Part shown: in pieces, positions 1 to 64,000 of the stretch
Position numbering within the stretch: position 1 is the stretch's first letter
Layout of the letters: each line of letters starts with the position of its first letter
NCBI RefSeq assembly: GCF_037031285.1
Contig: NZ_JAYEZO010000001.1
Coordinates: 620,001-684,000 of the forward strand
Source: Halobellus sp. LT62
GTDB lineage: Archaea; Halobacteriota; Halobacteria; Halobacteriales; Haloferacaceae
Reading direction: 5' to 3'
DNA length: 64,000 nt
Translations under genes and position numbers: made by a program
Notes under the pieces: generated by a model
What the model was told of the DNA's origin: nothing
The model's database searches: none
Seen by the model: the letters and a program-made list of their open reading frames with translations, nothing else

Positions 1-2505
1 CAGTTCGCCCACGAGGGCGAGACGTTCAACATCCGACGGGAACTTCGGCGCTCCGGGGACCGCATCGGGACGACGATCTGCACGCTCGAAGGCCCCGACG
101 TCGCGGTCGACGGCGCGACTGACGTCCGCGCGTTCGTCACCGACCTCCTGCGGATGGACGCCGAGGCGTTCGTCAACTGCGCGTACGTCCGCCAGGGAGA
201 GGTGAACAAGCTCATCAACGCCACGCCGGCCCAGCGGCAGGACACCATCGACGACCTCCTTCAATTGGGGAAGTTAGAGGAGTACCGCGAACGGGCCGGG
301 CAGGCGCGACTCGGCGTCGAAGACGTCCGATCGGAGAGGAAGGGCGCGCTCGCGAAGCTCGACTCCCAGATCGAGGCCAAGGAGGACGCCGACCTCCACG
401 CGCGGCTGAACGAACTCGAAACGAAGTTGGCCGACGTCGATTCCGATATCGAACGCTTCGAGGAGCAAAAGGCGCGCGCGGAGGAGACGCTCGCGGAGGC
501 CGAGGAAGTCCTCGACTCCCACGAGGAGACGAAGGCGACGCTCGACGACCTCGACGGCGACATCGCCGACCTCCGAGAGACGATCGAATCAGACGAGAAA
601 GAGCGCGACGAGCTCCGCTCGGAGATCGTCGACCGTCGCGATCGGATCGACGAGCTCGAACGTGAGCTCGAATCCGCGGCGGAGAAGACCGATCTCGAGG
701 GAGCAACCGGCGCTGACGACGCGGTCGACGCGGCGGCGGTCGACGCCGACGTGCTCGACGCGCGCCGCGAATCGCTGAACGAGCGGGAGGAAGCGGTCCG
801 CGAGGAACTCACCGACGCGCGCCGACGCGAGACGATGCTGTCGAACCAAGCCGAGAAGTTGGCCGAGCGCGCCGACGAGTTGGAGACGCGCGCGGAGGAA
901 CTCCGAGAGCGCGCCTCGGAGGCGGAATCGACCGCGAACGACGCCGAGAGCCGGGCCGAAGAGCGGAGCGCGGAACTGGCGGAACTCGACGACGAGATCG
1001 ACGCCCTGCGCGAGCGCTTCGACGACCCGCCGGTCGCGGTCGGCGAGGCCACGGCCCATCGCGAGTCGGTGCAGGCCTCGCTCCGAGAGACGCGCGAGTC
1101 GCTCGCGACGAAGCGCGCGGAGTTGGAGTCGGCCCGAGAGCGCCTCGAAGAAGCCGAAGCGCTCCGCGCGGCGGGGAAGTGCCCCGAGTGCGGCCAGCCG
1201 GTCGATGGATCGCCGCACGTCGACGCCATCGGCGAACACGAGGCGGAGATCGCCGACCTCGAAGCCGACATCGATGATCTCGAAGCGGAAGTGGACGAGC
1301 GTGAAGCGGCGCTGGAGACCGCGGAATCCCTCGTCGACGCCGAGTCGCGCTTGGGGAACCTCCGCGAGAAGCGCACGCTGATCGAGAGCAGCATCGAGGA
1401 CGCCCGCGAGACCCTCCGAGAGCGACGCGAGGAGGCCGAATCCGCTCGCGAGGAGGCGGACGAACTCGACGCGCAGGCCGAAGAAAAGCGCGAGGCGGCG
1501 GAGACCCAGTCGGCGGCCGCCGAGGACGCCGAAGCGGACGTCCAATCCCTCGAAGGCGATCTCGACGAGATCGAAACCGAACGCGAGCGGTTGGATCGAG
1601 TCGAGGCCCTCCGCTCTGCGATCGACGAGGCGGATTCGGAGATCGATCGGCTTCGGGAGCGCCGACAGACCATCGCCGAGCAGAACGACGAGCGGCGGGA
1701 GTACCTCCAAGAGAAGCGTGAGCGACGCGAAGAACTGGCCGACGCGGTCGACGAGGAGCGCGTCGAGACGGCCAAGGCAAACAAAGCGGACGCCGAGGAG
1801 TATCTCGCGAACGTCCCCGAGAAACTCGACGAACTCCGCGGACAGCGCGACGCACTGCAGAACGACATCGGCGGCGTGAAGACGTCGCTCACAGAGCTCG
1901 AATCGCTCCGCGAGGACAGGGCGGAGATCGCCGCGAAGGTCGAGGCGCTGGACTCGGTTCACGAGGAGATATCCACGCTGGAATCGACCTACAGCGACCT
2001 CCGGGCCGAACTCCGACGACGGAACGTCGAGACGCTCGAACGGATGCTCAACGAGACGTTCGACCTCGTCTACGCCAACGACGCGTATTCGCGGATCCGC
2101 CTCGACGACGAGTACGAACTGACGGTCTTCCAGAAGGACGGAACGGCGCTCGACCCCGAACAGCTCTCCGGCGGCGAGCGCGCGCTGTTCAACCTCTCGC
2201 TGCGCTGTGCGATCTATCGGCTGCTCGCGGAGGGGATCGAGGGCTCGGCACCGATGCCACCGCTCATCCTCGACGAGCCGACCGTCTTCCTCGATTCGGG
2301 GCACGTCTCCCGGCTGGTCGACCTCGTCGAGGAGATGCGGCGGCTGGGCGTCGCGCAGATCCTGATCGTGAGCCACGACGACGACCTCGTCGCGGCCGCG
2401 GACGACCTCGTCACCGTCGAGAAGGACCCGACGAGCAACCGCTCCTCCGTCGACCGCGTCGCCGACGCGTCGCTCGCGGCGATCGAACCGAGCGCGGACG
2501 ACTGA
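1..2505 (+). CDS. rad50: DNA double-strand break repair ATPase Rad50 (5' end missing)
   Basis: ABC/SMC-type ATPase of the Mre11-Rad50 complex, acting in the cytoplasm on DNA ends. The reading frame is open from base 1, so the gene starts outside the window; compared with haloarchaeal Rad50 roughly 70-75 N-terminal residues, including Walker A, are missing. Visible in the 834-residue remainder: the conserved stretch FVNCAYVRQGEVNKLINAT with the Q-loop glutamine, long heptad-rich acidic coiled coils, the zinc hook CPECGQP at fragment residue about 394, a second coiled coil, the ABC signature LSGGERALFNLSLR near residue 722, and Walker B LILDEPTVFLD with the downstream D-loop and SHDDD switch His. 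An internal ATG at 154 opens a long frame, but conserved residues precede it, so it is not the start. Mre11 would be expected just upstream, outside the window. Confidence 0.97.
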   Translation, partial: QFAHEGETFNIRRELRRSGDRIGTTICTLEGPDVAVDGATDVRAFVTDLLRMDAEAFVNCAYVRQGEVNKLINATPAQRQDTIDDLLQLGKLEEYRERAGQARLGVEDVRSERKGALAKLDSQIEAKEDADLHARLNELETKLADVDSDIERFEEQKARAEETLAEAEEVLDSHEETKATLDDLDGDIADLRETIESDEKERDELRSEIVDRRDRIDELERELESAAEKTDLEGATGADDAVDAAAVDADVLDARRESLNEREEAVREELTDARRRETMLSNQAEKLAERADELETRAEELRERASEAESTANDAESRAEERSAELAELDDEIDALRERFDDPPVAVGEATAHRESVQASLRETRESLATKRAELESARERLEEAEALRAAGKCPECGQPVDGSPHVDAIGEHEAEIADLEADIDDLEAEVDEREAALETAESLVDAESRLGNLREKRTLIESSIEDARETLRERREEAESAREEADELDAQAEEKREAAETQSAAAEDAEADVQSLEGDLDEIETERERLDRVEALRSAIDEADSEIDRLRERRQTIAEQNDERREYLQEKRERREELADAVDEERVETAKANKADAEEYLANVPEKLDELRGQRDALQNDIGGVKTSLTELESLREDRAEIAAKVEALDSVHEEISTLESTYSDLRAELRRRNVETLERMLNETFDLVYANDAYSRIRLDDEYELTVFQKDGTALDPEQLSGGERALFNLSLRCAIYRLLAEGIEGSAPMPPLILDEPTVFLDSGHVSRLVDLVEEMRRLGVAQILIVSHDDDLVAAADDLVTVEKDPTSNRSSVDRVADASLAAIEPSADD

Positions 2506-2573
2506 TCGGTGATGGTCTCGGCGGTAGATCGGTGATCGGTTTCGGCGGTAGATCGGTGATCGGTTTCGGCGGT
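2504..2573. repeat. Three-copy 24-bp tandem repeat after rad50
   Basis: Unit gatcggtgatcggtttcgg plus cggta, repeated three times in a row. The first copy is 23 bp with two differences and overlaps the rad50 stop codon (TGA at 2503-2505); copies two and three are identical over 23 bp. It lies between the stop codon of rad50 and the convergent methyltransferase gene. Likely replication slippage; no function is evident. Confidence 0.9.
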
Positions 2574-2673
2574 CGGACCGAACGCTGGCGTGTTCTCACA
2601 CGATAGGGGCGAGTTCGGGGACGGTCTCCCGCGTCGACACCGTTCCCGAGGCTACAATCCACACGCGGCCCTG

Positions 2674-3441
2674 CTACTTGTGAGCGCCGAGCGAGATACT
2701 CTTCACGCCGTATTTCTGACACGCGTTCGCCGCTTGGTCCGAAATGAACTCGTATTGGGTGTTTTCCCGGACGTCCGTCACCTCGAACCCGGAGTCTTCG
2801 ATGATGGACGTGTAGCGGTCGACCTGTTCGGCCCCACCGATGCAGGCCGCCCACAGGTCTTCGTTGTTCTTGATGCTCTCGGGCATCAGTTTCTCGCTGA
2901 TGATGTCCGAGATAGCGAGCCGTCCGTCCGACGCGAGGACTCGGTTCGCCTCCGCGAACACTCGCCGTTTGTCCGGCGAGAGGTTGATGACTCCGTTCGA
3001 GATCACGACGTCGAACGCGCCGTCATCGAAGGGAATGTCCTCGATGTATCCCCGTTCGAAGGAGACGTTGTCCATCCCCGCCTCGTCGCGTAGCTGCCGT
3101 GCCTTCGCGAGCTGTTGGTCGGTCATATCCAATCCGGTCACGCTCCCCGTCTCTGCGACCTGTACCGCCGCGACGAACGCGTCCGTCCCGGAACCGCTCC
3201 CGAGGTCGAGGACGTCGTCGCCTTCTCGAAGGTCCGCGAGGTCGAAGTGATACCCCACGCCAGCGAAGGACGCTACGGCCTGTGCGGGAATCCGATCGAG
3301 ATCGCTCGTCGGATAGCCGAGCCGCTTCGCCAGCCCGCGGCCCATCTCGAAGTGATACTCCTCGTCCGGCGCTTCGGCGACGTCTCGATAGACGCTCTTG
3401 ACCGCCCGTTCGAGACGTTCGACGTCGAGTGACTCTGCCAT
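2674..3441 (-). CDS. Class I SAM-dependent methyltransferase, ArsM-like
   Basis: Predicted cytoplasmic methyltransferase of 255 aa. The Rossmann motif I reads VLDLGSGSGTD (about residues 77-87), followed by an acidic residue in TGLDMTD for ribose binding, and motif ISNGVINL. This pattern and the segment ending GRLAISDI resemble the arsenite methyltransferase/UbiE-type family often annotated arsM. Only two late cysteines (in WAACIGG and NACQKYG) are present, so arsenic as the substrate is uncertain. The ATG at 3441 is chosen; an in-frame GTG lies nine bases further up. It begins 13 bases after the OsmC stop and is almost surely co-transcribed with OsmC and the DUF1059 gene. An alternative is a methyltransferase for another soft metalloid or a small metabolite. 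Confidence 0.85.
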   Translation of the reverse strand: MAESLDVERLERAVKSVYRDVAEAPDEEYHFEMGRGLAKRLGYPTSDLDRIPAQAVASFAGVGYHFDLADLREGDDVLDLGSGSGTDAFVAAVQVAETGSVTGLDMTDQQLAKARQLRDEAGMDNVSFERGYIEDIPFDDGAFDVVISNGVINLSPDKRRVFAEANRVLASDGRLAISDIISEKLMPESIKNNEDLWAACIGGAEQVDRYTSIIEDSGFEVTDVRENTQYEFISDQAANACQKYGVKSISLGAHK

Positions 3442-3454
3442 TCGTATCACTTCG

Positions 3455-4060
3455 TTAGTCGTCGGCCCTCACTTCCGCCGGTGTATTCACCGTAAGTTGG
3501 ATGTCCTGATCGAGGGAGACGAGCGTGTAGACCGGTGCGCGCCGCGCCCACTCGTCGATCTGATCTTTGTCGAGATCCGGACTCTCGATTTCGATTTCGG
3601 CCGTCAGGTTCTCGAAGACGGCGTCCGCTTCTTCGAGGTCCTTGAGGCTGAAGAGGACTCTCGGATCGAAATCCGTTCGGACCCGGGTCTGGAGGTGGTC
3701 GATGTCGACGCCGTTGGCGACGGCGTTGATGGTGATCCCAACGTTGATGCAGGAGGCGAGCGCGGAGAGCGCGGCCTCGATCGGTTCCAGCCGGTCGGTT
3801 CCGCCGACCCAGCCGCCCGCATCCAACACTTCCTTCCACGCCCCGTAGGGGATCGTGTACTCGCGGGTCTCGCGCGCGATGGTCTCGCCGCCGAGTTCGT
3901 AACTGTCCACCTTCGCGAGGCTGTGCGCGCACGTCCCTTCGTAGGTGGATCGCGCGCCGAGTCCAAGACGTACGTCGTCCGGATTTTCGGCCGCGAACTC
4001 GGCGAACCCTTCGAGTGTCTCGAGGTCCACACCTTGGTGAACCTGCTGGTCAGCCGCCAT
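3455..4060 (-). CDS. OsmC family protein lacking the second redox cysteine
   Basis: OsmC/Ohr fold protein of 201 aa; the family reduces organic hydroperoxides with a cysteine pair. The first cysteine is clear (LASCINVGITINA, Cys104) in the long central helix. In the place of the second cysteine, normally CPV before the final strand, the protein has ARRAPVYTL, so position 175 is alanine. Without it a disulfide mechanism is not possible in the usual form, and the protein may use a different reductant or bind a thiol compound. Arg/Glu-rich early segment TREYTIPYGAW fits an OsmC active site. Its ATG is two bases after the DUF1059 stop, and the methyltransferase follows by 13 bases, giving a three-gene operon. 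Confidence 0.88.
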   Translation of the reverse strand: MAADQQVHQGVDLETLEGFAEFAAENPDDVRLGLGARSTYEGTCAHSLAKVDSYELGGETIARETREYTIPYGAWKEVLDAGGWVGGTDRLEPIEAALSALASCINVGITINAVANGVDIDHLQTRVRTDFDPRVLFSLKDLEEADAVFENLTAEIEIESPDLDKDQIDEWARRAPVYTLVSLDQDIQLTVNTPAEVRADD

Positions 4061-4062
4061 AG

Positions 4063-4236
4063 TTACACGACCTGCAGGTAGTCCGTCCGAAGTTCGTCGT
4101 CCGAGAAGTCCTGCCCGTGCACCTTTTTCATGTGATTCCTTGCCAGTTCGACCGCTTCGGCTTCGTTCTCCGATTGGACGATGAACCGGCAGTCGTTCGC
4201 CGCCGATTCACAGTCGAGTTTGTGTGCTCGTGCCAT
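4063..4236 (-). CDS. DUF1059 family small protein (57 aa)
   Basis: A 57-residue protein, read directly on the minus strand. It starts MARAHKLDCESAANDC and ends TDYLQVV. The pattern of a paired cysteine (C9, C16), a central helix of the type EAEAVELARNHMKKVHG and an acidic end matches the DUF1059 family as I remember it, which is small, cytoplasmic, and of unknown function. It is the first gene of the operon with OsmC and the methyltransferase; stop and next ATG are two bases apart. The upstream palindrome at 4246-4261 lies 10 bases before its start. The gene set suggests handling of a reactive electrophile or metalloid. Confidence 0.85.
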   Translation of the reverse strand: MARAHKLDCESAANDCRFIVQSENEAEAVELARNHMKKVHGQDFSDDELRTDYLQVV

Positions 4237-4245
4237 AGTGGTTCA

Positions 4246-4261
4246 GTTGCCTTTCGGCAAC
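4246..4261. promoter_or_regulatory. Inverted repeat before the DUF1059-OsmC operon
   Basis: Perfect 6-bp arms GTTGCC and GGCAAC separated by TTTC, 10 bases upstream of the DUF1059 start codon. A second small palindrome, GTTA-N6-TAAC, lies at 4282-4295. Either could be an operator of the operon, or the first could be a 5' UTR hairpin. The remainder of the 341-bp gap 4237-4577 shows no convincing gene. Confidence 0.4.
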
Positions 4262-4577
4262 CGTCGATTCGCTTCCAAGCGTTACGTAGCTAACTCGTGA
4301 CACACCTGCGGTTGCTGACTCCGTATCCACGCGTTGACCACCCGGCAGCGACTGACGGTTGCGCAGACGATGACCGGTCGTCATCATTTGGAAACGGAAA
4401 TCGCCACCCACCGGACGGACGCGCCTCCGTACGTGGCCGGCGAACACGTCGACCGTCGCCGACGACGGAAGAGCCAGTGTGTTGCTCGTCGGACCCGATT
4501 GACTGCGTCGTCGGACGAACTGTTGTCGCTCACCGATCGCGAGCGGCGAGCACAGGCAAACAGTTCCAACAACCGGC

Positions 4578-5384
4578 TCACTCAGTGACCGTTTCGAGCG
4601 GGACTGTCGGCGTCTTGCGCCGGAAAAACGAGAACTTCGATTCCGCCCACTCGCGTGCTTCCGGCGAGTCGGTGTCGAGTAACACCCGGATCGTTTGCGT
4701 GTCGGGGTCGTGGCCGCACACCGCGATCCGGTGGTCGAAGATACCCACCCCATACGACGGGAGATCGTCGTGCAGTCGGATGGTGAGATTACCGCTCGCC
4801 AGCGTCTCGGAGAACAGTTCCGGATAGGTCGAACGGATGTACCTGACGACGCCCGGCGGGTCGATGACCTCGGTTTGCATACCGTCGATGACTCGCTGAC
4901 AGAACTCGTCACGACACGGCTCGAGGAGGGCGAGGTCGGACCCGACGAAGCGGAACCGCTCGGTCTCTCTAATCAGCGTGAGAAACCGGTTTACCGGGGC
5001 GTACGGGTTGTCGGCTCCGGCGACCGTCACGACGGCGTCCGAGCACATCTCGAGGGTGACCCCAGTTTCTTCGCCCGGGAGCCACTGCCAGACGTCCCGG
5101 ACCTTCCGCTCGATTTCGACCCGTTCGATCAGCTCCGCCATCGCGAGCGCGATGAACGAACCCAGCTGCGTCGATTCGTACTGGTACCCGTTTCTGCGGA
5201 CCCAGTTGCGGTCTTCGAACTCCCGTAGCGTCCGTCGGATCGTGGACGAAGAGACACCCGTCATCTCCCAGAGTTCGGATCGGCTACGGGGACGGGCAGC
5301 TAGCGCGACGAGCGTCGGCGTGCGGTGTTCGGACCGCGCGAGGTACGCGATATCGTCGATCGGTGATCCCGTGCTCGGCCCCAT
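4578..5384 (-). CDS. Haloarchaeal HTH transcriptional regulator with C-terminal sensor domain
   Basis: Probable DNA-binding regulator of 268 aa. The N-terminal winged helix (residues about 15-70) has the helix-turn-helix TGVSSSTIRRTLREFEDR; a long helix follows and then a C-terminal domain of about 150 aa typical of haloarchaeal HTH regulators that carry a DUF1724/HVO_A0261-type effector region. ATG 5384 is chosen over an upstream GTG at 5399 because an AT-rich TATA-like element (TTATTAGG on the minus strand, around 5412) lies about 27 nt before it, fitting a leaderless transcript. It lies directly upstream of, and in the same direction as, the DUF1059-OsmC-methyltransferase operon, with a 341-bp gap, and is the natural candidate for its regulator. 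Confidence 0.8.
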   Translation of the reverse strand: MGPSTGSPIDDIAYLARSEHRTPTLVALAARPRSRSELWEMTGVSSSTIRRTLREFEDRNWVRRNGYQYESTQLGSFIALAMAELIERVEIERKVRDVWQWLPGEETGVTLEMCSDAVVTVAGADNPYAPVNRFLTLIRETERFRFVGSDLALLEPCRDEFCQRVIDGMQTEVIDPPGVVRYIRSTYPELFSETLASGNLTIRLHDDLPSYGVGIFDHRIAVCGHDPDTQTIRVLLDTDSPEAREWAESKFSFFRRKTPTVPLETVTE

Positions 5385-5503
5385 GGTATTAGTACACACG
5401 GTTTCCTAATAACCGTTCTCGTCCGTGGAACGAACCCGAACCGATACGGTGGACTGGCGCGAGTAATCGGTGCTCTCAACACCGCCGCATTCGATGCTCG
5501 CGT

Positions 5504-6190
5504 ATGGGCACGCCGCGTTCAACCCGCGAAGAGCAGGCCGCGGAGGTTCTCGACCGACTCTACGAGGAGTATCCGGATTCGACGATCTCGCTTAACTACT
5601 CGAACCGGTTGGAATTGCTCGTCGCCGTCGTCCTCTCCGCACAGTGCACCGACGAGCGGGTCAATCAGGTGACCGAGGAGCTGTTCGAGAAGTATCGGAG
5701 CGCGGCCGACTACGCCGACGCCGACGAGGCGGAACTCGCCGACGACATCTACGGGATCACGTTTCACAACAACAAGGCCGGCTATCTGAAATCGATCGGC
5801 GAGGCGTTGGTGGCCGAGCACGACGGCGAGGTCCCGGACACGATGGCCGAACTCACTGACCTGTCCGGCGTCGGTCGAAAGACCGCGAACGTCGTTCTGC
5901 AGCACGGCCACGATGTCGTGGAGGGAATCGTCGTCGACACGCACGTCCAGCGCATCTCTCGACGACTCGGTATCGCCGAGGAGGAGACGCCGACGAAGAT
6001 CGAGCGCGAACTGATGGAGTTGGTTCCGGAATCCGACTGGCAGCAGTTCACGCACCTCTTCATCAGCCACGGCCGCGCGGTCTGCACCGCTCGCAACCCC
6101 GACTGCGAGGCGTGCGTCCTCGAAGACCGCTGCCCGTCGTCGAAGCTCGACGGCGGCGTCGACCTTGCGTCGGGCGAAGCGTGGAGCTAG
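5504..6190 (+). CDS. nth: Endonuclease III
   Basis: Bifunctional DNA glycosylase/AP lyase for oxidised pyrimidines, 228 aa, the usual length. The helix-hairpin-helix reads LSGVGRKTANVVL with the catalytic lysine (Lys126), followed by VDTHVQRISRRLG with the catalytic aspartate (Asp145). The C-terminal 4Fe-4S motif C-X6-C-X2-C-X5-C is intact (Cys194, 201, 204, 210). It is a single gene divergent from the HTH regulator. Confidence 0.97.
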   Translation: MGTPRSTREEQAAEVLDRLYEEYPDSTISLNYSNRLELLVAVVLSAQCTDERVNQVTEELFEKYRSAADYADADEAELADDIYGITFHNNKAGYLKSIGEALVAEHDGEVPDTMAELTDLSGVGRKTANVVLQHGHDVVEGIVVDTHVQRISRRLGIAEEETPTKIERELMELVPESDWQQFTHLFISHGRAVCTARNPDCEACVLEDRCPSSKLDGGVDLASGEAWS

Positions 6191-6233
6191 TTCAGTGGGC
6201 GGCGTCCAGCGGCTGTAAATCAAGCGACGGCGG

Positions 6234-6716
6234 CTATCCGAGCACGTACCGTCCGAGATACTGCGACATCCCGAGGAGCCACGCGAGGAACCAGAAGATC
6301 ACGTAGCCGAAGACGCCGACCCGGAGTCGTCCGCGCCACGCGCTCATATCCGGGTGCAGCTCGTCGAGGTCCACGTCCTGCTCTGGGTTCTCATAGAGGT
6401 CGGCGTCGCGTTTCACCTGCAGGATCCGCACGATCCCGGTCAGCGCGAGGACCAAGAGCGCGTACGCCTGCAGCCCCAAAATCGCGTGGATGACGGTCAC
6501 GCCGCCGAGTTGATCAAGGAGTCGGGGGAGCATCCACGTCACGACCGGGATCGTCGTGAGAATCAACCCGGGGACGATGAACTTCAGGTGGTAGATGAGG
6601 ACGCTCCAGCTGACCGTGTCGGCATCGATCATGATCCACGCGCCGTAGAGGTAGAAGGGGAGGCTGACCGTGACCATCAACGCGGCGACCGTCGCGATGG
6701 CCGACTCGGATACCAT
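6234..6716 (-). CDS. Four-helix membrane protein near cytochrome b cluster (DUF7321-like)
   Basis: 160-aa integral membrane protein with four hydrophobic segments (about residues 5-28, 40-62, 75-98 and 132-152) and a short acidic loop NPEQDVDLDELHPDM before the last. Histidines occur within or next to helices 2 and 3 (IYHLKF, VIHAIL), which would be compatible with a cytochrome b561-like role, but I see no proof of haem binding. It is transcribed away from the cytochrome b cluster and shares its upstream region with the gene at 6815. From memory this corresponds to a haloarchaea-only family, DUF7321. Confidence 0.75.
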   Translation of the reverse strand: MVSESAIATVAALMVTVSLPFYLYGAWIMIDADTVSWSVLIYHLKFIVPGLILTTIPVVTWMLPRLLDQLGGVTVIHAILGLQAYALLVLALTGIVRILQVKRDADLYENPEQDVDLDELHPDMSAWRGRLRVGVFGYVIFWFLAWLLGMSQYLGRYVLG

Positions 6717-6814
6717 TGCCCGGGGTTGGACTCGCCGTCGTGTAAAGTGTCCGGCTTCTCGCGCTTGTGAAAGAACCGTTACCCTAAGGAGTCTGCCAGA
6801 CTAACGGTCGGGTA

Positions 6815-7840
6815 ATGACGGAGTCTTCCGAGGAGTCGGACACGGCTGAGCGTCGGTCCGACGCACGCCCGCCCGACGACCCGACGGACGCCGCAGGGTC
6901 GTCGGCGTCGACTACGGACGACGACTCACCATCGACTGCGGACGACTCATCGTCGACCGGAACGGACGAGCCGCGGTCGCCCGTCGACGACGAATCCGCG
7001 GCGGCCGAGGAACCGCCCGCCGAGCCGACAGATCTCGACGAGCTCCGTCGAGAGGTCGAGGAGACCTACGACTTCGACAACTTCGGCCCGGCGGACATGG
7101 CCGAGATGAGCCTCGAAGAGTGGGAGGCGGCGTTCGATCCCGACACGTGGATCGTCGGCGAGGAACTCTTAGATCGAGTCGAACAGGAACTGAACGCACG
7201 GGTCGCGATTCGAGAGATCTTCGCCGTCGTCGAGCGGATCCACGCGGGCGAGGACCGCGTCGTCGCCTACTCTGACGAGGGGTACGCGATCGTGCACGCA
7301 GACGGGAGCGTCGAGGGCGAGGGGACCGTCCTGCGCGACGTCAAACCGACCGTCGCGCTCTGTTCGATGGAGAGCTACGAGCTGATGGACGCCCCGGAGG
7401 ACGCGTCGCTTCCGGACCCCGAGGAGGTCGTCGAGGGCAGCGGTGAGTTCGGGAACCTGATGCTGCAGATCGTCGCCGCCGCACAGATCGTCGTCGGACT
7501 CGGTCTGCTCGTCGCGTGGATCGCGCTCCCGTCGCTCTCGACGATTGTCGCCCCGATCGCCGCGATCGGGTTTCTCGTCATCGGCTTTTTCCTCTTTCTC
7601 GTCGTCGCGAACGCGCGCTTATCGGACCGGTTCCGCACCGAGGAGTTTCGGAACCGACTCCGCGCGCTTCGAGCCGTCGAAGACGAACGCCCGGAGTTCC
7701 TGCCGGAATCGGAACCCGCTGACCCCGACCGCTCCAGTGGGTTCGACCAGGGGGACGACAGCGCGGATTCTCACGACGATTCGGAATCCGCTATCGGTGC
7801 GGAAGCCGCCGACGACACGGATTCGAGAAGCGAGTCGTAA
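6815..7840 (+). CDS. Acidic two-helix membrane protein of the cytochrome b cluster (DUF7319-like)
   Basis: 341-aa protein: residues 1-75 form a low-complexity Asp/Ser/Glu tail, residues 85-205 a soluble domain (FDPDTWIVGEELLDRVEQEL and so on), then two membrane helices (about 213-236 and 244-264), and a second disordered acidic tail. There is no known catalytic motif. It is the first plus-strand gene of the cluster, 60 bp before the copper protein. I recall it as haloarchaeal family DUF7319, always beside the halocyanin and cytochrome b genes, so it is probably an accessory or assembly subunit of the complex. Its function is unknown. Confidence 0.75.
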   Translation: MTESSEESDTAERRSDARPPDDPTDAAGSSASTTDDDSPSTADDSSSTGTDEPRSPVDDESAAAEEPPAEPTDLDELRREVEETYDFDNFGPADMAEMSLEEWEAAFDPDTWIVGEELLDRVEQELNARVAIREIFAVVERIHAGEDRVVAYSDEGYAIVHADGSVEGEGTVLRDVKPTVALCSMESYELMDAPEDASLPDPEEVVEGSGEFGNLMLQIVAAAQIVVGLGLLVAWIALPSLSTIVAPIAAIGFLVIGFFLFLVVANARLSDRFRTEEFRNRLRALRAVEDERPEFLPESEPADPDRSSGFDQGDDSADSHDDSESAIGAEAADDTDSRSES

Positions 7841-7900
7841 CACCCGTCGTGAGGGGGGAGTCGGTGGGTTTAAGCGCGCTGCATCCTGACGTCGAAGTGT

Positions 7901-8539
7901 ATGAAGAGGCGGGACTTTCTGCGAGCAGCGAGCGTCCCTGCTGCTGCCACGACGGCCTCTGCCACCGCCGGACTCGGTGCCGCCCAGGAGACCGAGACCG
8001 AGGGCGGAACAGCCACCGGCACGGCAACCGGAACTGGGACGGGAACGGGGACCGAAAGCGGCTCCGGCGGCGGAGCCGGGACCGAAGAGGTCCTCGTCGG
8101 CCCCGACGCGTCGCTCGTGTTCACGCCCGGAACGGACGAACCGCTACAGATCGCTCCCGGAACGACCGTCGAGTTCGTCTGGGAGTCGGACAACCACAAC
8201 ATCGTCGTCGACAGCCAGCCGGAGGATGCCAACTGGGAAGGCCACGAGACTCTCGAAAACACCGGGTTCACTTACGAGTACACGTTCGAGACGCTCGGCA
8301 CCTACGAGTACTACTGTGAGCCTCACCGGGTGTCCGGTATGGAAGCCACCATCGAAGTCGTCGAGAACCCCAACGCCGGCGGCGGTGGCGGCGAGAAGGA
8401 ACTGCACGACCTCGGCGTTCCGATTCACGCCCACTGGGTCGGCGCGGCGACGATCCTCGGGATCCTCGTGACGGTGATCTTCACGTTCTACATCCTGAAA
8501 TACGGTGAGTCCCCGCACACGGGGACCGGGAGGAACTGA
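7901..8539 (+). CDS. Membrane-anchored type I copper protein (halocyanin/plastocyanin family)
   Basis: 212 aa. The N-terminus MKRRDFLRAASVPAAA is a Tat signal. A Thr/Gly-rich linker (about residues 33-62) leads into a cupredoxin domain with all four type I copper ligands: His99 in SDNHNI, Cys139 and His142 in YYCEPH, and Met147 in VSGM. A C-terminal membrane helix (about 177-199) anchors it, so the copper site faces the outside. It starts a tight run with DUF7318, PetB and PetD (gaps of 2-4 bp), so it is very likely an electron acceptor, or a subunit, of the cytochrome b complex. Confidence 0.93.
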   Translation: MKRRDFLRAASVPAAATTASATAGLGAAQETETEGGTATGTATGTGTGTGTESGSGGGAGTEEVLVGPDASLVFTPGTDEPLQIAPGTTVEFVWESDNHNIVVDSQPEDANWEGHETLENTGFTYEYTFETLGTYEYYCEPHRVSGMEATIEVVENPNAGGGGGEKELHDLGVPIHAHWVGAATILGILVTVIFTFYILKYGESPHTGTGRN

Positions 8540-8541
8540 TA

Positions 8542-8928
8542 ATGTCGTCGAGTGGCAGTACCTACGGCGACATCCACCGGTACGAACCGGCGCGCGAGAG
8601 CACTGCCGCGGCAATCGCGATCGTTCTGCTGACGATCATCGAGGTCGTCTTCGTGTTCCTGTTCACGTACGGTCTCCTGTCCGGATGGGGACTGACAGAC
8701 ATCGGGAATATGTACCTCGGTGCCGTGCTCGCCGTCATTTTCATCGATCTGGCGTTCATCCTCGCGATGTACCGCAAGGAGTTCCTGCCGGACGTCGTGA
8801 TCGTCAAGAAACGGCGTCGCAAGTGGGAGGATCTCTACGTGCGCGAGGAGGAGGTCGACGGAGTTCCGTTCGCTGACGGCGCGTGGGACCACGTCAAACG
8901 CGCGATCTACCCCTACTACAAGCGATAA
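8542..8928 (+). CDS. Two-helix membrane protein of the cytochrome b complex (DUF7318-like)
   Basis: 128 aa with two membrane helices (about residues 22-46 and 56-77) and a basic-then-acidic C-terminal tail RKRRRK-like ending YPYYKR. Located between the copper protein (2 bp gap) and PetB (2 bp gap), so it is translated with them. It has no cofactor motif. From memory it belongs to haloarchaeal DUF7318; it may be a small structural subunit of the complex. The function is inferred only from position. Confidence 0.8.
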   Translation: MSSSGSTYGDIHRYEPARESTAAAIAIVLLTIIEVVFVFLFTYGLLSGWGLTDIGNMYLGAVLAVIFIDLAFILAMYRKEFLPDVVIVKKRRRKWEDLYVREEEVDGVPFADGAWDHVKRAIYPYYKR

Positions 8929-8930
8929 CA

Positions 8931-9725
8931 ATGAGTCTCGAAAAGAAAGACGACTACGACCACAAGGGCTGGATGAAAGAGAAGGACCTGACTCCCGTCG
9001 AGTCAGTCTTCCTCACGTCGCTCATCTGGCTCGATAAGCGGCTCCGAATCGTCGACTACATGGAACTACTGGAGACCCTGTATTACCGGGTCAACCTCCA
9101 GATGCCGAAGAGCCACACCGAACAGTACAACCTCGACAACAAGTTCTGGTACTGGTACCCGCTGTACACGCTGGGGCTGTTCTCCACGCTCGCGTACGTC
9201 GTCGCCGCGATCAGCGGCGCGCTTCTCGGGTTCTACTACTCCCCGGCGACGACCGGCGATCCCTCGACCGCCTACAACTCCATCGCGTTCATTATGCGGG
9301 ACCTGCAGTTCGGATTTATGCTGCGGTCGATTCACCGGTGGTCGGCGCAGGTGATGGTCGCGGCGGTGTTCCTGCATATGCTCCGCGTGTACTTCACCGG
9401 CGCGTACAAGGAACCGCGGGAGTTGAACTGGCTGCTCGGCATCGTCCTGATCAGCCTGACGATGGTGTTCGGGTACACCGGATACCTGCTCCCGTGGGAC
9501 CAACTCGCCTATTGGGCTGGGCAGATCGGCGTCGAGATGGCGCTTTCGGTCCCGCTCGTCGGCGAGTGGGCCGCACAGTTGCTGTTCGGCGGCTTCTCGT
9601 TGAGTCAAGCAACGCTGCAACGTATGTACATCATCCACGTGTTCCTGCTCCCGTTCGTGGTGACGGCGCTCATCGCCATCCACATCGGGATCGTCTGGGT
9701 GCAGGGCATCGCGGAACCCCACTGA
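8931..9725 (+). CDS. petB: Cytochrome b6-like subunit (PetB)
   Basis: 264-aa integral membrane cytochrome b N-terminal half, which carries two b haems and the quinone sites. Four ligand histidines are visible: His135 (SIHRW), His149 (FLHML), His236 (YIIHVF) and His251 (AIHIG). The spacing of 14 and 15 positions equals that of cytochrome b6, not mitochondrial cytochrome b. GYTGYLLPWDQ is the usual helix C-D signature. The start is the ATG at 8931; a longer open frame from 8883 would overlap the previous gene. Cotranscribed with the copper protein and PetD. Confidence 0.96.
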   Translation: MSLEKKDDYDHKGWMKEKDLTPVESVFLTSLIWLDKRLRIVDYMELLETLYYRVNLQMPKSHTEQYNLDNKFWYWYPLYTLGLFSTLAYVVAAISGALLGFYYSPATTGDPSTAYNSIAFIMRDLQFGFMLRSIHRWSAQVMVAAVFLHMLRVYFTGAYKEPRELNWLLGIVLISLTMVFGYTGYLLPWDQLAYWAGQIGVEMALSVPLVGEWAAQLLFGGFSLSQATLQRMYIIHVFLLPFVVTALIAIHIGIVWVQGIAEPH

Positions 9726-9729
9726 TACA

Positions 9730-10494
9730 ATGACCGACGAAGAATCCACCACCGACGACGTCCGTGCCGACGGCAGCGGTATCGTCGCCCCCGACGACGA
9801 AACGCCGACGTGGCGCGAGCGCAAGGAACGGACACAGGGCCTCTCACAGCTCACCTACGAGTACTTCGAGCGCGCCCGTCGAGAAGACCAAGACCTCCGA
9901 CAGGAGTCCGATTACGTCGAACGCGACGTGCTCGCGTTCCCGACGTGGCCCCACGAGATCATCCGAAACTTGGCGATCGCCAGTTTCTTTGTGGGAATGC
10001 TGCTGTTCCTGTCGGCGACGCTTCCGCCGCACATCGGCGATCCGGCGAACCCCTCGAGTACCCCTGCGATCATCCTGCCCGACTGGTATCTCTACTGGTC
10101 GTTCGGCCTGCTCAAGCTCGGCCCGCTGAACCCCGAACTGTCGATTCTCGGCGGGCAGAAGCTGATGTCCGACCGGATGTACGGCGTCCTCGCGAACGTC
10201 GTCGTCGTCGGCTTCATCGCCGTCGTTCCCTTCCTCAACAAGGGAAGCGCGCGACGACCCGTCGAACAGCCGCTCTGGGCCGCCATCGGCGTCGGCGGCG
10301 TCATCTTCGCGCTCACGATCAGCGTCTACTCGGCGAAGAACCTCCTGCCGATGAACGTCAACCTCGCGTTCGACCTGACGTTCCTGCTGCCGATCGTCGG
10401 CGGGTTCATCACGTGGGCCGTGTTGAAGACGATGCGTGAGGGGTATATGTACGACCTCAACCGTCGGTACTACCGGCTGCGTCCGCCGAAATAA
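9730..10494 (+). CDS. petD: Cytochrome b C-terminal subunit (PetD-like, subunit IV)
   Basis: 254 aa. The N-terminal 65 residues are a polar acidic region, then FPTWPHEIIRN, and four hydrophobic segments follow (about residues 80-98, 172-192, 205-222 and 230-250), one with the Qo-site motif PDWYLYW at 117-120. Most complexes have PEWY; here Glu is replaced by Asp, as seen in some prokaryotic groups. Starts 4 bp after PetB. Together the two form the split cytochrome b of a bc/b6f-type quinol oxidising complex. No Rieske or cytochrome c gene is next to it. Confidence 0.94.
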   Translation: MTDEESTTDDVRADGSGIVAPDDETPTWRERKERTQGLSQLTYEYFERARREDQDLRQESDYVERDVLAFPTWPHEIIRNLAIASFFVGMLLFLSATLPPHIGDPANPSSTPAIILPDWYLYWSFGLLKLGPLNPELSILGGQKLMSDRMYGVLANVVVVGFIAVVPFLNKGSARRPVEQPLWAAIGVGGVIFALTISVYSAKNLLPMNVNLAFDLTFLLPIVGGFITWAVLKTMREGYMYDLNRRYYRLRPPK

Positions 10495-10714
10495 GGCGGC
10501 GCGCTTTGAGGGTGTACGCGCGCTTTTCGGCGGTTTGCTGTTTCGTTACCGACGTTCGGTGCAATTTCGCTTCTGCGACTCGCTGCCGACGTTCACCTTC
10601 GGTTTTCGCTGTCGATATCCGCTTCAGACGTTCGTTGCGTATCACGCTCGAAGGCCCTCGGTCCGACGACCACACACGGAAAGGGCCTTTTCCGGGCAGT
10701 GCAAAGGGCCGACA

Positions 10715-11125
10715 ATGAGCGACGGAGATTCGTCGACGACGTCCGAGGAGTCAGCGGGCAGTCCGCGAGACGGGGGAGACGGACCCGAGGCGCGCCGCGG
10801 CCGCGACGTCGTCGTGCCGATGCGTATTTACAAGACTGTAACGGTGTTTTCGACGCTCATCGCCGTCGTGAGCGTCGTGTTCGGGTTTATGCTCCTCGAC
10901 GCCGCCACGCTGAACGTCAGCTTCTTGGGAAACATCGTCCGCGGCGCGCTCGCGGCCTTCGGCCTCGCGATCGGCGGCGGACTGTTGAGCACCGTCTTCG
11001 CGGCTCTCGGGCTGGCGATCATCGCGTTCGGGGCCGGGGTGTACGTGATCGGCACGCGCTTTCGCGCCCGCGGAATGGGAAAGTCTCAAGAGGACTCCGG
11101 CGAAGATTCGAACACCAATGGCTGA
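10715..11125 (+). CDS. Two-helix membrane protein (DUF7315-like)
   Basis: 136 aa. After an acidic Ser/Asp/Gly tail (residues 1-35) come two or three hydrophobic segments (about 45-66 and 75-115) and a short basic-acidic tail. The ATG at 10715 is chosen because it fits the tail composition; the frame is open further up without similarity. Overlaps the next gene by 8 bp. It is the first of a trio of small membrane proteins conserved behind cytochrome b in haloarchaea (DUF7315, 7314, 7313 by memory). The 220-bp gap before it holds no gene. Confidence 0.78.
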   Translation: MSDGDSSTTSEESAGSPRDGGDGPEARRGRDVVVPMRIYKTVTVFSTLIAVVSVVFGFMLLDAATLNVSFLGNIVRGALAAFGLAIGGGLLSTVFAALGLAIIAFGAGVYVIGTRFRARGMGKSQEDSGEDSNTNG

Positions 11126-11393
11126 CGAGTTCATCAAAGGGCTGGGAATATTCACGGCTGCGGGTCTCGGGTGGATGGTACTGGCGGGTTGGTACCGGAC
11201 GCCGAGTTTCGAGAGTGAACAACAGCTCGTCTCTCCGGTGGAGCTCAGCGATTCCGCGACGATGTTCGACACGCTTGGCGTGGTGCTTATGGACGCGTTC
11301 TTCTGGTTCACCATCATCGGCGCGCTGACGTTTTGGGTCGTCATCCCGGCGATCCGACAGACTCGAGAAGCGCTCGAAGAGCGCGCACAGTAG
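11118..11393 (+). CDS. Two-helix membrane protein (DUF7314-like)
   Basis: 91 aa, two membrane helices (about residues 7-27 and 52-75) joined by a polar loop TPSFESEQQLVSPVELSD, with a charged C-terminal helix. Overlaps the preceding gene by 8 bp, so it is translationally coupled to it. Conserved only in position; no cofactor motif is seen. Confidence 0.78.
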   Translation: MADEFIKGLGIFTAAGLGWMVLAGWYRTPSFESEQQLVSPVELSDSATMFDTLGVVLMDAFFWFTIIGALTFWVVIPAIRQTREALEERAQ

Positions 11394-11536
11394 CGACGCG
11401 GCCGTTCGTCGTTGAATTCCCGCTGAACGCCCGTTGTCGGTCTGCGGTCGGTCGTCCCTCCTCCACACCTGACGCTCGCGTCTTCTCTCGCGCCGGATTG
11501 GAAAAACTCTAATGAGTCCTGTACCCAACGTCGGGT

Positions 11537-11986
11537 ATGCAACCGCTACAGTTCCTCGTCCCACTCGATGCGTTGGACGCACTCGGGCCCGTCATCCCGT
11601 TCGTCGTCTTCGGTCTCGTCGTCCTCAACATTCTCACGAGATTCCTGCAGCACCGTCGGCACCTCACGCAGGCGGATTCGGACGACGACGACGGATCCCT
11701 CGACCGCTGGCTGCCGCACACGGCGACGAACGTGGCGCTCGTGCTCGCTTCTTTCGTCTTCCTGATCGTCGAGCCGCACGGGGGGATGGTGATGTCGATC
11801 CTCGCACTGTCGGTGTTCATCTCGGACTTCTTCGAGTACGAGTCCCGTCTCGTCGAGGCGCGCTCGAAGTCGAAGGCGCTCGAACGGCCGACCGCGGCGA
11901 TCGGCGCGTCGGTCTTCGCGCTGCTGTACGCGGGCTACCAGGGCTTCTTTTACCTCATCGAACCGCTCTGGAACGCGATCGTCTGA
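11537..11986 (+). CDS. Membrane protein (DUF7313-like)
   Basis: 149 aa with four hydrophobic segments (about residues 12-37, 60-78, 82-99 and 122-145) and an acidic loop ADSDDDDGSLD. Ends the cytochrome b cluster. Function unknown; its position suggests a role in assembly or stability of the complex. Confidence 0.78.
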   Translation: MQPLQFLVPLDALDALGPVIPFVVFGLVVLNILTRFLQHRRHLTQADSDDDDGSLDRWLPHTATNVALVLASFVFLIVEPHGGMVMSILALSVFISDFFEYESRLVEARSKSKALERPTAAIGASVFALLYAGYQGFFYLIEPLWNAIV

Positions 11987-12021
11987 ACGGCGATCGGCGG
12001 CCCGCTACGATCGACGGCTCG

Positions 12022-12822
12022 CTACGGTCGGACGCTGAGGAGCGATAGCGTCCGATCGACGGTGACGTCGACGGGAACGTTCGCCGGGACCGATCGAACG
12101 ATGTCGTCGTCGAGGTGCAGCGACACGTCCGCCTCGTCGCGTTCGACGGAGAGCGTAATCGGTGCTCGTAGGACCCACACGTCGGGGTTCATCGCGTAGG
12201 GCGACACCGGCACCGTCACGAGTCCCGTTTCGGGTGCGAGTGTCGGTCCGCCGCCGGCGCGGGCGTACCCGGTGCTTCCCAGCGGCGTGGCCACGACGAC
12301 CCCGTCCGAGCGGACGGTCTCGTTCCAGCCGTCCGCCGTCTCGATCGCGTACTCGGAGATTTTGGCCGGAGCCGACGTCATCAGCGCCACGTCGGCGACG
12401 GCGGTTCTCACTCGCTCGCCGTCGACAGCGACGCCGAGCACCGGGTGCGGGGCGGTCTCGAATTCACCCGCGAGCAGCGCCTCGGCGATCGCGGGCAGGT
12501 CCTCGGGGCCGTTATCGTAGCGACGGACGCCGGCGCTGACGGGGACGACCGGACAGTCGAGTTCGACTCCCGAGAGCGCACCGAGCGCGTCCCCGCCGAC
12601 GGCGAAGACGGCGTCGATGTCACCGAAGCCGACGTCGATATGGTCACAGTCGGCGTCGATGTCGGGCGCGGCGACGGAGTCGCTGGTGAGGCCCGCACGC
12701 CCGTCGAGCGCGGCTGCGACGGCTTCGTGTGGCGTGACCGCCTCGCCGTTCGGCCTCCCGGCGAGTGCGGTCCCGTCAGCAGTCAAGTCGTGACCGCGTA
12801 CGGTGAGACAGCGCAGGCTCAC
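12022..12822 (-). CDS. NAD(+)/NADH kinase family protein
   Basis: 266 aa; the family phosphorylates NAD(H) to NADP(H). The phosphate-binding motif GGDG appears as GGDA (FAVGGDALGA, residues about 94-103), and the substrate motif reads VVATPLGSTGYARAGGGP, which is typical. The N-terminal region is shorter and less conserved than in bacterial NAD kinases. A second, different ATP-NAD kinase relative is at 30819-31886, so this one may have a specialised substrate. Convergent with DUF7313. Confidence 0.85.
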   Translation of the reverse strand: MSLRCLTVRGHDLTADGTALAGRPNGEAVTPHEAVAAALDGRAGLTSDSVAAPDIDADCDHIDVGFGDIDAVFAVGGDALGALSGVELDCPVVPVSAGVRRYDNGPEDLPAIAEALLAGEFETAPHPVLGVAVDGERVRTAVADVALMTSAPAKISEYAIETADGWNETVRSDGVVVATPLGSTGYARAGGGPTLAPETGLVTVPVSPYAMNPDVWVLRAPITLSVERDEADVSLHLDDDIVRSVPANVPVDVTVDRTLSLLSVRP

Positions 12823-12973
12823 GACGTCTCACCGCTCCGGCACCGCTTCGGCTCCTCGGACTCGACTGCGTGCATACGCCACGGTACACCGGTGGAGGAA
12901 AAAGACCCAGCGGTTCGGCGCAAACTTCGAGACGTCACCGTCGAATGGCGTCGCGGGCGACGTGGCCGAGTCG

Positions 12974-13891
12974 TTACCGCTCGATGGCGTCGCGGACGAC
13001 GTCGACGAACGCTTCCGGGAACTCGACGTGCGGGAGCAGTTTCGCGTCGTCGATCACGACGAGGCGGCAGTCCGCGGCGTCGGCCAGCGTTCGCCCACGC
13101 TGCAGCGGCGTGATATCGGCCTCGCGGCCCCAGACGAGCGTTACCGTCGCATCGATCGACGAGAGCGCCGCTTCGAGGTCGACGTCGCTGTTCAGAAAGC
13201 CGCTGACGAACGACGCCGGGGCGTAGCGCGCGTTCGGCTGGTGGGCGGTCCGCCACTCGTAGTCGATCCACGACTCGCTCACCAGATCGGCGTCGTAGTA
13301 GCCGTGGTCGGCGTTGAAATACCGGATCGACGGTTTCGACGCGAGCAGATTGAAGAGGGCCTCGCCCACCAGCGGGGACCGAAGCAGCTCTCTGGCGAGG
13401 TGGTTGCGGTCGGGGCCCCCGCGTTCGGTCGGACAGACGAGCACCACCGACGAGAGGTCGAGGTGGGCGGCTGCGAGGTACGCGCCGGTCAGCGACGAGG
13501 CGACGACCGCGGGGCGATCGAACTCGGCGACGAAGTCGCGGACGAACTCCTCGTACAGGGTCGCGGAGTACCGAAGCGCCGGCCGATCCGAGGTGCCGAA
13601 CCCGGGGAGATCGGGGGCGATCACGTGGTAGTCCTCGGCGAGTTCGGCGAAGACGGCGCGGAACTCGCCGCTGGACGCGGCGGCGTTGATCCCGTGGAGG
13701 AGCAGGAGATCCGGGTCCGACGGGTCTCCGGCTTCGGTGTATCGCACGTCGATTCCGTTCCACGAGAACGTCCGGTGAGTGCCGTCGAGCGCCGGTTCCA
13801 ACGCGGGCGTTCGCCGTCGTAAGGCGGCGTTCGCCAGTGCGGTGGCTCCGGCACCGAGCGCGACACCGGCGGCGAGAGAGCGAAGGCGCAT
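12974..13891 (-). CDS. Alpha/beta hydrolase
   Basis: 305 aa. A short N-terminal hydrophobic segment (residues 5-23) may anchor or export the protein. The oxyanion region reads LLLLHGINA; the nucleophile elbow is VASSLTGAY (Ser in S-S-L-T) rather than the common GXSXG; DLPGFGTSD, an acidic residue in VWGREADITP and the catalytic His in LLPHVEFPEAF complete the fold. Substrate unknown; esterase or haloalkane-dehalogenase-like proteins are alternatives. Confidence 0.88.
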   Translation of the reverse strand: MRLRSLAAGVALGAGATALANAALRRRTPALEPALDGTHRTFSWNGIDVRYTEAGDPSDPDLLLLHGINAAASSGEFRAVFAELAEDYHVIAPDLPGFGTSDRPALRYSATLYEEFVRDFVAEFDRPAVVASSLTGAYLAAAHLDLSSVVLVCPTERGGPDRNHLARELLRSPLVGEALFNLLASKPSIRYFNADHGYYDADLVSESWIDYEWRTAHQPNARYAPASFVSGFLNSDVDLEAALSSIDATVTLVWGREADITPLQRGRTLADAADCRLVVIDDAKLLPHVEFPEAFVDVVRDAIER

Positions 13892-13960
13892 ACCCGATGT
13901 ACGGGCGCGGTCGGTTTCAGCCTGCTGGCGTCATCGGCTCGCGGTCGAAGAGACCGGCCG

Positions 13961-15211
13961 TCACGACGACTCGGACGACCCGTCTGTCGATCCCTCGCGT
14001 ATCGATGCGAGACACTCCCGAAGCGGGTCGACGACCTCGTCGGCGACGGTGTAGGGATCGGTCTCGCGGTCGCGGACGCGGCGCGCCAGTGCCTCGACCC
14101 CGCCGCGGCGATCTATTTCGGCAGCCAGCAGTTCGTTCGCGTCGCTGCGGACCAACTGCCTGATCTCCGCTGCGATGCGGTCGATCGCTTTGCGGTCGCC
14201 CGCGCCCGTCCGACGCAGGTAGGACGCGTGCCCGTCGAGCGCGTCGAGTAGGTCTTCGAGACCCGCTCCGCTCGTTGCGACCGTCTCGACGATCGGCGGC
14301 TGCCACGGGCCGTCGTCGGTGGATCGCCCGCCGCCCGTTCGCTCCCCGTCCGTTCGCTTTTCCCCCGTTCGCTCCTCGCCCGTTCGCTTGCCGTCTGTCC
14401 GCTCCTCGCCCGTCTGCTCCCCGTCTGTCCGCTCCTCGGTCGTTCGCTTTTCCCCCGTTCGCTTGCCGTCCACCTCGCGTCGTCGGATCATCTCTCGCAG
14501 TTCCGCGACGGTCCGTTCGACGCCGTCGACGTCGGCTTTGTTGACGACGAACACGTCGCCGATTTCGAGGATCCCGGCCTTCAGCATCTGGACGTCGTCG
14601 CCGCTGCCGGGTTGGACGAGGACCGCGACGGTGTCGGCGGTGCGGACGACGTCGACCTCGCTTTGCCCCGCGCCGACCGTCTCGACGACGACGACGTCCT
14701 TGCCGAACGCGTCCAGCGCCGTGATCGCGTCCGTCGTCGCCGTCGATAAGCCGCCGAGTTGTCCCCGCGTGCTCATCGAGCGGACGAACACGTCCATGTC
14801 GCCGACGGTCGATCCCATTCGAATGCGGTCACCGAGGACCGCCCCGCCGGAGTACGGCGACGAGGGGTCGACGGCGATGACGCCGACGGTGTCGCCGCGG
14901 TCGCGGTATGCAGCGGCCAGTTTGTCAACGAGCGTCGACTTTCCGGCACCGGGGCTTCCGGTGACGCCGACGACGGTCGCCGTCCCGGCGTGTCGGTACA
15001 GGCGAGAGACGAGGTCGCGGTAGCCGGGTTCGCGGTTCTCGATGCGCGTGATCGCTCTGGCGAGCGCGCGGTGCTCGCCAGCGAGCAGCGAGTCGACGAG
15101 CCGTTCGTTCCGGGCGGCCACGTCCGACCCGACGTCGCAGTTGGGGTCAGCGGAGTCCCGGTCGGAGCCATCGGAACCTCGGTCGGGGTCAGTGGAGTCG
15201 CCGCCGGTCAT
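13961..15211 (-). CDS. meaB: MeaB, GTPase chaperone of methylmalonyl-CoA mutase
   Basis: 416-aa G3E-family GTPase which guards B12 loading and repair of methylmalonyl-CoA mutase. Walker A is VTGSPGAGKS (83-92), the base region FVVNKADVD (221-229), with DPSSPYSGGAVLGDRIRM and ETVGAGQSEVD, all typical of MeaB/ArgK. ATG 15211 overlaps the stop of the mutase B12 subunit by 4 bp (ATGA); a longer frame reaching 15619 merely runs antisense-frame through that gene. Odd feature: residues 251-295 are nine tandem pentapeptides between the G domain and the C-terminal dimerisation helices (see repeat). The large mutase subunit is not in the window. Confidence 0.95.
   Translation of the reverse strand: MTGGDSTDPDRGSDGSDRDSADPNCDVGSDVAARNERLVDSLLAGEHRALARAITRIENREPGYRDLVSRLYRHAGTATVVGVTGSPGAGKSTLVDKLAAAYRDRGDTVGVIAVDPSSPYSGGAVLGDRIRMGSTVGDMDVFVRSMSTRGQLGGLSTATTDAITALDAFGKDVVVVETVGAGQSEVDVVRTADTVAVLVQPGSGDDVQMLKAGILEIGDVFVVNKADVDGVERTVAELREMIRRREVDGKRTGEKRTTEERTDGEQTGEERTDGKRTGEERTGEKRTDGERTGGGRSTDDGPWQPPIVETVATSGAGLEDLLDALDGHASYLRRTGAGDRKAIDRIAAEIRQLVRSDANELLAAEIDRRGGVEALARRVRDRETDPYTVADEVVDPLRECLASIREGSTDGSSESS
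14327..14461. repeat. Nine-copy 15-bp in-frame repeat inside meaB
   Basis: 135 bp of imperfect 15-bp units such as cgttcgctcctcgcc, encoding nine pentapeptides of the form (R/Q)T(G/D/T)(E/G)(K/E/G) in MeaB residues 251-295. The units differ by several substitutions, so the array is not brand new, but unit length keeps the reading frame. It lies in a surface loop between domains. Confidence 0.93.
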
Positions 15212-15642
15212 CTCTCGCGGCGCGGTACGTTCTCTCGAACGAACTCGATCGTCTCCTCCATCGGGGTCCCGGGCCCGAAGACCGCGTCGACGCCCATCTC
15301 GTGGAGGCGCTCTCGGTCCTCTTCCGGGATGATTCCCCCGACGATGATGAGTGTGTCCTCGAAGGCGTCGTAGGACTTCAGCCCCTCGATGACCGCCGGA
15401 ACGAGGGTGTTGTGCGCGCCGGAGAGAATCGAGAGCCCGAGGACGTCGACGTCCTCCTGTACGGCCGCCTGCACCACCTCCTCCGGAGCGCGATGTAGCC
15501 CGGAGTAGACGACCTCGAATCCTGCATCCCGGAACGCGCGTGAGATGACGTGTGCGCCTCGATCGTGACCGTCGAGTCCCACCTTTGCGATAAGACACCG
15601 GATCGGTCGGTTCCGCCAACCCTGTTCGGCGTCAGCGCTCAT
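15208..15642 (-). CDS. mcmA2: Methylmalonyl-CoA mutase, B12-binding subunit
   Basis: 144-aa stand-alone cobalamin-binding domain of methylmalonyl-CoA mutase (succinyl-CoA/methylmalonyl-CoA isomerisation, used in propionate and methylaspartate-type metabolism). The base-off B12 signature DxHxxG is clear (GLDGHDRGAHVI), with the SxL (LSILSG) and GG (IIVGGIIP) motifs. Overlaps meaB by 4 bp, so the two are translated together. Its catalytic partner subunit is encoded elsewhere. Confidence 0.95.
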   Translation of the reverse strand: MSADAEQGWRNRPIRCLIAKVGLDGHDRGAHVISRAFRDAGFEVVYSGLHRAPEEVVQAAVQEDVDVLGLSILSGAHNTLVPAVIEGLKSYDAFEDTLIIVGGIIPEEDRERLHEMGVDAVFGPGTPMEETIEFVRENVPRRER

Positions 15643-15761
15643 ATCACGAGATTCGACCGCGTCCCGTTTGGTTCTACCGCCGCCGTGGTGGGGGATCCTC
15701 TGCAGCGCTTCGAGGTCGATCCGAGGTCACCCGACCATCTGCGGACTCCTCCGCCTCGTAT

Positions 15762-17198
15762 TTACTGGAACGATTCGAGGGTTTTGGTGGTTCGTTCGTC
15801 GATGTAGAGCCCGTAGGCGCACTCGCTGGCGGTCGGCGGTGAGACGGGGACGACGGTGAGCGCGAACCGTTGTGTCTCGTCGTCCGCGCGTTCACGCTCG
15901 ACGCTCCCGTTCGTCACCGTCCCCGTCTCGAACGCGCGTTCGTAGTGTTCGAGTTCGGCGTCATTCTGTACGATTTCAGCGAGCGGCTTTCCGGGCGTTA
16001 TCTCTCTGATCTGGTTCGAGTAGGCCCGGTTCGCCTCTTCGACGAGTGTCTCTCCGTCCCGACGTTCGACGTACACGGCCGGTGTGGGGAGGTCGCCGAA
16101 GAAGGCGTGCAACCGATCGCGCTCTTTTCGGAGCGTCACCTCCCGTTCGATCCGTTCGAGCGCCTCTCGCGTGTAGCCCGCGAGGATCTCGACGAACTCG
16201 CGGTCCCGGTCGTCGAACGCATCGCGCTCTTCGGAGACGACTTGGATCACCCCGCGTTCGGTGATCGGCACGCTCAGCACCGCGTGCAGCTCGTCGTGCT
16301 CGGGGATCGCGTCCGGATCGGTCTGCATATCGGGGACGATCTCCGATTTCCCCCGCGCGAGCGTCCGACCGGCGATCCCCTCGGAGACCTCACAGGGGCT
16401 CGCCGGCGGATCCGGCAGCGTCGACGCCCGTGGAACGAGCAACGACCCGTCGATGAGGAGCACGACGCAGTAATCGAACGCGAGGGCGTCGATCGTCGCT
16501 TCCACCGTCCGTTCGACGACCGCGTCGACAGTCTCACAGGCAGTGATGTCTTCCGCGTAGTGGCTCAGGGCGGTCAACCGCGCGTTGGACTCCTGCAGGT
16601 CGTTCTGGACGTGGTCGTTGCGGATCTCGGTCTGTACGACTTCGAGGAGTTCCTCGACCGGATCTTCCCCGTCGACGATTTCGTCGATACGACCGATGAC
16701 CGGCGGTTCGAAGACGATAACCGGAACCGTGCACTCGCTGATGAGCGTGTCGATCAGCGGTCGGTTTTCGTGGAGCACCACGACGCAATCGAGCGTCGGC
16801 CCGAGCTCTTCGACGTATTCGATGGTGGTGTCCGGACACCGGACGATCACGTCCGCGGAGAGCCGCCGCTTCAGTTCGGCGACGACGTGTGCCGGATCCC
16901 AATCGTCGGCGGAGGGTTGTTCACCCGATGTCGAGCCCTCCGCACCGTTCCGCTTCGGTCTGCCCTCGCGTTCGTATTCCCGGTTCTCGTCGCGTCCCGT
17001 CGGTTCTGCGTTCCTGTCGGAAGGCGCGCGTTGGCGGCTGCCGCGAATGAACTCTCCCTGCCGGTGTGTCGTAGCGTCGGAAACCTCCCCGTCTTCACTC
17101 CCGCCGTCGGCAGCATCGTAGTTCGTCGCCTCGTCCGGATGGTCCGAATTCGGCGGCATAACGACGAGAACGCGCCCTCCGACAGGATCTCCCGTCAT
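15762..17198 (-). CDS. GAF and PAS domain sensory protein
   Basis: 478 aa. Residues 1-100 are polar and probably disordered. Residues about 105-190 form a receiver-like fold without obvious phosphoacceptor (VVAELKRRLSADVIVRC, VIVFEPP). A GAF domain spans about 205-350 (SHYAEDITACETVDAVVERTVEATIDAL, and VSEGIAGRTLARGKSEIVPD), and a PAS domain about 365-475 (RLHAFFGDLPTPAVYVE). No HTH or kinase domain is visible, so it may be a partner or a truncated sensor in the bacterio-opsin activator/receiver group. No operon partner is close. Confidence 0.8.
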   Translation of the reverse strand: MTGDPVGGRVLVVMPPNSDHPDEATNYDAADGGSEDGEVSDATTHRQGEFIRGSRQRAPSDRNAEPTGRDENREYEREGRPKRNGAEGSTSGEQPSADDWDPAHVVAELKRRLSADVIVRCPDTTIEYVEELGPTLDCVVVLHENRPLIDTLISECTVPVIVFEPPVIGRIDEIVDGEDPVEELLEVVQTEIRNDHVQNDLQESNARLTALSHYAEDITACETVDAVVERTVEATIDALAFDYCVVLLIDGSLLVPRASTLPDPPASPCEVSEGIAGRTLARGKSEIVPDMQTDPDAIPEHDELHAVLSVPITERGVIQVVSEERDAFDDRDREFVEILAGYTREALERIEREVTLRKERDRLHAFFGDLPTPAVYVERRDGETLVEEANRAYSNQIREITPGKPLAEIVQNDAELEHYERAFETGTVTNGSVERERADDETQRFALTVVPVSPPTASECAYGLYIDERTTKTLESFQ

Positions 17199-17357
17199 AG
17201 TTCACTTACTCGCACGTCAACACATTAAGACGTTCGGTTGACTGATTTATTCACCTCGGTTTTCTCGCTGTAGTCGCCATAGGACGTAAAAACCCTATTT
17301 TCAGGGTGTTACTGACACCCGCGACAACTCGGTTGTATAACATATTTGTTGTTCCTG

Positions 17358-19157
17358 TCACTCGACGTGCTCGGAGAGGAACTCGACGATTTCCTCGTAG
17401 GCGTGGATCCGGTTTTCGAGCTTCGTGAAGCCGTGGCCCTCGTCGTCGAAAATGCGCTCTCGGACGGGTACGTGCTGTTTTGCGGCTTCGACGAGCTGGT
17501 GCGCCTCGGAGACGGGGACTCGGGGGTCGTTCTCGCCGTGCAGGACGAAAAGCGGCGCGCGGATCGCCTCGATGGTGTTGAGCGGCGAGATCGATTCGAG
17601 GAACTCCCTGTCGTCCTCCAACGATCCGTATTCGGCCTCGCGGAGCGACCGACGCCACTCGCCGGTGTTCTCGAGGAACGTCACGAAGTTCGCGATGCCG
17701 ACGATGTCGATCCCCGCGGCCCACAGGTCGGGGTATTCGGTCATCGCCGCGAGGACCATAAAACCGCCGTAGGAGCCGCCCATCGCGACGATTCGATCGG
17801 GATCGACCGCCGGGTGGTCGTGTAGCCACTCGACGGCGGCCTCGACGTCCGCCACCGAGTCCATCCGCTTCTCGACGTCGTCGAGGTGGCCGTACGCCTT
17901 CCCGTAGCCCGCCGAGCCGCGGACGTTCGGCTCGAAGACGGCGTAACCGTTCGCGAGGAAGTACTGCGTGACCGCGCTGAACGAGGGCCGCCGCTGCGAC
18001 TCCGGCCCCCCGTGGATGTCGACGATCACGGGCGTCTCCCCGTGGCCGGTGTCGGTCTCCGGCAGCGAGAAGAACGCCGGGATCTCTCGGCCGTCGAACG
18101 TCGGGTAGTGGACGAGTTCGGGGTCGACGAACGAATCGCGGGGGATTCCCGCGGTCGCCGCGCGCGTCCAACGCGTCGGCTCGCCCGTGTCGTCGATAAC
18201 GTAGACGTTCGCGGGGTCGCTGCGCCGCGTCACCGTCACGGCGAAGCGCTCGCCCGCGTCGTCGAAGGCGACGCCGCCCGCGACGCCCCGCGGTATTTTC
18301 GGCGCTCCCGTCTCCTCGACCGCCGTCGGCTCCGCCAACTCGCCGACGGTCAGTTCGGTGTAGCCGTCGACGTTCGTCGAGTAGACGATCCGACCGGTCT
18401 CGTCGTCGACCGCGACGCCGTCGATCTCCCAGTCGGGGTCCTCGGCGACGAGCGAGAACGCGCCGCTGTCGGCGTCGACCGACCAGAGATCGAGCGTGTC
18501 GCTCTCGCGGTCGGAGACGAGATACACGTGCTCGCCGTCCGGCCCCCACGTCGCGCTCTGAAAGCGGGTCGTCCCCTCGTGTGGGGTCAGCTCGGTCGTC
18601 TCGCCGGTCTCGACGTCGAGGACCGAAACGTCCTGATCGAAGTTCGAGTACGCCTCGGTGAGGAGTAGCCGCGAGTCATCGGGCGACCAGCCGCCGAGGG
18701 TCAGCCAGCCGTCGCCCTCGGCGACGAGTTCGGCGTCGGTGCCGGTCGCCTCACGGCGCTGTACGTAGACGTCGAAGACGGACTCGTCGCGACGGTTGGC
18801 GGTGAACCCGATCCGCTCGCCGTCGTGGCTCCAGCCGCCCCAGCGGTGCTTCGCGTCCGGCGCTTCGGTCCAGTCGGTGATCTCGCCGGTCGGCGGGTCG
18901 TACCGGAACAGCTGTTGGCGCTCGTTGCCGCCGCGGTCCATCCCGAAGGCGAACTCCTCGCGTTCTGGCGACCACGACACGAACGTCACGCGCTCCTCGG
19001 AGAAGGTGCGCTGCTCGGGCCAGCCACCGGGTTCTGCGAGCGTCCAGACCTGCGGGACGCCCGTGGTGTCCATCAGAAAGGCGAGTTCGTCGTTCACGCC
19101 GAACGAGGCACCGTAGGCGCTCCGAACGTTGAGATAGCGCTCGATGTCGTGGGCCAT
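17358..19157 (-). CDS. S9 family peptidase (acylaminoacyl-/oligopeptidase type)
   Basis: 599 aa. An N-terminal beta propeller (repeated WSPDxxxxxF-type blades over about residues 1-340) is followed by an alpha/beta hydrolase domain with PVIVDIHGGPESQ, the nucleophile Ser462 in MGGSYGGFM, the Asp in LHGENDPRVP and the His in DEGHGFTK. This arrangement is that of prolyl oligopeptidase family S9C, which cuts short peptides in the cytoplasm. ATG 19157 (MAHDIERYLNV) is the start; a longer frame to 19421 runs opposite the SelT-like gene. Confidence 0.95.
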   Translation of the reverse strand: MAHDIERYLNVRSAYGASFGVNDELAFLMDTTGVPQVWTLAEPGGWPEQRTFSEERVTFVSWSPEREEFAFGMDRGGNERQQLFRYDPPTGEITDWTEAPDAKHRWGGWSHDGERIGFTANRRDESVFDVYVQRREATGTDAELVAEGDGWLTLGGWSPDDSRLLLTEAYSNFDQDVSVLDVETGETTELTPHEGTTRFQSATWGPDGEHVYLVSDRESDTLDLWSVDADSGAFSLVAEDPDWEIDGVAVDDETGRIVYSTNVDGYTELTVGELAEPTAVEETGAPKIPRGVAGGVAFDDAGERFAVTVTRRSDPANVYVIDDTGEPTRWTRAATAGIPRDSFVDPELVHYPTFDGREIPAFFSLPETDTGHGETPVIVDIHGGPESQRRPSFSAVTQYFLANGYAVFEPNVRGSAGYGKAYGHLDDVEKRMDSVADVEAAVEWLHDHPAVDPDRIVAMGGSYGGFMVLAAMTEYPDLWAAGIDIVGIANFVTFLENTGEWRRSLREAEYGSLEDDREFLESISPLNTIEAIRAPLFVLHGENDPRVPVSEAHQLVEAAKQHVPVRERIFDDEGHGFTKLENRIHAYEEIVEFLSEHVE

Positions 19158-19248
19158 ACCCGTCAGTTCGCTCGATGCGGACGAAAGCGTTCGGGTGGTC
19201 CCAGCCGAGCGCAACGCGTTTAATTCCACGCGGAGCCGAGAGACACGT

Positions 19249-19479
19249 ATGACGACAGTCGAGATCGAATACTGCGTGCCCTGCGGCTTCCTCGACCGCG
19301 CCGAGGCGATCCAACACGCGCTGCTCGAACAGTTCGGGGACCGACTGGACCGCGTCGCGCTGGTGACCGGCGACCACGGCGTGCTGACGGTCGCCGTCGA
19401 CGGCGACGTGCTCTGGGACAAATCCGAAGACGACTACGACGTCGACGAGATTACCCGGCGCGTTCGCGAGGCGATTTGA
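19249..19479 (+). CDS. Rdx/SelT-SelW-SelH family thioredoxin-like protein
   Basis: 76 aa. The CxxC redox motif CVPCGF is at residues 9-14, followed by a helix (DRAEAIQHALLEQFG) and the family's GxF-like and WDK motif LWDKSEDDYDVDE. Selenoprotein W relatives in prokaryotes use two cysteines, as here. Divergent from the S9 peptidase with about 90 bp between. Probable cytoplasmic thiol-redox role. Confidence 0.9.
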   Translation: MTTVEIEYCVPCGFLDRAEAIQHALLEQFGDRLDRVALVTGDHGVLTVAVDGDVLWDKSEDDYDVDEITRRVREAI

Positions 19480-19566
19480 GAGCGGATCGCCCGCCGCGAT
19501 CTCCTCACCGGACGGTTAGTTGCGGTGGCCTCCCCCGATGACAGTCACGGTGGTCTCGCGGGACGG

Positions 19567-20595
19567 TCAGTCGCGGTGTCCCCACCGACGGCCGTCGTCA
19601 TCGTAGCGAGCGTCGAAGATGCGATTCCACTGCTCGTCGCTCAGATCGACGTCGGCCGCGCCGAGGTTCTCGTCGAGCTGGTCGACCGTCCGCGCGCCGA
19701 CGATCGGAACGACCGTCGCGTCCGGGTAGTCCATCAGCCAGCGGAGCGCGACCTGCGCGGGCGAGGCATCGACCTCGTCGGCGACCCCTCTGACGGCGTC
19801 GAGGACCTCCCAGCCGCGAGCGGAGAGGTAGTAGTCGCTGAACTGCTCGTCCATCGACCCGCGCGAGCCGTCCGGCGCGACCACCTTCGTCGGGTCGTCG
19901 GGATCGGCGCGCTCGTACTTGCCCGTGAGAAAGCCGCCGGCCAGCGGCGAGTACGGACAGACCGCGAGTTCCTGATCGCCGCAGACGTCGAGGTACTCCT
20001 TCACGTCCTCGTAGTAGCCCGCGTGAAACAGCGGTTGGGTGACCTCGAAGCGCTCCCAGCCGTTGACTTCGGACTTCCAGAGCGCCTTCGTGAGCTGCCA
20101 CGCGGCCATCGTCGACGCGCCGAGGTAGTTCACTTTCCCCTCTTCGACGAGCCGGTTCAGCGTCGAGAGCGTCTCCTCGATCGGCGTCTCCTCGTCCCAG
20201 CGGTGGATGTAGTACAGATCGAGGTAGTCGGTGCCGAGTCGGTCGAGCGTCCCCTCGATCTGGTTGCGGATGTGCGTCCGTGACAGCCCCGACCCGTTCG
20301 GGTTGTCGGGGTCGAAGCCGAAGTAGACTTTCGAGGCGAGGACGACCTCCGAGCGGTCCCGATCGGCGAGCCAGTCGCCGATCCACGACTCGCTGCGCCC
20401 GCTGGGGGTGCCGTAGACGTTGGCGGTATCGATGAAGTTGCCGCCGCGCTCGACGTACGCGTCGAGCAGTTCGTGCGCCTCCTCTTTTTTCGTCTCGACG
20501 ACGCCCTCGGTCTCGCGCCCGAAGCGCCACGTGCCGAAGCAGAGTTCCGATACCTTCGTGCCGGTCGACCCGAGTCGTCGGTGCTCAAGGCTCAT
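19567..20595 (-). CDS. Aldo/keto reductase
   Basis: 342-aa NADPH-dependent oxidoreductase with a TIM barrel. The catalytic tetrad is visible: Asp in NFIDTANVYG, Tyr in the same motif, Lys in VVLASKVYFG and His in DLYYIHRWD. The Kv-beta-like subfamily is suggested by the general layout and the N-terminal RRLGSTGTKVSELCFGTW. Substrate unknown. Confidence 0.94.
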   Translation of the reverse strand: MSLEHRRLGSTGTKVSELCFGTWRFGRETEGVVETKKEEAHELLDAYVERGGNFIDTANVYGTPSGRSESWIGDWLADRDRSEVVLASKVYFGFDPDNPNGSGLSRTHIRNQIEGTLDRLGTDYLDLYYIHRWDEETPIEETLSTLNRLVEEGKVNYLGASTMAAWQLTKALWKSEVNGWERFEVTQPLFHAGYYEDVKEYLDVCGDQELAVCPYSPLAGGFLTGKYERADPDDPTKVVAPDGSRGSMDEQFSDYYLSARGWEVLDAVRGVADEVDASPAQVALRWLMDYPDATVVPIVGARTVDQLDENLGAADVDLSDEQWNRIFDARYDDDGRRWGHRD

Positions 20596-20659
20596 ACCGG
20601 CACCGACGCGCGACGGCGGGAAAAACGTGGGTGGTGGGCAGAACCGGGAGACCGAAGCG

Positions 20660-21061
20660 CTACTCGGCCGGCTCGAACCGGAAGCCGTCCCACTCTTGGC
20701 TCGCGGGCTCGCGGATACCCGCGCCCGGCTCGCGAAGCTCCTCGCAGTAGACCGGCCGGACCTCGTCGCCGATCTCGACCTCGTCGGTTGTCACCTGTCC
20801 GATCGCACGGACCGGCTCGCCGTCGACGTCGAACTCGACGATCGCGAGGGTGTTGGGTTGGCGAACGCCCGGCGGCGTCGCCGTCGACGTCGTCCACGTG
20901 ATCACCTCGGCGACGTACTCGCTGAGGTCGACGGTGCCCGTCGGCTCCTTGCCGCCCGGACCGAGCGGGTGGCCCGGGTAGGTGATGCTGCCGTCGGGGT
21001 AGCGGTGCGCCTCCATCACGTGCTGGTTTGCGTTGGTATCAGAGTGAGTGTCGTCGCTCAT
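20660..21061 (-). CDS. DUF35-type OB-fold protein without the zinc ribbon cysteines
   Basis: 133 aa. It partners the adjacent thiolase, overlapping its stop codon by 4 bp, as in the archaeal thiolase/DUF35 complexes that channel acyl-CoA. The OB-fold part (about residues 45-105) is clear, ending IGDEVRPVYCEE. The usual N-terminal rubredoxin-like zinc ribbon with four cysteines is missing: the region HRYPDGSITYPGHPLG has none. It therefore may not bind zinc and perhaps only shapes the CoA pocket. Confidence 0.85.
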   Translation of the reverse strand: MSDDTHSDTNANQHVMEAHRYPDGSITYPGHPLGPGGKEPTGTVDLSEYVAEVITWTTSTATPPGVRQPNTLAIVEFDVDGEPVRAIGQVTTDEVEIGDEVRPVYCEELREPGAGIREPASQEWDGFRFEPAE

Positions 21062-22212
21062 CGTTGGCCCTCCAAAATCGCGGTCGTCACGCAGTTCCCG
21101 AACCCGCCGACGTTGCAGGCGAGTCCCGTCTCGGCGTCGACCTGTCGCGGTCCGGCCTCGCCGACGACCTGTTTGTAGATCTCGTACACCTGTGCCACGC
21201 CGGAGGCCCCGAGCGGGTGGCCCTTCGATTTGAGCCCGCCGGACGTGTTGATCGGCAAGTCGCCGTCGCGGTCGGTGACGCCGTCCTCGACCGCTTTCCA
21301 GCCCTCGCCTTTCTCGAAGAATCCGAGGTCCTCCGACTGGAGGAATTCGAGGATAGTGAACATGTCGTGGAGCTCCGCGACGTCGACGTCTTCGGGCTCG
21401 ATATCGGCCATCTCGTAGGCCCGCTCCGAGGAGTTGACGACGCCGCCCATCGTCGTCGGGTCCGCGCGCTCGTGGACGACGTGGGTGTCTGTCGCGCCGC
21501 CGATGCCCGAGACGACCGCGTACTCCTCGGCATACTCGCGGGCGACGGACTCCGGGCAGAATATGAGCGCCGCCGACCCGTCGGTTATCGGGCAGAAGTC
21601 GTACAGTCGGAGGGGATCGGCGACGATCGGTGAGTCGAGCACCGTGTCGAGGTCGACCTCCTTTCGGAACTGCGCGTGGGGGTTGTCGACGCCGTTTCTG
21701 TGGTTCTTGACCGCGACTTTCCCGAGCGATTCGCGGGGGGCGTCGTACGTTTCGAGATAGGCGCGCGCGGTGAGTCCCGCGAAGGAGGGAAGCGTCACAC
21801 CGTGTTTGTACTCGACCGGGTGGGTCAGCGATGCGATGATGTCAGTCGACTCCGCGGTCGATCGGTGCGTCATCTTCTCGCCGCCGACGAGAAGCGTCAT
21901 CTCGGAGGCCCCGGAGGCGACCGACTGCCACGCGGCGTAGACGCCCGCGCCGCCGGAGGAGGAGGTCTGATCGATCCGGGCCGTGTAGGCCGGGACCGCC
22001 GAGAGGTCGTGGGCGAGGGCGTTCGGGACTCCGGTCTGGCCCTCGAACTCCCCGCTGGCCATATTCGAGACGTACAGGTGTTCGATCGCGTCGGGTGCGA
22101 CGCCAGCGTCTTCGAGGCAGGCCTGTCCGGCCTCCGCGAGCAGCTCACAGATCCACTCCTCGCGCTGCCCGAACTGGGTCATCGACGCGCCGATGATCGC
22201 TACGCGCTCCAT
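21058..22212 (-). CDS. Thiolase-family protein with Ser in place of nucleophilic Cys
   Basis: 384 aa, acetyl-CoA acyltransferase fold (SCP2-like). The second active-site regions are normal: His in LKSKGHPLGASG and Cys in ACNVGGFGNC. At the nucleophile position, where thiolases have C(A/S)SG, the sequence is DQTSSSGGAG, so residue 84 is Ser. A classical Claisen condensation through an acyl-Cys is then unlikely; it may be an acyltransferase with another mechanism, or a structural partner of the DUF35-type protein. The same replacement would be expected in its close relatives; not checked. Confidence 0.85.
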   Translation of the reverse strand: MERVAIIGASMTQFGQREEWICELLAEAGQACLEDAGVAPDAIEHLYVSNMASGEFEGQTGVPNALAHDLSAVPAYTARIDQTSSSGGAGVYAAWQSVASGASEMTLLVGGEKMTHRSTAESTDIIASLTHPVEYKHGVTLPSFAGLTARAYLETYDAPRESLGKVAVKNHRNGVDNPHAQFRKEVDLDTVLDSPIVADPLRLYDFCPITDGSAALIFCPESVAREYAEEYAVVSGIGGATDTHVVHERADPTTMGGVVNSSERAYEMADIEPEDVDVAELHDMFTILEFLQSEDLGFFEKGEGWKAVEDGVTDRDGDLPINTSGGLKSKGHPLGASGVAQVYEIYKQVVGEAGPRQVDAETGLACNVGGFGNCVTTAILEGQR

Positions 22213-22354
22213 ATTCTCAGACGTGGGGGCGGTATCTTACCGGTTTCCCTTTCGGAGAACGCGGGCGCGACCGACATTGGACACCGGCGATACCCTGCCG
22301 TCCCTCGAAGCGCGTATAGACACTATTACACTCCCACCGTGTGGAAACCCCGCT

Positions 22355-22777
22355 ATGGACGTGGATCTCGATTCGGTCGCCCCGAAGCTCGGGGCGGTGG
22401 CGTGTCTCCTCCTCGCGGCGGCGGTGTTCGCCCCCGCGCTGGTTATCTCCGCGCCGGGGTCGGGCGTGGCGGCGTACTACGCGTCCGGGCCGTTCGGCGT
22501 CTCGATCGTCGGGGTGCTCGCGCTGTTCACCGTCATCGTTCTGCTCGCGGGCGCACAGGAGCGCTCTGATCCGGTCACGCTCTCCGGCGTCGCGCTCGTT
22601 GCAGGAGTCGCGATACTTCTCTTCTCGCTGCTGTGGGCCCTCTCGATAGACTCGACGCTGCTCTTCAGCTTCCCCGCGGAGTACGCGTGGATCGAGAATC
22701 ACCGCTGGGTCGTCGTCGGGGGCGCTGTCGCCGTCGCCGTCGCGACCGGCGCGTACGCGCGTGCAGTGCTGAATTGA
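22355..22777 (+). CDS. Hypothetical four-helix membrane protein
   Basis: 140 aa with four hydrophobic segments (about residues 12-32, 44-64, 75-96 and 115-137), no charged motif and no family I recognise with confidence. ATG 22355 is chosen: it lies just after the minus-strand thiolase promoter region, and upstream in-frame codons are not protein-like. It precedes the SRP RNA by about 150 bp, in which no gene is seen. Confidence 0.7.
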   Translation: MDVDLDSVAPKLGAVACLLLAAAVFAPALVISAPGSGVAAYYASGPFGVSIVGVLALFTVIVLLAGAQERSDPVTLSGVALVAGVAILLFSLLWALSIDSTLLFSFPAEYAWIENHRWVVVGGAVAVAVATGAYARAVLN

Positions 22778-22898
22778 GCGATTCGTCGCACGCAATGAGC
22801 GACTGATCGCGTGCCGTGAGCGCGACGACCACCCAGCGGTGGTCCAGATCGCGACCCGCACGGCGTCCCCCGATCACGAGGTCACTGAGTCGAAAGCC

Positions 22899-22906
22899 CC
22901 TTATGT
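22899..22906 (+). promoter_or_regulatory. TATA-like element for the 7S RNA
   Basis: The segment ccttatg around 22899-22904, about 25 nt before the proposed 5' end of the RNA, is the only AT-rich stretch in the region. Typical for haloarchaeal stable RNA promoters. Confidence 0.35.
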
Positions 22907-22924
22907 GGTCCCGGATTACCTCAA

Positions 22925-23225
22925 GCCGGACTAGGTCGGGCAGCTAGGCCCTGCTCTCCACCCGCATCTTTGGCCTTTAGCGGGGACCGAACCCGGGGGC
23001 GTCCGGTCAGACCGACGCGGGCCCCGGAAGCCAACGTCGAAACCTCGTCCTTCGGGGACGGCGGTTCACCGACACCGGCCGCAGGGTCGGCTCGAGGTGA
23101 TTCGTCGCCGGCACCCCGCCAGGCGCGGAAGCGAGCAGCGGACCTGCGAACGTTCGTCGCTCGGAGGATCGCGGGGTGGAGGAGGCGACTGGGACTCCCC
23201 GTGCCGGAACGCCGGGCAATCTCGC
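22925..23225 (+). ncRNA. ffs: Signal recognition particle 7S RNA
   Basis: About 300 nt, the usual archaeal length. The signature SRP54-binding helix 8 is seen at 23120-23141 (ccaggc-gcggaag-cgagcagcgg). It is enclosed by a perfect 8-bp stem CACCCCGC (23112-23119) with GCGGGGTG (23171-23178). The 5' domain shows the L3/L4 loop pattern gtcgggcag and aggccctg, and the 3' end has the conserved ccgggcaatctcgc. A hairpin with a UUCG loop (cgtccttcggggacg, near 23045-23060) and the CCGAC-GTCGG stem for helix 6 fit too. Ends are uncertain by about 10 nt. Confidence 0.9.
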
Positions 23226-23393
23226 TGTCCGCCATTCATACCGTATTCACGTCGCCAGCGATGCCGCTAGATCGGCTCGGTAACGTCGCCAGCGACGACG
23301 TTCGACTCGGCGGCGTACCAGCGCAGACGCGCCTCGCGTCGATGGAACGAAGAAGAGTGAAACCCGATCGGGAGGCAGCGGAACGCGCTCTCG

Positions 23394-24494
23394 TTAGGCG
23401 TTCGCGGCTGACTGGTCGGACTGTCCCTGTCCGGCTTGGTCGTCGGTCTCGTCGTCCGCGTCGTCCTCATCCTCGTCGAACTCGAACTCCAACTCGGTCT
23501 CGACGTCCTCGTAGGTGACCGTCACTTCGAGTTCCTCGGCGTCGTCGGGGACCGAGACGACGTACTCGCCGTTCGCGTCGGTGGTCCCGCTGGGACCGCC
23601 TTCGACTTCGACGGTCGCGTTCTCGACTGCAGATCCGTTTTTCGTCACGCGCAGCGTTGCGTTCTCGCCGGGGGCGATGTCGTCGAGGAACGTCGCGTTC
23701 AACGTCGACTCCTCGCGCTCGTCTTCGTCGTCTCCGCGGTCGTCGTCATCTTCGTCGTCGACGCGTTCGATTTCGACGTCGGTGCCGGACTCGGAGATGA
23801 CCGGTTTGAGGATGTACTTCCCGCTTTGACCGGCCTTTATCGCGGTAATGTCGAAGACGAAGTCGACGGACTCGCCGTTACCGACCGTGAACTCGGAGTT
23901 CAACTGGAGTTTGCCGCTCGGCAGCTTGACGCGCTGGTCGCTGCCGTCCTTCAGCGTCCCGTCGACCTCCGAGACGTAGACGAACACCTTCTCGTAGGTG
24001 CCGTTCGGGACGTCGAGCGTCGAGAGCCGCGTGGCGTTCGCGCCCTGCAGGCGCGTCAGATCGACCGTGCGGTTGTCGACCTCGTACTCGACCCACTCGT
24101 CGTCTCCGGCGTCGTCGTCTTCATCGTCTGCACCATCCGTGTCGTCTGCGTCCGCCGAATCGTCGGCGGTTTCGCTGCCTTCGTCCGCATCGGCGGTCTC
24201 GTTCGTCTCGTCGACATCGTCGGAGTCGTCACTGTCGTCGACGTCACCGGCTGGCTTCAGCCCCACCTTGGAGATAGTGACGTTGAGGTGTTCGAAGTCA
24301 CCGATCGCGTTCTGTTCGTCGCTGATGTAGAGGTTCACCGTCCCGGTCGACCCGTCCGCGGTACCGGCAGTCGACTCTTCGCCCGCGGGCGCTCCGTCCA
24401 TCGCAGTGGAGGGCGATCCGCCCATCCCACCGGAACAACCGGCAAGGAGGATCAACGCCGCGACGAGCACGCTCGCGATTGCGTTTCGATTCAT
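23394..24494 (-). CDS. DUF4382 lipoprotein with C-terminal carboxypeptidase-regulatory-like domain
   Basis: 366 aa, exported lipoprotein: lipobox LLAGCSGG after a hydrophobic signal. Residues about 48-250 form DUF4382 (GTVNLYISDEQNAIGDFEHL, ISKVGLKP), interrupted by a long Asp/Glu-rich spacer (about residues 90-135). Residues 280-345 look like a carboxypeptidase-regulatory/Ig-like fold (GSAVENATVEVEGGPSGT, then DANGEYVVSVPDDAEE), ending in an acidic tail. Start ATG 24494; a longer frame exists but places the signal peptide internally. Surface or cell-envelope protein of unknown role. Confidence 0.9.
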   Translation of the reverse strand: MNRNAIASVLVAALILLAGCSGGMGGSPSTAMDGAPAGEESTAGTADGSTGTVNLYISDEQNAIGDFEHLNVTISKVGLKPAGDVDDSDDSDDVDETNETADADEGSETADDSADADDTDGADDEDDDAGDDEWVEYEVDNRTVDLTRLQGANATRLSTLDVPNGTYEKVFVYVSEVDGTLKDGSDQRVKLPSGKLQLNSEFTVGNGESVDFVFDITAIKAGQSGKYILKPVISESGTDVEIERVDDEDDDDRGDDEDEREESTLNATFLDDIAPGENATLRVTKNGSAVENATVEVEGGPSGTTDANGEYVVSVPDDAEELEVTVTYEDVETELEFEFDEDEDDADDETDDQAGQGQSDQSAANA

Positions 24495-24609
24495 TGCACG
24501 CTGACCCAAGTACCACAACCTCATTTATGCGACAGTTCCTGACGCCGGATTTAGCCGAATTTGCTCGAATTACACGGGTATAACCAGTGAGGCGAACCGA
24601 TCGCGGGCC

Positions 24610-25419
24610 TCAGCCCCACGCGCCGAGGCTCGCCTGCAGGTCCCGAGTCGTCGCCTCGGGGGTCGTCTCGTAGCCGACGAGGTCGCGCAGATCGACGGCG
24701 TAGGTGCTCCCGGCGTGATCGAGAACGAGCAGGCGGCCTTGGACGCCTCGGACCGTCCCGGTCGCGATCGTCTCCGCGACGGGGCGATCCAGCAGGTCGA
24801 GGCCGTACTCGAAGTCGAAGCGGTCGGCGTTATCGACCTCGAAGCAGTCGAGGAGATTCCCCCACGCGTCGTCGTCGACGTCGCGATGGAGCCCCGCCAG
24901 CTTCGTCGGGACGCGGATCCGATCGGGAATCTCCGCGGCGATTTCGGCCTCGCGCTCGCGGGCGATGCGGCCGTCGGGGACCGTTTGCAGGAGCGCGCCC
25001 CGATCAGCACCCTGCTCGCGGAGCCGCGTCTCCAGTCGCCACGCCTTCGTGACGCCCACTTTGAACACGTTGGGCGCGAACGCCGCGAGGTAGATCGCGT
25101 GGGGTTCGACGCAGTCCATCTCGTCTTTGAGACACGTGCCGGTGCACTTCGCGCAGACCCACGTCGAGCGGTGCTGCGGGCAGTACGGCGCACTGGGCTC
25201 CGCGCAGGCGATGTGTCCCTCCTCGGTGATCGTCCCCGCGCAGTGACGTTCGCCGAGGGTGTAGGCGAGTTCGGTTCCTGAGTCGAGTGCGACGAACTCC
25301 ACGTCGCCGAGCGTCTGGGAATCCGGGCTGTCGGCTGTCGCGTCGACAGCGTCGACACCGGCGGACGCGTCGCTCACGTAGAGTCCCGGGCCGCCCGTGT
25401 CGTAGCCGACGAACTGCAC
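24610..25419 (-). CDS. DUF2797 protein with zinc-binding cysteines and a GIY-YIG-like segment
   Basis: 269 aa. A cysteine-rich segment (residues about 59-105; C-X15-C, CPQH, and VCAKCTGTC) could bind one or two zinc ions. The following part, AIYLAAFAPNVFKVGVTKAWRLETRLREQG, has the look of a GIY-YIG core (Y-L-A, then KVGVT, and a later RL..QG) though the canonical second Y is absent. Function unknown; the family is conserved in archaea and some bacteria. Confidence 0.8.
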   Translation of the reverse strand: MQFVGYDTGGPGLYVSDASAGVDAVDATADSPDSQTLGDVEFVALDSGTELAYTLGERHCAGTITEEGHIACAEPSAPYCPQHRSTWVCAKCTGTCLKDEMDCVEPHAIYLAAFAPNVFKVGVTKAWRLETRLREQGADRGALLQTVPDGRIAREREAEIAAEIPDRIRVPTKLAGLHRDVDDDAWGNLLDCFEVDNADRFDFEYGLDLLDRPVAETIATGTVRGVQGRLLVLDHAGSTYAVDLRDLVGYETTPEATTRDLQASLGAWG

Positions 25420-25489
25420 GGAAGGGAGTTGTCGATCCGCGGTAAAAGCGGTGCCGTTCTGGGGTGGTGAGTCAGCGCCCGCAGATCGG

Positions 25490-26443
25490 TCAGGGATCCG
25501 TGGACTCGTACTCCGCCCGCAGTTCCGCGTGGAGTTCCTCGGCGGCGCGTCGGACGGCGTCGTCGCTGGAGGAGTCGGCCTCCCAACCGAGTCCGGCGAG
25601 CTTCTCGACGGAGAGGCGCATCCGCGGGACGTCGCCCTCCCAGCCGCGGTCGCCGCCGGTGTACTCGTAGTCGGGGTCGAGATCCATCACGTCGGCGACG
25701 ACGTCCGCGATTCGGGTGACTGAGGTGGTCGTTCGCGTGCCGAGATTGTAGGTGTTCATCGCGCGGTCGGCGTGTTCGACGACGTGACAGATGGCGTCGA
25801 CGCACTCGGTGACGTGCAGATAGGACTTCTCTTGGCGACCGTCGCCGAGGATTTCTAAGGTGTCGGGGTCGTCGAGCAGTTTCTCGATGAAGTCGGGGAC
25901 GACGTTGCCGCGTTGGTTCGGGCCGACGATGTTGGCGAAGCGGAAGCACCAGACGGTGAACTCCTTCGAGTGCGCGTACGTCGAGAGCAGCCCCTCGTCG
26001 GCGAGTTTCGACGCGCCGTAGACGCTGATCGGTTCCAGCGGGGCGTAATCTTCGGGCGTCGGCCGCGGCGCTTCGCCGTACACCGTCGAGGAGGAGGTGA
26101 AGGCGATATGCGAGACGCCGACCTCGTCCATCCGTTCGAGGACGTTGTACGTCATCTCGGTGTTCTCCTCGAACAGCTTCCGGGGCGCGGCGTAGTTGGT
26201 GTCGGTGTAGGCGGCCAGATGGAAGACGAGGTCGACGTCGGCGGTGATGGCTTCGGCGACGTCGTCGGCGTCGGTCATATCCGCCTTGCAAAACTCGACA
26301 TCGTCGGGGACGCGCTCGCGCGTTCCCTTCGAGAGGTCGTCGGCGACGACGACGTCGTTGTCCTCGCGGAGTCGACGCGCGAGGTGCGAGCCGACGAGAC
26401 CCGCACCGCCGGTGACGACGATCCGCTTGTCGGAGAGGTGCAT
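25490..26443 (-). CDS. NAD-dependent epimerase/dehydratase (UDP-glucose 4-epimerase-like)
   Basis: 317-aa extended SDR. The NAD-binding motif TGGAGLVGSHLARRL is at residues 10-24, with DVDLVFHLAA and the catalytic S-Y-x3-K pattern (FTSSSTVYG and YGASKLADE). Start MHLSDKRIVV at 26443. It probably makes a nucleotide sugar for glycosylation of surface proteins; the exact sugar cannot be told. Confidence 0.92.
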   Translation of the reverse strand: MHLSDKRIVVTGGAGLVGSHLARRLREDNDVVVADDLSKGTRERVPDDVEFCKADMTDADDVAEAITADVDLVFHLAAYTDTNYAAPRKLFEENTEMTYNVLERMDEVGVSHIAFTSSSTVYGEAPRPTPEDYAPLEPISVYGASKLADEGLLSTYAHSKEFTVWCFRFANIVGPNQRGNVVPDFIEKLLDDPDTLEILGDGRQEKSYLHVTECVDAICHVVEHADRAMNTYNLGTRTTTSVTRIADVVADVMDLDPDYEYTGGDRGWEGDVPRMRLSVEKLAGLGWEADSSSDDAVRRAAEELHAELRAEYESTDP

Positions 26444-26574
26444 ACCGACGATGCACTCGGCGGGGGTAAGTGCGTTCTCCTTTGTGGTAGCTTCGTTGGC
26501 TCCCCGCGACCGCAACGCACCGCGATCACCACCGAAGCGAAGCGCCTTAGCGCCCGCCGGGCTTGCAGGGGAGT

Positions 26575-27159
26575 ATGCACGAGAAGCGAGAGGTGGCTGT
26601 CCTCCGCTACGGCCACCGCCCCGGTCGGGACGACCGGATGACGACGCACGTCGGTCTCACGGCGCGTGCGCTCGGCGCGGATCGGGTGATCTTCCCCGAC
26701 AACGCCGGCCAGTCGCTGGAAACCGTCGAGGACATCACCGGTCGATTCGGCGGCCCCTTCGCGGTCGAACTGAGCGACGAATTGGACGCGACGATCCGGG
26801 ACTGGTCCGGGGCTGTCGTCCACCTCACGATGTACGGCGAGCGGGTTCAGGACGTCGAGAGCGACGTCCGCGAGGCGCACCGCGAGCAGCCGCTGCTCGT
26901 CGTCGTCGGCGGCGAGAAGGTCCCGTTCGAGGTGTACGAGGAAGCCGACTGGAACGTCGGCGTCACGAACCAGCCACACTCGGAGGTTGCGGGACTCGCG
27001 GTCTTTCTCGATCACCTGTTCGAGGGTCGAGAACTCGAACGAGAGTGGGAGGACGCCGATCGGCGGGTCATCCCGCAGGCGCGGGGGAAGCGCGTCGTAA
27101 ACGGCGGGACGACGTCCCGCCCCGTCGACGGCGACGACGGATCGCCGGACGCGAACTGA
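26575..27159 (+). CDS. tRNA (cytidine(56)-2'-O)-methyltransferase (aTrm56)
   Basis: 194-aa SPOUT-class methyltransferase that acts on C56 of the tRNA T-loop, found only in archaea. The start is MHEKREVAVLRYGHRPGRD, with HRPGRDxRxTTHV, the ARALGAD region and the knotted SAM site VVVGGEKVPFEVY and NVGVTNQPHSEVAGLAVFLD. The first AUG, 26575, is used, not the TTG at 26563. Acts on tRNA in the cytoplasm. Confidence 0.95.
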   Translation: MHEKREVAVLRYGHRPGRDDRMTTHVGLTARALGADRVIFPDNAGQSLETVEDITGRFGGPFAVELSDELDATIRDWSGAVVHLTMYGERVQDVESDVREAHREQPLLVVVGGEKVPFEVYEEADWNVGVTNQPHSEVAGLAVFLDHLFEGRELEREWEDADRRVIPQARGKRVVNGGTTSRPVDGDDGSPDAN

Positions 27160-27176
27160 CGAACGCTACTGTCCGA

Positions 27177-27605
27177 TTACTGCTCGTCCGGCGCACCACC
27201 GAGCGTTTTCACTTCCGGCGGGTCCGACGCGAACGGCATCTCAGTTGCCGGGATCTCCAGTTCTATCGGCTGCTCCTCGTCGAGTAAATACAGTTCTTTG
27301 AGCGTCTCGACTGCGTCTTCGATCGCCGCTGTTGCAGCGTCCTCGTCTTCAGCGTCGAGGACGCCGATTGTTCCGTTCCCGGAGGTCAGGACCGTCGCTT
27401 CGGGATCGGAAGAGGCGTACACGACTCCGGGGAACGTCGACTCGTCGTAGACCGCTCGATCCTCTCCGTACGCGATCTCGATCGAACCGAGTGCGAAATC
27501 AGTCTGATAGTGGTGATACCCGGCGGTAGTTCCTTCCTGCAGGTCGATATCCAGCTGTTCGACACGACTTCGGAGCTCCTCGACGGATACTCTCTCTGTG
27601 GACAC
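27177..27605 (-). CDS. TBP-repeat-like protein, single repeat
   Basis: 142-aa protein. Residues 57-105 match one TATA-binding-protein repeat: TFPGVVYASSDPEATVLTSG, GTIGVLDAEDEDAATAAIED and the helix AVETLKEL are the counterparts of FPGxVYRxxxP, the LIFxSGK strand and the end helix. Only one repeat is present, against two in TBP, and the Phe of IFxSG is replaced by Thr. The N-terminal 55 residues and the acidic tail have no match known to me. GTG 27605 is chosen: an AT-rich stretch ATAAATTTAT lies 26-35 bp upstream. A TTG at 27617 is possible. Divergent from tfe with a 111-bp shared promoter region. Confidence 0.7.
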   Translation of the reverse strand: MSTERVSVEELRSRVEQLDIDLQEGTTAGYHHYQTDFALGSIEIAYGEDRAVYDESTFPGVVYASSDPEATVLTSGNGTIGVLDAEDEDAATAAIEDAVETLKELYLLDEEQPIELEIPATEMPFASDPPEVKTLGGAPDEQ

Positions 27606-27684
27606 GGTCCGATACAATGTCTTCCATATGATAAATTTATACCGGTTAGTCGGAACTCATCCAGTCCGCCCCTTCATCCGCAAC

Positions 27685-27691
27685 TTTAAAA
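27685..27691 (+). promoter_or_regulatory. TATA box of tfe
   Basis: TTTAAAA, 26 bp before the tfe ATG, which implies a leaderless transcript. The opposite-facing ATAAATTTAT at 27631-27640 is the likely TATA of the TBP-like gene, so the 111-bp gap holds two promoters back to back. Confidence 0.7.
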
Positions 27692-27716
27692 CGACTGAGC
27701 GGCGCAACAGTTGATA

Positions 27717-28247
27717 ATGGCTTTTGAGGAGCTGCTGAACGACCCTGTCATCCAGAAGTACCTCCACGAGCTCGTCGGACCGACGGGGATGCCGGTGGCG
27801 GCGGCCCCTCCGGACGGCGAGGTGACCGACGAGGAACTCGCCGAGGAGCTGGGTCTGGAGCTCAACGACGTCCGGCGGGCGCTCTTTATCCTCTATGAGA
27901 ACGACTTGGCCGAGTACCGCCGGGTTCGCGACGAGGATTCGGGATGGCTCACCTACCTCTGGACGTTCCACTACGAGAACATCCCGGAGAACCTCCAAGA
28001 GGAGATGCTTCGGCTGCTCGACGCGCTGGAGGAGCGACTCGAGTACGAACGGAACCACGAGTTCTACCTCTCCGAGCCCGCGGGTATCCGTTTCGAGTTC
28101 TCCGAGGCGATGGAACAGGGCTTCCAGTGCCCTGAGACCGGCGCGCCTTTGGAGCCGATGGAGAACGACGACATGGTCGAATCGATGGAGCTGCGGATCG
28201 AAGAGCTTCGCGACGAACTCAACGTCGACGTGGGCCGAGACGACTGA
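27717..28247 (+). CDS. tfe: Transcription initiation factor E, alpha subunit (TFE), with degenerate zinc ribbon
   Basis: 176-aa general transcription factor that stabilises open promoter complexes. An extended winged helix (residues about 1-85, with LGLELNDVRRALFILYEND) is followed by a coiled region and the zinc-ribbon position. Only one of four expected cysteines is left: FYLSEPAG replaces the first CxxCG pair and QCPETGAPLE has lost the last one. Overlaps the next gene by one base. Its start is ATG 27717, with a TATA box 26 bp before. Functional loss is not implied, since the winged helix is complete. Confidence 0.92.
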   Translation: MAFEELLNDPVIQKYLHELVGPTGMPVAAAPPDGEVTDEELAEELGLELNDVRRALFILYENDLAEYRRVRDEDSGWLTYLWTFHYENIPENLQEEMLRLLDALEERLEYERNHEFYLSEPAGIRFEFSEAMEQGFQCPETGAPLEPMENDDMVESMELRIEELRDELNVDVGRDD

Positions 28248-28930
28248 TGGTCGTTCTCGCAACCAAGTGCTACGTCGACGGCGACGCCCGCGAGCGCGCC
28301 CTCGACAGCTTCGACTCGCTCGTCCGCAACGAGATCGGCGACCTCGACGTCGAGTGGACGATCGACGTCCGCGAGGACGACTTCGTCGACGTCGACCTCG
28401 ACGGAGAAGACGCGACCATCGCCGGAAACCTCCTCGCAGAGTCGTGGGGAGAGGTCACGGCCGACCACGAGGACGGTGAGACGTACGTCGGCACCCTCGA
28501 CTCGTGGGACGACGACGGCTGGGTTCTCGACGTGGGGTACGACAATTACGTTCGGATTCCGGCCGACGAACTCGGCCTCGGAACCGGGAGCCCCTCGCAG
28601 ATCCGCGACCGCTTCGGCGTCGTCCAACACACGCCGTTGCGGTTCGTCGCGGGCGAGACGCCGCGGCTCGCCGACGAGACCCGAGACGAGCTGTACGACT
28701 GGACCCGAGAGGAGGGACACAGCGGCCGCGTGAACGTCAACAGCGCGACCCGCGGCGAGGTGCGTGCGACGGTCAACCGCGCCGGACACGCCGCCGACAT
28801 CATCACCGTCGAGCGGCTCGGACTGCTCGAACAGAGCATCGTCTGCCCCGAAAGCACCGATCCACCGGGACTGCTCGCCAGCATCGGCTCGTATATGCGA
28901 TCGGAACTGAAGTGCGTACTGACATCCTGA
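28247..28930 (+). CDS. DUF2110 family protein
   Basis: 227 aa. Conserved archaeal gene found behind tfe; the start ATG shares one base with the tfe stop. The sequence VVLATKCYVDGDARERAL and the region GWVLDVGYDNYVRIPADELGLG suggest an RNA-binding S1/KH-type or OB-like fold, but this is inference. Co-expressed with TFE, so a role in transcription or RNA processing is possible. Confidence 0.85.
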   Translation: MVVLATKCYVDGDARERALDSFDSLVRNEIGDLDVEWTIDVREDDFVDVDLDGEDATIAGNLLAESWGEVTADHEDGETYVGTLDSWDDDGWVLDVGYDNYVRIPADELGLGTGSPSQIRDRFGVVQHTPLRFVAGETPRLADETRDELYDWTREEGHSGRVNVNSATRGEVRATVNRAGHAADIITVERLGLLEQSIVCPESTDPPGLLASIGSYMRSELKCVLTS

Positions 28931-28979
28931 CGGACCCGAAAACCACTCCCCCGTCATACCACTCCCGCCAAGCTAACGT

Positions 28980-29774
28980 ATGAACCGACGACTCCTCCTC
29001 GCGGCCGGTTGTCTCGCCCTCCTCGCGGTCACGAGCGGCTGTCTCGGTATCGGAACCGGCCCCGTCGATCCCGAGCAGTTGGACAGCGAGCCAGCGGCCG
29101 CCTACGAGTGGGAGAGTAACCGGACTGCCCACATCGCGATCCAAGAGAACACACAGTTCCGCACGGTGCTCGAAACGAACAGTACGACGGTCGAACTGTA
29201 CCGAGAGGACGGGTTCGGCGGGACGAATCCGCTCTCGGTCGAGGCCGTCCGATACCGCTACCCCGACGGGACGGTGCTCACGGGGACCGAAATCCGTGAG
29301 GAGGGCGGTGAGATCCGTCGGACCCGCGATGAGACCGTCGTCGAACTCCCCGACGACGCACCGGCCAGCGGCGGGTCGCTGGCCTTTACGAGCGGGGGGA
29401 CGCCGAAGCGCTTCACGCTGCCGACGTACGTCGACGGCACCTACGAGGTCGTCCTGCCGCCGGATCGTCGGATCGACTTCCCGGTCTTCGGGCAGGTGTC
29501 GCCGCGGAACTACGAGGCGACGATCGACGAACAGAGCCGCGTCCACATCGTCTGGGCGGAGCCCGTGACGACCGACAGCATCTCGGTGCAGTTCTACCTC
29601 CAGCGCGACCTCTACATCTTCGGCGGGATCGCCGCGCTCGTCGTCCTCGTCGGCGTCGGCGGGCTCCTGTACTACCGGCGGCAGATCGACCGGCTGCGTC
29701 GGCAGCGTCACGAGATGGGCATCGACGTCGAGGTCGAAGACGACGACGACGGGCCACCGCCGGGGATGCGCTGA
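28980..29774 (+). CDS. Membrane-anchored lipoprotein (DUF5803-like)
   Basis: 264 aa. Signal and lipobox VTSGCLG at residues 18-24; a soluble domain to about 205; a membrane helix (about 211-231) and a charged tail that ends PPPGMR. Domain family DUF5803 by memory. It faces outward with the tail inside. Function unknown. The DUF2110 gene ends 49 bp before. Confidence 0.85.
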   Translation: MNRRLLLAAGCLALLAVTSGCLGIGTGPVDPEQLDSEPAAAYEWESNRTAHIAIQENTQFRTVLETNSTTVELYREDGFGGTNPLSVEAVRYRYPDGTVLTGTEIREEGGEIRRTRDETVVELPDDAPASGGSLAFTSGGTPKRFTLPTYVDGTYEVVLPPDRRIDFPVFGQVSPRNYEATIDEQSRVHIVWAEPVTTDSISVQFYLQRDLYIFGGIAALVVLVGVGGLLYYRRQIDRLRRQRHEMGIDVEVEDDDDGPPPGMR

Positions 29775-29858
29775 GCCCTCTACTGCGCTCTTCGCTCCGC
29801 TTCCCCTGTCGCGCCGAAATGCGCTGCGCTTTTGTCCGTTTCGCGGCTATCCCACCCT

Positions 29859-30554
29859 ATGCGAGTCGCAATCGTCACCGTCGGCGACGAGCTCCTCTCC
29901 GGAGACACGGTGAACACGAACGCCGCGTGGTTGGCTGAGAAGCTCACCGACCGCGGCGTCAGCGTCGAGCGCGTCACGACCGTTCCGGACGCCGTCGCCG
30001 ACATCGCCCGCGTCGTCAACGAGTACCGCGCAGAACACGACGCGGTCATCGTGACGGGCGGGCTCGGCCCCACCCACGACGACGTGACGATGGCTGGCGT
30101 CGCCGCCGCGGTCGGTCGCGACCTCGAACCCCACGAGGAGGCCCGCGAGTGGCTGCTCGGGGAGGGCGGCTACTCCGCCGAGGGGTTAGTCGACGGGACG
30201 ACCGAGCTCCCGGCCCGGGCGCGGATGCTCCCGAACACCGAGGGCGTCGCCCCGGGAGCCGTCGTCGAGGGCATCTACGTCCTCCCGGGCGTCCCGAGCG
30301 AGATGAAAGCGATGTTCGAGCGGGTGGCCGGGGAGTTCAGTGGCACGGAGACGTTCACAGCCGTCGTCGACGTCGCCGAGCCGGAGAGCGAGTTGATCGA
30401 CCGAATCCACGAGGTACGCACGCGTTTCGACGTCACGGTCGGGAGCTATCCGGGCGACTCGGTCCGGGTGAAGTTCACCGCCACCGACCGTGCGACGGCC
30501 GAGGACGCGGCCGCGTGGCTCAGATCGCGGGTCGACCTCGTCGACGACGCCTAG
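29859..30554 (+). CDS. CinA/MoaB-like molybdopterin-binding domain protein
   Basis: 231 aa, one-domain CinA N-terminal (COG1058). Motifs TVGDELLSGDTVNTNAAWLA and VTGGLGPTHDDVT are the nucleotide/pterin-binding loops of the MoCF fold, and LPGVPSEMKAM is a CinA hallmark. CinA proteins of this type act as ADP-ribose pyrophosphatase or nicotinamide-nucleotide repair factors; the C-terminal deamidase domain is absent. Start ATG 29859. Confidence 0.93.
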   Translation: MRVAIVTVGDELLSGDTVNTNAAWLAEKLTDRGVSVERVTTVPDAVADIARVVNEYRAEHDAVIVTGGLGPTHDDVTMAGVAAAVGRDLEPHEEAREWLLGEGGYSAEGLVDGTTELPARARMLPNTEGVAPGAVVEGIYVLPGVPSEMKAMFERVAGEFSGTETFTAVVDVAEPESELIDRIHEVRTRFDVTVGSYPGDSVRVKFTATDRATAEDAAAWLRSRVDLVDDA

Positions 30555-30590
30555 GAGTGCGGAAGCGATGCGCGTGGTCCGGTCGTCCGT

Positions 30591-30704
30591 TCACCGATAG
30601 AGGTAGTACAACCAGCCGGCGGCCATCGCGACGCTCACGAGTAGAATCACCGCGCCGGTCTCTGCGATCGGAAGCGACGCGCCCTCAGTTGCGAGTGGGA
30701 TCAT
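30591..30704 (-). CDS. 37-aa single-helix membrane protein
   Basis: Short ORF: MIPLATEGASLPIAETG, then one membrane helix of about 17 residues, ending WLYYLYR. Good coding bias and a clean start; located between cinA-like and the kinase-like gene on the opposite strand. Similar tiny proteins occur next to membrane complexes or transporters, but no partner is visible here. Confidence 0.55.
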   Translation of the reverse strand: MIPLATEGASLPIAETGAVILLVSVAMAAGWLYYLYR

Positions 30705-30818
30705 ACTCCTCCGTTTCGACACCGAGTTCTTAAGCGTTCATACAGCCGCCAGCGGTTCGTCACACGCCGGACGCGTCGCACCGGCGGGCTTTTGCGCCCG
30801 CCGCCGTTGCGTTCGCGT

Positions 30819-31886
30819 ATGCGAATCGGCTTCGCCGTCAACCCCATCGCGGGGATGGGCGGTCGCGTCGGTCTCAAGGGCACGGACGGGAAGGTCGAGG
30901 AGGCGCGCCGCCTCGGCGCGGAGCCGCGCGCGCCGGACCGAGCGAGGCGTGCGCTCGAACGACTCCACGAGCTCGACGATGTCGAACTGCTCACGTGGGG
31001 CGGGGCGATGGGAGCCGACATCGCCCGCCAGGTAGGCTTCGCTCCCGAGGTCCTCGGCGAGGCCGGCGACGCCGAGGACTCGACGGCCGAGGACACGGCC
31101 CGGGCCGTCAAAGCGTTCCTCGCCGCCGACGTCGACCTCGTGCTCTTCGTCGGCGGCGACGGCACCGCCGCGGACGTCGCGGAGGCAGTAGAGGGAACAG
31201 AAACACCGATTCTGGGCGTCCCGGCCGGCGTGAAGGTGTACTCGTCGGTCTTCGCCGTCTCCCCGGAGGACGCCGCGCACGTCGTCGCGACCTTCGAGCG
31301 GACCGAGCGGCGAGAGGTGCTCGATATCGACGAGGACGAATACCGCGAGGGGGAAGTCCACCCCGAGTTGCGGGCGATCGCGCACGTCCCCGTCGCCGAA
31401 GAGCTCCAGTCGTCGAAACAACTCGGCGGCGGCAACGTGGAAGCGCTCGCGGCGGGCGTCGCCGACGACATCCGCGCGAGCGACAAGACGTTCGTGTTGG
31501 GCCCCGGAAGCACCGTCGGCGCGATCAAAGCGGAACTCGGGTTTGAGGGGTCGCCGCTGGGCGTCGACGTGTGGCGCGGCGGCGAGGTGCTCGCCGTCGA
31601 CGCGAGCGAATCGGAAATCCTGGACGCGCTCGACCCCGAGGGCGAGAACGTCGTCGTCGTCTCCCCGATCGGCGGGCAGGGATTCGTGTTCGGTCGCGGA
31701 AATCCCCAACTGTCACCGGACGTGATCCGCCGCTGCGACGTCGAAATCGTCGCCTCGCGCTCGAAGCTCGACGGGATCGGCGAACTCCGGGTCGATACCG
31801 ACGATTCCGACCTCGACGCCGAACTCAAGGGGTGGACGAAGGTCCGGATCGGTCGCTTCGAGCGGCGGATGATGCGAATCACATAA
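30819..31886 (+). CDS. ATP-NAD kinase family protein
   Basis: 355 aa. The kinase motif LFVGGDGTAADV is intact (about residues 108-119), and GFAVNPIAGMGGRVGLKGTDG at the N-terminus is typical of the COG3199/AcoX-like NAD kinase group. Also GVPAGVKVYSSVFAVSP and the end KVRIGRFERRMMRI. May make NADP(H) or phosphorylate a different substrate. ATG 30819 is chosen over an upstream frame from 30792. Second relative of this family in the window (first at 12022). Confidence 0.9.
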   Translation: MRIGFAVNPIAGMGGRVGLKGTDGKVEEARRLGAEPRAPDRARRALERLHELDDVELLTWGGAMGADIARQVGFAPEVLGEAGDAEDSTAEDTARAVKAFLAADVDLVLFVGGDGTAADVAEAVEGTETPILGVPAGVKVYSSVFAVSPEDAAHVVATFERTERREVLDIDEDEYREGEVHPELRAIAHVPVAEELQSSKQLGGGNVEALAAGVADDIRASDKTFVLGPGSTVGAIKAELGFEGSPLGVDVWRGGEVLAVDASESEILDALDPEGENVVVVSPIGGQGFVFGRGNPQLSPDVIRRCDVEIVASRSKLDGIGELRVDTDDSDLDAELKGWTKVRIGRFERRMMRIT

Positions 31887-32030
31887 GAGTTGGGAAGAAT
31901 CATCGACCCGTTCGCCATTCGAGCAATATAATTTTAATACACACCTCAAAATTCGACTAATAGTATGAAGATCTGGAATATATAATCGACATATAGTGAG
32001 GATTAAGGTCACTCAAGGCGAGGGTATGAT
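31887..32030. other. AT-rich intergenic promoter region before phoU-like gene
   Basis: 144 bp with the lowest GC of the neighbourhood, including aatataattttaata and atatataatcgacatata. Several TATA-like runs are present, so the start of transcription cannot be chosen by eye. No ORF or hairpin stands out. Confidence 0.5.
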
Positions 32031-33062
32031 ATGGAGACGCGTAAGGTACAGCGGTTGGGGCCGTCGACGCTGGCGATGACGTTGCCCGCGGAGTGGGCCA
32101 AGGAGCACGACGTCAACAAAGGCGATGAGGTCTCGCTGCGGATGGGCGGGAAGGGGACGTTGACGGTGCTTCCGGAGTCGGCGAGTCAGGAGGACTCTTC
32201 GGCGACGGTTCGGGCCGACAATCTGGACGCGGACTCGCTCGAACGGGCGATCGTCGCGCAGTACGTTCTCGGACGGCGGGTCATTCACATCGAAAAGAGC
32301 GAGGGTGCGCTGGACTCAGAGCACATCAACGCGGTATACAAGGCCGAAACCCAGCTGATGGGACTCGGTGTTATCGAGGAAACGCCCGACAGAATCGCCA
32401 TCCGCTGTTCGGTCGATCCCGAGGACTTCACCCTCGATAACCTCCTCGAACGGCTGGAGAACACCGGCAGCACGATGCGCGGAGAGGCGGTCAAAGCACT
32501 CGCACACGGCAATACGGATCTCGCCCAGCGCGCGCTCAACCGCGAGCGGCAGGCGAACAAGATCTTCGTGCTGCTCCTGCGACTGATCTTCACCGCTTAC
32601 CAGAACCCGAACCTCGCCCGCGCGGTCGGCCTCGACTCGGGCTTTCCGCTGATCGGCTACCGCTCGGTGGCGAAGAACCTCGAGCTGACCGCCGACAACG
32701 CAGAAGACATCGCCACGATCGCGATGAACGCCGAGGGCCACACCCTCGACGTCGACTCGGGGACGATGCGCCGAATCAGGGAGTTCACCGATCAGGTCGA
32801 CGAACTCACGCGGACGGCGGTCCAGTCGGTCGTCGAACGCGACTACGACAAGACCGTCGAGTGTCGCACGCGCTTTAGACAGCTTCGCGACCGCGAGCAG
32901 GAGATCCTCGGCGACCTCCCGGAGATGAACAACGAAGAGCTCCTGCAGGTCCGCGAGGTGCTCGTCAGCCTCCAACAGACGGCTCAGTACGCGATGCGAA
33001 ACGCGGAAATCGCGGCGAATCTGGCGCTCAACGAGGAGTCAGAGCACGTCACGATCGGGTGA
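32031..33062 (+). CDS. AbrB-PhoU fusion regulator
   Basis: 343 aa. Residues 5-50 are a SpoVT/AbrB DNA-binding domain (METRKVQRLGPSTLAMTLPA, WAKEHDVNKGDEVSL). After a spacer two PhoU-type helical bundles follow (about 115-215 and 225-335). PhoU-like proteins adjust phosphate transport; the fusion points to a DNA-bound regulator of phosphate or metal uptake. Preceded by an AT-rich 144-bp gap. No transporter is adjacent. Confidence 0.92.
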   Translation: METRKVQRLGPSTLAMTLPAEWAKEHDVNKGDEVSLRMGGKGTLTVLPESASQEDSSATVRADNLDADSLERAIVAQYVLGRRVIHIEKSEGALDSEHINAVYKAETQLMGLGVIEETPDRIAIRCSVDPEDFTLDNLLERLENTGSTMRGEAVKALAHGNTDLAQRALNRERQANKIFVLLLRLIFTAYQNPNLARAVGLDSGFPLIGYRSVAKNLELTADNAEDIATIAMNAEGHTLDVDSGTMRRIREFTDQVDELTRTAVQSVVERDYDKTVECRTRFRQLRDREQEILGDLPEMNNEELLQVREVLVSLQQTAQYAMRNAEIAANLALNEESEHVTIG

Positions 33063-33094
33063 GAGAACCGCGGTGTGGGGCGTTGCAGACGACG

Positions 33095-34228
33095 TCAGCC
33101 GAGCAGACCGCCGTCGTCGGTCGTCGTTTCATCGCCCGTTGTCGTCTCGTCTGATTGAGTCTCGGTGCCGTCTAACGGGACTTCGGTTTCGGTCGGTGTC
33201 GGCGAACTCGACGACTCGGTCTCCGTCTCGTTGTCTGAGCTACCATCCTCTGTCGAACTCTCGCTCGTGTCGCCGTCTGTCGGTTTCGTGCCGAAGATGT
33301 CGGTCTCGATCGTCTCCGTGTACGTGAGCGAATCGAGCGGGATATTCACGGTCGTATCGGAGAGTTGCAACCGCGCGTCGAAGTCGATCCGGAGGTCGGT
33401 CACTTGGTTCCGTTCGAGGTGGGTCACCCACCACTCGTCGATGTTCTCGTTGTTGATGTACACCGTCGCCTCGATGGTCTCGGTCGATTTCGGGGGGATG
33501 ACGTATTCGGACTCGGTCGACCCCTCGCCCATTGCGACGTCGTTCATCGTGATGTTGTATCCGAGTTCGCTGACGCCGATCGGGTAGGACTTGGGGTTGT
33601 ACATAACGAACGTGAGGTCCATCGCGGTCCGTTCGTCCGTCACTTCGCCCCACTGCGCGCTCGTCTCGTTGATGTAGAGGACGGGGTCGGACACCAGCGC
33701 TCGGTTCGCGTCGACTTCTCGTGTCTCCGTCGAGTTGAACTGCGAGAGCAGATCCGTCTCGACCTGTCGGGTGACGTTCGGCGGGTCGATCGTTCGGCCG
33801 AGTGTCCCCGAGGTAACGGCGGTGTCGACGGTGACGGTGGTCTGCTCGCCGTTCCGTATGTGCGAGACCCACCACGGCGGGATCTGCCCGTTGTCGGCCG
33901 TCGACGTGAAGTTCAGCGTCGAGTTACCCTTCTCGACCGAAACGCCCTCTTTGGTGCCGCTCGCGAGTTCCACATCGTTCATCAGGACGTCGTATTCGAC
34001 GGTGAGACCGCCGAGTGAGGCACCGATCGGGTTCGGGTTCGAGACGGTCAGATCCGTTTCGATGACCGTCGACGTCTCGTTGACCGGGCCGAACGTGTTC
34101 TCGACGCCCGCGACGGACGGAGCGCCGATAACGCCGGCCGCGAACGCGCCGCCGCCGAGGAGGCCGACGACGACGAGGGCGGCAATAACAGTGCGAACTC
34201 GACCGCCGAGCGACAGTATCGACCACAT
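33095..34228 (-). CDS. Membrane-anchored LEA14-like protein with two WHy domains
   Basis: 377 aa. One N-terminal membrane helix (residues 12-32), then two LEA type 2/WHy domains in tandem (about 45-165 and 180-300), seen by repeated motifs such as DLTVSNPNPIGASLGGLTV and MYNPKSYPIGVSELGYNITM and by WWVSHIRN and WWVTHLERN. A Thr/Ser/Glu-rich C-terminal tail (about 312-377) follows. The domains would lie outside the cell. Possibly involved in envelope stress; no experiment is implied. Confidence 0.88.
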   Translation of the reverse strand: MWSILSLGGRVRTVIAALVVVGLLGGGAFAAGVIGAPSVAGVENTFGPVNETSTVIETDLTVSNPNPIGASLGGLTVEYDVLMNDVELASGTKEGVSVEKGNSTLNFTSTADNGQIPPWWVSHIRNGEQTTVTVDTAVTSGTLGRTIDPPNVTRQVETDLLSQFNSTETREVDANRALVSDPVLYINETSAQWGEVTDERTAMDLTFVMYNPKSYPIGVSELGYNITMNDVAMGEGSTESEYVIPPKSTETIEATVYINNENIDEWWVTHLERNQVTDLRIDFDARLQLSDTTVNIPLDSLTYTETIETDIFGTKPTDGDTSESSTEDGSSDNETETESSSSPTPTETEVPLDGTETQSDETTTGDETTTDDGGLLG

Positions 34229-34384
34229 CTTGTACGCCCAAGATCACGGCAGACACATAGCTCTCACGACTGAGAACGCCTCGTGTTAGTCGAGTAAGAA
34301 GAACACGTGCGGATGCCCCAAACTGCACCTCAATCGACCGCGTCGAGTCGTATGAACTAAGGCAGAACCGAGATATCACCAGAC

Positions 34385-34576
34385 ATGGATACTGCAGCCG
34401 CTAGCTCGGACACGGGAATCGGCCTGACCGTGCTCTTTGCGATCGTCGCGCTCTTCGGTGTCGTCGGAATGTTCGTCGCGGGACTCACCGGTGATCAGTT
34501 CGTCGCCGCCCTCGGCTTCGCAGCCGCCGTCATCGCCGCCTCGCTGGCCGTGTCGGCGACGCACCTGTTCGGGTAA
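34385..34576 (+). CDS. Small two-helix membrane protein (63 aa)
   Basis: Two hydrophobic helices (about residues 12-33 and 37-60), start MDTAAASSDTG. This type of 60-65 aa protein is common in haloarchaea (DUF7525-like, by memory only). Followed 54 bp later by the next gene on the same strand. Function unknown. Confidence 0.7.
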   Translation: MDTAAASSDTGIGLTVLFAIVALFGVVGMFVAGLTGDQFVAALGFAAAVIAASLAVSATHLFG

Positions 34577-34630
34577 CGCTAAGCGGATCGGACGAGACAC
34601 TTAAGACCGAACCGGCCGTAATCGAAGATA

Positions 34631-34855
34631 ATGAGCGAGTTCACCGAGGAGGAACAGCGAATCGTCGCGTACCTCCGCGAGAGCGTCTCCGCCGGCGAGC
34701 GGTACTTCAGGGCGAAGAACATCGCCGACGCGATCGGGCTGACCGCCAAACAGGTCGGTGTGCGGCTCCCGCGACTCGCAGAGAAGTCCGAGGACGTCGA
34801 GATCGAAAAGTGGGGCCGCGCGCGGTCGACGACCTGGCGCGTCACCCGAAGCTAA
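34631..34855 (+). CDS. Small winged-helix protein (DUF7123-like)
   Basis: 74 aa: FTEEEQRIVAYLRESVSAGE, then KNIADAIGLTAKQVGVRLPRLAE (helix-turn-helix) and the wing VEIEKWGRARSTTWRVTR. A compact DNA-binding regulator; haloarchaeal DUF7123 by memory. Not obviously linked to its neighbours. Confidence 0.8.
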   Translation: MSEFTEEEQRIVAYLRESVSAGERYFRAKNIADAIGLTAKQVGVRLPRLAEKSEDVEIEKWGRARSTTWRVTRS

Positions 34856-34920
34856 GTCCCCGGACACCCTCGAACAGTGCGATTCAGGAGCTTTTTTGTC
34901 TCGCCCACCTACCTGCGCGT

Positions 34921-35349
34921 ATGACGGTACGCGTCCGGCGGGTCTTCGAGTTCGACGCCCCGCCCGAAGCCGTGTGGGATTTCATCGCCGACCCGGCGAA
35001 ACGCGCGGAGTCGATCAGCGTCGTCGATCACCACGAAGTCGACGAGGAGTCCGGCGAGGCCACGTGGTACGTTCGACTGCCTATCCCGTTCGTGAAATCG
35101 ACCGCGCGCGTTGCGACCGAGGACATCGCTCGCGACGCCCCCAACTACGTCAAATTCGTCGGTAAATCCTCGGTGCTTCGCGTCACCGGCGAGCACACGA
35201 TCGAATCGACGGAGAACGGGACGCGGTTGATCAACGAGTTCGTCGTCGACGGGCGAGTCCCGGGCGTCGAACGGTTTTTCGAGCGTAACCTTGACGCGGA
35301 GTTGGAGAACCTCGAACGCGCGCTTCGGCGCGCTGTCGAAGGCGAGTAA
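34921..35349 (+). CDS. SRPBCC (START-like) family protein
   Basis: 142 aa, helix-grip fold that binds hydrophobic ligands. N-terminus VRRVFEFDAPPEAVWDFIADPA is the standard first strand and helix; the C-terminal helix is RFFERNLDAELENLERALRRA. Start ATG 34921. Ligand unknown. Confidence 0.9.
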   Translation: MTVRVRRVFEFDAPPEAVWDFIADPAKRAESISVVDHHEVDEESGEATWYVRLPIPFVKSTARVATEDIARDAPNYVKFVGKSSVLRVTGEHTIESTENGTRLINEFVVDGRVPGVERFFERNLDAELENLERALRRAVEGE

Positions 35350-35418
35350 CTCGCTCGGAGGGAGAAATATCCGATCGACACCGGACACCCGGACTGCCCC
35401 GGCCGTACGATAACATCG

Positions 35419-35500
35419 ATAGTAGCGTTTGCAAGTCTTCACGCTCCCGATCGCACGACAGCGTGCGATCGGGTGAGCAATCAGTTGCAAACGCTACTAT
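35419..35500. repeat. 82-bp nested palindrome, probable MITE
   Basis: Outer inverted repeat of 16 bp, perfect: ATAGTAGCGTTTGCAA (35419-35434) and its complement (35485-35500). Inside is a second perfect 11-bp stem CCCGATCGCAC (35446-35456) with GTGCGATCGGG (35463-35473) and a 6-nt loop. No ORF within. This is the structure expected of a miniature element mobilised by an IS200/IS605-type or other transposase, though none is present here. The right end (CAAACGCTACTATAT) is found again upstream of the kinase at 36583. Confidence 0.85.
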
Positions 35501-35779
35501 ATCCCGGTGGGTTTATTGGTCCTCCACTTTTACCCCCAGTTGCCGACAAACGACGCTTTTCTCGTCGCAGTCGGCACAGGCCCGCCGCACACCGCCGCAG
35601 TGTTTCGGGGTCCGCTGCGGCCTCCCGCGACCAGCGCTCCCGCCTCCCGGAGTGGGAACGGCTGGCCGCACTACTCCGCCTCCGCCTTCCGTCGTCGTCC
35701 AGTACCAACGCGACCGTTCGTACACGACACGCTCAGCGTCGATACACGATACGTTCAGCGCCGACGAAATACGGAAACG
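35501..35779. other. 279-bp gap with a possible zinc-finger microprotein on the minus strand
   Basis: A GTG-started frame on the minus strand, 35725-35513, ends with CADCDEKSVVCRQLGVKVEDQ, which has cysteines in a C-x2-C-x5-C-like spacing. The N-terminal half is low-complexity Gly/Arg and unlike a normal protein. I consider it an unproven 70-aa gene or a remnant. No other feature is seen in the gap. Confidence 0.3.
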
Positions 35780-36583
35780 CTACGGCGACGACGCGTGCTT
35801 CTCGATCTCGCCTTTGAGCAGGGCGGCGTCGAAGTCGTGGTCGGGGCGGATGTTGACGAAGTCCAGAAACCGCGTCGCCGTGAGCAGTTCGTCGGGATCG
35901 TACGCCGTCAGCGCGGCCTCGACGGTTCGCTTCGCGCCGATCAGTGGTTCGAGCGCGCCGAGCGCGCAGGCGACGTCGTATGCCTTGGCGTCCGACGCCC
36001 CCTCTTCGCGAACGTTCGTCGCGTCGATGAAGTAGATCTCGTCGTCGAGGATGAGCACGTTCTCCGCGCGGAGGTCACCGTGCAGGAGGTCGTGCTCGTG
36101 CATCGCCCTAAGCGCCTCGAAGAGCCGCGGTGCGAGGTCGACTTCGGTCTCCTCGTCGAGTTCGTCCAGCGTCCGAAAGTCGGGGAGGTACTCCAAGACA
36201 ACGACGCCGAGCCCGTCGACCTCGAACGTCTCGATCGGTTCGGGCGCGTTGAGACCGACCTCCCGCATCCGTTGGGTCGCTTCGAGTTCGTGACGCGCCA
36301 TCTCGATCGGCGTCTCGAAGTGCTCGAAAAACCCCTCGGTGCCCGAGGAGAACGCGCCAAGATTCCGCCCGGTCGTGAACAGGCCGTGAACGATCGAGTT
36401 CTGCCGCGAGATGACCTTCACGAACCACCGGTCGTCGACGACCATCGGCGTCGAGAGCCAGTTGTCGGCGTCGAGAAACCGCACGCGAACCTCCGCTCTG
36501 TCGTACCGATCGCAGAGGTCGCGGGCGACGGCCTCCAGTCGCGACCACTCGACGCGGCCGCGCAGGAGACGGCGGAGTTCCAT
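35780..36583 (-). CDS. RIO/Bud32-like serine/threonine protein kinase
   Basis: 267 aa. Conserved kinase pieces: VDDRWFVKVIS (Lys56), MARHELEATQRM (Glu99), catalytic loop LLHGDLRAENVLI (166-178) with the catalytic Asp170, and YFIDATN (metal-binding Asp187). The glycine-rich loop is weak, as in atypical kinases of this group. Start MELRRLLRG at 36583; the longer frame is shadow. A TATA box 25-32 bp upstream points to a leaderless mRNA. Targets unknown. Confidence 0.88.
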   Translation of the reverse strand: MELRRLLRGRVEWSRLEAVARDLCDRYDRAEVRVRFLDADNWLSTPMVVDDRWFVKVISRQNSIVHGLFTTGRNLGAFSSGTEGFFEHFETPIEMARHELEATQRMREVGLNAPEPIETFEVDGLGVVVLEYLPDFRTLDELDEETEVDLAPRLFEALRAMHEHDLLHGDLRAENVLILDDEIYFIDATNVREEGASDAKAYDVACALGALEPLIGAKRTVEAALTAYDPDELLTATRFLDFVNIRPDHDFDAALLKGEIEKHASSP

Positions 36584-36607
36584 ACCACACGTGACGGACT
36601 CGGGGCG

Positions 36608-36615
36608 TATATATA
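36608..36615 (-). promoter_or_regulatory. TATA box of the kinase gene, in a MITE-end-like sequence
   Basis: TATATATA on the minus strand, about 27 bp before the kinase start. It lies in CAAACGCTACTATAT (minus strand), a 15-bp copy of the right end of the palindrome at 35485-35502. Confidence 0.75.
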
Positions 36616-36741
36616 GTAGCGTTTGGAGTACCGCCGCCTTCGCGGTGGGGCTACCTCTCTCAGTGGGGTCCACTCTCTCAATGAGGCCAACCTTCCCAGT
36701 GGTGTCGGGCCGTCGAAACGATGCCGATCGGTCCGACTGCG

Positions 36742-37191
36742 TCAGTTCCCCTTTTCGCCGTTGACGCCGCGAACCGTCAACACCGGGACCGACGACCGGC
36801 GAACGGTTCGTTCGGTCACGCTACCGAGTAGGTACCGTTCGAGCCCGGTCCGCCCGTGCGTGCCCATCACGATCAGGTCGCAGTCGCTGTCCTCGGCGTA
36901 CTCGACAACGACGTCGTCGGGGATGCCGGCTTCGACGGCGGTTACGACCCGTACGCCCGCCTCCTCGGCCCGTTCGGCCACCGCTTCGACGACCGATTCC
37001 GCGCGCTCGCGGAGCGTCTTCTCGATCTGGTTGGGACTGATCGCCGGCGCGCTGTGACTCACGTCTCGCGAGTCGATGACCGAGAGGACACGCAGTTCGG
37101 CGTCGTACTGCGCCGCGATATCGAGCGCGTGGTCGATCGCGTGGTCCGCACACTCGCTGCCGTCCGTCGGAACGAGAACTCTGTCGTACAT
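36742..37191 (-). CDS. Universal stress protein (UspA family)
   Basis: 149 aa. MYDRVLVPTDGSECADHAIDHALDIAAQY at the N-terminus and the ATP-binding end GTHGRTGLERYLLGSVTERTV (G-2X-G-9X-G(S/T) form) are typical of ATP-binding Usp proteins. Start ATG 37191. Located downstream of the taxis genes on the same strand but 115 bp away. Confidence 0.94.
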   Translation of the reverse strand: MYDRVLVPTDGSECADHAIDHALDIAAQYDAELRVLSVIDSRDVSHSAPAISPNQIEKTLRERAESVVEAVAERAEEAGVRVVTAVEAGIPDDVVVEYAEDSDCDLIVMGTHGRTGLERYLLGSVTERTVRRSSVPVLTVRGVNGEKGN

Positions 37192-37305
37192 ACTCCCACT
37201 TTCGCAGAGCGACAAGTAGGCGTTTGGGATGATCTCCGCTCTGCGGGAATCAAACGGAGTTACGGCGCGGGAATCGGACGCAAATCGAGCGTCACCGACG
37301 GTCGG

Positions 37306-38550
37306 TCACGTCATCGAGGCCAATCGCGCGATGTAGACGAGACTCAGGTGATGGTCGTCGACGTCGTACTCACGCGTCGAGGAGACCTCGCCCGAGAAGC
37401 CGACGAGGTAATCTTGGAGTTCGGCTTCGACGTCCTCGGTGAGCCACTCGACGGTGTGGTAGTATCGGAGCGCGTCCATCGTGCGCTTGTACCCGCCGTT
37501 CAGCACGAGGAACTCCAGCCAGTCGAAGACGAGTCGTTCGGCGGCGTACGCGTCGGGGAGCGACGACAGGTACGGCTTCGCGAGCCTGTCGGCGGCGGCG
37601 GTCTCGTGCACGAGAAGCTGTTCGAGCTGGTTCTCTCTGAGCAGTTCGCTCGCGCGGCCGCGCGGTCGCTCGCGAATCTCGGTGTCGAACTGGAAGCGGC
37701 CGACGTCTTCGGGAGCGTCGCGACCGGCATTCACGTCCCGGTCGCGTGGTGCAGGCCGGCGAGGCGAGTCCCGTGTCGATTCTATGCGATCCAATCGCGC
37801 TCGTTCCAGTGCGGTGTGATCCAGTCTCTCTCGATCCGACGCGGTGCGGGACTGTCGGGAGCGAACCGCTCCCGCGCTGTCGAGCGACTCGCGCATCCGT
37901 CCTGAATCGGGTCCGGGGCCGGAGTTGCCGTTGCGCTGTCTGTTCCCCTCGTCGAACCCGAGGTCACGAGCCATCCGGTCGGCCTTCACGACCTCGTCGT
38001 GCGCGCGTGCGTGGTCCGAATCGCCCCGCCGTGGTCGACTCACGTCGGCCCGATCACCGGGACGGACCGACACCTCGTCGTCGGGGGCGTTCTGTCGCGG
38101 TTCGACGGTGTCCCGGGCCGACTCGGTGCGACCGTTTCGTCGCCGGTCGGCATCGCCGCCGTGCGCCCCCCTCTCGTAGCGACCGTTCCGACGCCGCTGT
38201 CCGTTCCGTTCGACGGCGTCACGACCGGACGCTTCCGTGTCGTGTCTGGGCGTTTTCGTATCGTATCTAGACGCTTCCATATCCTGTCTAGACGCTTCCG
38301 AATCGGATCCCCGGTCGGGTCCGCGGTCGCGTCGCCCGTGGCGGTTGCCGTCCCGGCGATCGGGCCGCTCCCGAGGGTGTTGATCGTGTCGATGTCCGTC
38401 CCGACGTCGGCTGCGTTCTTGGCGTGCGGACGGTGCTTCGTCGTCCGCCCCGTCGTCCGCGTCGTCCCGCTCGCCCGTGTGCCCGCCCCGTCGTTCGTCT
38501 GCGATACGTCTGCGCTCTCGGAGGTCGTAATCGTCGGGGTCGATTGTCAT
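37306..38550 (-). CDS. ArlD/ArlE-domain protein with long Arg/Asp-rich N-terminus
   Basis: 414 aa. The C-terminal 90 residues (325-414; KPYLSSLPDAYAAERLVFDW, GGYKRTMDALRYYHTVEWL, LSLVYIARLAS) are an archaellum ArlD/E domain, found also at the end of the ArlCE protein at 46821. The preceding 300 residues are low complexity, with alternating R, D, H, N and a short DNA-level repeat (38225-38300, gtctagacgcttcc). The basic-acidic mixture is unlike the usual acidic haloarchaeal linker. It follows cheD by 149 bp on the same strand and has its own regulon-type promoter (38623-38656). It could link the chemotaxis machinery to the archaellum motor; this is inference. Confidence 0.8.
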   Translation of the reverse strand: MTIDPDDYDLRERRRIADERRGGHTGERDDADDGADDEAPSARQERSRRRDGHRHDQHPRERPDRRDGNRHGRRDRGPDRGSDSEASRQDMEASRYDTKTPRHDTEASGRDAVERNGQRRRNGRYERGAHGGDADRRRNGRTESARDTVEPRQNAPDDEVSVRPGDRADVSRPRRGDSDHARAHDEVVKADRMARDLGFDEGNRQRNGNSGPGPDSGRMRESLDSAGAVRSRQSRTASDRERLDHTALERARLDRIESTRDSPRRPAPRDRDVNAGRDAPEDVGRFQFDTEIRERPRGRASELLRENQLEQLLVHETAAADRLAKPYLSSLPDAYAAERLVFDWLEFLVLNGGYKRTMDALRYYHTVEWLTEDVEAELQDYLVGFSGEVSSTREYDVDDHHLSLVYIARLASMT

Positions 38551-38622
38551 AGCCTGTCTCCCGTTGTCGCTGCGGTCGAACCGTCGCAGCGTCGTCGTAC
38601 GTCGGCAGTCAAACGGTGCGCG

Positions 38623-38656
38623 CATAAACGTGCCCCCGCGATTATCAGATCAGATA
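38623..38656 (-). promoter_or_regulatory. Motility-regulon operator and TATA of the ArlD/E-domain gene
   Basis: On the minus strand: palindrome TATCT-GATC-TGATA (38656-38643), 13 nt, then GTTTATG (38629-38623). The first arm has one mismatch to TATCA. The spacing is the same as at the two archaellin promoters and cheY. The start codon is 73 nt downstream of the TATA box, so a leader is present. Confidence 0.6.
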
Positions 38657-38699
38657 TCGTAACAGTCGAAATACAAATTGACGCGCGGAGGTGGTCGCC

Positions 38700-39299
38700 T
38701 TAGAGTACCTGCGTCTCGCCGTGGGCCCGCCGAATAGAGAGTTCGGCGCTCGCGGCGTCGAACGAGAGCGAGCGGCCGTGCTCGCCGCCGACGTCGCTGG
38801 CAACGAGCGGGATGTCGTGGCGGTCGAGCGTCTTTCGGGCGGCGGCGACGTTACGTTCGCCCACGGCACCGGCGCGGGAGGTGAACTCGAACATCGCACT
38901 GCCGCCCGCCAGTCGGGCTTCGATCCGCGGGCGAGCAGCTCCCAACTCGATCATCTCCGCTACGAGCGCCGGGATCGCCGTGTCGACGTACTTCGCCCCA
39001 CTCGGCCGCGTGTCACCGTCGGTCCCTCCTTTGTCGGCCCCGTCGACGTTGGTTTTTCCTTCGTTGCTCTCGCCGTCGCCGCGAGACGACGACCGCTCCG
39101 CTCCCGCCGCGGGTAACATCGCGTGCGCGAGTCCGGCCACGCCGGCGTCGACGTCCGCGAGCGCGATCCCGACGCAGGATCCGAGTCCGCTCGTCACGAG
39201 CGTCGATCCGGCCTCAGCGACCGCGTAGTCGGCGACGCCGACCTTGACGCGCGCCGCGGAAGCGCGGGCGTCCGATCGATCGGTGGTGTACACTTTCAT
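38700..39299 (-). CDS. cheD: CheD chemoreceptor glutamine deamidase
   Basis: 199 aa. Catalytic Cys42 (SGLGSCVGIAL) and His59 (GLAHAMLP) and the conserved ERN motif in VGERNVAAARKTL are present. A 40-residue polar insert (about 68-105) interrupts the domain. In the taxis pathway it deamidates receptors and interacts with CheC. Lies in the group cheY-cheC-cheD. Confidence 0.94.
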   Translation of the reverse strand: MKVYTTDRSDARASAARVKVGVADYAVAEAGSTLVTSGLGSCVGIALADVDAGVAGLAHAMLPAAGAERSSSRGDGESNEGKTNVDGADKGGTDGDTRPSGAKYVDTAIPALVAEMIELGAARPRIEARLAGGSAMFEFTSRAGAVGERNVAAARKTLDRHDIPLVASDVGGEHGRSLSFDAASAELSIRRAHGETQVL

Positions 39300-39383
39300 A
39301 GCGTGAGTCGGGGTCTCCGAACGGCGATCGTGATCGTCTGCGGGCGGTTTCTAACCACGGATCGAGCGGCTCCGCATCGCGGG

Positions 39384-40763
39384 TCAGTTCGCCTCCGATG
39401 CGAGTTGGTCGAAGGCTGCCCGGAGCTCTCGTTCGTCCGGGAGCGCGTAGATGTCGCAGGTGAACGTCTCGTCGGGCGTGGCGATCGCCGAATCGATGAG
39501 GAACGCGTAGTCCTGCGTCCGCGCGAGTTCGGTCACCAGCGGATCGACGATCGCCGACGCGATGTCGTCGACGTACGTCGGCGGCGAGATCTCGATCGTC
39601 GTCTCTAAGGCGTTCGCCCAGCCGTCGAGGAACCCGGAGGTGACGATGTTGCCGATCTCCTGTATCGCGCTCTGTCGCATCGCGGCGTCCGCGTCCATTC
39701 CCGGCATCAGCGCGTCGGCGACGCTCTCTGCGGACTCACGATCGAAGAGGATCGCGATGTATCCCGACGGCGTCCCGCTGAATTCCAAGACGACGCCGCG
39801 TCTGGCCTCGTCGCTCAACTCCATCGGCACGCCCTCGACGGGGACGAAACTCAGCCGACTCACGTCGACGTTCGTCTCGATCCCGGTCATCGCCGTCAGA
39901 TCCTCGGAGGCTTGGCCGGCTCCCTCCGAGATCATCTGCGAGAACGACGTGAACGTCTCGACGGGAATCGCGTCGTCGTCGTTCCCGGCGGCGTCGACGA
40001 TCGTCTCGACGGACTCGCGCGTCGGCAGCATATAGATGTAGAATCCGGCCTCCTCGTCGACGGTTTCGAGGTGGTTTCGAAACGCGAGAACGTGGTCGGC
40101 GTCGATAATCGGTGCCGAGGCCTCTCCAGCGCCGGTTGCTAGCTCGTCCGCCATCGATCCGTTCGTTGCCACACCGTCGGCCCCCGATCCGTTCGTCATC
40201 GATCCGTTCGTTGCCACCTCGTCCGTTACCGATCCGTTCGTCGAACCGTTCACCGTCGAGGAGTCCGTCGCCGCGCCGTTCGTCGCCGAAGCGCTCGCCG
40301 CGAACGTCGACTCCTCGACGACGTCCTGCAGCGATCGGCCGGCGTCCAACTCGACGTACGTCGGCGTCGTGATGTCGATACCCTCGCCGAGGAAGTCCGC
40401 CCAGCCGTCGATAAAGCCGCCGAGCATAATGTTCCCCAGCTCTTTCAGGCCGCTCGTCGCGAGCTCGCTGTCGGGGTCGTCCGCCGCGCCGGGAACGAGC
40501 GCGTCGACGAGCGTGACGGCGCGGTCGCGGTCGAACGCGAGGACGGTTCGTCCCTCGATGGCCCCCGAAAAGCCGATGTGGACGGTGACGAGGTCGCGCT
40601 CGCGGAACTCACGCTCGACGTCTGCACGGGTCGCCATCTCGACTTTGGTGACGGCGACGCGGGCGTCGAACCCGGTGAGCGTCGTGAGCGATCCCGCGGC
40701 CTGTTCGGCTCCGGAGTGAGCCAGTCGACTGAACGTCCGAAGCGACTGGACGTCGAGGTTCAT
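39384..40763 (-). CDS. cheC: Double CheC-like protein
   Basis: 459 aa, two CheC/CheX/FliY phosphatase-like domains in tandem (residues 1-150 and 215-459). Each has its ExxN signature: KELGNIMLGGFIDGW near 107-121 and QEIGNIVTSGFLDGW in the second domain. CheC proteins dephosphorylate CheY-P and bind CheD. Between the domains is a linker of about 50 aa made of NGS/NGA repeats. ATG 40763 overlaps the cheY stop by 4 bp; a longer frame to 40892 is only a shadow of cheY. Confidence 0.92.
   Translation of the reverse strand: MNLDVQSLRTFSRLAHSGAEQAAGSLTTLTGFDARVAVTKVEMATRADVEREFRERDLVTVHIGFSGAIEGRTVLAFDRDRAVTLVDALVPGAADDPDSELATSGLKELGNIMLGGFIDGWADFLGEGIDITTPTYVELDAGRSLQDVVEESTFAASASATNGAATDSSTVNGSTNGSVTDEVATNGSMTNGSGADGVATNGSMADELATGAGEASAPIIDADHVLAFRNHLETVDEEAGFYIYMLPTRESVETIVDAAGNDDDAIPVETFTSFSQMISEGAGQASEDLTAMTGIETNVDVSRLSFVPVEGVPMELSDEARRGVVLEFSGTPSGYIAILFDRESAESVADALMPGMDADAAMRQSAIQEIGNIVTSGFLDGWANALETTIEISPPTYVDDIASAIVDPLVTELARTQDYAFLIDSAIATPDETFTCDIYALPDERELRAAFDQLASEAN
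40128..40283. repeat. NGS-repeat linker region in cheC
   Basis: Imperfect repetition of the 11-bp core gatccgttcgt and related units, coding for ATNGSMTNGSGADG-like sequence (residues 161-212) between the two CheC domains. Confidence 0.85.
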
Positions 40764-41128
40764 GCCTCGACGCCCACCACGTCGTCGATGGCTTGGAGGA
40801 CGTTCGGCTTCTGAAACGGCTTCGTGATGTACCCGTCCGCCCCCGCCTCCACGGCCTCGCGCATCTTCTCTTCTTGACCCACGGACGTACACATAATGAC
40901 GGATGACGTCGGATCCTGCGATTTGATCTCGGCGGTCGCTTCGATGCCGTTGCGGATCGGCATCACGACGTCCATCGTGACGACGTCGGGATCGAGTTCG
41001 CGGTACAGTTCCACCGCCTCGACGCCGTTTTCGGCCTCGCCGACGACCTCGTGGTCCTCCTCGAGTAACTGCTTCAGGAGGTTCCGCATAAACGCCGAAT
41101 CGTCTACCACCAGTACGGTGCGTGCCAT
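40760..41128 (-). CDS. cheY: Chemotaxis response regulator CheY
   Basis: 122-aa receiver domain. Acidic pocket VVDDSAF, the phosphoacceptor Asp in VVTMDVVMP, Thr/Ser in IMCTSVGQ and Lys in YITKPF are all present. It carries the phosphate signal from CheA to the archaellum through CheF. Begins the operon cheY-cheC-cheD; overlaps cheC by 4 bp. Its promoter contains the motility-regulon palindrome, and the ATG is 24 nt after the TATA box, so the transcript is leaderless. Confidence 0.97.
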   Translation of the reverse strand: MARTVLVVDDSAFMRNLLKQLLEEDHEVVGEAENGVEAVELYRELDPDVVTMDVVMPIRNGIEATAEIKSQDPTSSVIMCTSVGQEEKMREAVEAGADGYITKPFQKPNVLQAIDDVVGVEA

Positions 41129-41151
41129 ACGCGTTCTTCCGAGAAACGCTC

Positions 41152-41185
41152 TATAAACGCATCGCTCCCATTATCACAGATGATA
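41152..41185 (-). promoter_or_regulatory. Motility-regulon operator and TATA of cheY
   Basis: On the minus strand: palindrome TATCA-TCTG-TGATA (41185-41172, both arms perfect), 13 nt, then GTTTATA (41158-41152). Spacing equals that of both archaellin promoters. Confidence 0.75.
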
Positions 41186-41221
41186 CGGAATATCAGCCGC
41201 GAGAGAGCGCCGCACACGCGA

Positions 41222-41773
41222 CTAGTCCTCGGCCGGAATCCGAAACGCGTGGTCCTGCAGCGCGTCGACGAGGTCCGAAATCGAGTCGTCGAGCGACAGG
41301 CCGTGCTGCCGGAGAACGGCTGCGAGCGTGTTTGTCGGGTAGGTAACCGACGTCTCCGAGGCGAGAAGCAGTATTCCGATCGCTTCGCTCGGCGAGGCCT
41401 CCGTGTCGATCTGCTCGACGTACCACGTCACGAGATCTCCGAACGATGTCGCGACGTCGTCGGATACTCCCTCGTGTTGCTTGATCTCCCCGTCGAACGC
41501 CGCGGTGAGCGCGAACCCGTAGTCGCTGTCGCGTTCGGAAAGATAGCGGCTCATCTGCTGGCGTGCGAGCGTCCCTCTGTCGTCGACGGTCTCGTCGTCG
41601 GCATTTTCGTCCACTGACGGCGACTCGTCGTTATCGGTCGCGACAACGTACCGTCCGTCGGAGAGCTCTGCGACCCGCTCGGAGGCGGTGTAGTCGAGAT
41701 CGTCGGGCCTGACGACGCCTTCTTCCTCGCGTGCGGACGCGGGAACGTCGTCCGGTAGATCCGACGGAGCCAT
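41222..41773 (-). CDS. Hypothetical haloarchaeal taxis-region protein (DUF7500-like)
   Basis: 183 aa, acidic. A short N-terminal segment MAPSDLPDDVPASAREEEGVV, a polar linker, and a C-terminal helical region (about 75-180; QMSRYLSERDSDYGFALTAAFD, EAIGILLLASETSVTYPTNT). I know no activity. Start ATG 41773, not 41788. It sits upstream of cheY on the same strand, 93 bp away, with a separate promoter between. Confidence 0.7.
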   Translation of the reverse strand: MAPSDLPDDVPASAREEEGVVRPDDLDYTASERVAELSDGRYVVATDNDESPSVDENADDETVDDRGTLARQQMSRYLSERDSDYGFALTAAFDGEIKQHEGVSDDVATSFGDLVTWYVEQIDTEASPSEAIGILLLASETSVTYPTNTLAAVLRQHGLSLDDSISDLVDALQDHAFRIPAED

Positions 41774-41935
41774 ACCCCACGGTGCCATCGGCGCGATAAT
41801 AAGCCCATCGCAGGACGAACGTCTCTCGAACGACTGCCGGACGAGGCCGACGCTCTCAGATGGATATCAGTATCAATACCGAAACCGATCGGACCGTCAC
41901 ATTCATGTGATTTGGGTTAGAAGGTAGCGCCGTCT

Positions 41936-42274
41936 ATGGAGTCTGACAGGACGCTCGCGGCGCTCGGGAACGAGTACAACCCCGATATCTTACGCGCTGC
42001 CGACGAAGCCCACTCGGCACAGGAGTTCAGTGAAATGCTCGATATTCCGATTGCGACGTGTTACCGTCGCATCGAAGAGCTCACGGGTGCCGGATTACTC
42101 GAACTACACGACCGCGTCCTTTCGGACGAACACCGCCGAACGAACGTCTACCGTCGCGATATCGACGAGATCGTCATCAATTTCGAGGGCCAAGATCTCA
42201 ACGTGCAAGTGACCGACCGTCCCGAAGTGAAGAACAAACTCGACGACGTCTGGCGGAAAATTTCTCAAGAGTAG
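41936..42274 (+). CDS. Winged-helix regulator upstream of archaellins (EarA-like candidate)
   Basis: 112-aa winged helix: MESDRTLAALGNEYNPDILRA, then LDIPIATCYRRIEELTGAGLLE (HTH) and the wing NVYRRDIDEIVINFEG. Size, fold and position directly before the archaellin genes resemble EarA, the euryarchaeal activator of archaellum genes that binds upstream of the BRE. The match is by fold and place only. It may bind the palindrome found in the four motility promoters. Confidence 0.85.
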   Translation: MESDRTLAALGNEYNPDILRAADEAHSAQEFSEMLDIPIATCYRRIEELTGAGLLELHDRVLSDEHRRTNVYRRDIDEIVINFEGQDLNVQVTDRPEVKNKLDDVWRKISQE

Positions 42275-42491
42275 CGGACCCCGCTGATTCGTGGCCGACC
42301 GAGACAGACAGGCAGCCTCCACTGCGAGCGCACGCGCGTTCGCGAGTCTTCGCGGTGCGCTCGTACGATCTGACGCGGAATCAGTCGGAAACGCACCGCA
42401 ATTCTCGAAGCCCTGTTCCGCTTGTTCCAGTTCTGAACAAGAGATCCCGGATAAGACCTCGGTGAGACGGGACCTATCTCCGAAATTTACC

Positions 42492-42528
42492 GAATATCAG
42501 TGGTGATATTCAGGCACATAGCATTATG
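42492..42528 (+). promoter_or_regulatory. Motility-regulon operator and TATA of the first archaellin pair
   Basis: 8-bp perfect arms GAATATCA-GTGG-TGATATTC (42492-42511; core TATCA-N4-TGATA 42495-42508), then CATTATG at 42522. The start codon is 83 bp downstream, so a leader of about 55 nt is expected. The wider 330-bp gap (42275-42604) has no gene. Confidence 0.75.
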
Positions 42529-42604
42529 TGCAGTCCGCTGATCGGTTCGCGTGACGGTCCACCCGCCATCGCGGAGGGAAGGGACCAGACTGGAGACACA
42601 CAAT

Positions 42605-43267
42605 ATGTTCGAAGACAACGACGCCGACCGTGGTCAGGTCGGTATCGGAACGCTCATCGTGTTCATCGCGATGGTCCTCGTCGCTGCGATCGCGGCCGGG
42701 GTCCTGGTGAACACGGCAGGCTTCCTCCAAGCGACCGCGGAGGACGCCGGCCAAGAGAGCGTCGACAAGGTGACGAATCGACTCGATGTCGTGAGTTCTC
42801 ACGGCCTCATTAACGAATCAGGCGGCGATCTCTACGTCGACAGCCTCAACCTCACGGTTCGGCTCGCGGCGGGATCGGGTGCGGTCAACATCGAGGACAC
42901 CACGATAAAGTACGTGAGTAGCTCGAAGGCGGAGAACCTCATCTACAAAGAGACAGGTGACGGAACGTTAGGTCCCGTTCACAAGTACAATTCCTCAGAT
43001 AATTACGAGGGTCTCAACTCCACGGAGTTCACTGCCTACTCGCTGAACGACAACGACGACGAGTCGTTCCCGGTGCTGAACGGGCAGGCCGACCGCTACG
43101 AGATCGTGATCAACGCGTCGCTCGTCGAGGAGAACGGCGCAGGTCTCTCTACTGGAGACTCGATCGAACTCGACATCACCAGTCGGTCCGGCGGCTCCAC
43201 GCAGGTCATCTACACGATGCCCCAGCAACTCGCCGGACAGGACGACAACGATCCGGTGGCACTCTGA
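42605..43267 (+). CDS. arlA1: Archaellin A1 (archaellum filament protein)
   Basis: 220-aa major subunit of the archaellum. A type IV pilin-like leader ends at DADRG; cleavage before [10 protein letters not shown] by the prearchaellin peptidase is predicted, followed by the hydrophobic filament-core helix [22 protein letters not shown]. The rest is a beta-rich globular domain with N-x-S/T glycosylation sequons (NESG, NLTVR, NSTE, NASL). The end [20 protein letters not shown] is shared with the third archaellin. The first 182 nt are identical to those of the third archaellin. Start ATG 42605; the longer frame before it is noise. Confidence 0.97.
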
Positions 43268-43276
43268 GGTAACACA

Positions 43277-43897
43277 ATGAAACAACTATTCAACGAAGAC
43301 GAACGCGGTCAGGTCGGTATCGGTACGCTCATCGTGTTCATCGCGATGGTTCTCGTCGCTGCGATCGCGGCGGGAGTGCTCGTGAACACGGCAGGCTTCT
43401 TGCAGGCGACTGCCGAAGACGCCGGTCAAGAGAGCGTCGACAAGGTCACGAACCGCGTCGAAGTGATCAACCAGCACGGCACCGTCGGGCTGAACGATAC
43501 GATCTCCAATATGACACTGACGGTCCGGCTCGCTGCTGGATCCGGTGCAGTGGATATGGATACCACTTCGATCAAGTATCTCAGCGACAACGAAGTCCAG
43601 ACGCTGACGAACAGTTCGGACGGTATGGTGGATCCCGCGGGGAACGCCACGCAGTTCAACCTCACGGAGGTCACCGATGACGACGGATCCTTCGGCGTCC
43701 TCAACAGCGGGAACGACCGCTACGAGGTGACGATCAACGCGTCCGATATCGAGGGCGGATACGATTACAACGGCTTGAATACGGGCGATAAGATCCAACT
43801 GGACATCACGAGCCAGACCGGCGGCACGACGCAGGTCATCCTGACGATGCCCCAGCAACTCGCCGGGAAGAATACCGGCGAACCGGTCAAGCTCTGA
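43277..43897 (+). CDS. arlA2: Archaellin B1
   Basis: 206 aa. Same leader and core helix as A1 (DERG, then [10 protein letters not shown]), with globular domain of a second type: [32 protein letters not shown], end [17 protein letters not shown]. Nearly the same as the fourth archaellin (44988). Starts 9 bp after A1, so both come from one mRNA. Confidence 0.97.
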
Positions 43898-44306
43898 ACT
43901 CCGGTCTCACCTCGCACTGACGACGAGCACAACTTTTCATTTCTCTCACGCCGTGAGCGGCTCGCTTGTCGGGTGCGTGACGTACTGACGGTGATAATTC
44001 CGTATCGGCAGGGGCAAAAGACGTACTGTGCTAAGGATTCTGCGTACTGCCGACCGATCTCTGATTCCCTCAACCGTCGACCTCATCTTTCGAGCAGTCG
44101 ATATTTCTGTGCTGGATTGTTTGGTGCGCCAGTACTGGTGGAAGTGTATAATATAAAATTCTTTATATAACCTGCCGAGACTCGTCTACGGATACTATCA
44201 CCGCTGATATCTGGGGCCATACCATTATGTACGGACCATTGCTCAGTCGAGTTAACGGTCTGCTCTCTAGCGGAATGGGGAGTCGGACTGGAGACACACA
44301 ACAACA
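43898..44306. other. 409-bp spacer between archaellin pairs
   Basis: Holds the second archaellin promoter (44196-44229) and an AT-rich stretch aatataaaattctttatataac at 44149-44170 that is not accounted for by it. No ORF with protein-like composition was seen on either strand; the open frame 43973-44170 has none of the usual acidic bias. Confidence 0.6.
44196..44229 (+). promoter_or_regulatory. Motility-regulon operator and TATA of the second archaellin pair
   Basis: Core TATCA-CCGC-TGATA at 44196-44209 and CATTATG at 44223; spacing 13 nt as in the first pair. The leader, including ctggagacacacaa just before the start, is also shared with the first pair. Confidence 0.75.
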
Positions 44307-44978
44307 ATGTTCGAAGACAACGACGCCGACCGTGGTCAGGTCGGTATCGGAACGCTCATCGTGTTCATCGCGATGGTCCTCGTCGCTGCGATCGCGGCCG
44401 GGGTCCTGGTGAACACGGCAGGCTTCCTCCAAGCGACCGCGGAGGACGCCGGCCAAGAGAGCGTCGACAAGGTGACGAATCGACTCGACGTGGTCAGTGC
44501 GCACGGCCTCGTCAACGAAACGAGTGACGACAGCCTCGCCGTCGACAGTCTTAACCTCACGGTTCGGCTCGCGGCCGGCTCTGGTGCAGTCAACCTCGAG
44601 GACACCACGATAAAGTACGTGAGTAGCACGAAGGCGAAGAACCTCGTCTACAAGAACTCCTCAAGCAGCGATGGAAGCACCTTACTCAACGTCTCACAGT
44701 ATGAAGACGGCTACGAGAGCGGCCTCAACGGAACGGAGTTCACGGCGTATGCAGTCGATGATAACGACGACGCGTCGTTCCCGGTGCTGAACGGGCAGGC
44801 CGACCGCTACGAGATCGTGATCAACGCGTCGCTCGTCGAGGAGAACGGCGCGGGGCTTTCGACCGGTGACTCGATCGAACTCGACATCACCAGTCGCTCC
44901 GGCGGATCGACGCAGGCCATATTCACGATGCCCCAGCAACTCGCCGGACAGGACGACAACGATCCGGTGCCACTCTAA
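44307..44978 (+). CDS. arlA3: Archaellin A2
   Basis: 223 aa, paralogue of the first archaellin. Identical at DNA level over the first 182 nt; the central part ([17 protein letters not shown], then [18 protein letters not shown]) differs, and the end returns to high similarity. Leader cleavage site DADRG before QVGIG. Filament subunit; several glycosylation sequons (NETS, NLTVR, NSSSS, NVSQ). Confidence 0.97.
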
Positions 44979-44987
44979 GTAATCTCA

Positions 44988-45608
44988 ATGTTTGATATAT
45001 TCGACGAAGACGAACGCGGTCAGGTCGGTATCGGCACGCTCATCGTATTCATCGCGATGGTTCTCGTCGCTGCGATCGCGGCGGGGGTTCTCGTGAACAC
45101 TGCTGGCTTCTTGCAGGCGACCGCGGAGGACGCCGGCCAAGAGAGCGTCGACAAGGTCACGAACCGCGTCGACGTGATCAACCAGCACGGTACCGTTGGC
45201 AGCAATGACGACATCGCCAACATCACGATGACCGTCCGACTCGCCGCCGGATCGGGAGCGGTGGATATGGATACTACCTCAATCAAGTACCTCAGTGATA
45301 GCCAAGTGACGACGCTGACGAACAGTACTGACGATATGGACTACGCCGCAGGGAACGAAAGCCAGTTCAACCTCACGAAGGTCACAGACAACGACGACTC
45401 CTTCGGCGTTCTCAACAGCCGCGACGATCGCTACGAGGTGACGATCAATGCATCAGCGATCGAGAGCGGCGGTGCGGGCGAGGGACTCGGTACGGGCGAG
45501 CAGATTCAACTGGACATCACGAGCCAGACCGGCGGCACGACGCAGGTCATCCTGACGATGCCCCAGCAACTCGCCGGGAAAGACACCGGCGAACCGGTTC
45601 AGCTCTGA
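44988..45608 (+). CDS. arlA4: Archaellin B2
   Basis: 206 aa, paralogue of the second archaellin: same order of segments ([32 protein letters not shown]) and the same end [17 protein letters not shown]. Follows A2 by 9 bp, like B1 follows A1, so the pair was duplicated as a unit. Confidence 0.97.
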
Positions 45609-45732
45609 GCCCTGATCTCAGCCTCGAACCGCAACTAAACCTCGTTTTCTGTTCTTTCGATCCTCGTGAGCGATAGCTCGGTCGGCGGAGGGATCGTCGA
45701 TCGGACCGAGAGAAACAAACAGTTGGACCTGA

Positions 45733-46482
45733 CTACTCGAGTCCGCCCTCGTCTTCGGCGAACCACGGTGCGGACTCGCCGACCATCGAGAACCCGGCCG
45801 CCTGTTCGTACACCTTGATTCCGCCCTCCTCGATTTCCAGCGGGAACATCGAGTTCTTGATGGGCTGCTTTCGCATCTTCGCGACCCAGATGTACCGGTT
45901 AGACGTGGACCCGGCGGGTGACTGGATAAGATAGATGTTCCCGTCGGTGAGGAAGTTTTCGAGGCCGATCTCGGTCTCGGGGAACACCGCGGACTGCTCC
46001 ATCGTCAGAATCGAGGTGAGGCCGCTGTCCTTCAGGATGTCGATGAACTTCAGGAGATACTGCCGCTGCTCTTTCTCCTCTTCGAAAAAGAGCTGAAACA
46101 TCGTCAAGGAGTCGAGAACGAGCCGATCGTACTGGGTGTCTTGGAGGTCTTCGAGGATCGTATCGAGCGTCGAGGAGAAGTCGCCGCTGCGGAGCAGCGT
46201 GCGCTTGTCGTACACTTTGATCCGCCCGTCGTCGACGAAGTCGTCCCACTTGTCGAAGCCGATGGACTCGGCCGCCTCGCTGATATCGTCTTTCGTCTCC
46301 TCGAAGGTGAGATAGATCCCGCCCTCGTCGAACTGTTCGACGCCGTTATAGAGGTACTGTAGTCCGAGAATACTCTTCCCGGTTCCGGGGTTACCGCTGA
46401 CGAGCACGGCGGCGTTCTCGACGATACCACCGTTGAGGATCGAGTCGAGCCCTTCGACACCGGTCTTGACGAATTCTGGCAT
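45733..46482 (-). CDS. KaiC-like RecA-superfamily ATPase
   Basis: 249 aa, single RecA/KaiC domain. Start MPEFVKTGVEGLDSILNGGI (family form), Walker A GNPGTGKS (30-37), Walker B in DRLVLDSLTMFQ with downstream LTMEQS. KaiC-type ATPases in archaea often take part in signalling. It is on the minus strand between the archaellins and arlCE, facing the archaellins. ATG 46482 is used; the frame extends to 46494. Its function here is unknown. Confidence 0.88.
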   Translation of the reverse strand: MPEFVKTGVEGLDSILNGGIVENAAVLVSGNPGTGKSILGLQYLYNGVEQFDEGGIYLTFEETKDDISEAAESIGFDKWDDFVDDGRIKVYDKRTLLRSGDFSSTLDTILEDLQDTQYDRLVLDSLTMFQLFFEEEKEQRQYLLKFIDILKDSGLTSILTMEQSAVFPETEIGLENFLTDGNIYLIQSPAGSTSNRYIWVAKMRKQPIKNSMFPLEIEEGGIKVYEQAAGFSMVGESAPWFAEDEGGLE

Positions 46483-46624
46483 AGGTGTGATCACTTCCAG
46501 GGAGTGTTACGAGCGGGTCGGTCCCGCACGCGGATAATTCTTCTCACCACCGTCGCTGTTCCCGAGCGGACAGTCGAGAGGCTCTCAGTCGCGGTCCGAG
46601 GCAAATCTGCGGCCGACCCGGTTC

Positions 46625-46638
46625 TATCACGAGCGATA
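46625..46638. promoter_or_regulatory. Possible half-matching motility operator between the KaiC-like gene and arlCE
   Basis: TATCA-CGAG-CGATA, one mismatch to the palindrome of the other four promoters; no TATA box at the same distance on either strand. Lies in the 338-bp gap 46483-46820, which holds no gene. Confidence 0.3.
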
Positions 46639-46820
46639 ATTTGGTGGGAACCTTCTTGTATCGATGCTGGCACACATAATCTAATGATACCTGTTCCACC
46701 GAGACCGGACGACCGGACCGGTCGGACCACGCGATCGGGACGACCCACGGGATTCCGTGGCCCCAATCGACGACCGAACAGGACGAACGAGCGTCCGAGT
46801 CGGAGCAGGAGGAGACACAG

Positions 46821-48179
46821 ATGGGCGTGATGGACTGGATGGACGGCGATTCGAGTGAGGAGTCCGACACCGTCGCCACCGATGGGCTCGGATTCGACGA
46901 CGACCTCGACGGCGAGATGGGTGGATTCGACGACGAAATGAGCGAGATGGACGGTCTCGACGGCGAGATGGGCGAATTCGACGACGGCGGCGATTTCGGC
47001 GGTGGAGACGTCGATTCCGATACCATCGCCGATATGGAGGATCGCCTCTCCGAGCTCGAAAACGAGGTGAGTTCGATCTCCTCGGGGATGAACACCGTCC
47101 GCGAGGAGAACAAACAGATCGGCGAAACCGTCGAGGAACTCGACGAGACCATCCGGAAACTCCTCGACATCTACGAGATGGTGACCCGCGGCATCAACCC
47201 GTTCGTCGACGACGCCCGAGAGATGGGCGGACTGGAAGGTGACGGCGCGTTCGGCCTCTTCGAGATGGAAGAAGAGACCGAAGACGACCTCGATTCGGAC
47301 GTCGCGAGCGCCGACGCCGAATCGTTCTTCGACGAGGACTTCGGCGATCTCGACGCCGAAGCGGACGAGGCAGAGCTCGCCGCGGAAGACGAACTCTCCG
47401 AGGAGGAACGCGAAGATCCCGGTGCAGCACTCGAAGAAGAGTCGAGTGCGGACGACGACGCGATGAGCGGCTCCAGCTTCGACGACCTGAAGGCCGAGTA
47501 CGAGGAGAACGAAGACTGGGACGACGTCGACGGCGAGGAGGAGAGCGGAGAAGTCGACGCGGCAGACGGAGCGGATGGGACGGAAGCCGACGAGTCCGAC
47601 GCCGACGAGGACGCGGTGGGGGCCGAAGACGAATCCGAACGCCGCGACGCGCTCGAAGCGGCCGAAGAGGCGGTGACAGTCGACCCCGACGAGACGCTGT
47701 TCGAGGCCGACGGCGTGGAGACCGACAACGAGGCCGTAGACAACGGGGCGGACGCGTCGTCGACGAACGGAACGCTGCCGGCCGAGGCGACGTCGACGTC
47801 CGCTGCCGAACAGCAGTCCGGAAATGGCGATGCGAGCGACGCGTACCTGACGGCGTTGCCAGCGCGGTACACAGCCGAATCCGTCGCCCTGCAGTGGACG
47901 CGGTTCCTCGTCGAAACCGGCGGTGCGATCGGCGCTGCCCGAGCGCTTCGACAGTACCGTTCGCAGGGATGGATCACCCGTTCGGTCGAGCGGACGATGA
48001 GCGAACACGTCCGCAACGCGGCCACCGCGAGCACGACCGAACGGCCACAGGACCTCCGCGTCGAGCACCACAGAGAGAGTCTGACCTACATCAGCCGACT
48101 CGCCGGTGATGTCGACGAGTCTCGGCTCCTCGAAGAACTGTCCGCGCTCGGGGGTGGCGTCAGTGGGATTCGGCGTTAG
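46821..48179 (+). CDS. arlCE: Archaellum motor scaffold ArlCE (fused FlaC-FlaE)
   Basis: 452 aa. Residues 50-150 correspond to the FlaC part (coiled coil EDRLSELENEVSSISSGMNT, IYEMVTRGINPFVDD); then a very acidic linker of about 200 aa; then the FlaE part (345-452; YLTALPARYTAESVALQWTRF, RQYRSQGWITRSVE, LTYISRLAGD). It forms the cytosolic collar that connects motor and CheF signals. First gene of the motor operon. ArlF overlaps its end by 17 nt. Confidence 0.94.
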   Translation: MGVMDWMDGDSSEESDTVATDGLGFDDDLDGEMGGFDDEMSEMDGLDGEMGEFDDGGDFGGGDVDSDTIADMEDRLSELENEVSSISSGMNTVREENKQIGETVEELDETIRKLLDIYEMVTRGINPFVDDAREMGGLEGDGAFGLFEMEEETEDDLDSDVASADAESFFDEDFGDLDAEADEAELAAEDELSEEEREDPGAALEEESSADDDAMSGSSFDDLKAEYEENEDWDDVDGEEESGEVDAADGADGTEADESDADEDAVGAEDESERRDALEAAEEAVTVDPDETLFEADGVETDNEAVDNGADASSTNGTLPAEATSTSAAEQQSGNGDASDAYLTALPARYTAESVALQWTRFLVETGGAIGAARALRQYRSQGWITRSVERTMSEHVRNAATASTTERPQDLRVEHHRESLTYISRLAGDVDESRLLEELSALGGGVSGIRR

Positions 48180-48597
48180 CGGGTCGACGGCGATCATCTT
48201 CCTCGGCGTCTTGATCGCGTCGGGGACGCTCTATACGGCGGCCGCCGGGAGCGCAGAGCAGATCACCGAGGCACGGGAAGAAAAGGGCGAGGACCTCTTA
48301 GATCAGCGGAACACCGATCTGGAAATCGATCGCGTGTTCTATAACGATTCCACCTTGGAGATCAACGTGACGAATACGGGGACGACGACGCTTTCCGTCG
48401 AGGGAGTGAGTCTCTTGCTCGACAACGAGCACGTTCTTCCGGACTCGACCGAGGTGGAGGACGACCTCTCGACAGACGTCTGGGGTGCCGATCAGAAACT
48501 GGTCATCCGCATCAACGACGTGTCTCAGCCCGACCGCGTCACCGTCGTCGCCGAGAACGGGGTCGCCGCGAGCAACTCGACGGTCGAGGTGAGCTAG
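48163..48597 (+). CDS. arlF: Archaellum stator protein ArlF
   Basis: 144 aa. A GTG at 48163 gives the normal start (M)[20 protein letters not shown], the membrane anchor of the family; longer frames contain arlCE sequence in the wrong frame. Then a beta-sandwich domain ([19 protein letters not shown]). With ArlG it contacts the S-layer. Overlaps arlCE by 17 nt and is followed directly by arlG. Confidence 0.93.
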
Positions 48598-49053
48598 ATG
48601 GCCGACGTGTCCGTTCCGAGCCTGATCCTGTTCATCGCGAGCATCGTCATCGCCGCGGGCGTCGCGGGCGTCCTCATCGACACCGTAACGGGTATCAGCG
48701 GCTCTCTCGACGACCGCGGCGCGGACGTCTCAGAGAACATCCGGACCGACATCGAGATCATCAGCAGCCCCGAGCCGGGCGTCTACAACGAGACGAACGA
48801 CGAGCTCACGCTGTACGTGAAAAACACCGGGAGACGGACCTTACCGGCGACCGGCGAGACGTTCGACGTGATCGTCGACGCGCAGTACCGCGCGAACGTC
48901 TCCGTGTCCGTCGCGGGCGATGCCGACGCCGACGAGTGGGCTCCGCACGACGTCGTCGAGGTGACGATCGGCGATCTAGTCTTAGACGAGGGCGACCACC
49001 GCGCCACGCTGGTCGTCGACGGCGACGAGGAGGTGTTCCGATTCAACCGATGA
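48598..49053 (+). CDS. arlG: Archaellum stator protein ArlG
   Basis: 151 aa. Membrane helix [19 protein letters not shown] at residues 9-28; beta-sandwich with [17 protein letters not shown]. Starts on the base after the arlF stop and overlaps arlH by 4 bp. Forms a filament with ArlF. Confidence 0.93.
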
Positions 49054-49799
49054 GCTCGAATCACTTCCCGATCGGAATGAAAGACCACGACCGGCTCGAA
49101 AAGGAACTCGGCGGCGGGATCCCGAAGGGGTCGATCGTGCTCATCGAGGGCGACTACGGGGCCGGAAAGAGCGTGCTTTCTCAGCGGTTCACCTACGGCT
49201 TCACGCAGGAAAACGTCGTCACGACGCTCGTCTCGACAGAACTCGGCGTCCGCGGGTTCTTAGACCAGATGCACTCGCTGAACTACGACGTGGTCAAGCC
49301 CCTGCTCGACGAGGAGATCCTTTTCATCCCCGCCGAGATCGACGCCTCCGGCGCGCTCACCGGCGGCGGCGACGACGAGCGGAAACAGCTGCTGCGCCTG
49401 ATGATGGACGCGGAGACGATGTGGGATGGCGACGTCATCATCATCGACACCTTCGATGCGATCCTCCGGAACGACCCGATGTTCGAGGCGCTCGTCAGGC
49501 AGAACGAGGAGCGACAGGCCGCCTTAGAGATCATCTCCTTCTTCCGCGAGCTGACGACGAAGGGGAAGACGATCGTGCTCACCGTCGACCCCTCGACGGT
49601 CGACGAGGAGGCGATCGGGCCGTTCCGATCGATCGCCGACGTCTATCTCAAACTCGAGATGGTCGAAGTCGGCAACGACGTTCGACGGAACATCTTCGTG
49701 AAACGCTTCGCTGGAATGGGCGAGCAGGTCGGCGACCGCGTCGGTTTCTCTGTTCGCTCGGGGATCGGCATCGTCATCGAATCGAGGAGTGTCGCATAA
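49050..49799 (+). CDS. arlH: Archaellum ATP-binding regulator ArlH
   Basis: 249 aa KaiC-like protein. Walker [10 protein letters not shown] (33-41), Walker [17 protein letters not shown]. Binds ATP and joins ArlI; autophosphorylation has been proposed for the family. Start MSSNHFPIG at 49050; overlaps arlG by 4 bp and arlI by one base. Confidence 0.95.
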
Positions 49800-51466
49800 T
49801 GGCCACCGAACACGGCTCCGCGAAGATCGACGACGAACTCCGACAGCACGCGGGTCGGTGGGGCCATCTCCGCGAACACCTCAAGCGCTTCCGGCAGATC
49901 ACCGGCGAGTTCCCGATGTTCGTCGACGGCCCCGACGGGTACGAGTCGCGGCGACCGAACATCATCTACCACCTCGGCGGCCCGATCTACTGCCAGGTGT
50001 ACGGGAACTTCGGCGAGACGACGAAGTACTACACGATCGAGCCGGAGCTGAACGCCCCCGAGCACGAGGTCTTCGATCAGGTGAAGGACAAACTCCTCGA
50101 ACGGTCGGTGACGAAGCCCGCACCCGCCGGCGAGACCGAGTACGAAGATCGGATCCAAGAGCTGCTCGAAGAGATCGTCGTCCTCGAAAACGAACGGAAC
50201 GGCCGCCTCGCGGAGTTGGTACAGCGGCTCGAACTCGGGCCCCTCGAAGTCACAGAGGAAACCTACGAGAAGGTTCGGTACCGACTCGTCCGAGATATCG
50301 TCGGTCTCGGGCCGCTCGAGCCGATTATGCGCGATCCGGCGAACGAGGACATTCACGTGATCGGGCCGCGACAGGTCGACGTCGACCACGGCGAGTTCGG
50401 TCTCCTCGAGACGACCGTCGAGTTCGACAACTCCGAGCAGTACGACAACTGGCTCCGGAATATGGGCGAGCGAATCGGCGACCCGGTCTCCGACGCCCAT
50501 CCGATCGTCGACTCGACGCTTCCGGACGGCTCGCGTATCAACATCATCTACTCCGACGACGTGTCGCTGAAGGGCTCGTCGCTCACGATTCGTCAGGGCG
50601 ATGACGTCCCGCTGTCGGTGTTTCAGATCGCGAAGTGGGGCACGCTCTCGCCGGAGTTGTGCGCGTATCTCTGGATCGCCTTGGAGAACGAGCGAACCGT
50701 GTTCGTCGTCGGCGAGACGGCGTCCGGGAAGACGACGACGCTCAACGCGATCACGTCGTTCATCCCGCGGGACTCGAAGATCTACACGGCGGAGGACACC
50801 GCCGAGGTGCTTCCCCCGCACAACACGTGGCAGCAACTGCTGACGCGGGAGGGCCGCGGCACGGACTCCGAAGTCGATATGTTCGACCTCGTCGCCGCGG
50901 CGCTGCGCTCTCGCCCCGACTACATCATCGTGGGCGAGGTCCGTGGCGAAGAGGGTCGGATGGCGTTTCAGGCGGCACAGACCGGTCACCCGGTGATGCT
51001 GACGTTCCACGCGAGCGACATCGTCTCGATGATCCAGCGGTTCACCGGCGACCCGATCAACGTCCCCGAGACGTTCATGTCGAACGCCGACATCGCGCTG
51101 TTCCAGAACCGCGTCAAGCGTGGCAACGACACCTTGCGGCGCGTGACCTCCGTACAGGAGATCGAAGGCTACTCCAAGGAGATGGGCGGGGTCGTCACCC
51201 GCGAGGCGTTCTACTGGGATCCCGTCGAGGACCAGATCGTCTTCCAAGGCCGCAACAACTCCTACATTATGGAGGAGAAGATCGCGACGCTGCTCGGCTA
51301 CGACGACACGCGGAAGATCTACGACGACATCGAGTTCCGCGCGAAGCTCATCCGCCGCGCGCTCCAAGAGAACATTCTCGGCTACCACGAGGTCAACGAG
51401 TTCATCGAGGACTTCCAGCGCGACGGCACCGAAGGGATCCCATTCGACATCACGAGGCTCGAGTGA
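49799..51466 (+). CDS. arlI: Archaellum motor ATPase ArlI
   Basis: 555-aa type II/IV secretion ATPase that powers assembly and rotation. N-terminal domain to about 250; the ATPase part shows Walker A GETASGKTT, Asp box YTAEDTAEVLPP, Walker B DYIIVGEVRGEEG and His box TGHPVMLTFHASD. ATG 49799 shares a base with the arlH stop. Ends with TGATGATG, the start of the short frame before arlJ. Confidence 0.97.
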   Translation: MATEHGSAKIDDELRQHAGRWGHLREHLKRFRQITGEFPMFVDGPDGYESRRPNIIYHLGGPIYCQVYGNFGETTKYYTIEPELNAPEHEVFDQVKDKLLERSVTKPAPAGETEYEDRIQELLEEIVVLENERNGRLAELVQRLELGPLEVTEETYEKVRYRLVRDIVGLGPLEPIMRDPANEDIHVIGPRQVDVDHGEFGLLETTVEFDNSEQYDNWLRNMGERIGDPVSDAHPIVDSTLPDGSRINIIYSDDVSLKGSSLTIRQGDDVPLSVFQIAKWGTLSPELCAYLWIALENERTVFVVGETASGKTTTLNAITSFIPRDSKIYTAEDTAEVLPPHNTWQQLLTREGRGTDSEVDMFDLVAAALRSRPDYIIVGEVRGEEGRMAFQAAQTGHPVMLTFHASDIVSMIQRFTGDPINVPETFMSNADIALFQNRVKRGNDTLRRVTSVQEIEGYSKEMGGVVTREAFYWDPVEDQIVFQGRNNSYIMEEKIATLLGYDDTRKIYDDIEFRAKLIRRALQENILGYHEVNEFIEDFQRDGTEGIPFDITRLE

Positions 51467-51561
51467 TGATGGCGAGGAATCGACCGACCGACGACGCCGG
51501 GTCGACGGTCGAATTGCGCGACCCACACTCCGGGTCCGACCGCGGGAGTGAGAAACGGTGA
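51466..51561 (+). CDS. 31-aa ORF that bridges arlI and arlJ
   Basis: The arlI stop (TGA, 51464-51466) overlaps ATG 51466; a second ATG is three bases later. The frame ends in a TGA (51559-51561) that overlaps the GTG start of arlJ. The peptide (MMARNRPTDDAGSTVELRD and so on) is polar and unlike any known family. It may be a coupling peptide that passes ribosomes from arlI to arlJ, or just a spacer with no translated product. Confidence 0.45.
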   Translation: MMARNRPTDDAGSTVELRDPHSGSDRGSEKR

Positions 51562-53315
51562 GCGAGACGAGAACGGACGTCGACGCCGGCTTGGGCGCAC
51601 AGCGCCAGCAGCTCCGCGAATTCGCGTCGTCTGTCCTCGACGCGTACGAGCAGATGCCGATGGATAACCGGAAGTACGCGCTCACGGTTCTCGTACCGAC
51701 GGTCGTCCTGTTCGTCCTCAGCATCGTCGGCGCGATCGCACTCCCGCTTCCGGTGCTGGTTCGGATTCCGATCTTCTTGCTCGGCGCGCTGATGCTCCTC
51801 GCCGGGGTGTTGTACCCTCGCCTGCTCGTCGAAGAGCAGCGCCGGGGGCTGGAGAACCAACTGCACCTCGTGATCACGCACCTCACCGTGTTGTCGACGA
51901 CGAACATCGACCGCGTCGCGGTGTTCAGACAGCTCGGTCGCGAGGAGGAGTACGGCGAACTCGCCGTCGAGATGCGCCGGATCACCGAACTGGTCGACAC
52001 GTGGAACCAGTCGCTCGACGACGCGCTCCAGCGTCGGGCGCGGGCCGTTCCCTCGCGGGAACTGGGCGACTTCCTCGATCGACTCGCGTACTCGTTGAAC
52101 GCCGGACAGGCGCTCGACGACTTCCTGCTCGGCGAGCAGCGGACGATGATCGAGAAGTACGTGACCGTCTACGAGGGCGCGCTCGGAAACCTCGAAGTGA
52201 TGAAGGACCTGTACCTCTCGATGATCCTGTCGATGACGTTCGCGATCATCAACGCGATCGTGCTGCCGATCCTGACGGGCACGGACGCGACGATGACGAT
52301 CGCTGCGGTCATCGTGCTGTTCGTCTTCGTGCAGTTGGGCTTTTATTACGTCATCAAGACGATGTCGCCGTACGACCCGCTTTGGTACCAACAGCCGGAG
52401 TACCGGACGAAGATCGACCGCCAGATCGACATCGCGCTCTACGGGGCGGTGGCGCTGAGCCTCGTCTTCGTCGGGATCCTCGGGCTCGGACTGATGGGTT
52501 GGACGGAGATCGGACAGACCGTCCAGCGAGTGATGCTCGACGCGCCGGTCCCGCTTCTCATCGCGACGCCGTTGACGCCGCTCGCGGTTCCCGGCTTGGT
52601 CGCCCGTCACCACGAGAACCACATCAAAGAGCGCGACGAGGAGTACCCCGGATTCATCCGCGCGCTCGGGGCCTCCGAGAGCGCCAAGCAATCGACCACC
52701 CGCGCGGTGCTCGAAACCCTCAGAGAAAAGGACTTCGGCGTCCTCTCCCGGGAGATCGATCGACTCTACGTCCGGTTGAATATGCGCGTCGGTCCCGACC
52801 GCTCGTGGTTCTTCTTCACGGCTGAGACGAGTTCGTATCTCATCCAGAAGTTCTCGGAGATGTATCTCGTGGGGCGACAGATGGGCGGGACGCCGAAACA
52901 ACTCGGCGAGCTCATCTCGGACAATATGAACGAGGTTCTGAAGCTCCGGCGACAGCGACAACAGGCGACGGTCACGCTCATCGGCGTCCTGTACGGCATC
53001 ACCGCGTCGGCGTCGTTCGCCTTCTTCATCGGCCTCGAAGTCGTCGAGATCCTCGCGACCTTCTCGTCGAGTATGAACCTCGCGCAGTTCGAGTTCGGCC
53101 AACTGATCTACGCCGGCGTCTACGACATCCCGCTCATCGAGTATCTCCTCTCGCTCGTCATCCTGTTCAACGCCGTGCTCTCGGCGTTGATGATCCGGAT
53201 GGTCGACGGCGGCCACAAGGCAAACGCCTATCTCCACTTCGTCGTCTTGGTCTGGATCGGCTGCGGAAGCGCCGTCGTGACGTCATCGCTGGCGGGGGGG
53301 CTGATCAGCGTATGA
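51558..53315 (+). CDS. arlJ: Archaellum platform membrane protein ArlJ
   Basis: 585 aa. Two type II secretion F-type domains with hydrophobic helix groups near residues 35-80, 215-265, 290-350 and 475-585. It is the membrane platform beneath the filament. GTG 51558 is taken as start (SETRTDVDAGLG); it overlaps the short frame before it. Overlaps cheF by 4 bp. Confidence 0.95.
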   Translation: MSETRTDVDAGLGAQRQQLREFASSVLDAYEQMPMDNRKYALTVLVPTVVLFVLSIVGAIALPLPVLVRIPIFLLGALMLLAGVLYPRLLVEEQRRGLENQLHLVITHLTVLSTTNIDRVAVFRQLGREEEYGELAVEMRRITELVDTWNQSLDDALQRRARAVPSRELGDFLDRLAYSLNAGQALDDFLLGEQRTMIEKYVTVYEGALGNLEVMKDLYLSMILSMTFAIINAIVLPILTGTDATMTIAAVIVLFVFVQLGFYYVIKTMSPYDPLWYQQPEYRTKIDRQIDIALYGAVALSLVFVGILGLGLMGWTEIGQTVQRVMLDAPVPLLIATPLTPLAVPGLVARHHENHIKERDEEYPGFIRALGASESAKQSTTRAVLETLREKDFGVLSREIDRLYVRLNMRVGPDRSWFFFTAETSSYLIQKFSEMYLVGRQMGGTPKQLGELISDNMNEVLKLRRQRQQATVTLIGVLYGITASASFAFFIGLEVVEILATFSSSMNLAQFEFGQLIYAGVYDIPLIEYLLSLVILFNAVLSALMIRMVDGGHKANAYLHFVVLVWIGCGSAVVTSSLAGGLISV

Positions 53316-54379
53316 CGGCCACAGACTCCGATAGCGACGGTTCGAGTCAGGAAGACGACGCCGCACAGCGTTCACAGCTGCTCGAAAAATTCCAAAAGCG
53401 CGCCGCCAACGGAGACCTGACGCCCGAGGCGGGAGGCTCGAACGACACGCCGGCGGAGTCGACGTCGACGGGGAAGCAACGCGATGGCTCGGGCGAATCG
53501 ATCGTCGTCGACTTCGTCGCCAACTTCGTCGCCGGCGGCGACGCCACGTTCGATCCCGTCAAAGGCCGAGTGCTGATGAGCGGACGCCGGCTCGTTCTCG
53601 CGACCTCGAAGACGAAGACGACGATTCCGATCGCATCGGTCTTCGACATCGCCGTCGGACAGGTCCCACAAGAGGTCGAGGAGTTCTTCGATTACACGGT
53701 GATGGTCGGCTACGTCGAGGGGAAGTACCGTCGGACGACTGTTATCGGCGGAGACAGAGAGACGATCGAGAAGTTCTCGCTGCTTCTGTTCCGCGCGACG
53801 CTCAACGGATCGACGGCGCTCGTCACGCATCCCGCCAAGGTCGGCGGTCGCGTGATGGACACGGAGGCACAGAAGACGGGGCTCCACCTCGATTACGAAT
53901 CGGTCACGTTCCCCGACGGCGACGTCGACACGGGTTCGGAGGAGCCGTTCTCGATCGATCTCGCGTCGGTGATCTTCTTCGAGGTAATCGAGCGGACCGA
54001 CAGCGACGGCGACGCCAAGTTAGTGCTGTCGGTCCAACACGTCGAGAACGGACAGACCGTCACCTCCGAGATCTCGATGACCTCTCGAAGAAAAATGAAC
54101 ATCCTCGGGCGCTATCTGCGGTTGATCTATCACTGGATCAAAAGCGACGTCCGCGACGTCGACGTCGACGAGTCCGAACTGGAGGTGCTCGTCGGGCTGT
54201 ACTCCACGCCAGAGGACATCGACCTCGCCTCGCTGCTCGACATCGGAGCCGGCGAACTCGAAGCCCGGTTGGCCTCGCTGTACGAGGACGACCTGATCAC
54301 CGCCGAGGAGCCGCCGATCGATCTCACTCCGCAGGGGAGATTCATCGTCAACGACGAATTCGAGGACGTGAACGTCTGA
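53312..54379 (+). CDS. cheF: CheF, adaptor between chemotaxis and archaellum
   Basis: 355 aa. The family binds CheY-P and the ArlCE scaffold. Residues 65-215 form its core (ESIVVDFVANFVAGGDATFD, MSGRRLVLATSKTKTTIP); residues 290-350 look like a winged helix (LEVLVGLYSTPEDIDLASLL, EARLASLYEDDLI). The N-terminal 60 residues are disordered. Last gene of the operon, overlapping arlJ by 4 bp. Confidence 0.93.
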   Translation: MTATDSDSDGSSQEDDAAQRSQLLEKFQKRAANGDLTPEAGGSNDTPAESTSTGKQRDGSGESIVVDFVANFVAGGDATFDPVKGRVLMSGRRLVLATSKTKTTIPIASVFDIAVGQVPQEVEEFFDYTVMVGYVEGKYRRTTVIGGDRETIEKFSLLLFRATLNGSTALVTHPAKVGGRVMDTEAQKTGLHLDYESVTFPDGDVDTGSEEPFSIDLASVIFFEVIERTDSDGDAKLVLSVQHVENGQTVTSEISMTSRRKMNILGRYLRLIYHWIKSDVRDVDVDESELEVLVGLYSTPEDIDLASLLDIGAGELEARLASLYEDDLITAEEPPIDLTPQGRFIVNDEFEDVNV

Positions 54380-54422
54380 GGACGGTCCCCGAGTGCGGTC
54401 TCGTCCGAGACGGTTCTGCCCG

Positions 54423-54653
54423 TTATCGCATCTCGTCGAGCGGGACGAAGACGGCGGCGTCCGCAGAGAGCCACGCGTCGACGTGTTCACAACAGCTCTC
54501 GCGGCGGGGATAAATCGTGCATCGGTCCGGTCGCTTCTCGTAGCGGACCACGACGCTGCGTAGCTCGAAGGGGCTGTTCGCAACGTCGTCGTCGCTACGT
54601 TCGGCACGTGGTACCGAAACGCGGTTCTCGGGATCGCCGGGCGAATCGGACAT
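54423..54653 (-). CDS. Small haloarchaeal protein (DUF7511-like)
   Basis: 76 aa: SPFELRSVVVRYEKRPDRC, then TIYPRRESCCEHVDAWLSAD and the end VFVPLDEMR. Such proteins with an RYExxPDRCTIYP motif are common in haloarchaea and small, with no function known (DUF7511 by memory). Convergent with cheF and not related to it in any visible way. Start MSDSPGDP at 54653; a longer frame reaches 54665. Confidence 0.75.
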   Translation of the reverse strand: MSDSPGDPENRVSVPRAERSDDDVANSPFELRSVVVRYEKRPDRCTIYPRRESCCEHVDAWLSADAAVFVPLDEMR

Positions 54654-54766
54654 CTCAGTCCACACGCTCTCTTTGCCACGGACGTACTAAACCACTACTG
54701 TTGACAGGCAAGTTCCGCCGCCGAGGACGGAGTAAAGTGTGCCCGGACGCCAACGAACGCGAAGAG

Positions 54767-54955
54767 ATGGTAGATCCGACTTCCGATCTCGGAGAAGACG
54801 TCGACGAAGACAACGCGCCGTCGTGTGCGGCCTGCGGTTCGAAGATCATCCAATCGCCGACGCACCGCGTCGTCACCCGGGTCGAAGACGGGACGGTACG
54901 GACGCAGCACTTCTGTTCTGACGCGTGTCGAACGGACGGCGACGCCGACGCGTAA
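54767..54955 (+). CDS. Small zinc-finger protein (DUF7576-like)
   Basis: 62 aa with two paired cysteines: SCAACGSKI and HFCSDACRT, which should bind one zinc. The residues between (HRVVTRVEDGTVRTQ) form a short beta hairpin. Haloarchaea have many such C-x2-C small proteins of unknown role. ATG 54767; a GTG at 54739 is an alternative. Confidence 0.75.
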   Translation: MVDPTSDLGEDVDEDNAPSCAACGSKIIQSPTHRVVTRVEDGTVRTQHFCSDACRTDGDADA

Positions 54956-55017
54956 GCGCTAGCATACGCCCGCCTATAGCGAATTAACGCCGCTCGTCGA
55001 CCGATCGACTAGTTCGA

Positions 55018-57426
55018 TTAACGCCGCTCGTCGACGCCCGTCCAGAACCGTTCGACGCCGTATTCGAGCATGTCCGGACTGACCGGATCGAACTCCGTCC
55101 GCTCGGTCTCGGGGAGATACTCGCGGACGCTGTCCCACGAGGCCCGCGCGTAGCGCGCGTCGACCAGCGCGCGGACGCCGACCTCCTCGCGCCCGCGGAT
55201 GACCCGCCCGATGGCCTGTCTGGCCTTTCTGACCGCCGGGACGGTGAGTGCCGTCTCGAAGCCGCTTCGGCCGCCCCGTCCGTCTGAGCCGAACCGTCGG
55301 TCGTACGCGGTTTTCAGCGCGCGCGTCCGGGGACTGGACGTATCGATGATCGGGACGCCACAGACGACGGCCGCGGCCAGCCGGTCGCCGCGGTAGTCGA
55401 CGCCCTCGGTGAGCGTTCCCCGGAGGCTGGTCACGAGAACCTTCGGCTCGCCGCCGAAGAATTCGGCCTTCAGCGACTCGGTCTCGTCGTCGCCGGAGGA
55501 CTCATCGATGAGCACCGGGCGGTCGAGCCGTTCGGTGAGCGATTCGGCCATCCACGACGCCTCCGCGTAGTTCGGCATCCCGACGAGCACGTTCCCCGGC
55601 GATCGCGCGACGTCGCAGACGGCGTCGACGTGCGCGCGTCGCGTCGGGTTCTCCTCGCTCTGTCCCCCGCGGTTTTCGTGCGTGAACTTCGGGACGTCGA
55701 CGGCGAACGACGCGCGGTTCTCCGGCGGGAACGAGAGCCCGTAGGTACGGGTCTCGACCGGCCGCCCCGCGTCGGCCAGCGCGTCCAACCCCGTCACTTC
55801 GCGGAAGACGTCCATCGGCGCGAGCGTCGCCGACATCAACACGCCGCCGCCGAACTCGCCGATCCGCTCGGCGATGGCGTCCCCCGGAACGCAGTTGTGC
55901 AGTGCGAGCCGGGCGTTGTAGGCGCGTCGCCACGAGTCCGGCTGCGCCGTCTCGTCCCACGTCCGTTCGAGTTCGATCTCGCGGAAGTACGCCACGTGGT
56001 CGGTCCGCGTCCAGTTCGCGAGCGTCCGCCCGACGCCGGGGGCAGCGCGGCGAACGTCGTCTTCCTCGGCTTCGTTGAGGATGCGGGCGACGACCGCGCC
56101 GACGGATTCGGCGCGCAGCCACGCCGCCTCGTCGTAACCGGATTCCTCGGCCCACCCGGTCAGCTCGTCGACGGCGGGTTCTTCCGGCTCGCGCAGCGGG
56201 ATCTCGTCGTCGTCGAGCCGTGAGAGGTCCGCCCGCCAGTCCGGAAGCGTCCGATCGAGGTGCGCCTTCACGCGCCGGTCGAGTTCCGCGCGGAGGTCGG
56301 AGACGAACTCCCGCGTCTCGCGGATCTCCCGGAGCGTGACGTCCGCGTCGGCGAGTTCCCCGCGGACGAGGTCGGCGTCGGCGCTGCCGCCGCCCCCGTG
56401 ATCGCCCCCAGCAGTCTCCTTCCCGGCGTCTTCGAACTCGACGGGCTGGATAACCCGGGTCAGTTCGTTCTCGGCGTCGCGGAGCGTCGCGTCGGCGACG
56501 CCGTCGCTCACGAGGTCGCGCACGCGTGGTTCGAGCATATGCGCCTCGTCGCAGACGACGAAGGTCGTCTCGTCGACGAGCGCGCCCGTGAACGAGCCGA
56601 CCGTCGTCGGGTCGAAAGCGTGGTAGTAGTTACCGAGGACGACTTCGACGTGGGGGAGCACCGCGCCCATCACCGAATGCGGACACGTGCCGTAGCCAGC
56701 GCTCAGGCGGACGAGTTCGTCGGTGTCGACGTGGCCCAATTCGGTGACGTCGAACGGGACGGCCTCGATCGGGTCGCCGTCTTCGGGCACGTCGTCGAGG
56801 AACGTCGCGTAGAAGGGGCAGTACTCGGTGTCACCGTACTCGGCCGTCTCGGGGAGGTAGGGCGTCGGCTCGCCCGCTGTCGAGAGATAGTCCGGTCCCC
56901 GCGTCGATCCCGAATCGAGGAGGCCGGTCTGCGCCTGACGGGCCTCCGAGACGAGGTTTCCGGTCGAGGTCTGGCCGCCCTCTCCCACGAGATTCCGCGT
57001 TCGCTCGCGGAGCCCCTCGCAGCGGTCGTACACCGTCTCGTCGTCGACGCCCGCGACGCCCTCGCGGCTGTAGGGGCAGACGTCCGCCTTCCCGACGAGC
57101 GTCAGCCCCGAGACGGGGTTCCAGTCGTCCGGGAGGCCGTCGTTGATCGTCCGGAGGTCCGCCTCGAACTGTCTGAGTTGCTGTTTGACGCTCGTCAGAA
57201 CCAGCACGCGCTCGTAGTCGGAATCCGGGTCCCGAACGCGGTCGATACCCGCGGTGAGCGCCAGCATCGTCTTCCCCGTTCCGCAGGCACCCTCGACGAC
57301 CAGAAACCCGTTCTCCTCGGCGGTCCCGACCGCCGCGTCGATACCGTCGGCTTGCTCCGGATACGGCTCGTCGTGGCCGAAGACCGCCTGCCAACTCACG
57401 TCATCCAGTCGCTGCGCCGCGTTCAT
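55018..57426 (-). CDS. XPD/Rad3-like superfamily 2 DNA helicase
   Basis: 802 aa. Walker A EGACGTGKT (45-53), DEAH box VVCDEAHMLE, late motifs SFPPENRASF, TSLRGTLTEGVDYRG and motif VI QAIGRVIRGREEVG. Four cysteines (117, 136, 204, 249) stand between motifs I and II, the place where XPD holds a 4Fe-4S cluster, though their spacing is wider than usual. ATG 57426 is used; the longer frame to 57501 is not supported. Unwinds 5' to 3' in repair. Compare with DinG/XPD paralogues. Confidence 0.92.
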   Translation of the reverse strand: MNAAQRLDDVSWQAVFGHDEPYPEQADGIDAAVGTAEENGFLVVEGACGTGKTMLALTAGIDRVRDPDSDYERVLVLTSVKQQLRQFEADLRTINDGLPDDWNPVSGLTLVGKADVCPYSREGVAGVDDETVYDRCEGLRERTRNLVGEGGQTSTGNLVSEARQAQTGLLDSGSTRGPDYLSTAGEPTPYLPETAEYGDTEYCPFYATFLDDVPEDGDPIEAVPFDVTELGHVDTDELVRLSAGYGTCPHSVMGAVLPHVEVVLGNYYHAFDPTTVGSFTGALVDETTFVVCDEAHMLEPRVRDLVSDGVADATLRDAENELTRVIQPVEFEDAGKETAGGDHGGGGSADADLVRGELADADVTLREIRETREFVSDLRAELDRRVKAHLDRTLPDWRADLSRLDDDEIPLREPEEPAVDELTGWAEESGYDEAAWLRAESVGAVVARILNEAEEDDVRRAAPGVGRTLANWTRTDHVAYFREIELERTWDETAQPDSWRRAYNARLALHNCVPGDAIAERIGEFGGGVLMSATLAPMDVFREVTGLDALADAGRPVETRTYGLSFPPENRASFAVDVPKFTHENRGGQSEENPTRRAHVDAVCDVARSPGNVLVGMPNYAEASWMAESLTERLDRPVLIDESSGDDETESLKAEFFGGEPKVLVTSLRGTLTEGVDYRGDRLAAAVVCGVPIIDTSSPRTRALKTAYDRRFGSDGRGGRSGFETALTVPAVRKARQAIGRVIRGREEVGVRALVDARYARASWDSVREYLPETERTEFDPVSPDMLEYGVERFWTGVDERR

Positions 57427-57547
57427 ATCGGTGTCGGTGACTGGCGGCGTTCCCGTATTTGAACACTCGGAAGATCGGAGGAGGAACTCGTCGTCGAGCA
57501 AACGGGCTCTCGGCGGATCGGAGGACGGACTCGGAGGGCCGAAGCGA

Positions 57548-57934
57548 TTATTCGAGCGATCGACCGACAGTCCGGACGTCGTCGTCGTCGCCGACGCAGA
57601 CGACGAACGAGTCGCGCGTCGGCGCGTACACCGTCATTTCGCGTCCTTTGACGGAGTAGCGAGTGTTGACGATGCGGACCAAGTCGGCGTCTTGGAGGTT
57701 GTCGAGGTGGTGTCGCGCGTTCTGCAGCGACGTGTCGACGGCGTCAGCGAGTTCGGATGCGGTTGCGGGGTCGTCGTGGAGGGCCGAGAGTATCGACCGG
57801 GCGTTGTCGGCGGAGAGACAAGCGATGAGCTGAGCGGCATCGGGGTCGTCGAGCGAAAGCACGCGAACGTCGCCGCCGGTCTCGTCGGCGACGCGCGACT
57901 CTGTCTCTGCCTCTGCTGGGAGCAGGCTCGACAT
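57548..57934 (-). CDS. ArsR-like winged-helix transcriptional regulator
   Basis: 128 aa. Residues 30-85 are a wHTH: LSADNARSILSALHDDPATA, ASELADAVDTSLQNARHHLDNL, LVRIVNTRYSVKGREMTVY. The C-terminal part (SFVVCVGDDDD) is short. ATG 57934: a TATA-like TTATAGG is about 26 nt upstream, so leaderless. Upstream genes are divergent. No target known. Confidence 0.88.
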   Translation of the reverse strand: MSSLLPAEAETESRVADETGGDVRVLSLDDPDAAQLIACLSADNARSILSALHDDPATASELADAVDTSLQNARHHLDNLQDADLVRIVNTRYSVKGREMTVYAPTRDSFVVCVGDDDDVRTVGRSLE

Positions 57935-58098
57935 ACTACTCGAATCCGCGTTCTTCAACCTATAAGTTTCGGATTTCCGACACACTTCCAGTCACGCGTG
58001 ACCGGATAGGTCACACCCGCTTTCGGAGGGGCTCCTCCCGCGGAAGTGCCGACGGTACCCACCGCCTTTTAGGGCGTTTCGACGCGAACCAAGAGGTG

Positions 58099-59532
58099 AT
58101 GATCACGAGCGACCGGATGGCCGCGGTCGATCGCAACGCCGAGGCGCTTTCGGTCCCGCGCAAACAACTGATGGAATCCAGCGGGAACGCCGTCGCCCGC
58201 GCGGCGCGTGACCTCGTCGAACCCGGCGGACGGATCGCGATCGTGGCCGGGCGCGGCAACAACGGCGGCGACGCGTTCGTCGCGGCGCGCTTTCTGGACG
58301 CGTACGACGTCACCGTCCACCTGCTCGGCCGCCCCGAGTCGATCGCGACCGACATCGCCCGCGAGAACTGGGAGGCGCTCCGCGCCGCCGAGTACGACGC
58401 GCGACCCGTCACCGACTCAGCCGACCTCGACCTCGGCGATCCGGATCTCGCGATCGACGGGCTGTTGGGAACGGGCGTGACCGGCGCGCTACGAGAGCCG
58501 GAGGCGACCGCGGCCGGGGCGATCAACGACCTCGACGCCGCCGTCCTCTCCGTCGACGTTCCCTCCGGCGTCGACGCCGACACCGGCGAGGCCGCGGGCG
58601 TACGCGTTGACGCCGACCGCGTGGTGACGTTCCACGACGAGAAGCCGGGGCTGTCGACGCTCGACGCCGAGGTGACCGTCGCCGACATCGGCATCCCCGA
58701 GGCCGCCGAGCTGTTCACCGGCCCCGGCGACCTGCTCGCGCTCGGCCGTCCGTCCGAGAGTCATAAGGGCGACTTCGGCCAGGTGCTCGTCGTCGGCGGC
58801 GGGCCGTACACCGGCGCGCCCGCGCTCGCCGCGCAGTCGGCGCTCCGGGCCGGCGCGGACCTCGTTCGGGTCGCCTGTCCCGACGCGGTCGCCCGCGAGA
58901 TACAAGGCTACAGCGAGAACCTCATCCTCCGACCGTACGACGGCGAGCGTCTCTCGCCCGAACACGTCGATCGAATTCTCGAACTGGCGGCCGACCACGA
59001 CGTCACCGTGTTCGGCCCGGGACTCGGCGGTCACGAGGAGACGCTCGCGGCGGTCCGCGACTTCCTCGAACGCTACGTCGGCACGGCCGTCGTCGACGCC
59101 GACGCGCTACAGGTGGTTCCGGAAGTCGACACCGACGCCACCCTCGTCTGTACGCCGCACCAAGGCGAACTGCGAAAGATGGGTGGGGAGACCGATTCGG
59201 ACTGGCGGACGCGCGCGGACCTCGTGAGCGAATTCGCGGCCGACCTCGGGCACGTCCTGCTCGTGAAAGGCGCGTACGACGTGATCACCGACGGCGCGGA
59301 GACGCGCGTGAACCGGACCGGAAACCCGGGAATGACCGTCGGCGGCACCGGCGACGTGCTCGCCGGGGCGGTCGGGGCGCTCGCGTGCGTGCTTTCTCCG
59401 CTGCAGGCCGCCGCTGTCGCGGCGTACGCGAACGGGAGCGCCGGCGACGCGGCCGTCGAGGAGAACGGCTACGGACTCCTCGCGACGGACCTGATCGACA
59501 GGTTACCCGCGGCACTTCGGAGGGACGAATAG
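58099..59532 (+). CDS. nnr: Bifunctional NAD(P)H-hydrate epimerase/dehydratase
   Basis: 477 aa. N-terminal epimerase (GRGNNGGDAFVAARFL, SVDVPSGVDADTG) and C-terminal ADP-dependent dehydratase (GDFGQVLVVGGGPYTGAPAL, and NRTGNPGMTVGGTGDVLAG). Repairs damaged NAD(P)H. Shares one base with the GTG upstream of moaC, so may be in an operon with it. Confidence 0.95.
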   Translation: MITSDRMAAVDRNAEALSVPRKQLMESSGNAVARAARDLVEPGGRIAIVAGRGNNGGDAFVAARFLDAYDVTVHLLGRPESIATDIARENWEALRAAEYDARPVTDSADLDLGDPDLAIDGLLGTGVTGALREPEATAAGAINDLDAAVLSVDVPSGVDADTGEAAGVRVDADRVVTFHDEKPGLSTLDAEVTVADIGIPEAAELFTGPGDLLALGRPSESHKGDFGQVLVVGGGPYTGAPALAAQSALRAGADLVRVACPDAVAREIQGYSENLILRPYDGERLSPEHVDRILELAADHDVTVFGPGLGGHEETLAAVRDFLERYVGTAVVDADALQVVPEVDTDATLVCTPHQGELRKMGGETDSDWRTRADLVSEFAADLGHVLLVKGAYDVITDGAETRVNRTGNPGMTVGGTGDVLAGAVGALACVLSPLQAAAVAAYANGSAGDAAVEENGYGLLATDLIDRLPAALRRDE

Positions 59533-59555
59533 TGACGAGCGACGAGACCCCAGTA

Positions 59556-60107
59556 ATGACGAACGACGAGGCCACAGACGAGATGACGCACGATCCAGAC
59601 GAAGACCCCGAAGAGACCGACCCCGAGGCGAGCGAACTCACCCACGTCGACGACGCGGGTGACGTCCAGATGGTCGACGTCGGCGCGAAACCCGACACGA
59701 GCCGTCGAGCCGTCGCCCGCGGGACGATCCACCTCTCGCCGTCGACGATCGAGGCGATCACAACAAACGAGATCGGCAAGGGCGACGTGCTCGCGACCGC
59801 CCGCGTCGGCGCGGTACAGGCCGTCAAGCACACGTGGGAGACGATTCCGATGTGTCATCAGATCCCGATCACCAACGTCGACACCGACTTCGCGGTCGAG
59901 GACGACCGCGTGACGCTCACGGTCGCCGTCGAGACCACCGGCAAGACGGGCTGTGAGATGGAGGCCCTAGGGGGCGTTACGACCGGGCTGAACGTCGTCT
60001 GGGATATGGTAAAGGCCGTCGAGAAGGACGACGACGGGCAGTATCCGGGGACGAAGATCGATGCCGTCGAGGTCGTCTCGAAGGAGAAGCGGCAGCTAGA
60101 GGAATAG
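59556..60107 (+). CDS. moaC: Cyclic pyranopterin monophosphate synthase MoaC
   Basis: 183 aa, molybdenum cofactor biosynthesis. Conserved motifs MVDVGAKPDTSRRAVARG, VQAVKHTWETIPMCHQIP and TGKTGCEMEALGGVTTGLNVVWDM, with the catalytic Lys/His. Start is unclear: ATG 59556 is taken; the GTG at 59532 overlapping nnr and ATG 59583 are alternatives. Confidence 0.95.
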   Translation: MTNDEATDEMTHDPDEDPEETDPEASELTHVDDAGDVQMVDVGAKPDTSRRAVARGTIHLSPSTIEAITTNEIGKGDVLATARVGAVQAVKHTWETIPMCHQIPITNVDTDFAVEDDRVTLTVAVETTGKTGCEMEALGGVTTGLNVVWDMVKAVEKDDDGQYPGTKIDAVEVVSKEKRQLEE

Positions 60108-60155
60108 AGAAACGGCGGCCAGCAGAGAAGCGGCGACCGGAGGAATAGCGAGGGA

Positions 60156-61532
60156 TTACCGGCGGTCGACGCTCGCTTCCGAGGTCATTTCGTCGGGCTC
60201 GGACGTCGTGTTATCCCCGCCTGCGGACTGCGCCGGTCCGCGGAGCGCGGCGGCCTTCGAGCGCGCTTTCTCGACGATCGCCGGGCGCGCGGCGAACTCG
60301 ACGAGGACCTCCTCGTCGGTGTACTCCTCGCGCTCGACGTTCCCGTGATCGTAGATCCACGAGACGAGGCTCATCGCGTCGTCCGAGAGTGGCAAGAGCA
60401 GGCGTTCCTCGCGCCATTCGGGCAGTTCGGCCTCGATCCGGTCGGTCAGTTCGGCGACGTTCTCGCCGGTCAGCCCCGAGACAGTCACGGGATTCGGCGC
60501 GAGCGCGTCGAGCGCGGCGCGTTTTTCGGCTAGCTCCTCGTCGTCGACGCGGTCGATCTTGTTGAGGACCGTCACGATCGGGGCCTCGTTGCGCTCGTAC
60601 AACGTGTCGTGACAGGTGATGAGCTTCTCGCGCATCTCCTCTGTCGACTCGGAGGCGTCGACGACGAGCAACACGAGATCCGCGCGGTAGACCGAATCGA
60701 GCGTCGACTCGAAGGACTCGACGAGCCAGTGCGGCAGGTCGGAGATGAACCCGACCGTGTCGGTCAGGAGGACGTCTCTGGTTCCGGTGTCGGCGCGGCG
60801 GGTCGTCGTGCCGAGCGTCGTGAACAGGCGGTCCTCCGACTCGGCGGTCGGGTCGAGGTCGGGGTGGAGGTCCTCGTTCTCGCCGACGTCGAGGTCGTCG
60901 GCGAGCCGTCGCATCAGCGTCGACTTCCCGGCGTTCGTGTACCCCGCGAGCGCGACGAGGTCGAAGCCGGACTCCCGCCGCTGCTCGCGTCGGGTCTCCT
61001 CCTTGTCGGCGATGGTGTCGAGCTCCTGTTTGATCCGCGAGATCTGGGCTTTGATGTCCCGCTCGCGACTCTCGTCGTACTCGCCGAGCCCCATGAATCC
61101 GGGGCGCTCGTCGCGCTTGGCCAGCGACGCCTTCGCCTCCGCGCGCGGGAGTTCGTACCGGAGTTCGGCGAGTTCGACCTGCAACTGCGCTTTCCGGGTG
61201 TTCGCGCGCTGGCCGAAGATCTCCAGAATGAGCGTGAAGCGGTCGATCACCCCGACGCCCTCGGGGAGCGCCCCGCCGATGTTGTACGTCTGGTAGGGCC
61301 CAAGCCGGTTGTCGACGACGACGGCCGCGGCGTCGGTCTCGCGGACCAGCGCCGCGAGTTCGTCGACCTTCCCCTCGCCGAAGTGGTAGGCGGCGTCCTC
61401 CTCGCGCGACTGCGAGAGCTGCCCGACGACCTCGTATCCGGCCGCGCTCGCGAGCTCTGCGATCTCGGTCAGATCCGCGATCTCGCCGCCGTCGACCCGC
61501 TTTGCGACGACGACGGGGTCCGAACCGCTCAT
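60156..61532 (-). CDS. hflX: HflX GTPase
   Basis: 458-aa ribosome-associated GTPase. N-terminal HflX domain (HFGEGKVDELA, VVDNRLGPYQTYN), a coiled coil that begins ELRYELPRAEAKASLAKR, and a G domain with ALAGYTNAGKST (195-205), TVGFISDLPHWL, and TVLNKID. A C-terminal tail of about 80 aa. It may split or rescue stalled ribosomes under stress. Convergent with moaC. Confidence 0.95.
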   Translation of the reverse strand: MSGSDPVVVAKRVDGGEIADLTEIAELASAAGYEVVGQLSQSREEDAAYHFGEGKVDELAALVRETDAAAVVVDNRLGPYQTYNIGGALPEGVGVIDRFTLILEIFGQRANTRKAQLQVELAELRYELPRAEAKASLAKRDERPGFMGLGEYDESRERDIKAQISRIKQELDTIADKEETRREQRRESGFDLVALAGYTNAGKSTLMRRLADDLDVGENEDLHPDLDPTAESEDRLFTTLGTTTRRADTGTRDVLLTDTVGFISDLPHWLVESFESTLDSVYRADLVLLVVDASESTEEMREKLITCHDTLYERNEAPIVTVLNKIDRVDDEELAEKRAALDALAPNPVTVSGLTGENVAELTDRIEAELPEWREERLLLPLSDDAMSLVSWIYDHGNVEREEYTDEEVLVEFAARPAIVEKARSKAAALRGPAQSAGGDNTTSEPDEMTSEASVDRR

Positions 61533-61727
61533 AACTCCGCCGCGAACGCGGTGGGTTCGCTGTGTTTCACCTGCACTGTCTACCTAGGGGTACGCGGCCG
61601 AACCACTTGAACGCTACCCGAGACCAACTCGAAAACAGATCAACGTTTCGTGTCTGTGTTACGCAACCACTCAGCTAGAACACCACTTTCCCGTTTCTGA
61701 AACGATCTATCACTCGTATCTTGTAGT

Positions 61728-61737
61728 TAAATTTAAA
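61728..61737 (+). promoter_or_regulatory. TATA box of the DMT transporter
   Basis: TTAAATTTAA-type run about 30 bp before the ATG at 61766; AT-rich, the clearest promoter in this region. Confidence 0.6.
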
Positions 61738-61765
61738 CCCGCGCAGATATAAGAGATGACACTCA

Positions 61766-62830
61766 ATGATACGTCGGATTCGTTCCCAATTTCTCCCACC
61801 TGACGCGGCGTTGTTCGTCGCGCTCGCGACGGCGTGGGGGCTGTCGTTCGTCGCCATCGAAGCCGGACTCGCCTACGTCCCGCCGCTGTACTTCGCGGGC
61901 GTTCGGTACGCGCTCGCCGGGGTGCTCGTCCTCGCGTACGCCGCGCTCACGACCGATCGCGTGCGGCCGCACGGTCGAACCGAGTGGTTGAACGTGGCCG
62001 TCGTCGGCGTCTTCCTCGTCGGCGGGTACCACGCGCTCCTCTATATCGGGCAGCTCTCGGTTCCCGGCCCCGTCGCCGCGGTGATCGTGAGCCTCTCGCC
62101 GGTTCTCACCGCGGCACTCGCGGCGGCGCTCTTGGACGACTCGCTGGACTGGCTCGCCGGCGTCGGCTTCCTCCTCGGACTCGTCGGCGTCGCCGTCGTC
62201 GCCGACTTCAATCCCGCGAACCTCCTCGATAGCGACCTCCTCGGGATCGCGATCCTGTTCGTCGCCGCGGGCAGCTTCGCGCTCGGATCGGTGCTGTCGA
62301 CGCCGCTTCGCACGACACTCGCGGACGTGTCGATGCAGGCGTGGGCGATGCTGCTCGGCGCGGCGGCGCTGTTCGCGGGCTCGATCGCTCGCGGCGAAGC
62401 CGTCGCGACCGTCGAGTGGTCGACGACCGCGCTGGCTGCCTTGGCGTATCTGACAATCATCTCGGGCGTGATCGGCTTCCTCATCTACTTCGCGCTCCAC
62501 GAGCGCGTCGGCCCGACCGAGAGCAACCTCGTGAGCTACTTCCAGCCGATCGTCGCCGCGCTCGGCGCGTGGGTGCTGTTCGGCCAGACGGTGAGCGCGA
62601 CAACCGTCTTCGGCTTCCTCGGTATCTTCGCCGGCTTCCTGCTCGTGAAACACGAGGTCGTCGGCGCGCGTCTGGGCGTGGGAGCGATTCGATTCGAACC
62701 GCGGAACCCGATACTGGCCTTTAGTTTCCGGGTGATCGAACGCGGACACGGCCTCACATTCGAGCGTGACGTCGCCGCCGAGGAGTTGTACGGGTCGACG
62801 ACGAGCGGGTACGGGTACGACGCCGACTGA
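61766..62830 (+). CDS. DMT family (EamA) transporter
   Basis: 354 aa. Ten membrane helices in two EamA halves (about residues 13-145 and 155-295); family motifs SLSPVLTAALAAALLDDSLD and SYFQPIVAALGAWVLFGQTV. The C-terminal 55 residues, after VKHEVVG, are polar and unusual for the family. The substrate is unknown: a metabolite or amino acid exporter is usual. Confidence 0.92.
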   Translation: MIRRIRSQFLPPDAALFVALATAWGLSFVAIEAGLAYVPPLYFAGVRYALAGVLVLAYAALTTDRVRPHGRTEWLNVAVVGVFLVGGYHALLYIGQLSVPGPVAAVIVSLSPVLTAALAAALLDDSLDWLAGVGFLLGLVGVAVVADFNPANLLDSDLLGIAILFVAAGSFALGSVLSTPLRTTLADVSMQAWAMLLGAAALFAGSIARGEAVATVEWSTTALAALAYLTIISGVIGFLIYFALHERVGPTESNLVSYFQPIVAALGAWVLFGQTVSATTVFGFLGIFAGFLLVKHEVVGARLGVGAIRFEPRNPILAFSFRVIERGHGLTFERDVAAEELYGSTTSGYGYDAD

Positions 62831-62958
62831 CGACAGGCATCACAGAACGCGTTACGGGGTCGTTTTCAGTTTCAGTTCTAGGAGCCAGCGCGAGATCGCT
62901 CGTGCATATCGAGCAGACTGGGAAGCATCTATACCCGGCTGGCGACGGGAACTCGCGT

Positions 62959-63105
62959 ATGGCAATTCGGTCGACAATCGGCTGGTCGCTCATCACGTCG
63001 GGTATCGTCACCCTCCTACTCGTATTTCTCCCGTATCCGTCCTTCTATTGGGGTCTCGGTCTCCTCGTCGTCGGGATTCTCATATTCGTCACCCGTCGGA
63101 CGTAG
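62959..63105 (+). CDS. Small two-helix membrane protein (48 aa)
   Basis: MAIRSTIGWSLITSG, two hydrophobic segments separated by YPSFYWG, end TRRT. ATG 62959; a longer frame from 62902 is less protein-like. Similar short proteins are common in haloarchaea. No known partner. Confidence 0.6.
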   Translation: MAIRSTIGWSLITSGIVTLLLVFLPYPSFYWGLGLLVVGILIFVTRRT

Positions 63106-63295
63106 CGAGCGGCTCACCGCCGACGAGCGGCCGAAGGCCGCGAGTTCGGCGGCATTTTTCCCTCCACCGTGAGACGCTTCGCGCCTCACGAGCTTCGCTT
63201 CGCTCCGCTCAGCGAAACAGGTTTTTGTACGGTGGGTTCCCGCAGCGAACGCAGTGAGCGAGGAAACCCACCGCTAGAAAAAGGTGGGTGGGAGT
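63106..63295. other. 190-bp intergenic with hairpins between small membrane protein and thrS
   Basis: Contains gtgggttcc (63231-) pairing with ggaaacccac (63262-) around a loop with gcgaacgcagtgagcga, and gtgagacgcttcgcgcctcac at 63169-63189 as another hairpin. These lie past the ends of the two convergent genes, and could be terminators for both, but no T-run follows. Confidence 0.45.
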
Positions 63296-64000
63296 CTAGT
63301 GATCGATGAAGTCGGGCTCGATCCGCTTTTCGGCGTACTCGCTGTCGAGGTGCGCGCGGAACGTCTCGACGTCGACGTCCTGCCGCTCGCGCTCCTTGCG
63401 GTCGCGCACCGAGATCGTTCCCGCTCCCTCCTCGTCGCCGCCGACGACGATCATGTACGGGACGCGATCCTCTTGGGCCTCGCGGATCTTCCGGCCGAGC
63501 GTCCACGAGCGGTCTTCGACCGAGGTTCGAAAGTCGCCGAGTTCGTTCTTGACCCGGTGGGCGTAGCCCAACTGGTCGTCGCTGATCGGGAGGACGCGGA
63601 CCTGTTCGGGCGCGAGCCAGAGCGGGAACTTCCCGTCGAAGTGCTCGATGAGCACCATAAAGAAGCGCTCGTAGGAGCCGTACAGGGCGCGGTGGATCAT
63701 CACCGGACGGTGCTCCTCGTTGTCCTCGCCCGTGTAGGAGAGCTCGAAGCGCTCGGGCATATTGAAGTCGAGCTGGACCGTCGGCCCGTCCCACTTTCGC
63801 CCGAGAGCGTCCTCGAAGGCGAAGTCGATCTTCGGGCCGTAAAAGGCCCCGTCGCCGGGTTCGAGGTCGTAGTCGATGCCTTGGTTTTCCAGCACCGAGC
63901 GCAGTTGCGTTTCGGCCTGCTCCCAGATCTCGTCACCGCCGACTGACTTCTCCGGGCGCGTCGCGAGCGCGACGTGGGCGTCGAGGTCGAAGGTGTCGAG
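63296..64000 (-). CDS. thrS: Threonyl-tRNA synthetase (5' end missing)
   Basis: The last 234 residues of a class II aminoacyl-tRNA synthetase; the gene continues past base 64000. Motif 3 region and catalytic core parts: [50 protein letters not shown]. The anticodon-binding domain begins [15 protein letters not shown] and ends [19 protein letters not shown] complete C-terminus; loads Thr onto tRNA. Confidence 0.97.

Follow-up and report, generated by a model that had tools for sequence, protein, structure and literature searches.

Proteins with a lone TBP lobe have been read as clues to the origin of the two-lobed TBP, and pairing of half-TBPs into a DNA-binding saddle has been proposed for the TBP ancestor. 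Archaeal single-lobe (monopartite) TBP-domain proteins were reportedly noted by Brindefalk 2013. Single-lobe TBPs do occur in archaea (PMC7221094), consistent with Brindefalk 2013, and no description of their function was found in the literature searched. Outside TBP, a single TBP-like lobe forms part of the nuclease in bacterial RNase HIII and RnlA toxins (PMC7221094), and remodelled TBP folds with DNA recognition unlike TATA binding are present in the poxviral proteins VETF-l and VITF-3l, large factors acting with the viral polymerase and a TFIIB-like partner (PMC12917281). Here we describe a haloarchaeal protein with a single TBP repeat, TBPL, encoded beside tfe in a 64,000-nucleotide stretch of Halobellus sp. 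LT62 DNA (the window).

The features of the locus are presented in Table 1. If the TBPL frame began instead at the TTG of 27617, the protein would be 4 aa longer. The putative TATA-like box of the gene lies at a distance that would suit a very short leader. The host genome (3.23 Mb, 3 contigs) also encodes two ordinary TBPs of two repeats each and six TFBs, as counted from 12 TFIIB repeats. With respect to the neighbouring TFE, the C-terminal zinc ribbon of archaeal TFE has four Cys; in the window protein this ribbon looked degenerate (region FYLSEPAGIRFEFSEAMEQGFQCPETGAPLE, one Cys in 16/16 congeners read), and the protein scored below the NCBIfam TFE cut-offs.

Table 1. Features of the TBPL locus (window coordinates) and of two loci of relatives.
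Feature	Position	Strand	Basis
TBPL, single-repeat TBP-like protein, 142 aa; GTG start at 27605, stop at 27177	27177..27605	-	ORF, Pfam, NCBIfam, phmmer, AlphaFold, Foldseek
TBP repeat of TBPL, residues 27-104, five strands and two helices of a half-saddle	27294..27527	-	AlphaFold secondary structure
Conserved C-terminal tail of TBPL, residues 124-136, PFASDPPEVKTLG	27198..27236	-	Alignments; in 5/5 window-type members, absent from TBP
Conserved N-terminal segment of TBPL, residues 8-19 (model helix 8-16), absent from TBP	27549..27584	-	Alignment, AlphaFold
Putative TATA-like box of TBPL, TATAAATTTATC, about 25-36 bases before GTG	27630..27641	-	Sequence
TATA-like box of tfe, TTTAAAA, 26 bases before ATG	27685..27691	+	Sequence
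tfe (TFE alpha), neighbour	27717..28247	+	Pfam TFIIE_alpha E 3.3e-20
trm56 (tRNA 2'-O-methyltransferase), neighbour, start codon uncertain	26563..27159	+	Pfam Trm56 E 6.5e-48
TBP-lobe/zinc-ribbon gene and uvrA in two congeners	L068 6460-10167; L069 6568-10222	same strand	Gene reading, Pfam

TBPL was matched by the Pfam TBP model PF00352 at E 3.9e-8 (33.5 bits, cut-off 22.9), and as this was the sole Pfam match, assignment to another protein family was rejected. NCBIfam TBP models also matched, all but one on the C-terminal repeat of the model, and a phmmer search against the PDB found M. jannaschii TBP at E 8e-11. An AlphaFold2 model built from 15 family sequences (pTM 0.79, mean pLDDT 84) placed strands at residues 27-32, 51-53, 60-66, 69-75 and 79-85 and helices at 39-46 and 88-104, arranged as in a single TBP lobe; a helix at the N-terminus (8-16) and a tail were additional. 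When this model was compared with the PDB using Foldseek, ranks 1-44 were all TBP or TBP-containing chains, with an rmsd of 1.4-2.4 A for matches aligning one repeat only, and matches from rank 45 on were unrelated. TBPL thus has the sequence and fold of a TBP domain (Pfam, Foldseek), with a single repeat in 142 aa rather than two in tandem, and the lone repeat recognized by eye in the earlier note is genuine. The structure prediction called for in that note yielded a half-saddle with TBP as its closest PDB folds, and the outcomes named there as speaking against the idea, loss of the saddle half or a match to another family, were not observed. The placement of the repeat at residues 57-105 was too narrow; its span in the AlphaFold model is about 27-104.

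The TBPL family descends from the C-terminal repeat (R2) of the modern two-repeat haloarchaeal TBP. In a tree of repeats all 15 single-repeat proteins (singles) formed one clade (100/99) within the haloarchaeal R2 clade (99/96), outside which the R2 of M. jannaschii fell. The tree comprised 93 columns only, with long branches and bootstrap not fully settled, and given these branches the exact placing of the singles within the R2 clade is less sure. A profile of the singles scored R2 at 93-103 bits versus 39-61 for the N-terminal repeat (R1), and the segment LNLNAxAIGLGLE is common to the singles and R2 and two residues longer than in R1. As the singles are nested within haloarchaeal R2, their source is a two-repeat TBP; descent from an ancestral half-TBP was rejected by both the tree and the R1/R2 profile scores.

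Searches that included families f1, f4 and f17 recovered 15 members in 15 genomes, each with one TBP repeat. In an order-wide profile search members were detected in 8/392 sampled genomes, scoring 161-192 bits over their full length versus at most 110 bits, mainly over the repeat region, for canonical TBP repeats. The window-type sub-group (n=5) consists of the window protein, that of the congener G432, two from Halorubrum and one from G124; in it Ser replaces the second Phe, and the tail has a pattern resembling PF[AS]...[PA]P.V.T[LI]G. The second sub-group is less diverged, and some of its members carry C-terminal zinc ribbons. A search of GTDB contigs with the single TBPL sequence gave no match, and a four-row profile retrieved the two Halorubrum loci only. 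Outside haloarchaea no member was found in 393 and 295 phylum-wide genomes, which is weak evidence as the profiles are haloarchaeal. No relative was found in IMG/VR, no match in a phage search and no relative of the window protein in plasmid records, where matches to a member from an Mre11 cassette covered at most 59% of the query, most of them under genes annotated as TBP; an origin as a virus or plasmid gene was rejected on these searches. GC3 of the TBPL gene was 0.68, versus 0.84-0.85 in tfe and trm56. Between the window and G432 protein identity was 53.5% for TBPL and 95.5% for TFE, dN/dS of TBPL was 0.39 for this pair and 0.145 for the Halorubrum pair, and the conserved tail was kept among relatives about 40-60% identical to each other. 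The family is rare, patchily spread and under purifying selection.

The DNA face was followed at ten positions (yeast numbering N159, V161, F190, R196, V203, L205, F207, K211, V213 and T215), which we take to be the DNA contacts of the yeast TBP-TATA structures; they were mapped onto the singles by alignment, least surely in strand 1. All ten were invariant in 45 haloarchaeal R2s. In the singles (11 representatives) 21% of DNA columns were kept versus 51% of 50 other R2-invariant columns, a selective loss with a column-wise p of 0.008 (0.016 without strand 1), whereas canonical haloarchaeal R1, used as a control, kept 9/10 (90%) of the DNA columns and 42% of the others. For the window type by itself (four representatives) the loss was not significant (p 0.083), nor was it for the window protein alone (2/10 DNA columns versus 17/50 others), in the latter because the entire protein has diverged. 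N159, V161, K211 and T215 were lost in 15/15 singles and R196 was mostly lost across the family; of the ten, only F190 and L205 have a retained counterpart in the window protein. Strand 1, which in TBP lies at the junction of the two lobes, is wholly replaced in TBPL. The stirrup Phe58 was kept in 15/15 singles and the second Phe in most less diverged members, and given the kept stirrup Phe some nucleic acid contact by the singles is possible. The Thr reported at an intercalating aromatic position was off by one: the residue there is Ser75 (yeast Phe207), preceded by Thr74. By our mapping Ser75 is position L5.1 of PMC7221094, which is almost universally aromatic (PMC7221094). TBPL lacks most of the concave-face DNA-contact residues of TBP and, with this TATA-gripping face remade, should bind no TATA DNA as a monomer or dimer. 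The TFB-contact acids of TBP are C.L3.2 and C.L3.4 (PMC7221094). At these positions of the C-terminal stirrup the window protein has Asp54 and Ser56, one of the two acids being lost; all window-type members (5/5) have D plus S/A/E, and the less diverged members are acidic in 9/10 and 10/10.

The gene starts of TBPL and tfe are separated by 111 bp (27606-27716), as had been stated; the reading of this spacer as a sign of joint control found no support, as the two TATA-like boxes are separate, some 44 bases apart, and the motif CTTTAAAACGACTGAGCGGCGCAAC ahead of tfe was essentially unchanged with or without TBPL in close congeners read at the site. TBPL was present in the trm56-tfe spacer in two of 17 congeners (L074-L090), the window and G432, in the same orientation. 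As these are not sister species, the gene was gained twice at the same site, was transferred, or was gained once and then lost several times. In five of the 17 the spacer was about 60-73 bases, TBPL-free, with tfe following trm56 directly; in two it held an acetyltransferase gene (GNAT-type), and in three it was about 600 bases without TBPL, with the stretch CCCGCCTTCTCGCGGGAATT recurring there, while more distant congeners fell into no clear class. This spacer (window 27160-27716) is a variable insertion spot in the genus. The linkage to tfe proved shallow when orthologues were sought, with the other relatives nowhere near tfe, and a conserved tfe operon or shared regulation was rejected.

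The neighbours of the relatives differed between loci. In G490 the Shango genes sngABC lie just upstream of the single-repeat TBP gene, about 100 bases apart (L070 3587-10168), and were identified by PADLOC (SngA E 3.8e-83, SngB 6e-172, SngC 3.8e-266); genes for Mre11 and a Rad50-like protein were seen further on in L070. In G292, G438, G491 and G493 (L042, L067, L071, L072) TBPL ends a cassette of Rad50, NurA, a 235 aa protein and HerA, with Mre11 also seen at the G292 locus. The cassette proteins were nearly identical among these four genomes of two families, pointing to recent horizontal transfer of what may be a module for defence or DNA processing. In two congeners of the window a gene for a TBP lobe with a double zinc ribbon lies directly upstream of uvrA (UvrA by Pfam). 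TBPL adjoins a PQQ-type beta-propeller gene in Halorubrum, a HEAT-repeat plus zinc-ribbon gene in G124 and an Orc1/Cdc6-like ATPase gene in G241. In G299 (L041 1-10274) a TBP-lobe plus zinc-ribbon protein lies within an island of kinase, PP2C-like, VWA-like and FHA-like genes (PP2C, VWA and FHA assigned by eye), which also has several zinc-ribbon proteins and PQQ-like propellers. Such differing neighbours would fit an adaptor with different partners, although adjacency is no proof.

We give roughly an even chance to the reading that TBPL represents the C-terminal lobe of a haloarchaeal TBP, separated on one occasion, since spread horizontally and serving as a protein adaptor that does not bind TATA DNA. 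R2 would have been detached once and then spread as a small protein-binding module, keeping the TBP-lobe fold while its concave face was remade and TATA binding presumably lost. Since the residues that hold DNA are replaced, TBPL is probably a borrowed protein-binding part rather than a miniature DNA-binding factor; we infer the absence of DNA binding, the adaptor role and the existence of a partner. The new N-terminal helix, the remade first strand and the conserved tail probably form the putative site for the partner protein. Partners would probably differ by locus (defence system, DNA-processing cassette, uvrA, beta-propeller, HEAT-repeat protein), and that of the window protein, not encoded next door, may be a general factor, for example one of the six TFBs.

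The protein adaptor is the best-supported mechanism, in our judgement about evenly poised, and its main rivals are TFB/TBP antagonism and a defence role. That TBPL modulates general initiation, the R2-derived lobe binding TFB (or TBP or TFE) and competing or redirecting, would be in line with its descent from the lobe that in TBP carries the TFB-binding acids (PMC7221094), with the retention of these acids in less diverged members and with the divergent arrangement with tfe in two species. The window protein, however, has Asp and Ser in place of the acidic pair (D plus S/A/E in the window type), most relatives are unlinked to transcription genes and the tfe core promoter is unaltered whether TBPL is there or not, and we regard such modulation as unlikely. 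A working half-TBP, in which two copies pair as a saddle and bind and bend DNA, is very unlikely: the modelled half-saddle and the universal Phe58 would suit it, but across the family the central Asn, Lys and Thr contacts, and mostly that of Arg, have disappeared from an intact fold, whereas canonical R1 keeps 90% of the contacts; Ser stands in for the second Phe, strand 1 is wholly replaced, and the family is derived from R2 rather than ancestral. The half-TBP of the earlier note, taken as acting on DNA, was accordingly not supported, 8/10 contact positions differing from canonical R2.

A defence-associated role, with the TBP look-alike acting as a decoy or sensor that registers viral attack on the transcription machinery and is paired with an effector at some loci, would be in keeping with the member next to sngABC, the four that end an Mre11-Rad50-NurA-HerA cassette and the patchy, mobile spread. 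The window protein and its closest relatives nevertheless adjoin no recognized defence genes, and adjacency by itself shows no function; we consider this role quite unlikely, and find equally doubtful its wider form, in which an R2 lobe without DNA grip would serve Shango, Mre11-Rad50-NurA-HerA and UvrA modules as a mobile decoy or sensor and the tfe-linked copy would stand alone. Finally, TBPL might be decaying cargo of little or no use that entered a permissive spacer by chance. The variable contents of that spacer, the low GC3 and the fast divergence from G432 agree with this, but the open frame, the dN/dS values and the conserved tail make it highly improbable. The protein adaptor remains our preferred reading.

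The haloarchaeal lone lobes point the opposite way from the use of such lobes as hints to the origin of TBP: their source is the C-terminal lobe of a modern TBP, with the fold kept and the DNA grip lost. Here a basal transcription factor would have been dismantled and one part of it put to new use as a mobile unit next to genes for defence and DNA repair, and what a TBP lobe unable to bind DNA does bind becomes a question answerable in tractable haloarchaea.

Compared with known systems, TBPL shares with R2 of canonical haloarchaeal TBP (PF00352) the fold, helix 1, the FPGxVY segment, helix 2 and phylogenetic origin, but it has one repeat rather than two, lacks the DNA-contact residues and adds the N-terminal helix and C-terminal tail. 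Like the lobes of RNase HIII and RnlA it is a single TBP-like lobe outside TBP; those lobes keep the L5.1 aromatic within a nuclease, whereas TBPL has Ser at the second Phe and no fused catalytic domain of the RNase HIII, DNA glycosylase or RnlA type, TBP being its only Pfam domain and zinc ribbons the only fusions among its relatives. With VETF-l and VITF-3l the likeness, drawn by description, lies in the remodelled TBP fold. As in the archaeal monopartite TBP-domain proteins, the entire protein is one TBP domain, and overlap of the family with the published single-lobe set is possible; to that set the present analysis adds the R2 origin, the erased DNA face, the zinc-ribbon fusions and the genomic contexts beside defence and repair genes.

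Follow-up and report, generated by a model that had tools for sequence, protein, structure and literature searches.

The reasons for keeping several archaellins per archaeon are debated, with proposals including minor components, ecoparalogues and stabilising pairs. In Halorubrum, nine species among 50 genomes examined are reported to carry an extra archaellin operon (PMC7349177). The archaellins ArlB1 and ArlB2 of Methanocaldococcus villosus have identical alpha-helical tails and differing heads, and co-assemble as an alternating heteropolymer (PMC8821640). Long-lasting concerted evolution, in which paralogues of one genome resemble each other more than their orthologues, is described for prokaryotic genes including fla of Alteromonadales (PMC6053082), and the Salmonella flagellin genes fliC and fljB have conserved 5' and 3' ends around a variable centre, with recombination reported between them (PMC5744181). 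Efficient gene conversion between genome copies has been measured in Haloferax volcanii, so that the machinery is plausible in haloarchaea more widely (PMC8223754). Duplicated archaellin operons and prokaryotic concerted evolution are each already published; for partial concerted evolution of archaellins, no report was found in the open-licence library searched, as judged mainly by titles and the starts of abstracts.

The locus described here lies in a window of 64,000 nucleotides (the whole stretch of DNA that was analysed) from Halobellus sp. LT62 and contains four archaellin genes in the order A1-B1-A2-B2, two A-B pairs in tandem (Table 1). A first-pass annotation had given the two pairs the same gene order and 9-bp spacing, and the A-B spacer is indeed 9 nt in each. 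All four proteins belong to the Arch_flagellin family PF01917, at 114.7-126.6 bits against a curated cut-off of 29.5, and match TIGR02537, the archaellin/type IV pilin N-terminal domain (E 5e-10 to 3.7e-11). A structure model of A1, of moderate confidence (pLDDT 70) and used for the tail/head boundary and the fold match, resembles the H. salinarum archaellum 9eq7 (Foldseek E 2.3e-12) and places the helix at residues 14-53 and the beginning of the first head strand at residue 59. The genome has no other full archaellin. Two further PF01917 matches, both short, lie downstream of them at 48181-48576 and 48619-48975 of the window, in what we take to be arlG/arlF-like genes. The A1 DNA as query matched A1, A2, B1 and B2 and nothing else in the genome, and a search of a plasmid collection gave no match.

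Table 1. Features of the archaellin locus of Halobellus sp. LT62 (positions in the window)
Feature	Position	Strand	Evidence or remark
Small winged-helix regulator gene (HTH_20, 112 aa), candidate CsmR	41936..42274	+	PF12840 4.4e-08; directly upstream of A1
Predicted CsmR-type operator TATCA(N4)TGATA upstream of A1	42495..42508	+	exact match
Archaellin A1, 220 aa	42605..43267	+	open frame; PF01917 E 3.1e-33
Archaellin B1, 206 aa	43277..43897	+	open frame; PF01917 E 1.6e-36
Predicted CsmR-type operator upstream of A2	44196..44209	+	exact match
Archaellin A2, 223 aa	44307..44978	+	open frame; PF01917 E 6.8e-33
Archaellin B2, 206 aa	44988..45608	+	open frame; PF01917 E 1.5e-36
Identical tract A1/A2, 182 nt (leader, tail helix, first head residues)	A1 copy 42605..42786; A2 copy 44307..44488	+	exact identity from ATG
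Second identical tract A1/A2, 78 nt, 3' part (SFPVLN..VEENGA)	A1 copy 43063..43140; A2 copy 44774..44851	+	second-run P 0.0038
Tract of 41 nt common to A1, A2 and B2, absent from B1	42731..42771	+	A2/B2 silent-run P 0.036, weak
Identical tract B1/B2, 74 nt, 3' end	B1 43796..43869; B2 45507-45580	+	best B1/B2 tract, P 0.017

The tail protein is almost invariant among all archaellins compared, including B1 and B2, whose DNA differs; protein identity therefore proves nothing and only silent sites are informative. The identity of the first 182 nt of A1 and A2, third codon positions included, had been noted in the first-pass annotation and is exact. In the tail-coding codons 1-59 none of the 44 synonymous sites differs, and the tract stops within codon 61, near the end of the tail helix as modelled. 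Silent differences in the successive segments that follow number 11/23, 24/41, 3/21 and 7/28, so that pS is 0.47 and 0.57 directly after the tail, then 0.14 and 0.25 nearing the 3' end. The windowed comparison that the annotation had called for thus reveals strongly non-uniform silent divergence. When the silent differences were shuffled along the pair 10,000 times, a run of identical codons as long as the 5' tract had a P of about 1e-4. For the time since the last event, tail pS has a 95% upper bound of 0.066. The tract is flanked by diverged DNA on both sides, a pattern that one unequal crossover would not produce. The 78-nt tract in the 3' part is an addition to the features first listed, and the 41-nt tract could mark an exchange between A and B genes.

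Homogenised 5' ends are found in A1/A2 only; at the 5' ends of B1 and B2, 10 of the 43 silent sites are different. The conversion signal in B1/B2 is weak. Compared with Halobellus captivus, the B genes appear mosaic: nt 290-460 and the downstream flanks are alike by position, the tail is alike within each genome, and the 5' segments together with the A-B spacer are crossed, B1 of LT62 resembling B2 of H. captivus and B2 resembling B1 (43277-43520 and 44988-45230 of the window; H. captivus L034:3157-3507 and 4890-5510). This crossing is either an exchange or a mis-assembly in H. captivus; the draft B1 of that species has a 10-base N gap located where B1 shifts from crossed to positional, so a mis-assembly there is possible.

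Apart from this gap, H. captivus has the same four-gene array, and quartets of the two A genes from the two species allow the age of the copies to be judged. Upstream of A, 23 sites group the copies by position and 7 within the genome, some of the 7 falling in the distal, poorly aligned end. In the coding sequence, nt 0-300 hold 21 within-genome sites against 0 positional ones and nt 460-663 hold 14 against 0, with a mixed centre between them (nt 300-460; 11 within-genome, 5 positional and 5 crossed). Within-genome sites do not depend on the order of the copies in H. captivus, so a phasing error in the draft would not produce them. Trees of the A genes join the LT62 copies with support of 96 for the tail, 94 for the variable part, 91 for the 3' part and 100 for the whole gene. 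The central tree also joins them, at 65, so that with the mixed quartet the heads give no demonstration of positional orthology. The DNA that follows B1 (85%, 73 nt) and B2 (91%, 162 nt) is orthologous by position. Flanking orthologues of the two species have a pS of 0.28-0.43, and the A1/A2 head, at 0.47-0.57, is at least as diverged; the copies are therefore old, and the tail tract is young.

We place at roughly 0.87 the probability that the tandem duplication preceded the species split and was followed by ectopic gene conversion between the copies, that is, partial concerted evolution. Both parts have direct counterparts in the alignments: paralogues are more similar within a genome than orthologues are, silent sites included, and the promoters and downstream flanks are positional orthologues in H. 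captivus. The gene conversion advanced in the first-pass annotation accordingly holds, with silent divergence non-uniform, coding ends alike within genomes and promoters orthologous across species. An A-B operon would have been duplicated in tandem in Halobellus before the LT62 species and H. captivus separated, and conversion would then have overwritten, time and again, the stretches of highest similarity: the 5' end, which encodes the tail, and the 3' part. Overwriting may have spared the promoters and the indel-rich head centre because these were too diverged or because change there was too harmful. Transfer would be non-reciprocal, by homologous recombination, and probably aided by the polyploid haloarchaeal genome. 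The location of the tract would be set by the high similarity of the tail and not by selection for identical DNA, which need not be invoked when the tail protein is presumably held by selection anyway. As that protein is already invariant, conversion of the A1/A2 tail need not alter it. The earlier proposal that conversion serves uniformity of the filament core gains no support for the same reason, the tail being near-invariant with or without conversion, B1/B2 included; nor is adaptive diversification of the surface domain supported, pN in the A1/A2 centre being 0.25 against a pS of 0.57.

A wider survey indicates how common such tracts are. Archaellin-family matches occur in 12 of 17 Halobellus genomes (LT62 counted); complete four-gene arrays are present in three (LT62, H. 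captivus and G007) and a single pair in seven. The contigs of H. clavatus (second pair) and H. rufus (A gene) end inside archaellin 5' ends (L035, L044), and drafts may therefore under-count archaellins. The other two complete arrays have identical tracts of their own, of 218 and 167 nt in H. captivus and of 110 nt of coding sequence plus 92 nt upstream in G007, and tract positions differ among the three. In H. inordinatus (L037, G003), which has one pair, A and B compared with each other have a tail pS of 0.11 and a head pS of 0.75, which suggests conversion between A and B types as well.

The set was extended to 147 complete archaellins from 39 haloarchaeal genomes (10,731 pairs), in which exact runs of at least 100 nt with a head pS of at least 0.35 were sought. 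The family set is non-random: beyond Halobellus it comprises 25 mostly multi-copy genomes picked from a 148-genome family list, together with three named loci whose genus labels were assigned by hand (Halogeometricum limi to g25, two Haloferax to g28), and several multi-copy genomes contributed only some of their archaellin loci. Partial, truncated or N-containing genes (H. captivus B1, the second A and B of H. clavatus, H. rufus A) were dropped. Of the 286 within-genome pairs, 7 had such a run. No pair from different genomes did, with 0 of 1081 inside a genus and 0 of 9309 across genera, together 0 of 10,390 (Fisher, within-genome against same-genus, p 1.7e-5). The 182-nt run is the second longest in this set, and 19 of the 20 runs of at least 80 nt start in the leader or tail. 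A general homogenisation of tails was sought in the same set, and medians were not generally lower within genomes (0.53 within genomes against 0.48 within the same genus, at a head pS of 0.6-0.7); the excess is confined to extreme pairs, and conversion is thus occasional. Three same-genus pairs from different genomes likewise have a tail pS of at most 0.10. Four genomes of genus g5 (G115, G066, G111, G103) have 8-10 archaellin-family matches each, many of them dispersed over the chromosome.

The regulatory DNA bears on how the two pairs are used. The motif TATCA(N4)TGATA is the ChIP-seq motif reported for CsmR, an archaellum regulator of H. volcanii whose gene (hvo_1209) is located upstream of arlA1/arlA2 (PMC13286277). 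The 112-aa winged-helix gene is 85.7% identical to a Haloferax marinum gene in a matching locus and, from this comparison and its position as in H. volcanii, is a candidate CsmR. Genome-wide, the motif has four sites and a reversed-pattern control none. A third exact site at 41172-41185 lies just upstream of a minus-strand gene (40760-41128), presumably a CheY-like response regulator, and the fourth is outside the window (G000:C1:970100). Each A gene has its own upstream promoter block containing the operator motif. Of the similar promoters noted earlier, the conserved box is present in both, and the DNA preceding A1 and A2 is otherwise clearly diverged. Separate conserved promoters with the same operator motif predict joint expression of the pairs, not alternation, and we infer that both would be expressed together under CsmR.

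Several other histories could give rise to alike 5' ends. Strong constraint on silent sites, through codon use or mRNA structure, might keep them alike with no conversion at all, and tails are indeed slow at silent sites in general, with divergence below that of the head in nearly every comparison. Nevertheless, A1 of LT62 and the A genes of the eight other Halobellus genomes in the matrix have a pS of 0.21-0.37 in the same tail segment, and at a pS of 0.21 the probability of 0/44 is 3e-5. Exact runs in 328 between-genome pairs in Halobellus reach 74 nt at most and tail pS falls no lower than 0.108, and the B1/B2 tails diverge silently while their core protein is equal; constraint is thus exceedingly improbable as the sole cause. 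A recent tandem duplication, independent in each species and followed by rapid divergence of the heads, would agree with trees that cluster copies by genome and fits G007, in which identity extends upstream of the gene. It conflicts with the positional orthology of the A1 and A2 promoters and of the DNA after B1 and B2, and with head silent divergence that equals the interspecies level. For the LT62 array such a history appears largely refuted by these alignments, and we regard it as quite unlikely.

Collapse of two similar 5' ends by short-read assembly would also yield identical DNA, and repeats do trouble assemblers, as the breaks inside archaellin genes of H. clavatus and H. rufus attest. 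In those drafts the repeats caused breaks, however, not merging; the LT62 genome is in 3 contigs, of which the one with the window measures 1.95 Mb, and the low-contig assemblies G007 (2 contigs) and G049 (6 contigs) have tracts of 110 and 197 nt, which leaves an artefact hardly credible. The first-pass annotation had also raised antigen-like variation, in which programmed swapping of head domains between copies alters the filament surface. Conserved ends around a variable centre are the layout of Salmonella fliC/fljB (PMC5744181), and the B 5' segments seem to have been exchanged between LT62 and H. captivus. Against it, silent promoterless donor cassettes were sought in the genome with the A1 DNA and PF01917 matches and none was found beside the four genes and two short relatives; each pair is preceded by a promoter block that carries the operator motif, and it is at their ends that the genes are homogenised and not in the heads. 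We consider such variation very unlikely.

Old duplication with later conversion has consequences for how archaellins are read. Whole-gene trees would blend different histories, and near-identical tail DNA alone is no proof of recent duplication. The outcome in the cell may be a filament of up to four co-assembling archaellins; co-assembly in one filament is likely by analogy with M. villosus and Halorubrum. A broader and doubtful idea is that, in multi-archaellin haloarchaea, the genes have permanent sites of recombination in their common tail and 3' end, which would keep paralogues exchangeable and also reassort heads and whole A-B combinations. If so, filament surfaces would be reshuffled over evolutionary time without dedicated machinery, and the exchanged B1/B2 5' segments of LT62 and H. 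captivus would be its trace.

Each of the known systems resembles the LT62 locus in part. As in M. villosus, identical tails are joined to differing heads; the heteropolymer of that species was shown structurally, whereas the LT62 array is known from genes alone and its conversion is inferred (PMC8821640). The Halorubrum case likewise involves a duplicated two-gene archaellin operon, although the Halobellus pairs belong to the closely related (Haloferax) type, and the available part of the Halorubrum paper reports divergence and mixed-filament stability with conversion unmentioned (PMC7349177). Salmonella fliC/fljB share the arrangement of conserved ends and variable centre and are subject to a switch between the two genes, of which no counterpart is seen in LT62 (PMC5744181). 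The conversion measured in H. volcanii is the same type of process in a haloarchaeon, acting there between chromosome copies with far longer tracts of 600 bp to several kb (PMC8223754). Prokaryotic concerted evolution is a further parallel, a filament subunit being among its cases; the seven archaeal genes of that study are all from methanogens, with 'archaell' and 'halo' absent from its main text, and in LT62, in contrast, only parts of the genes are homogenised (PMC6053082).
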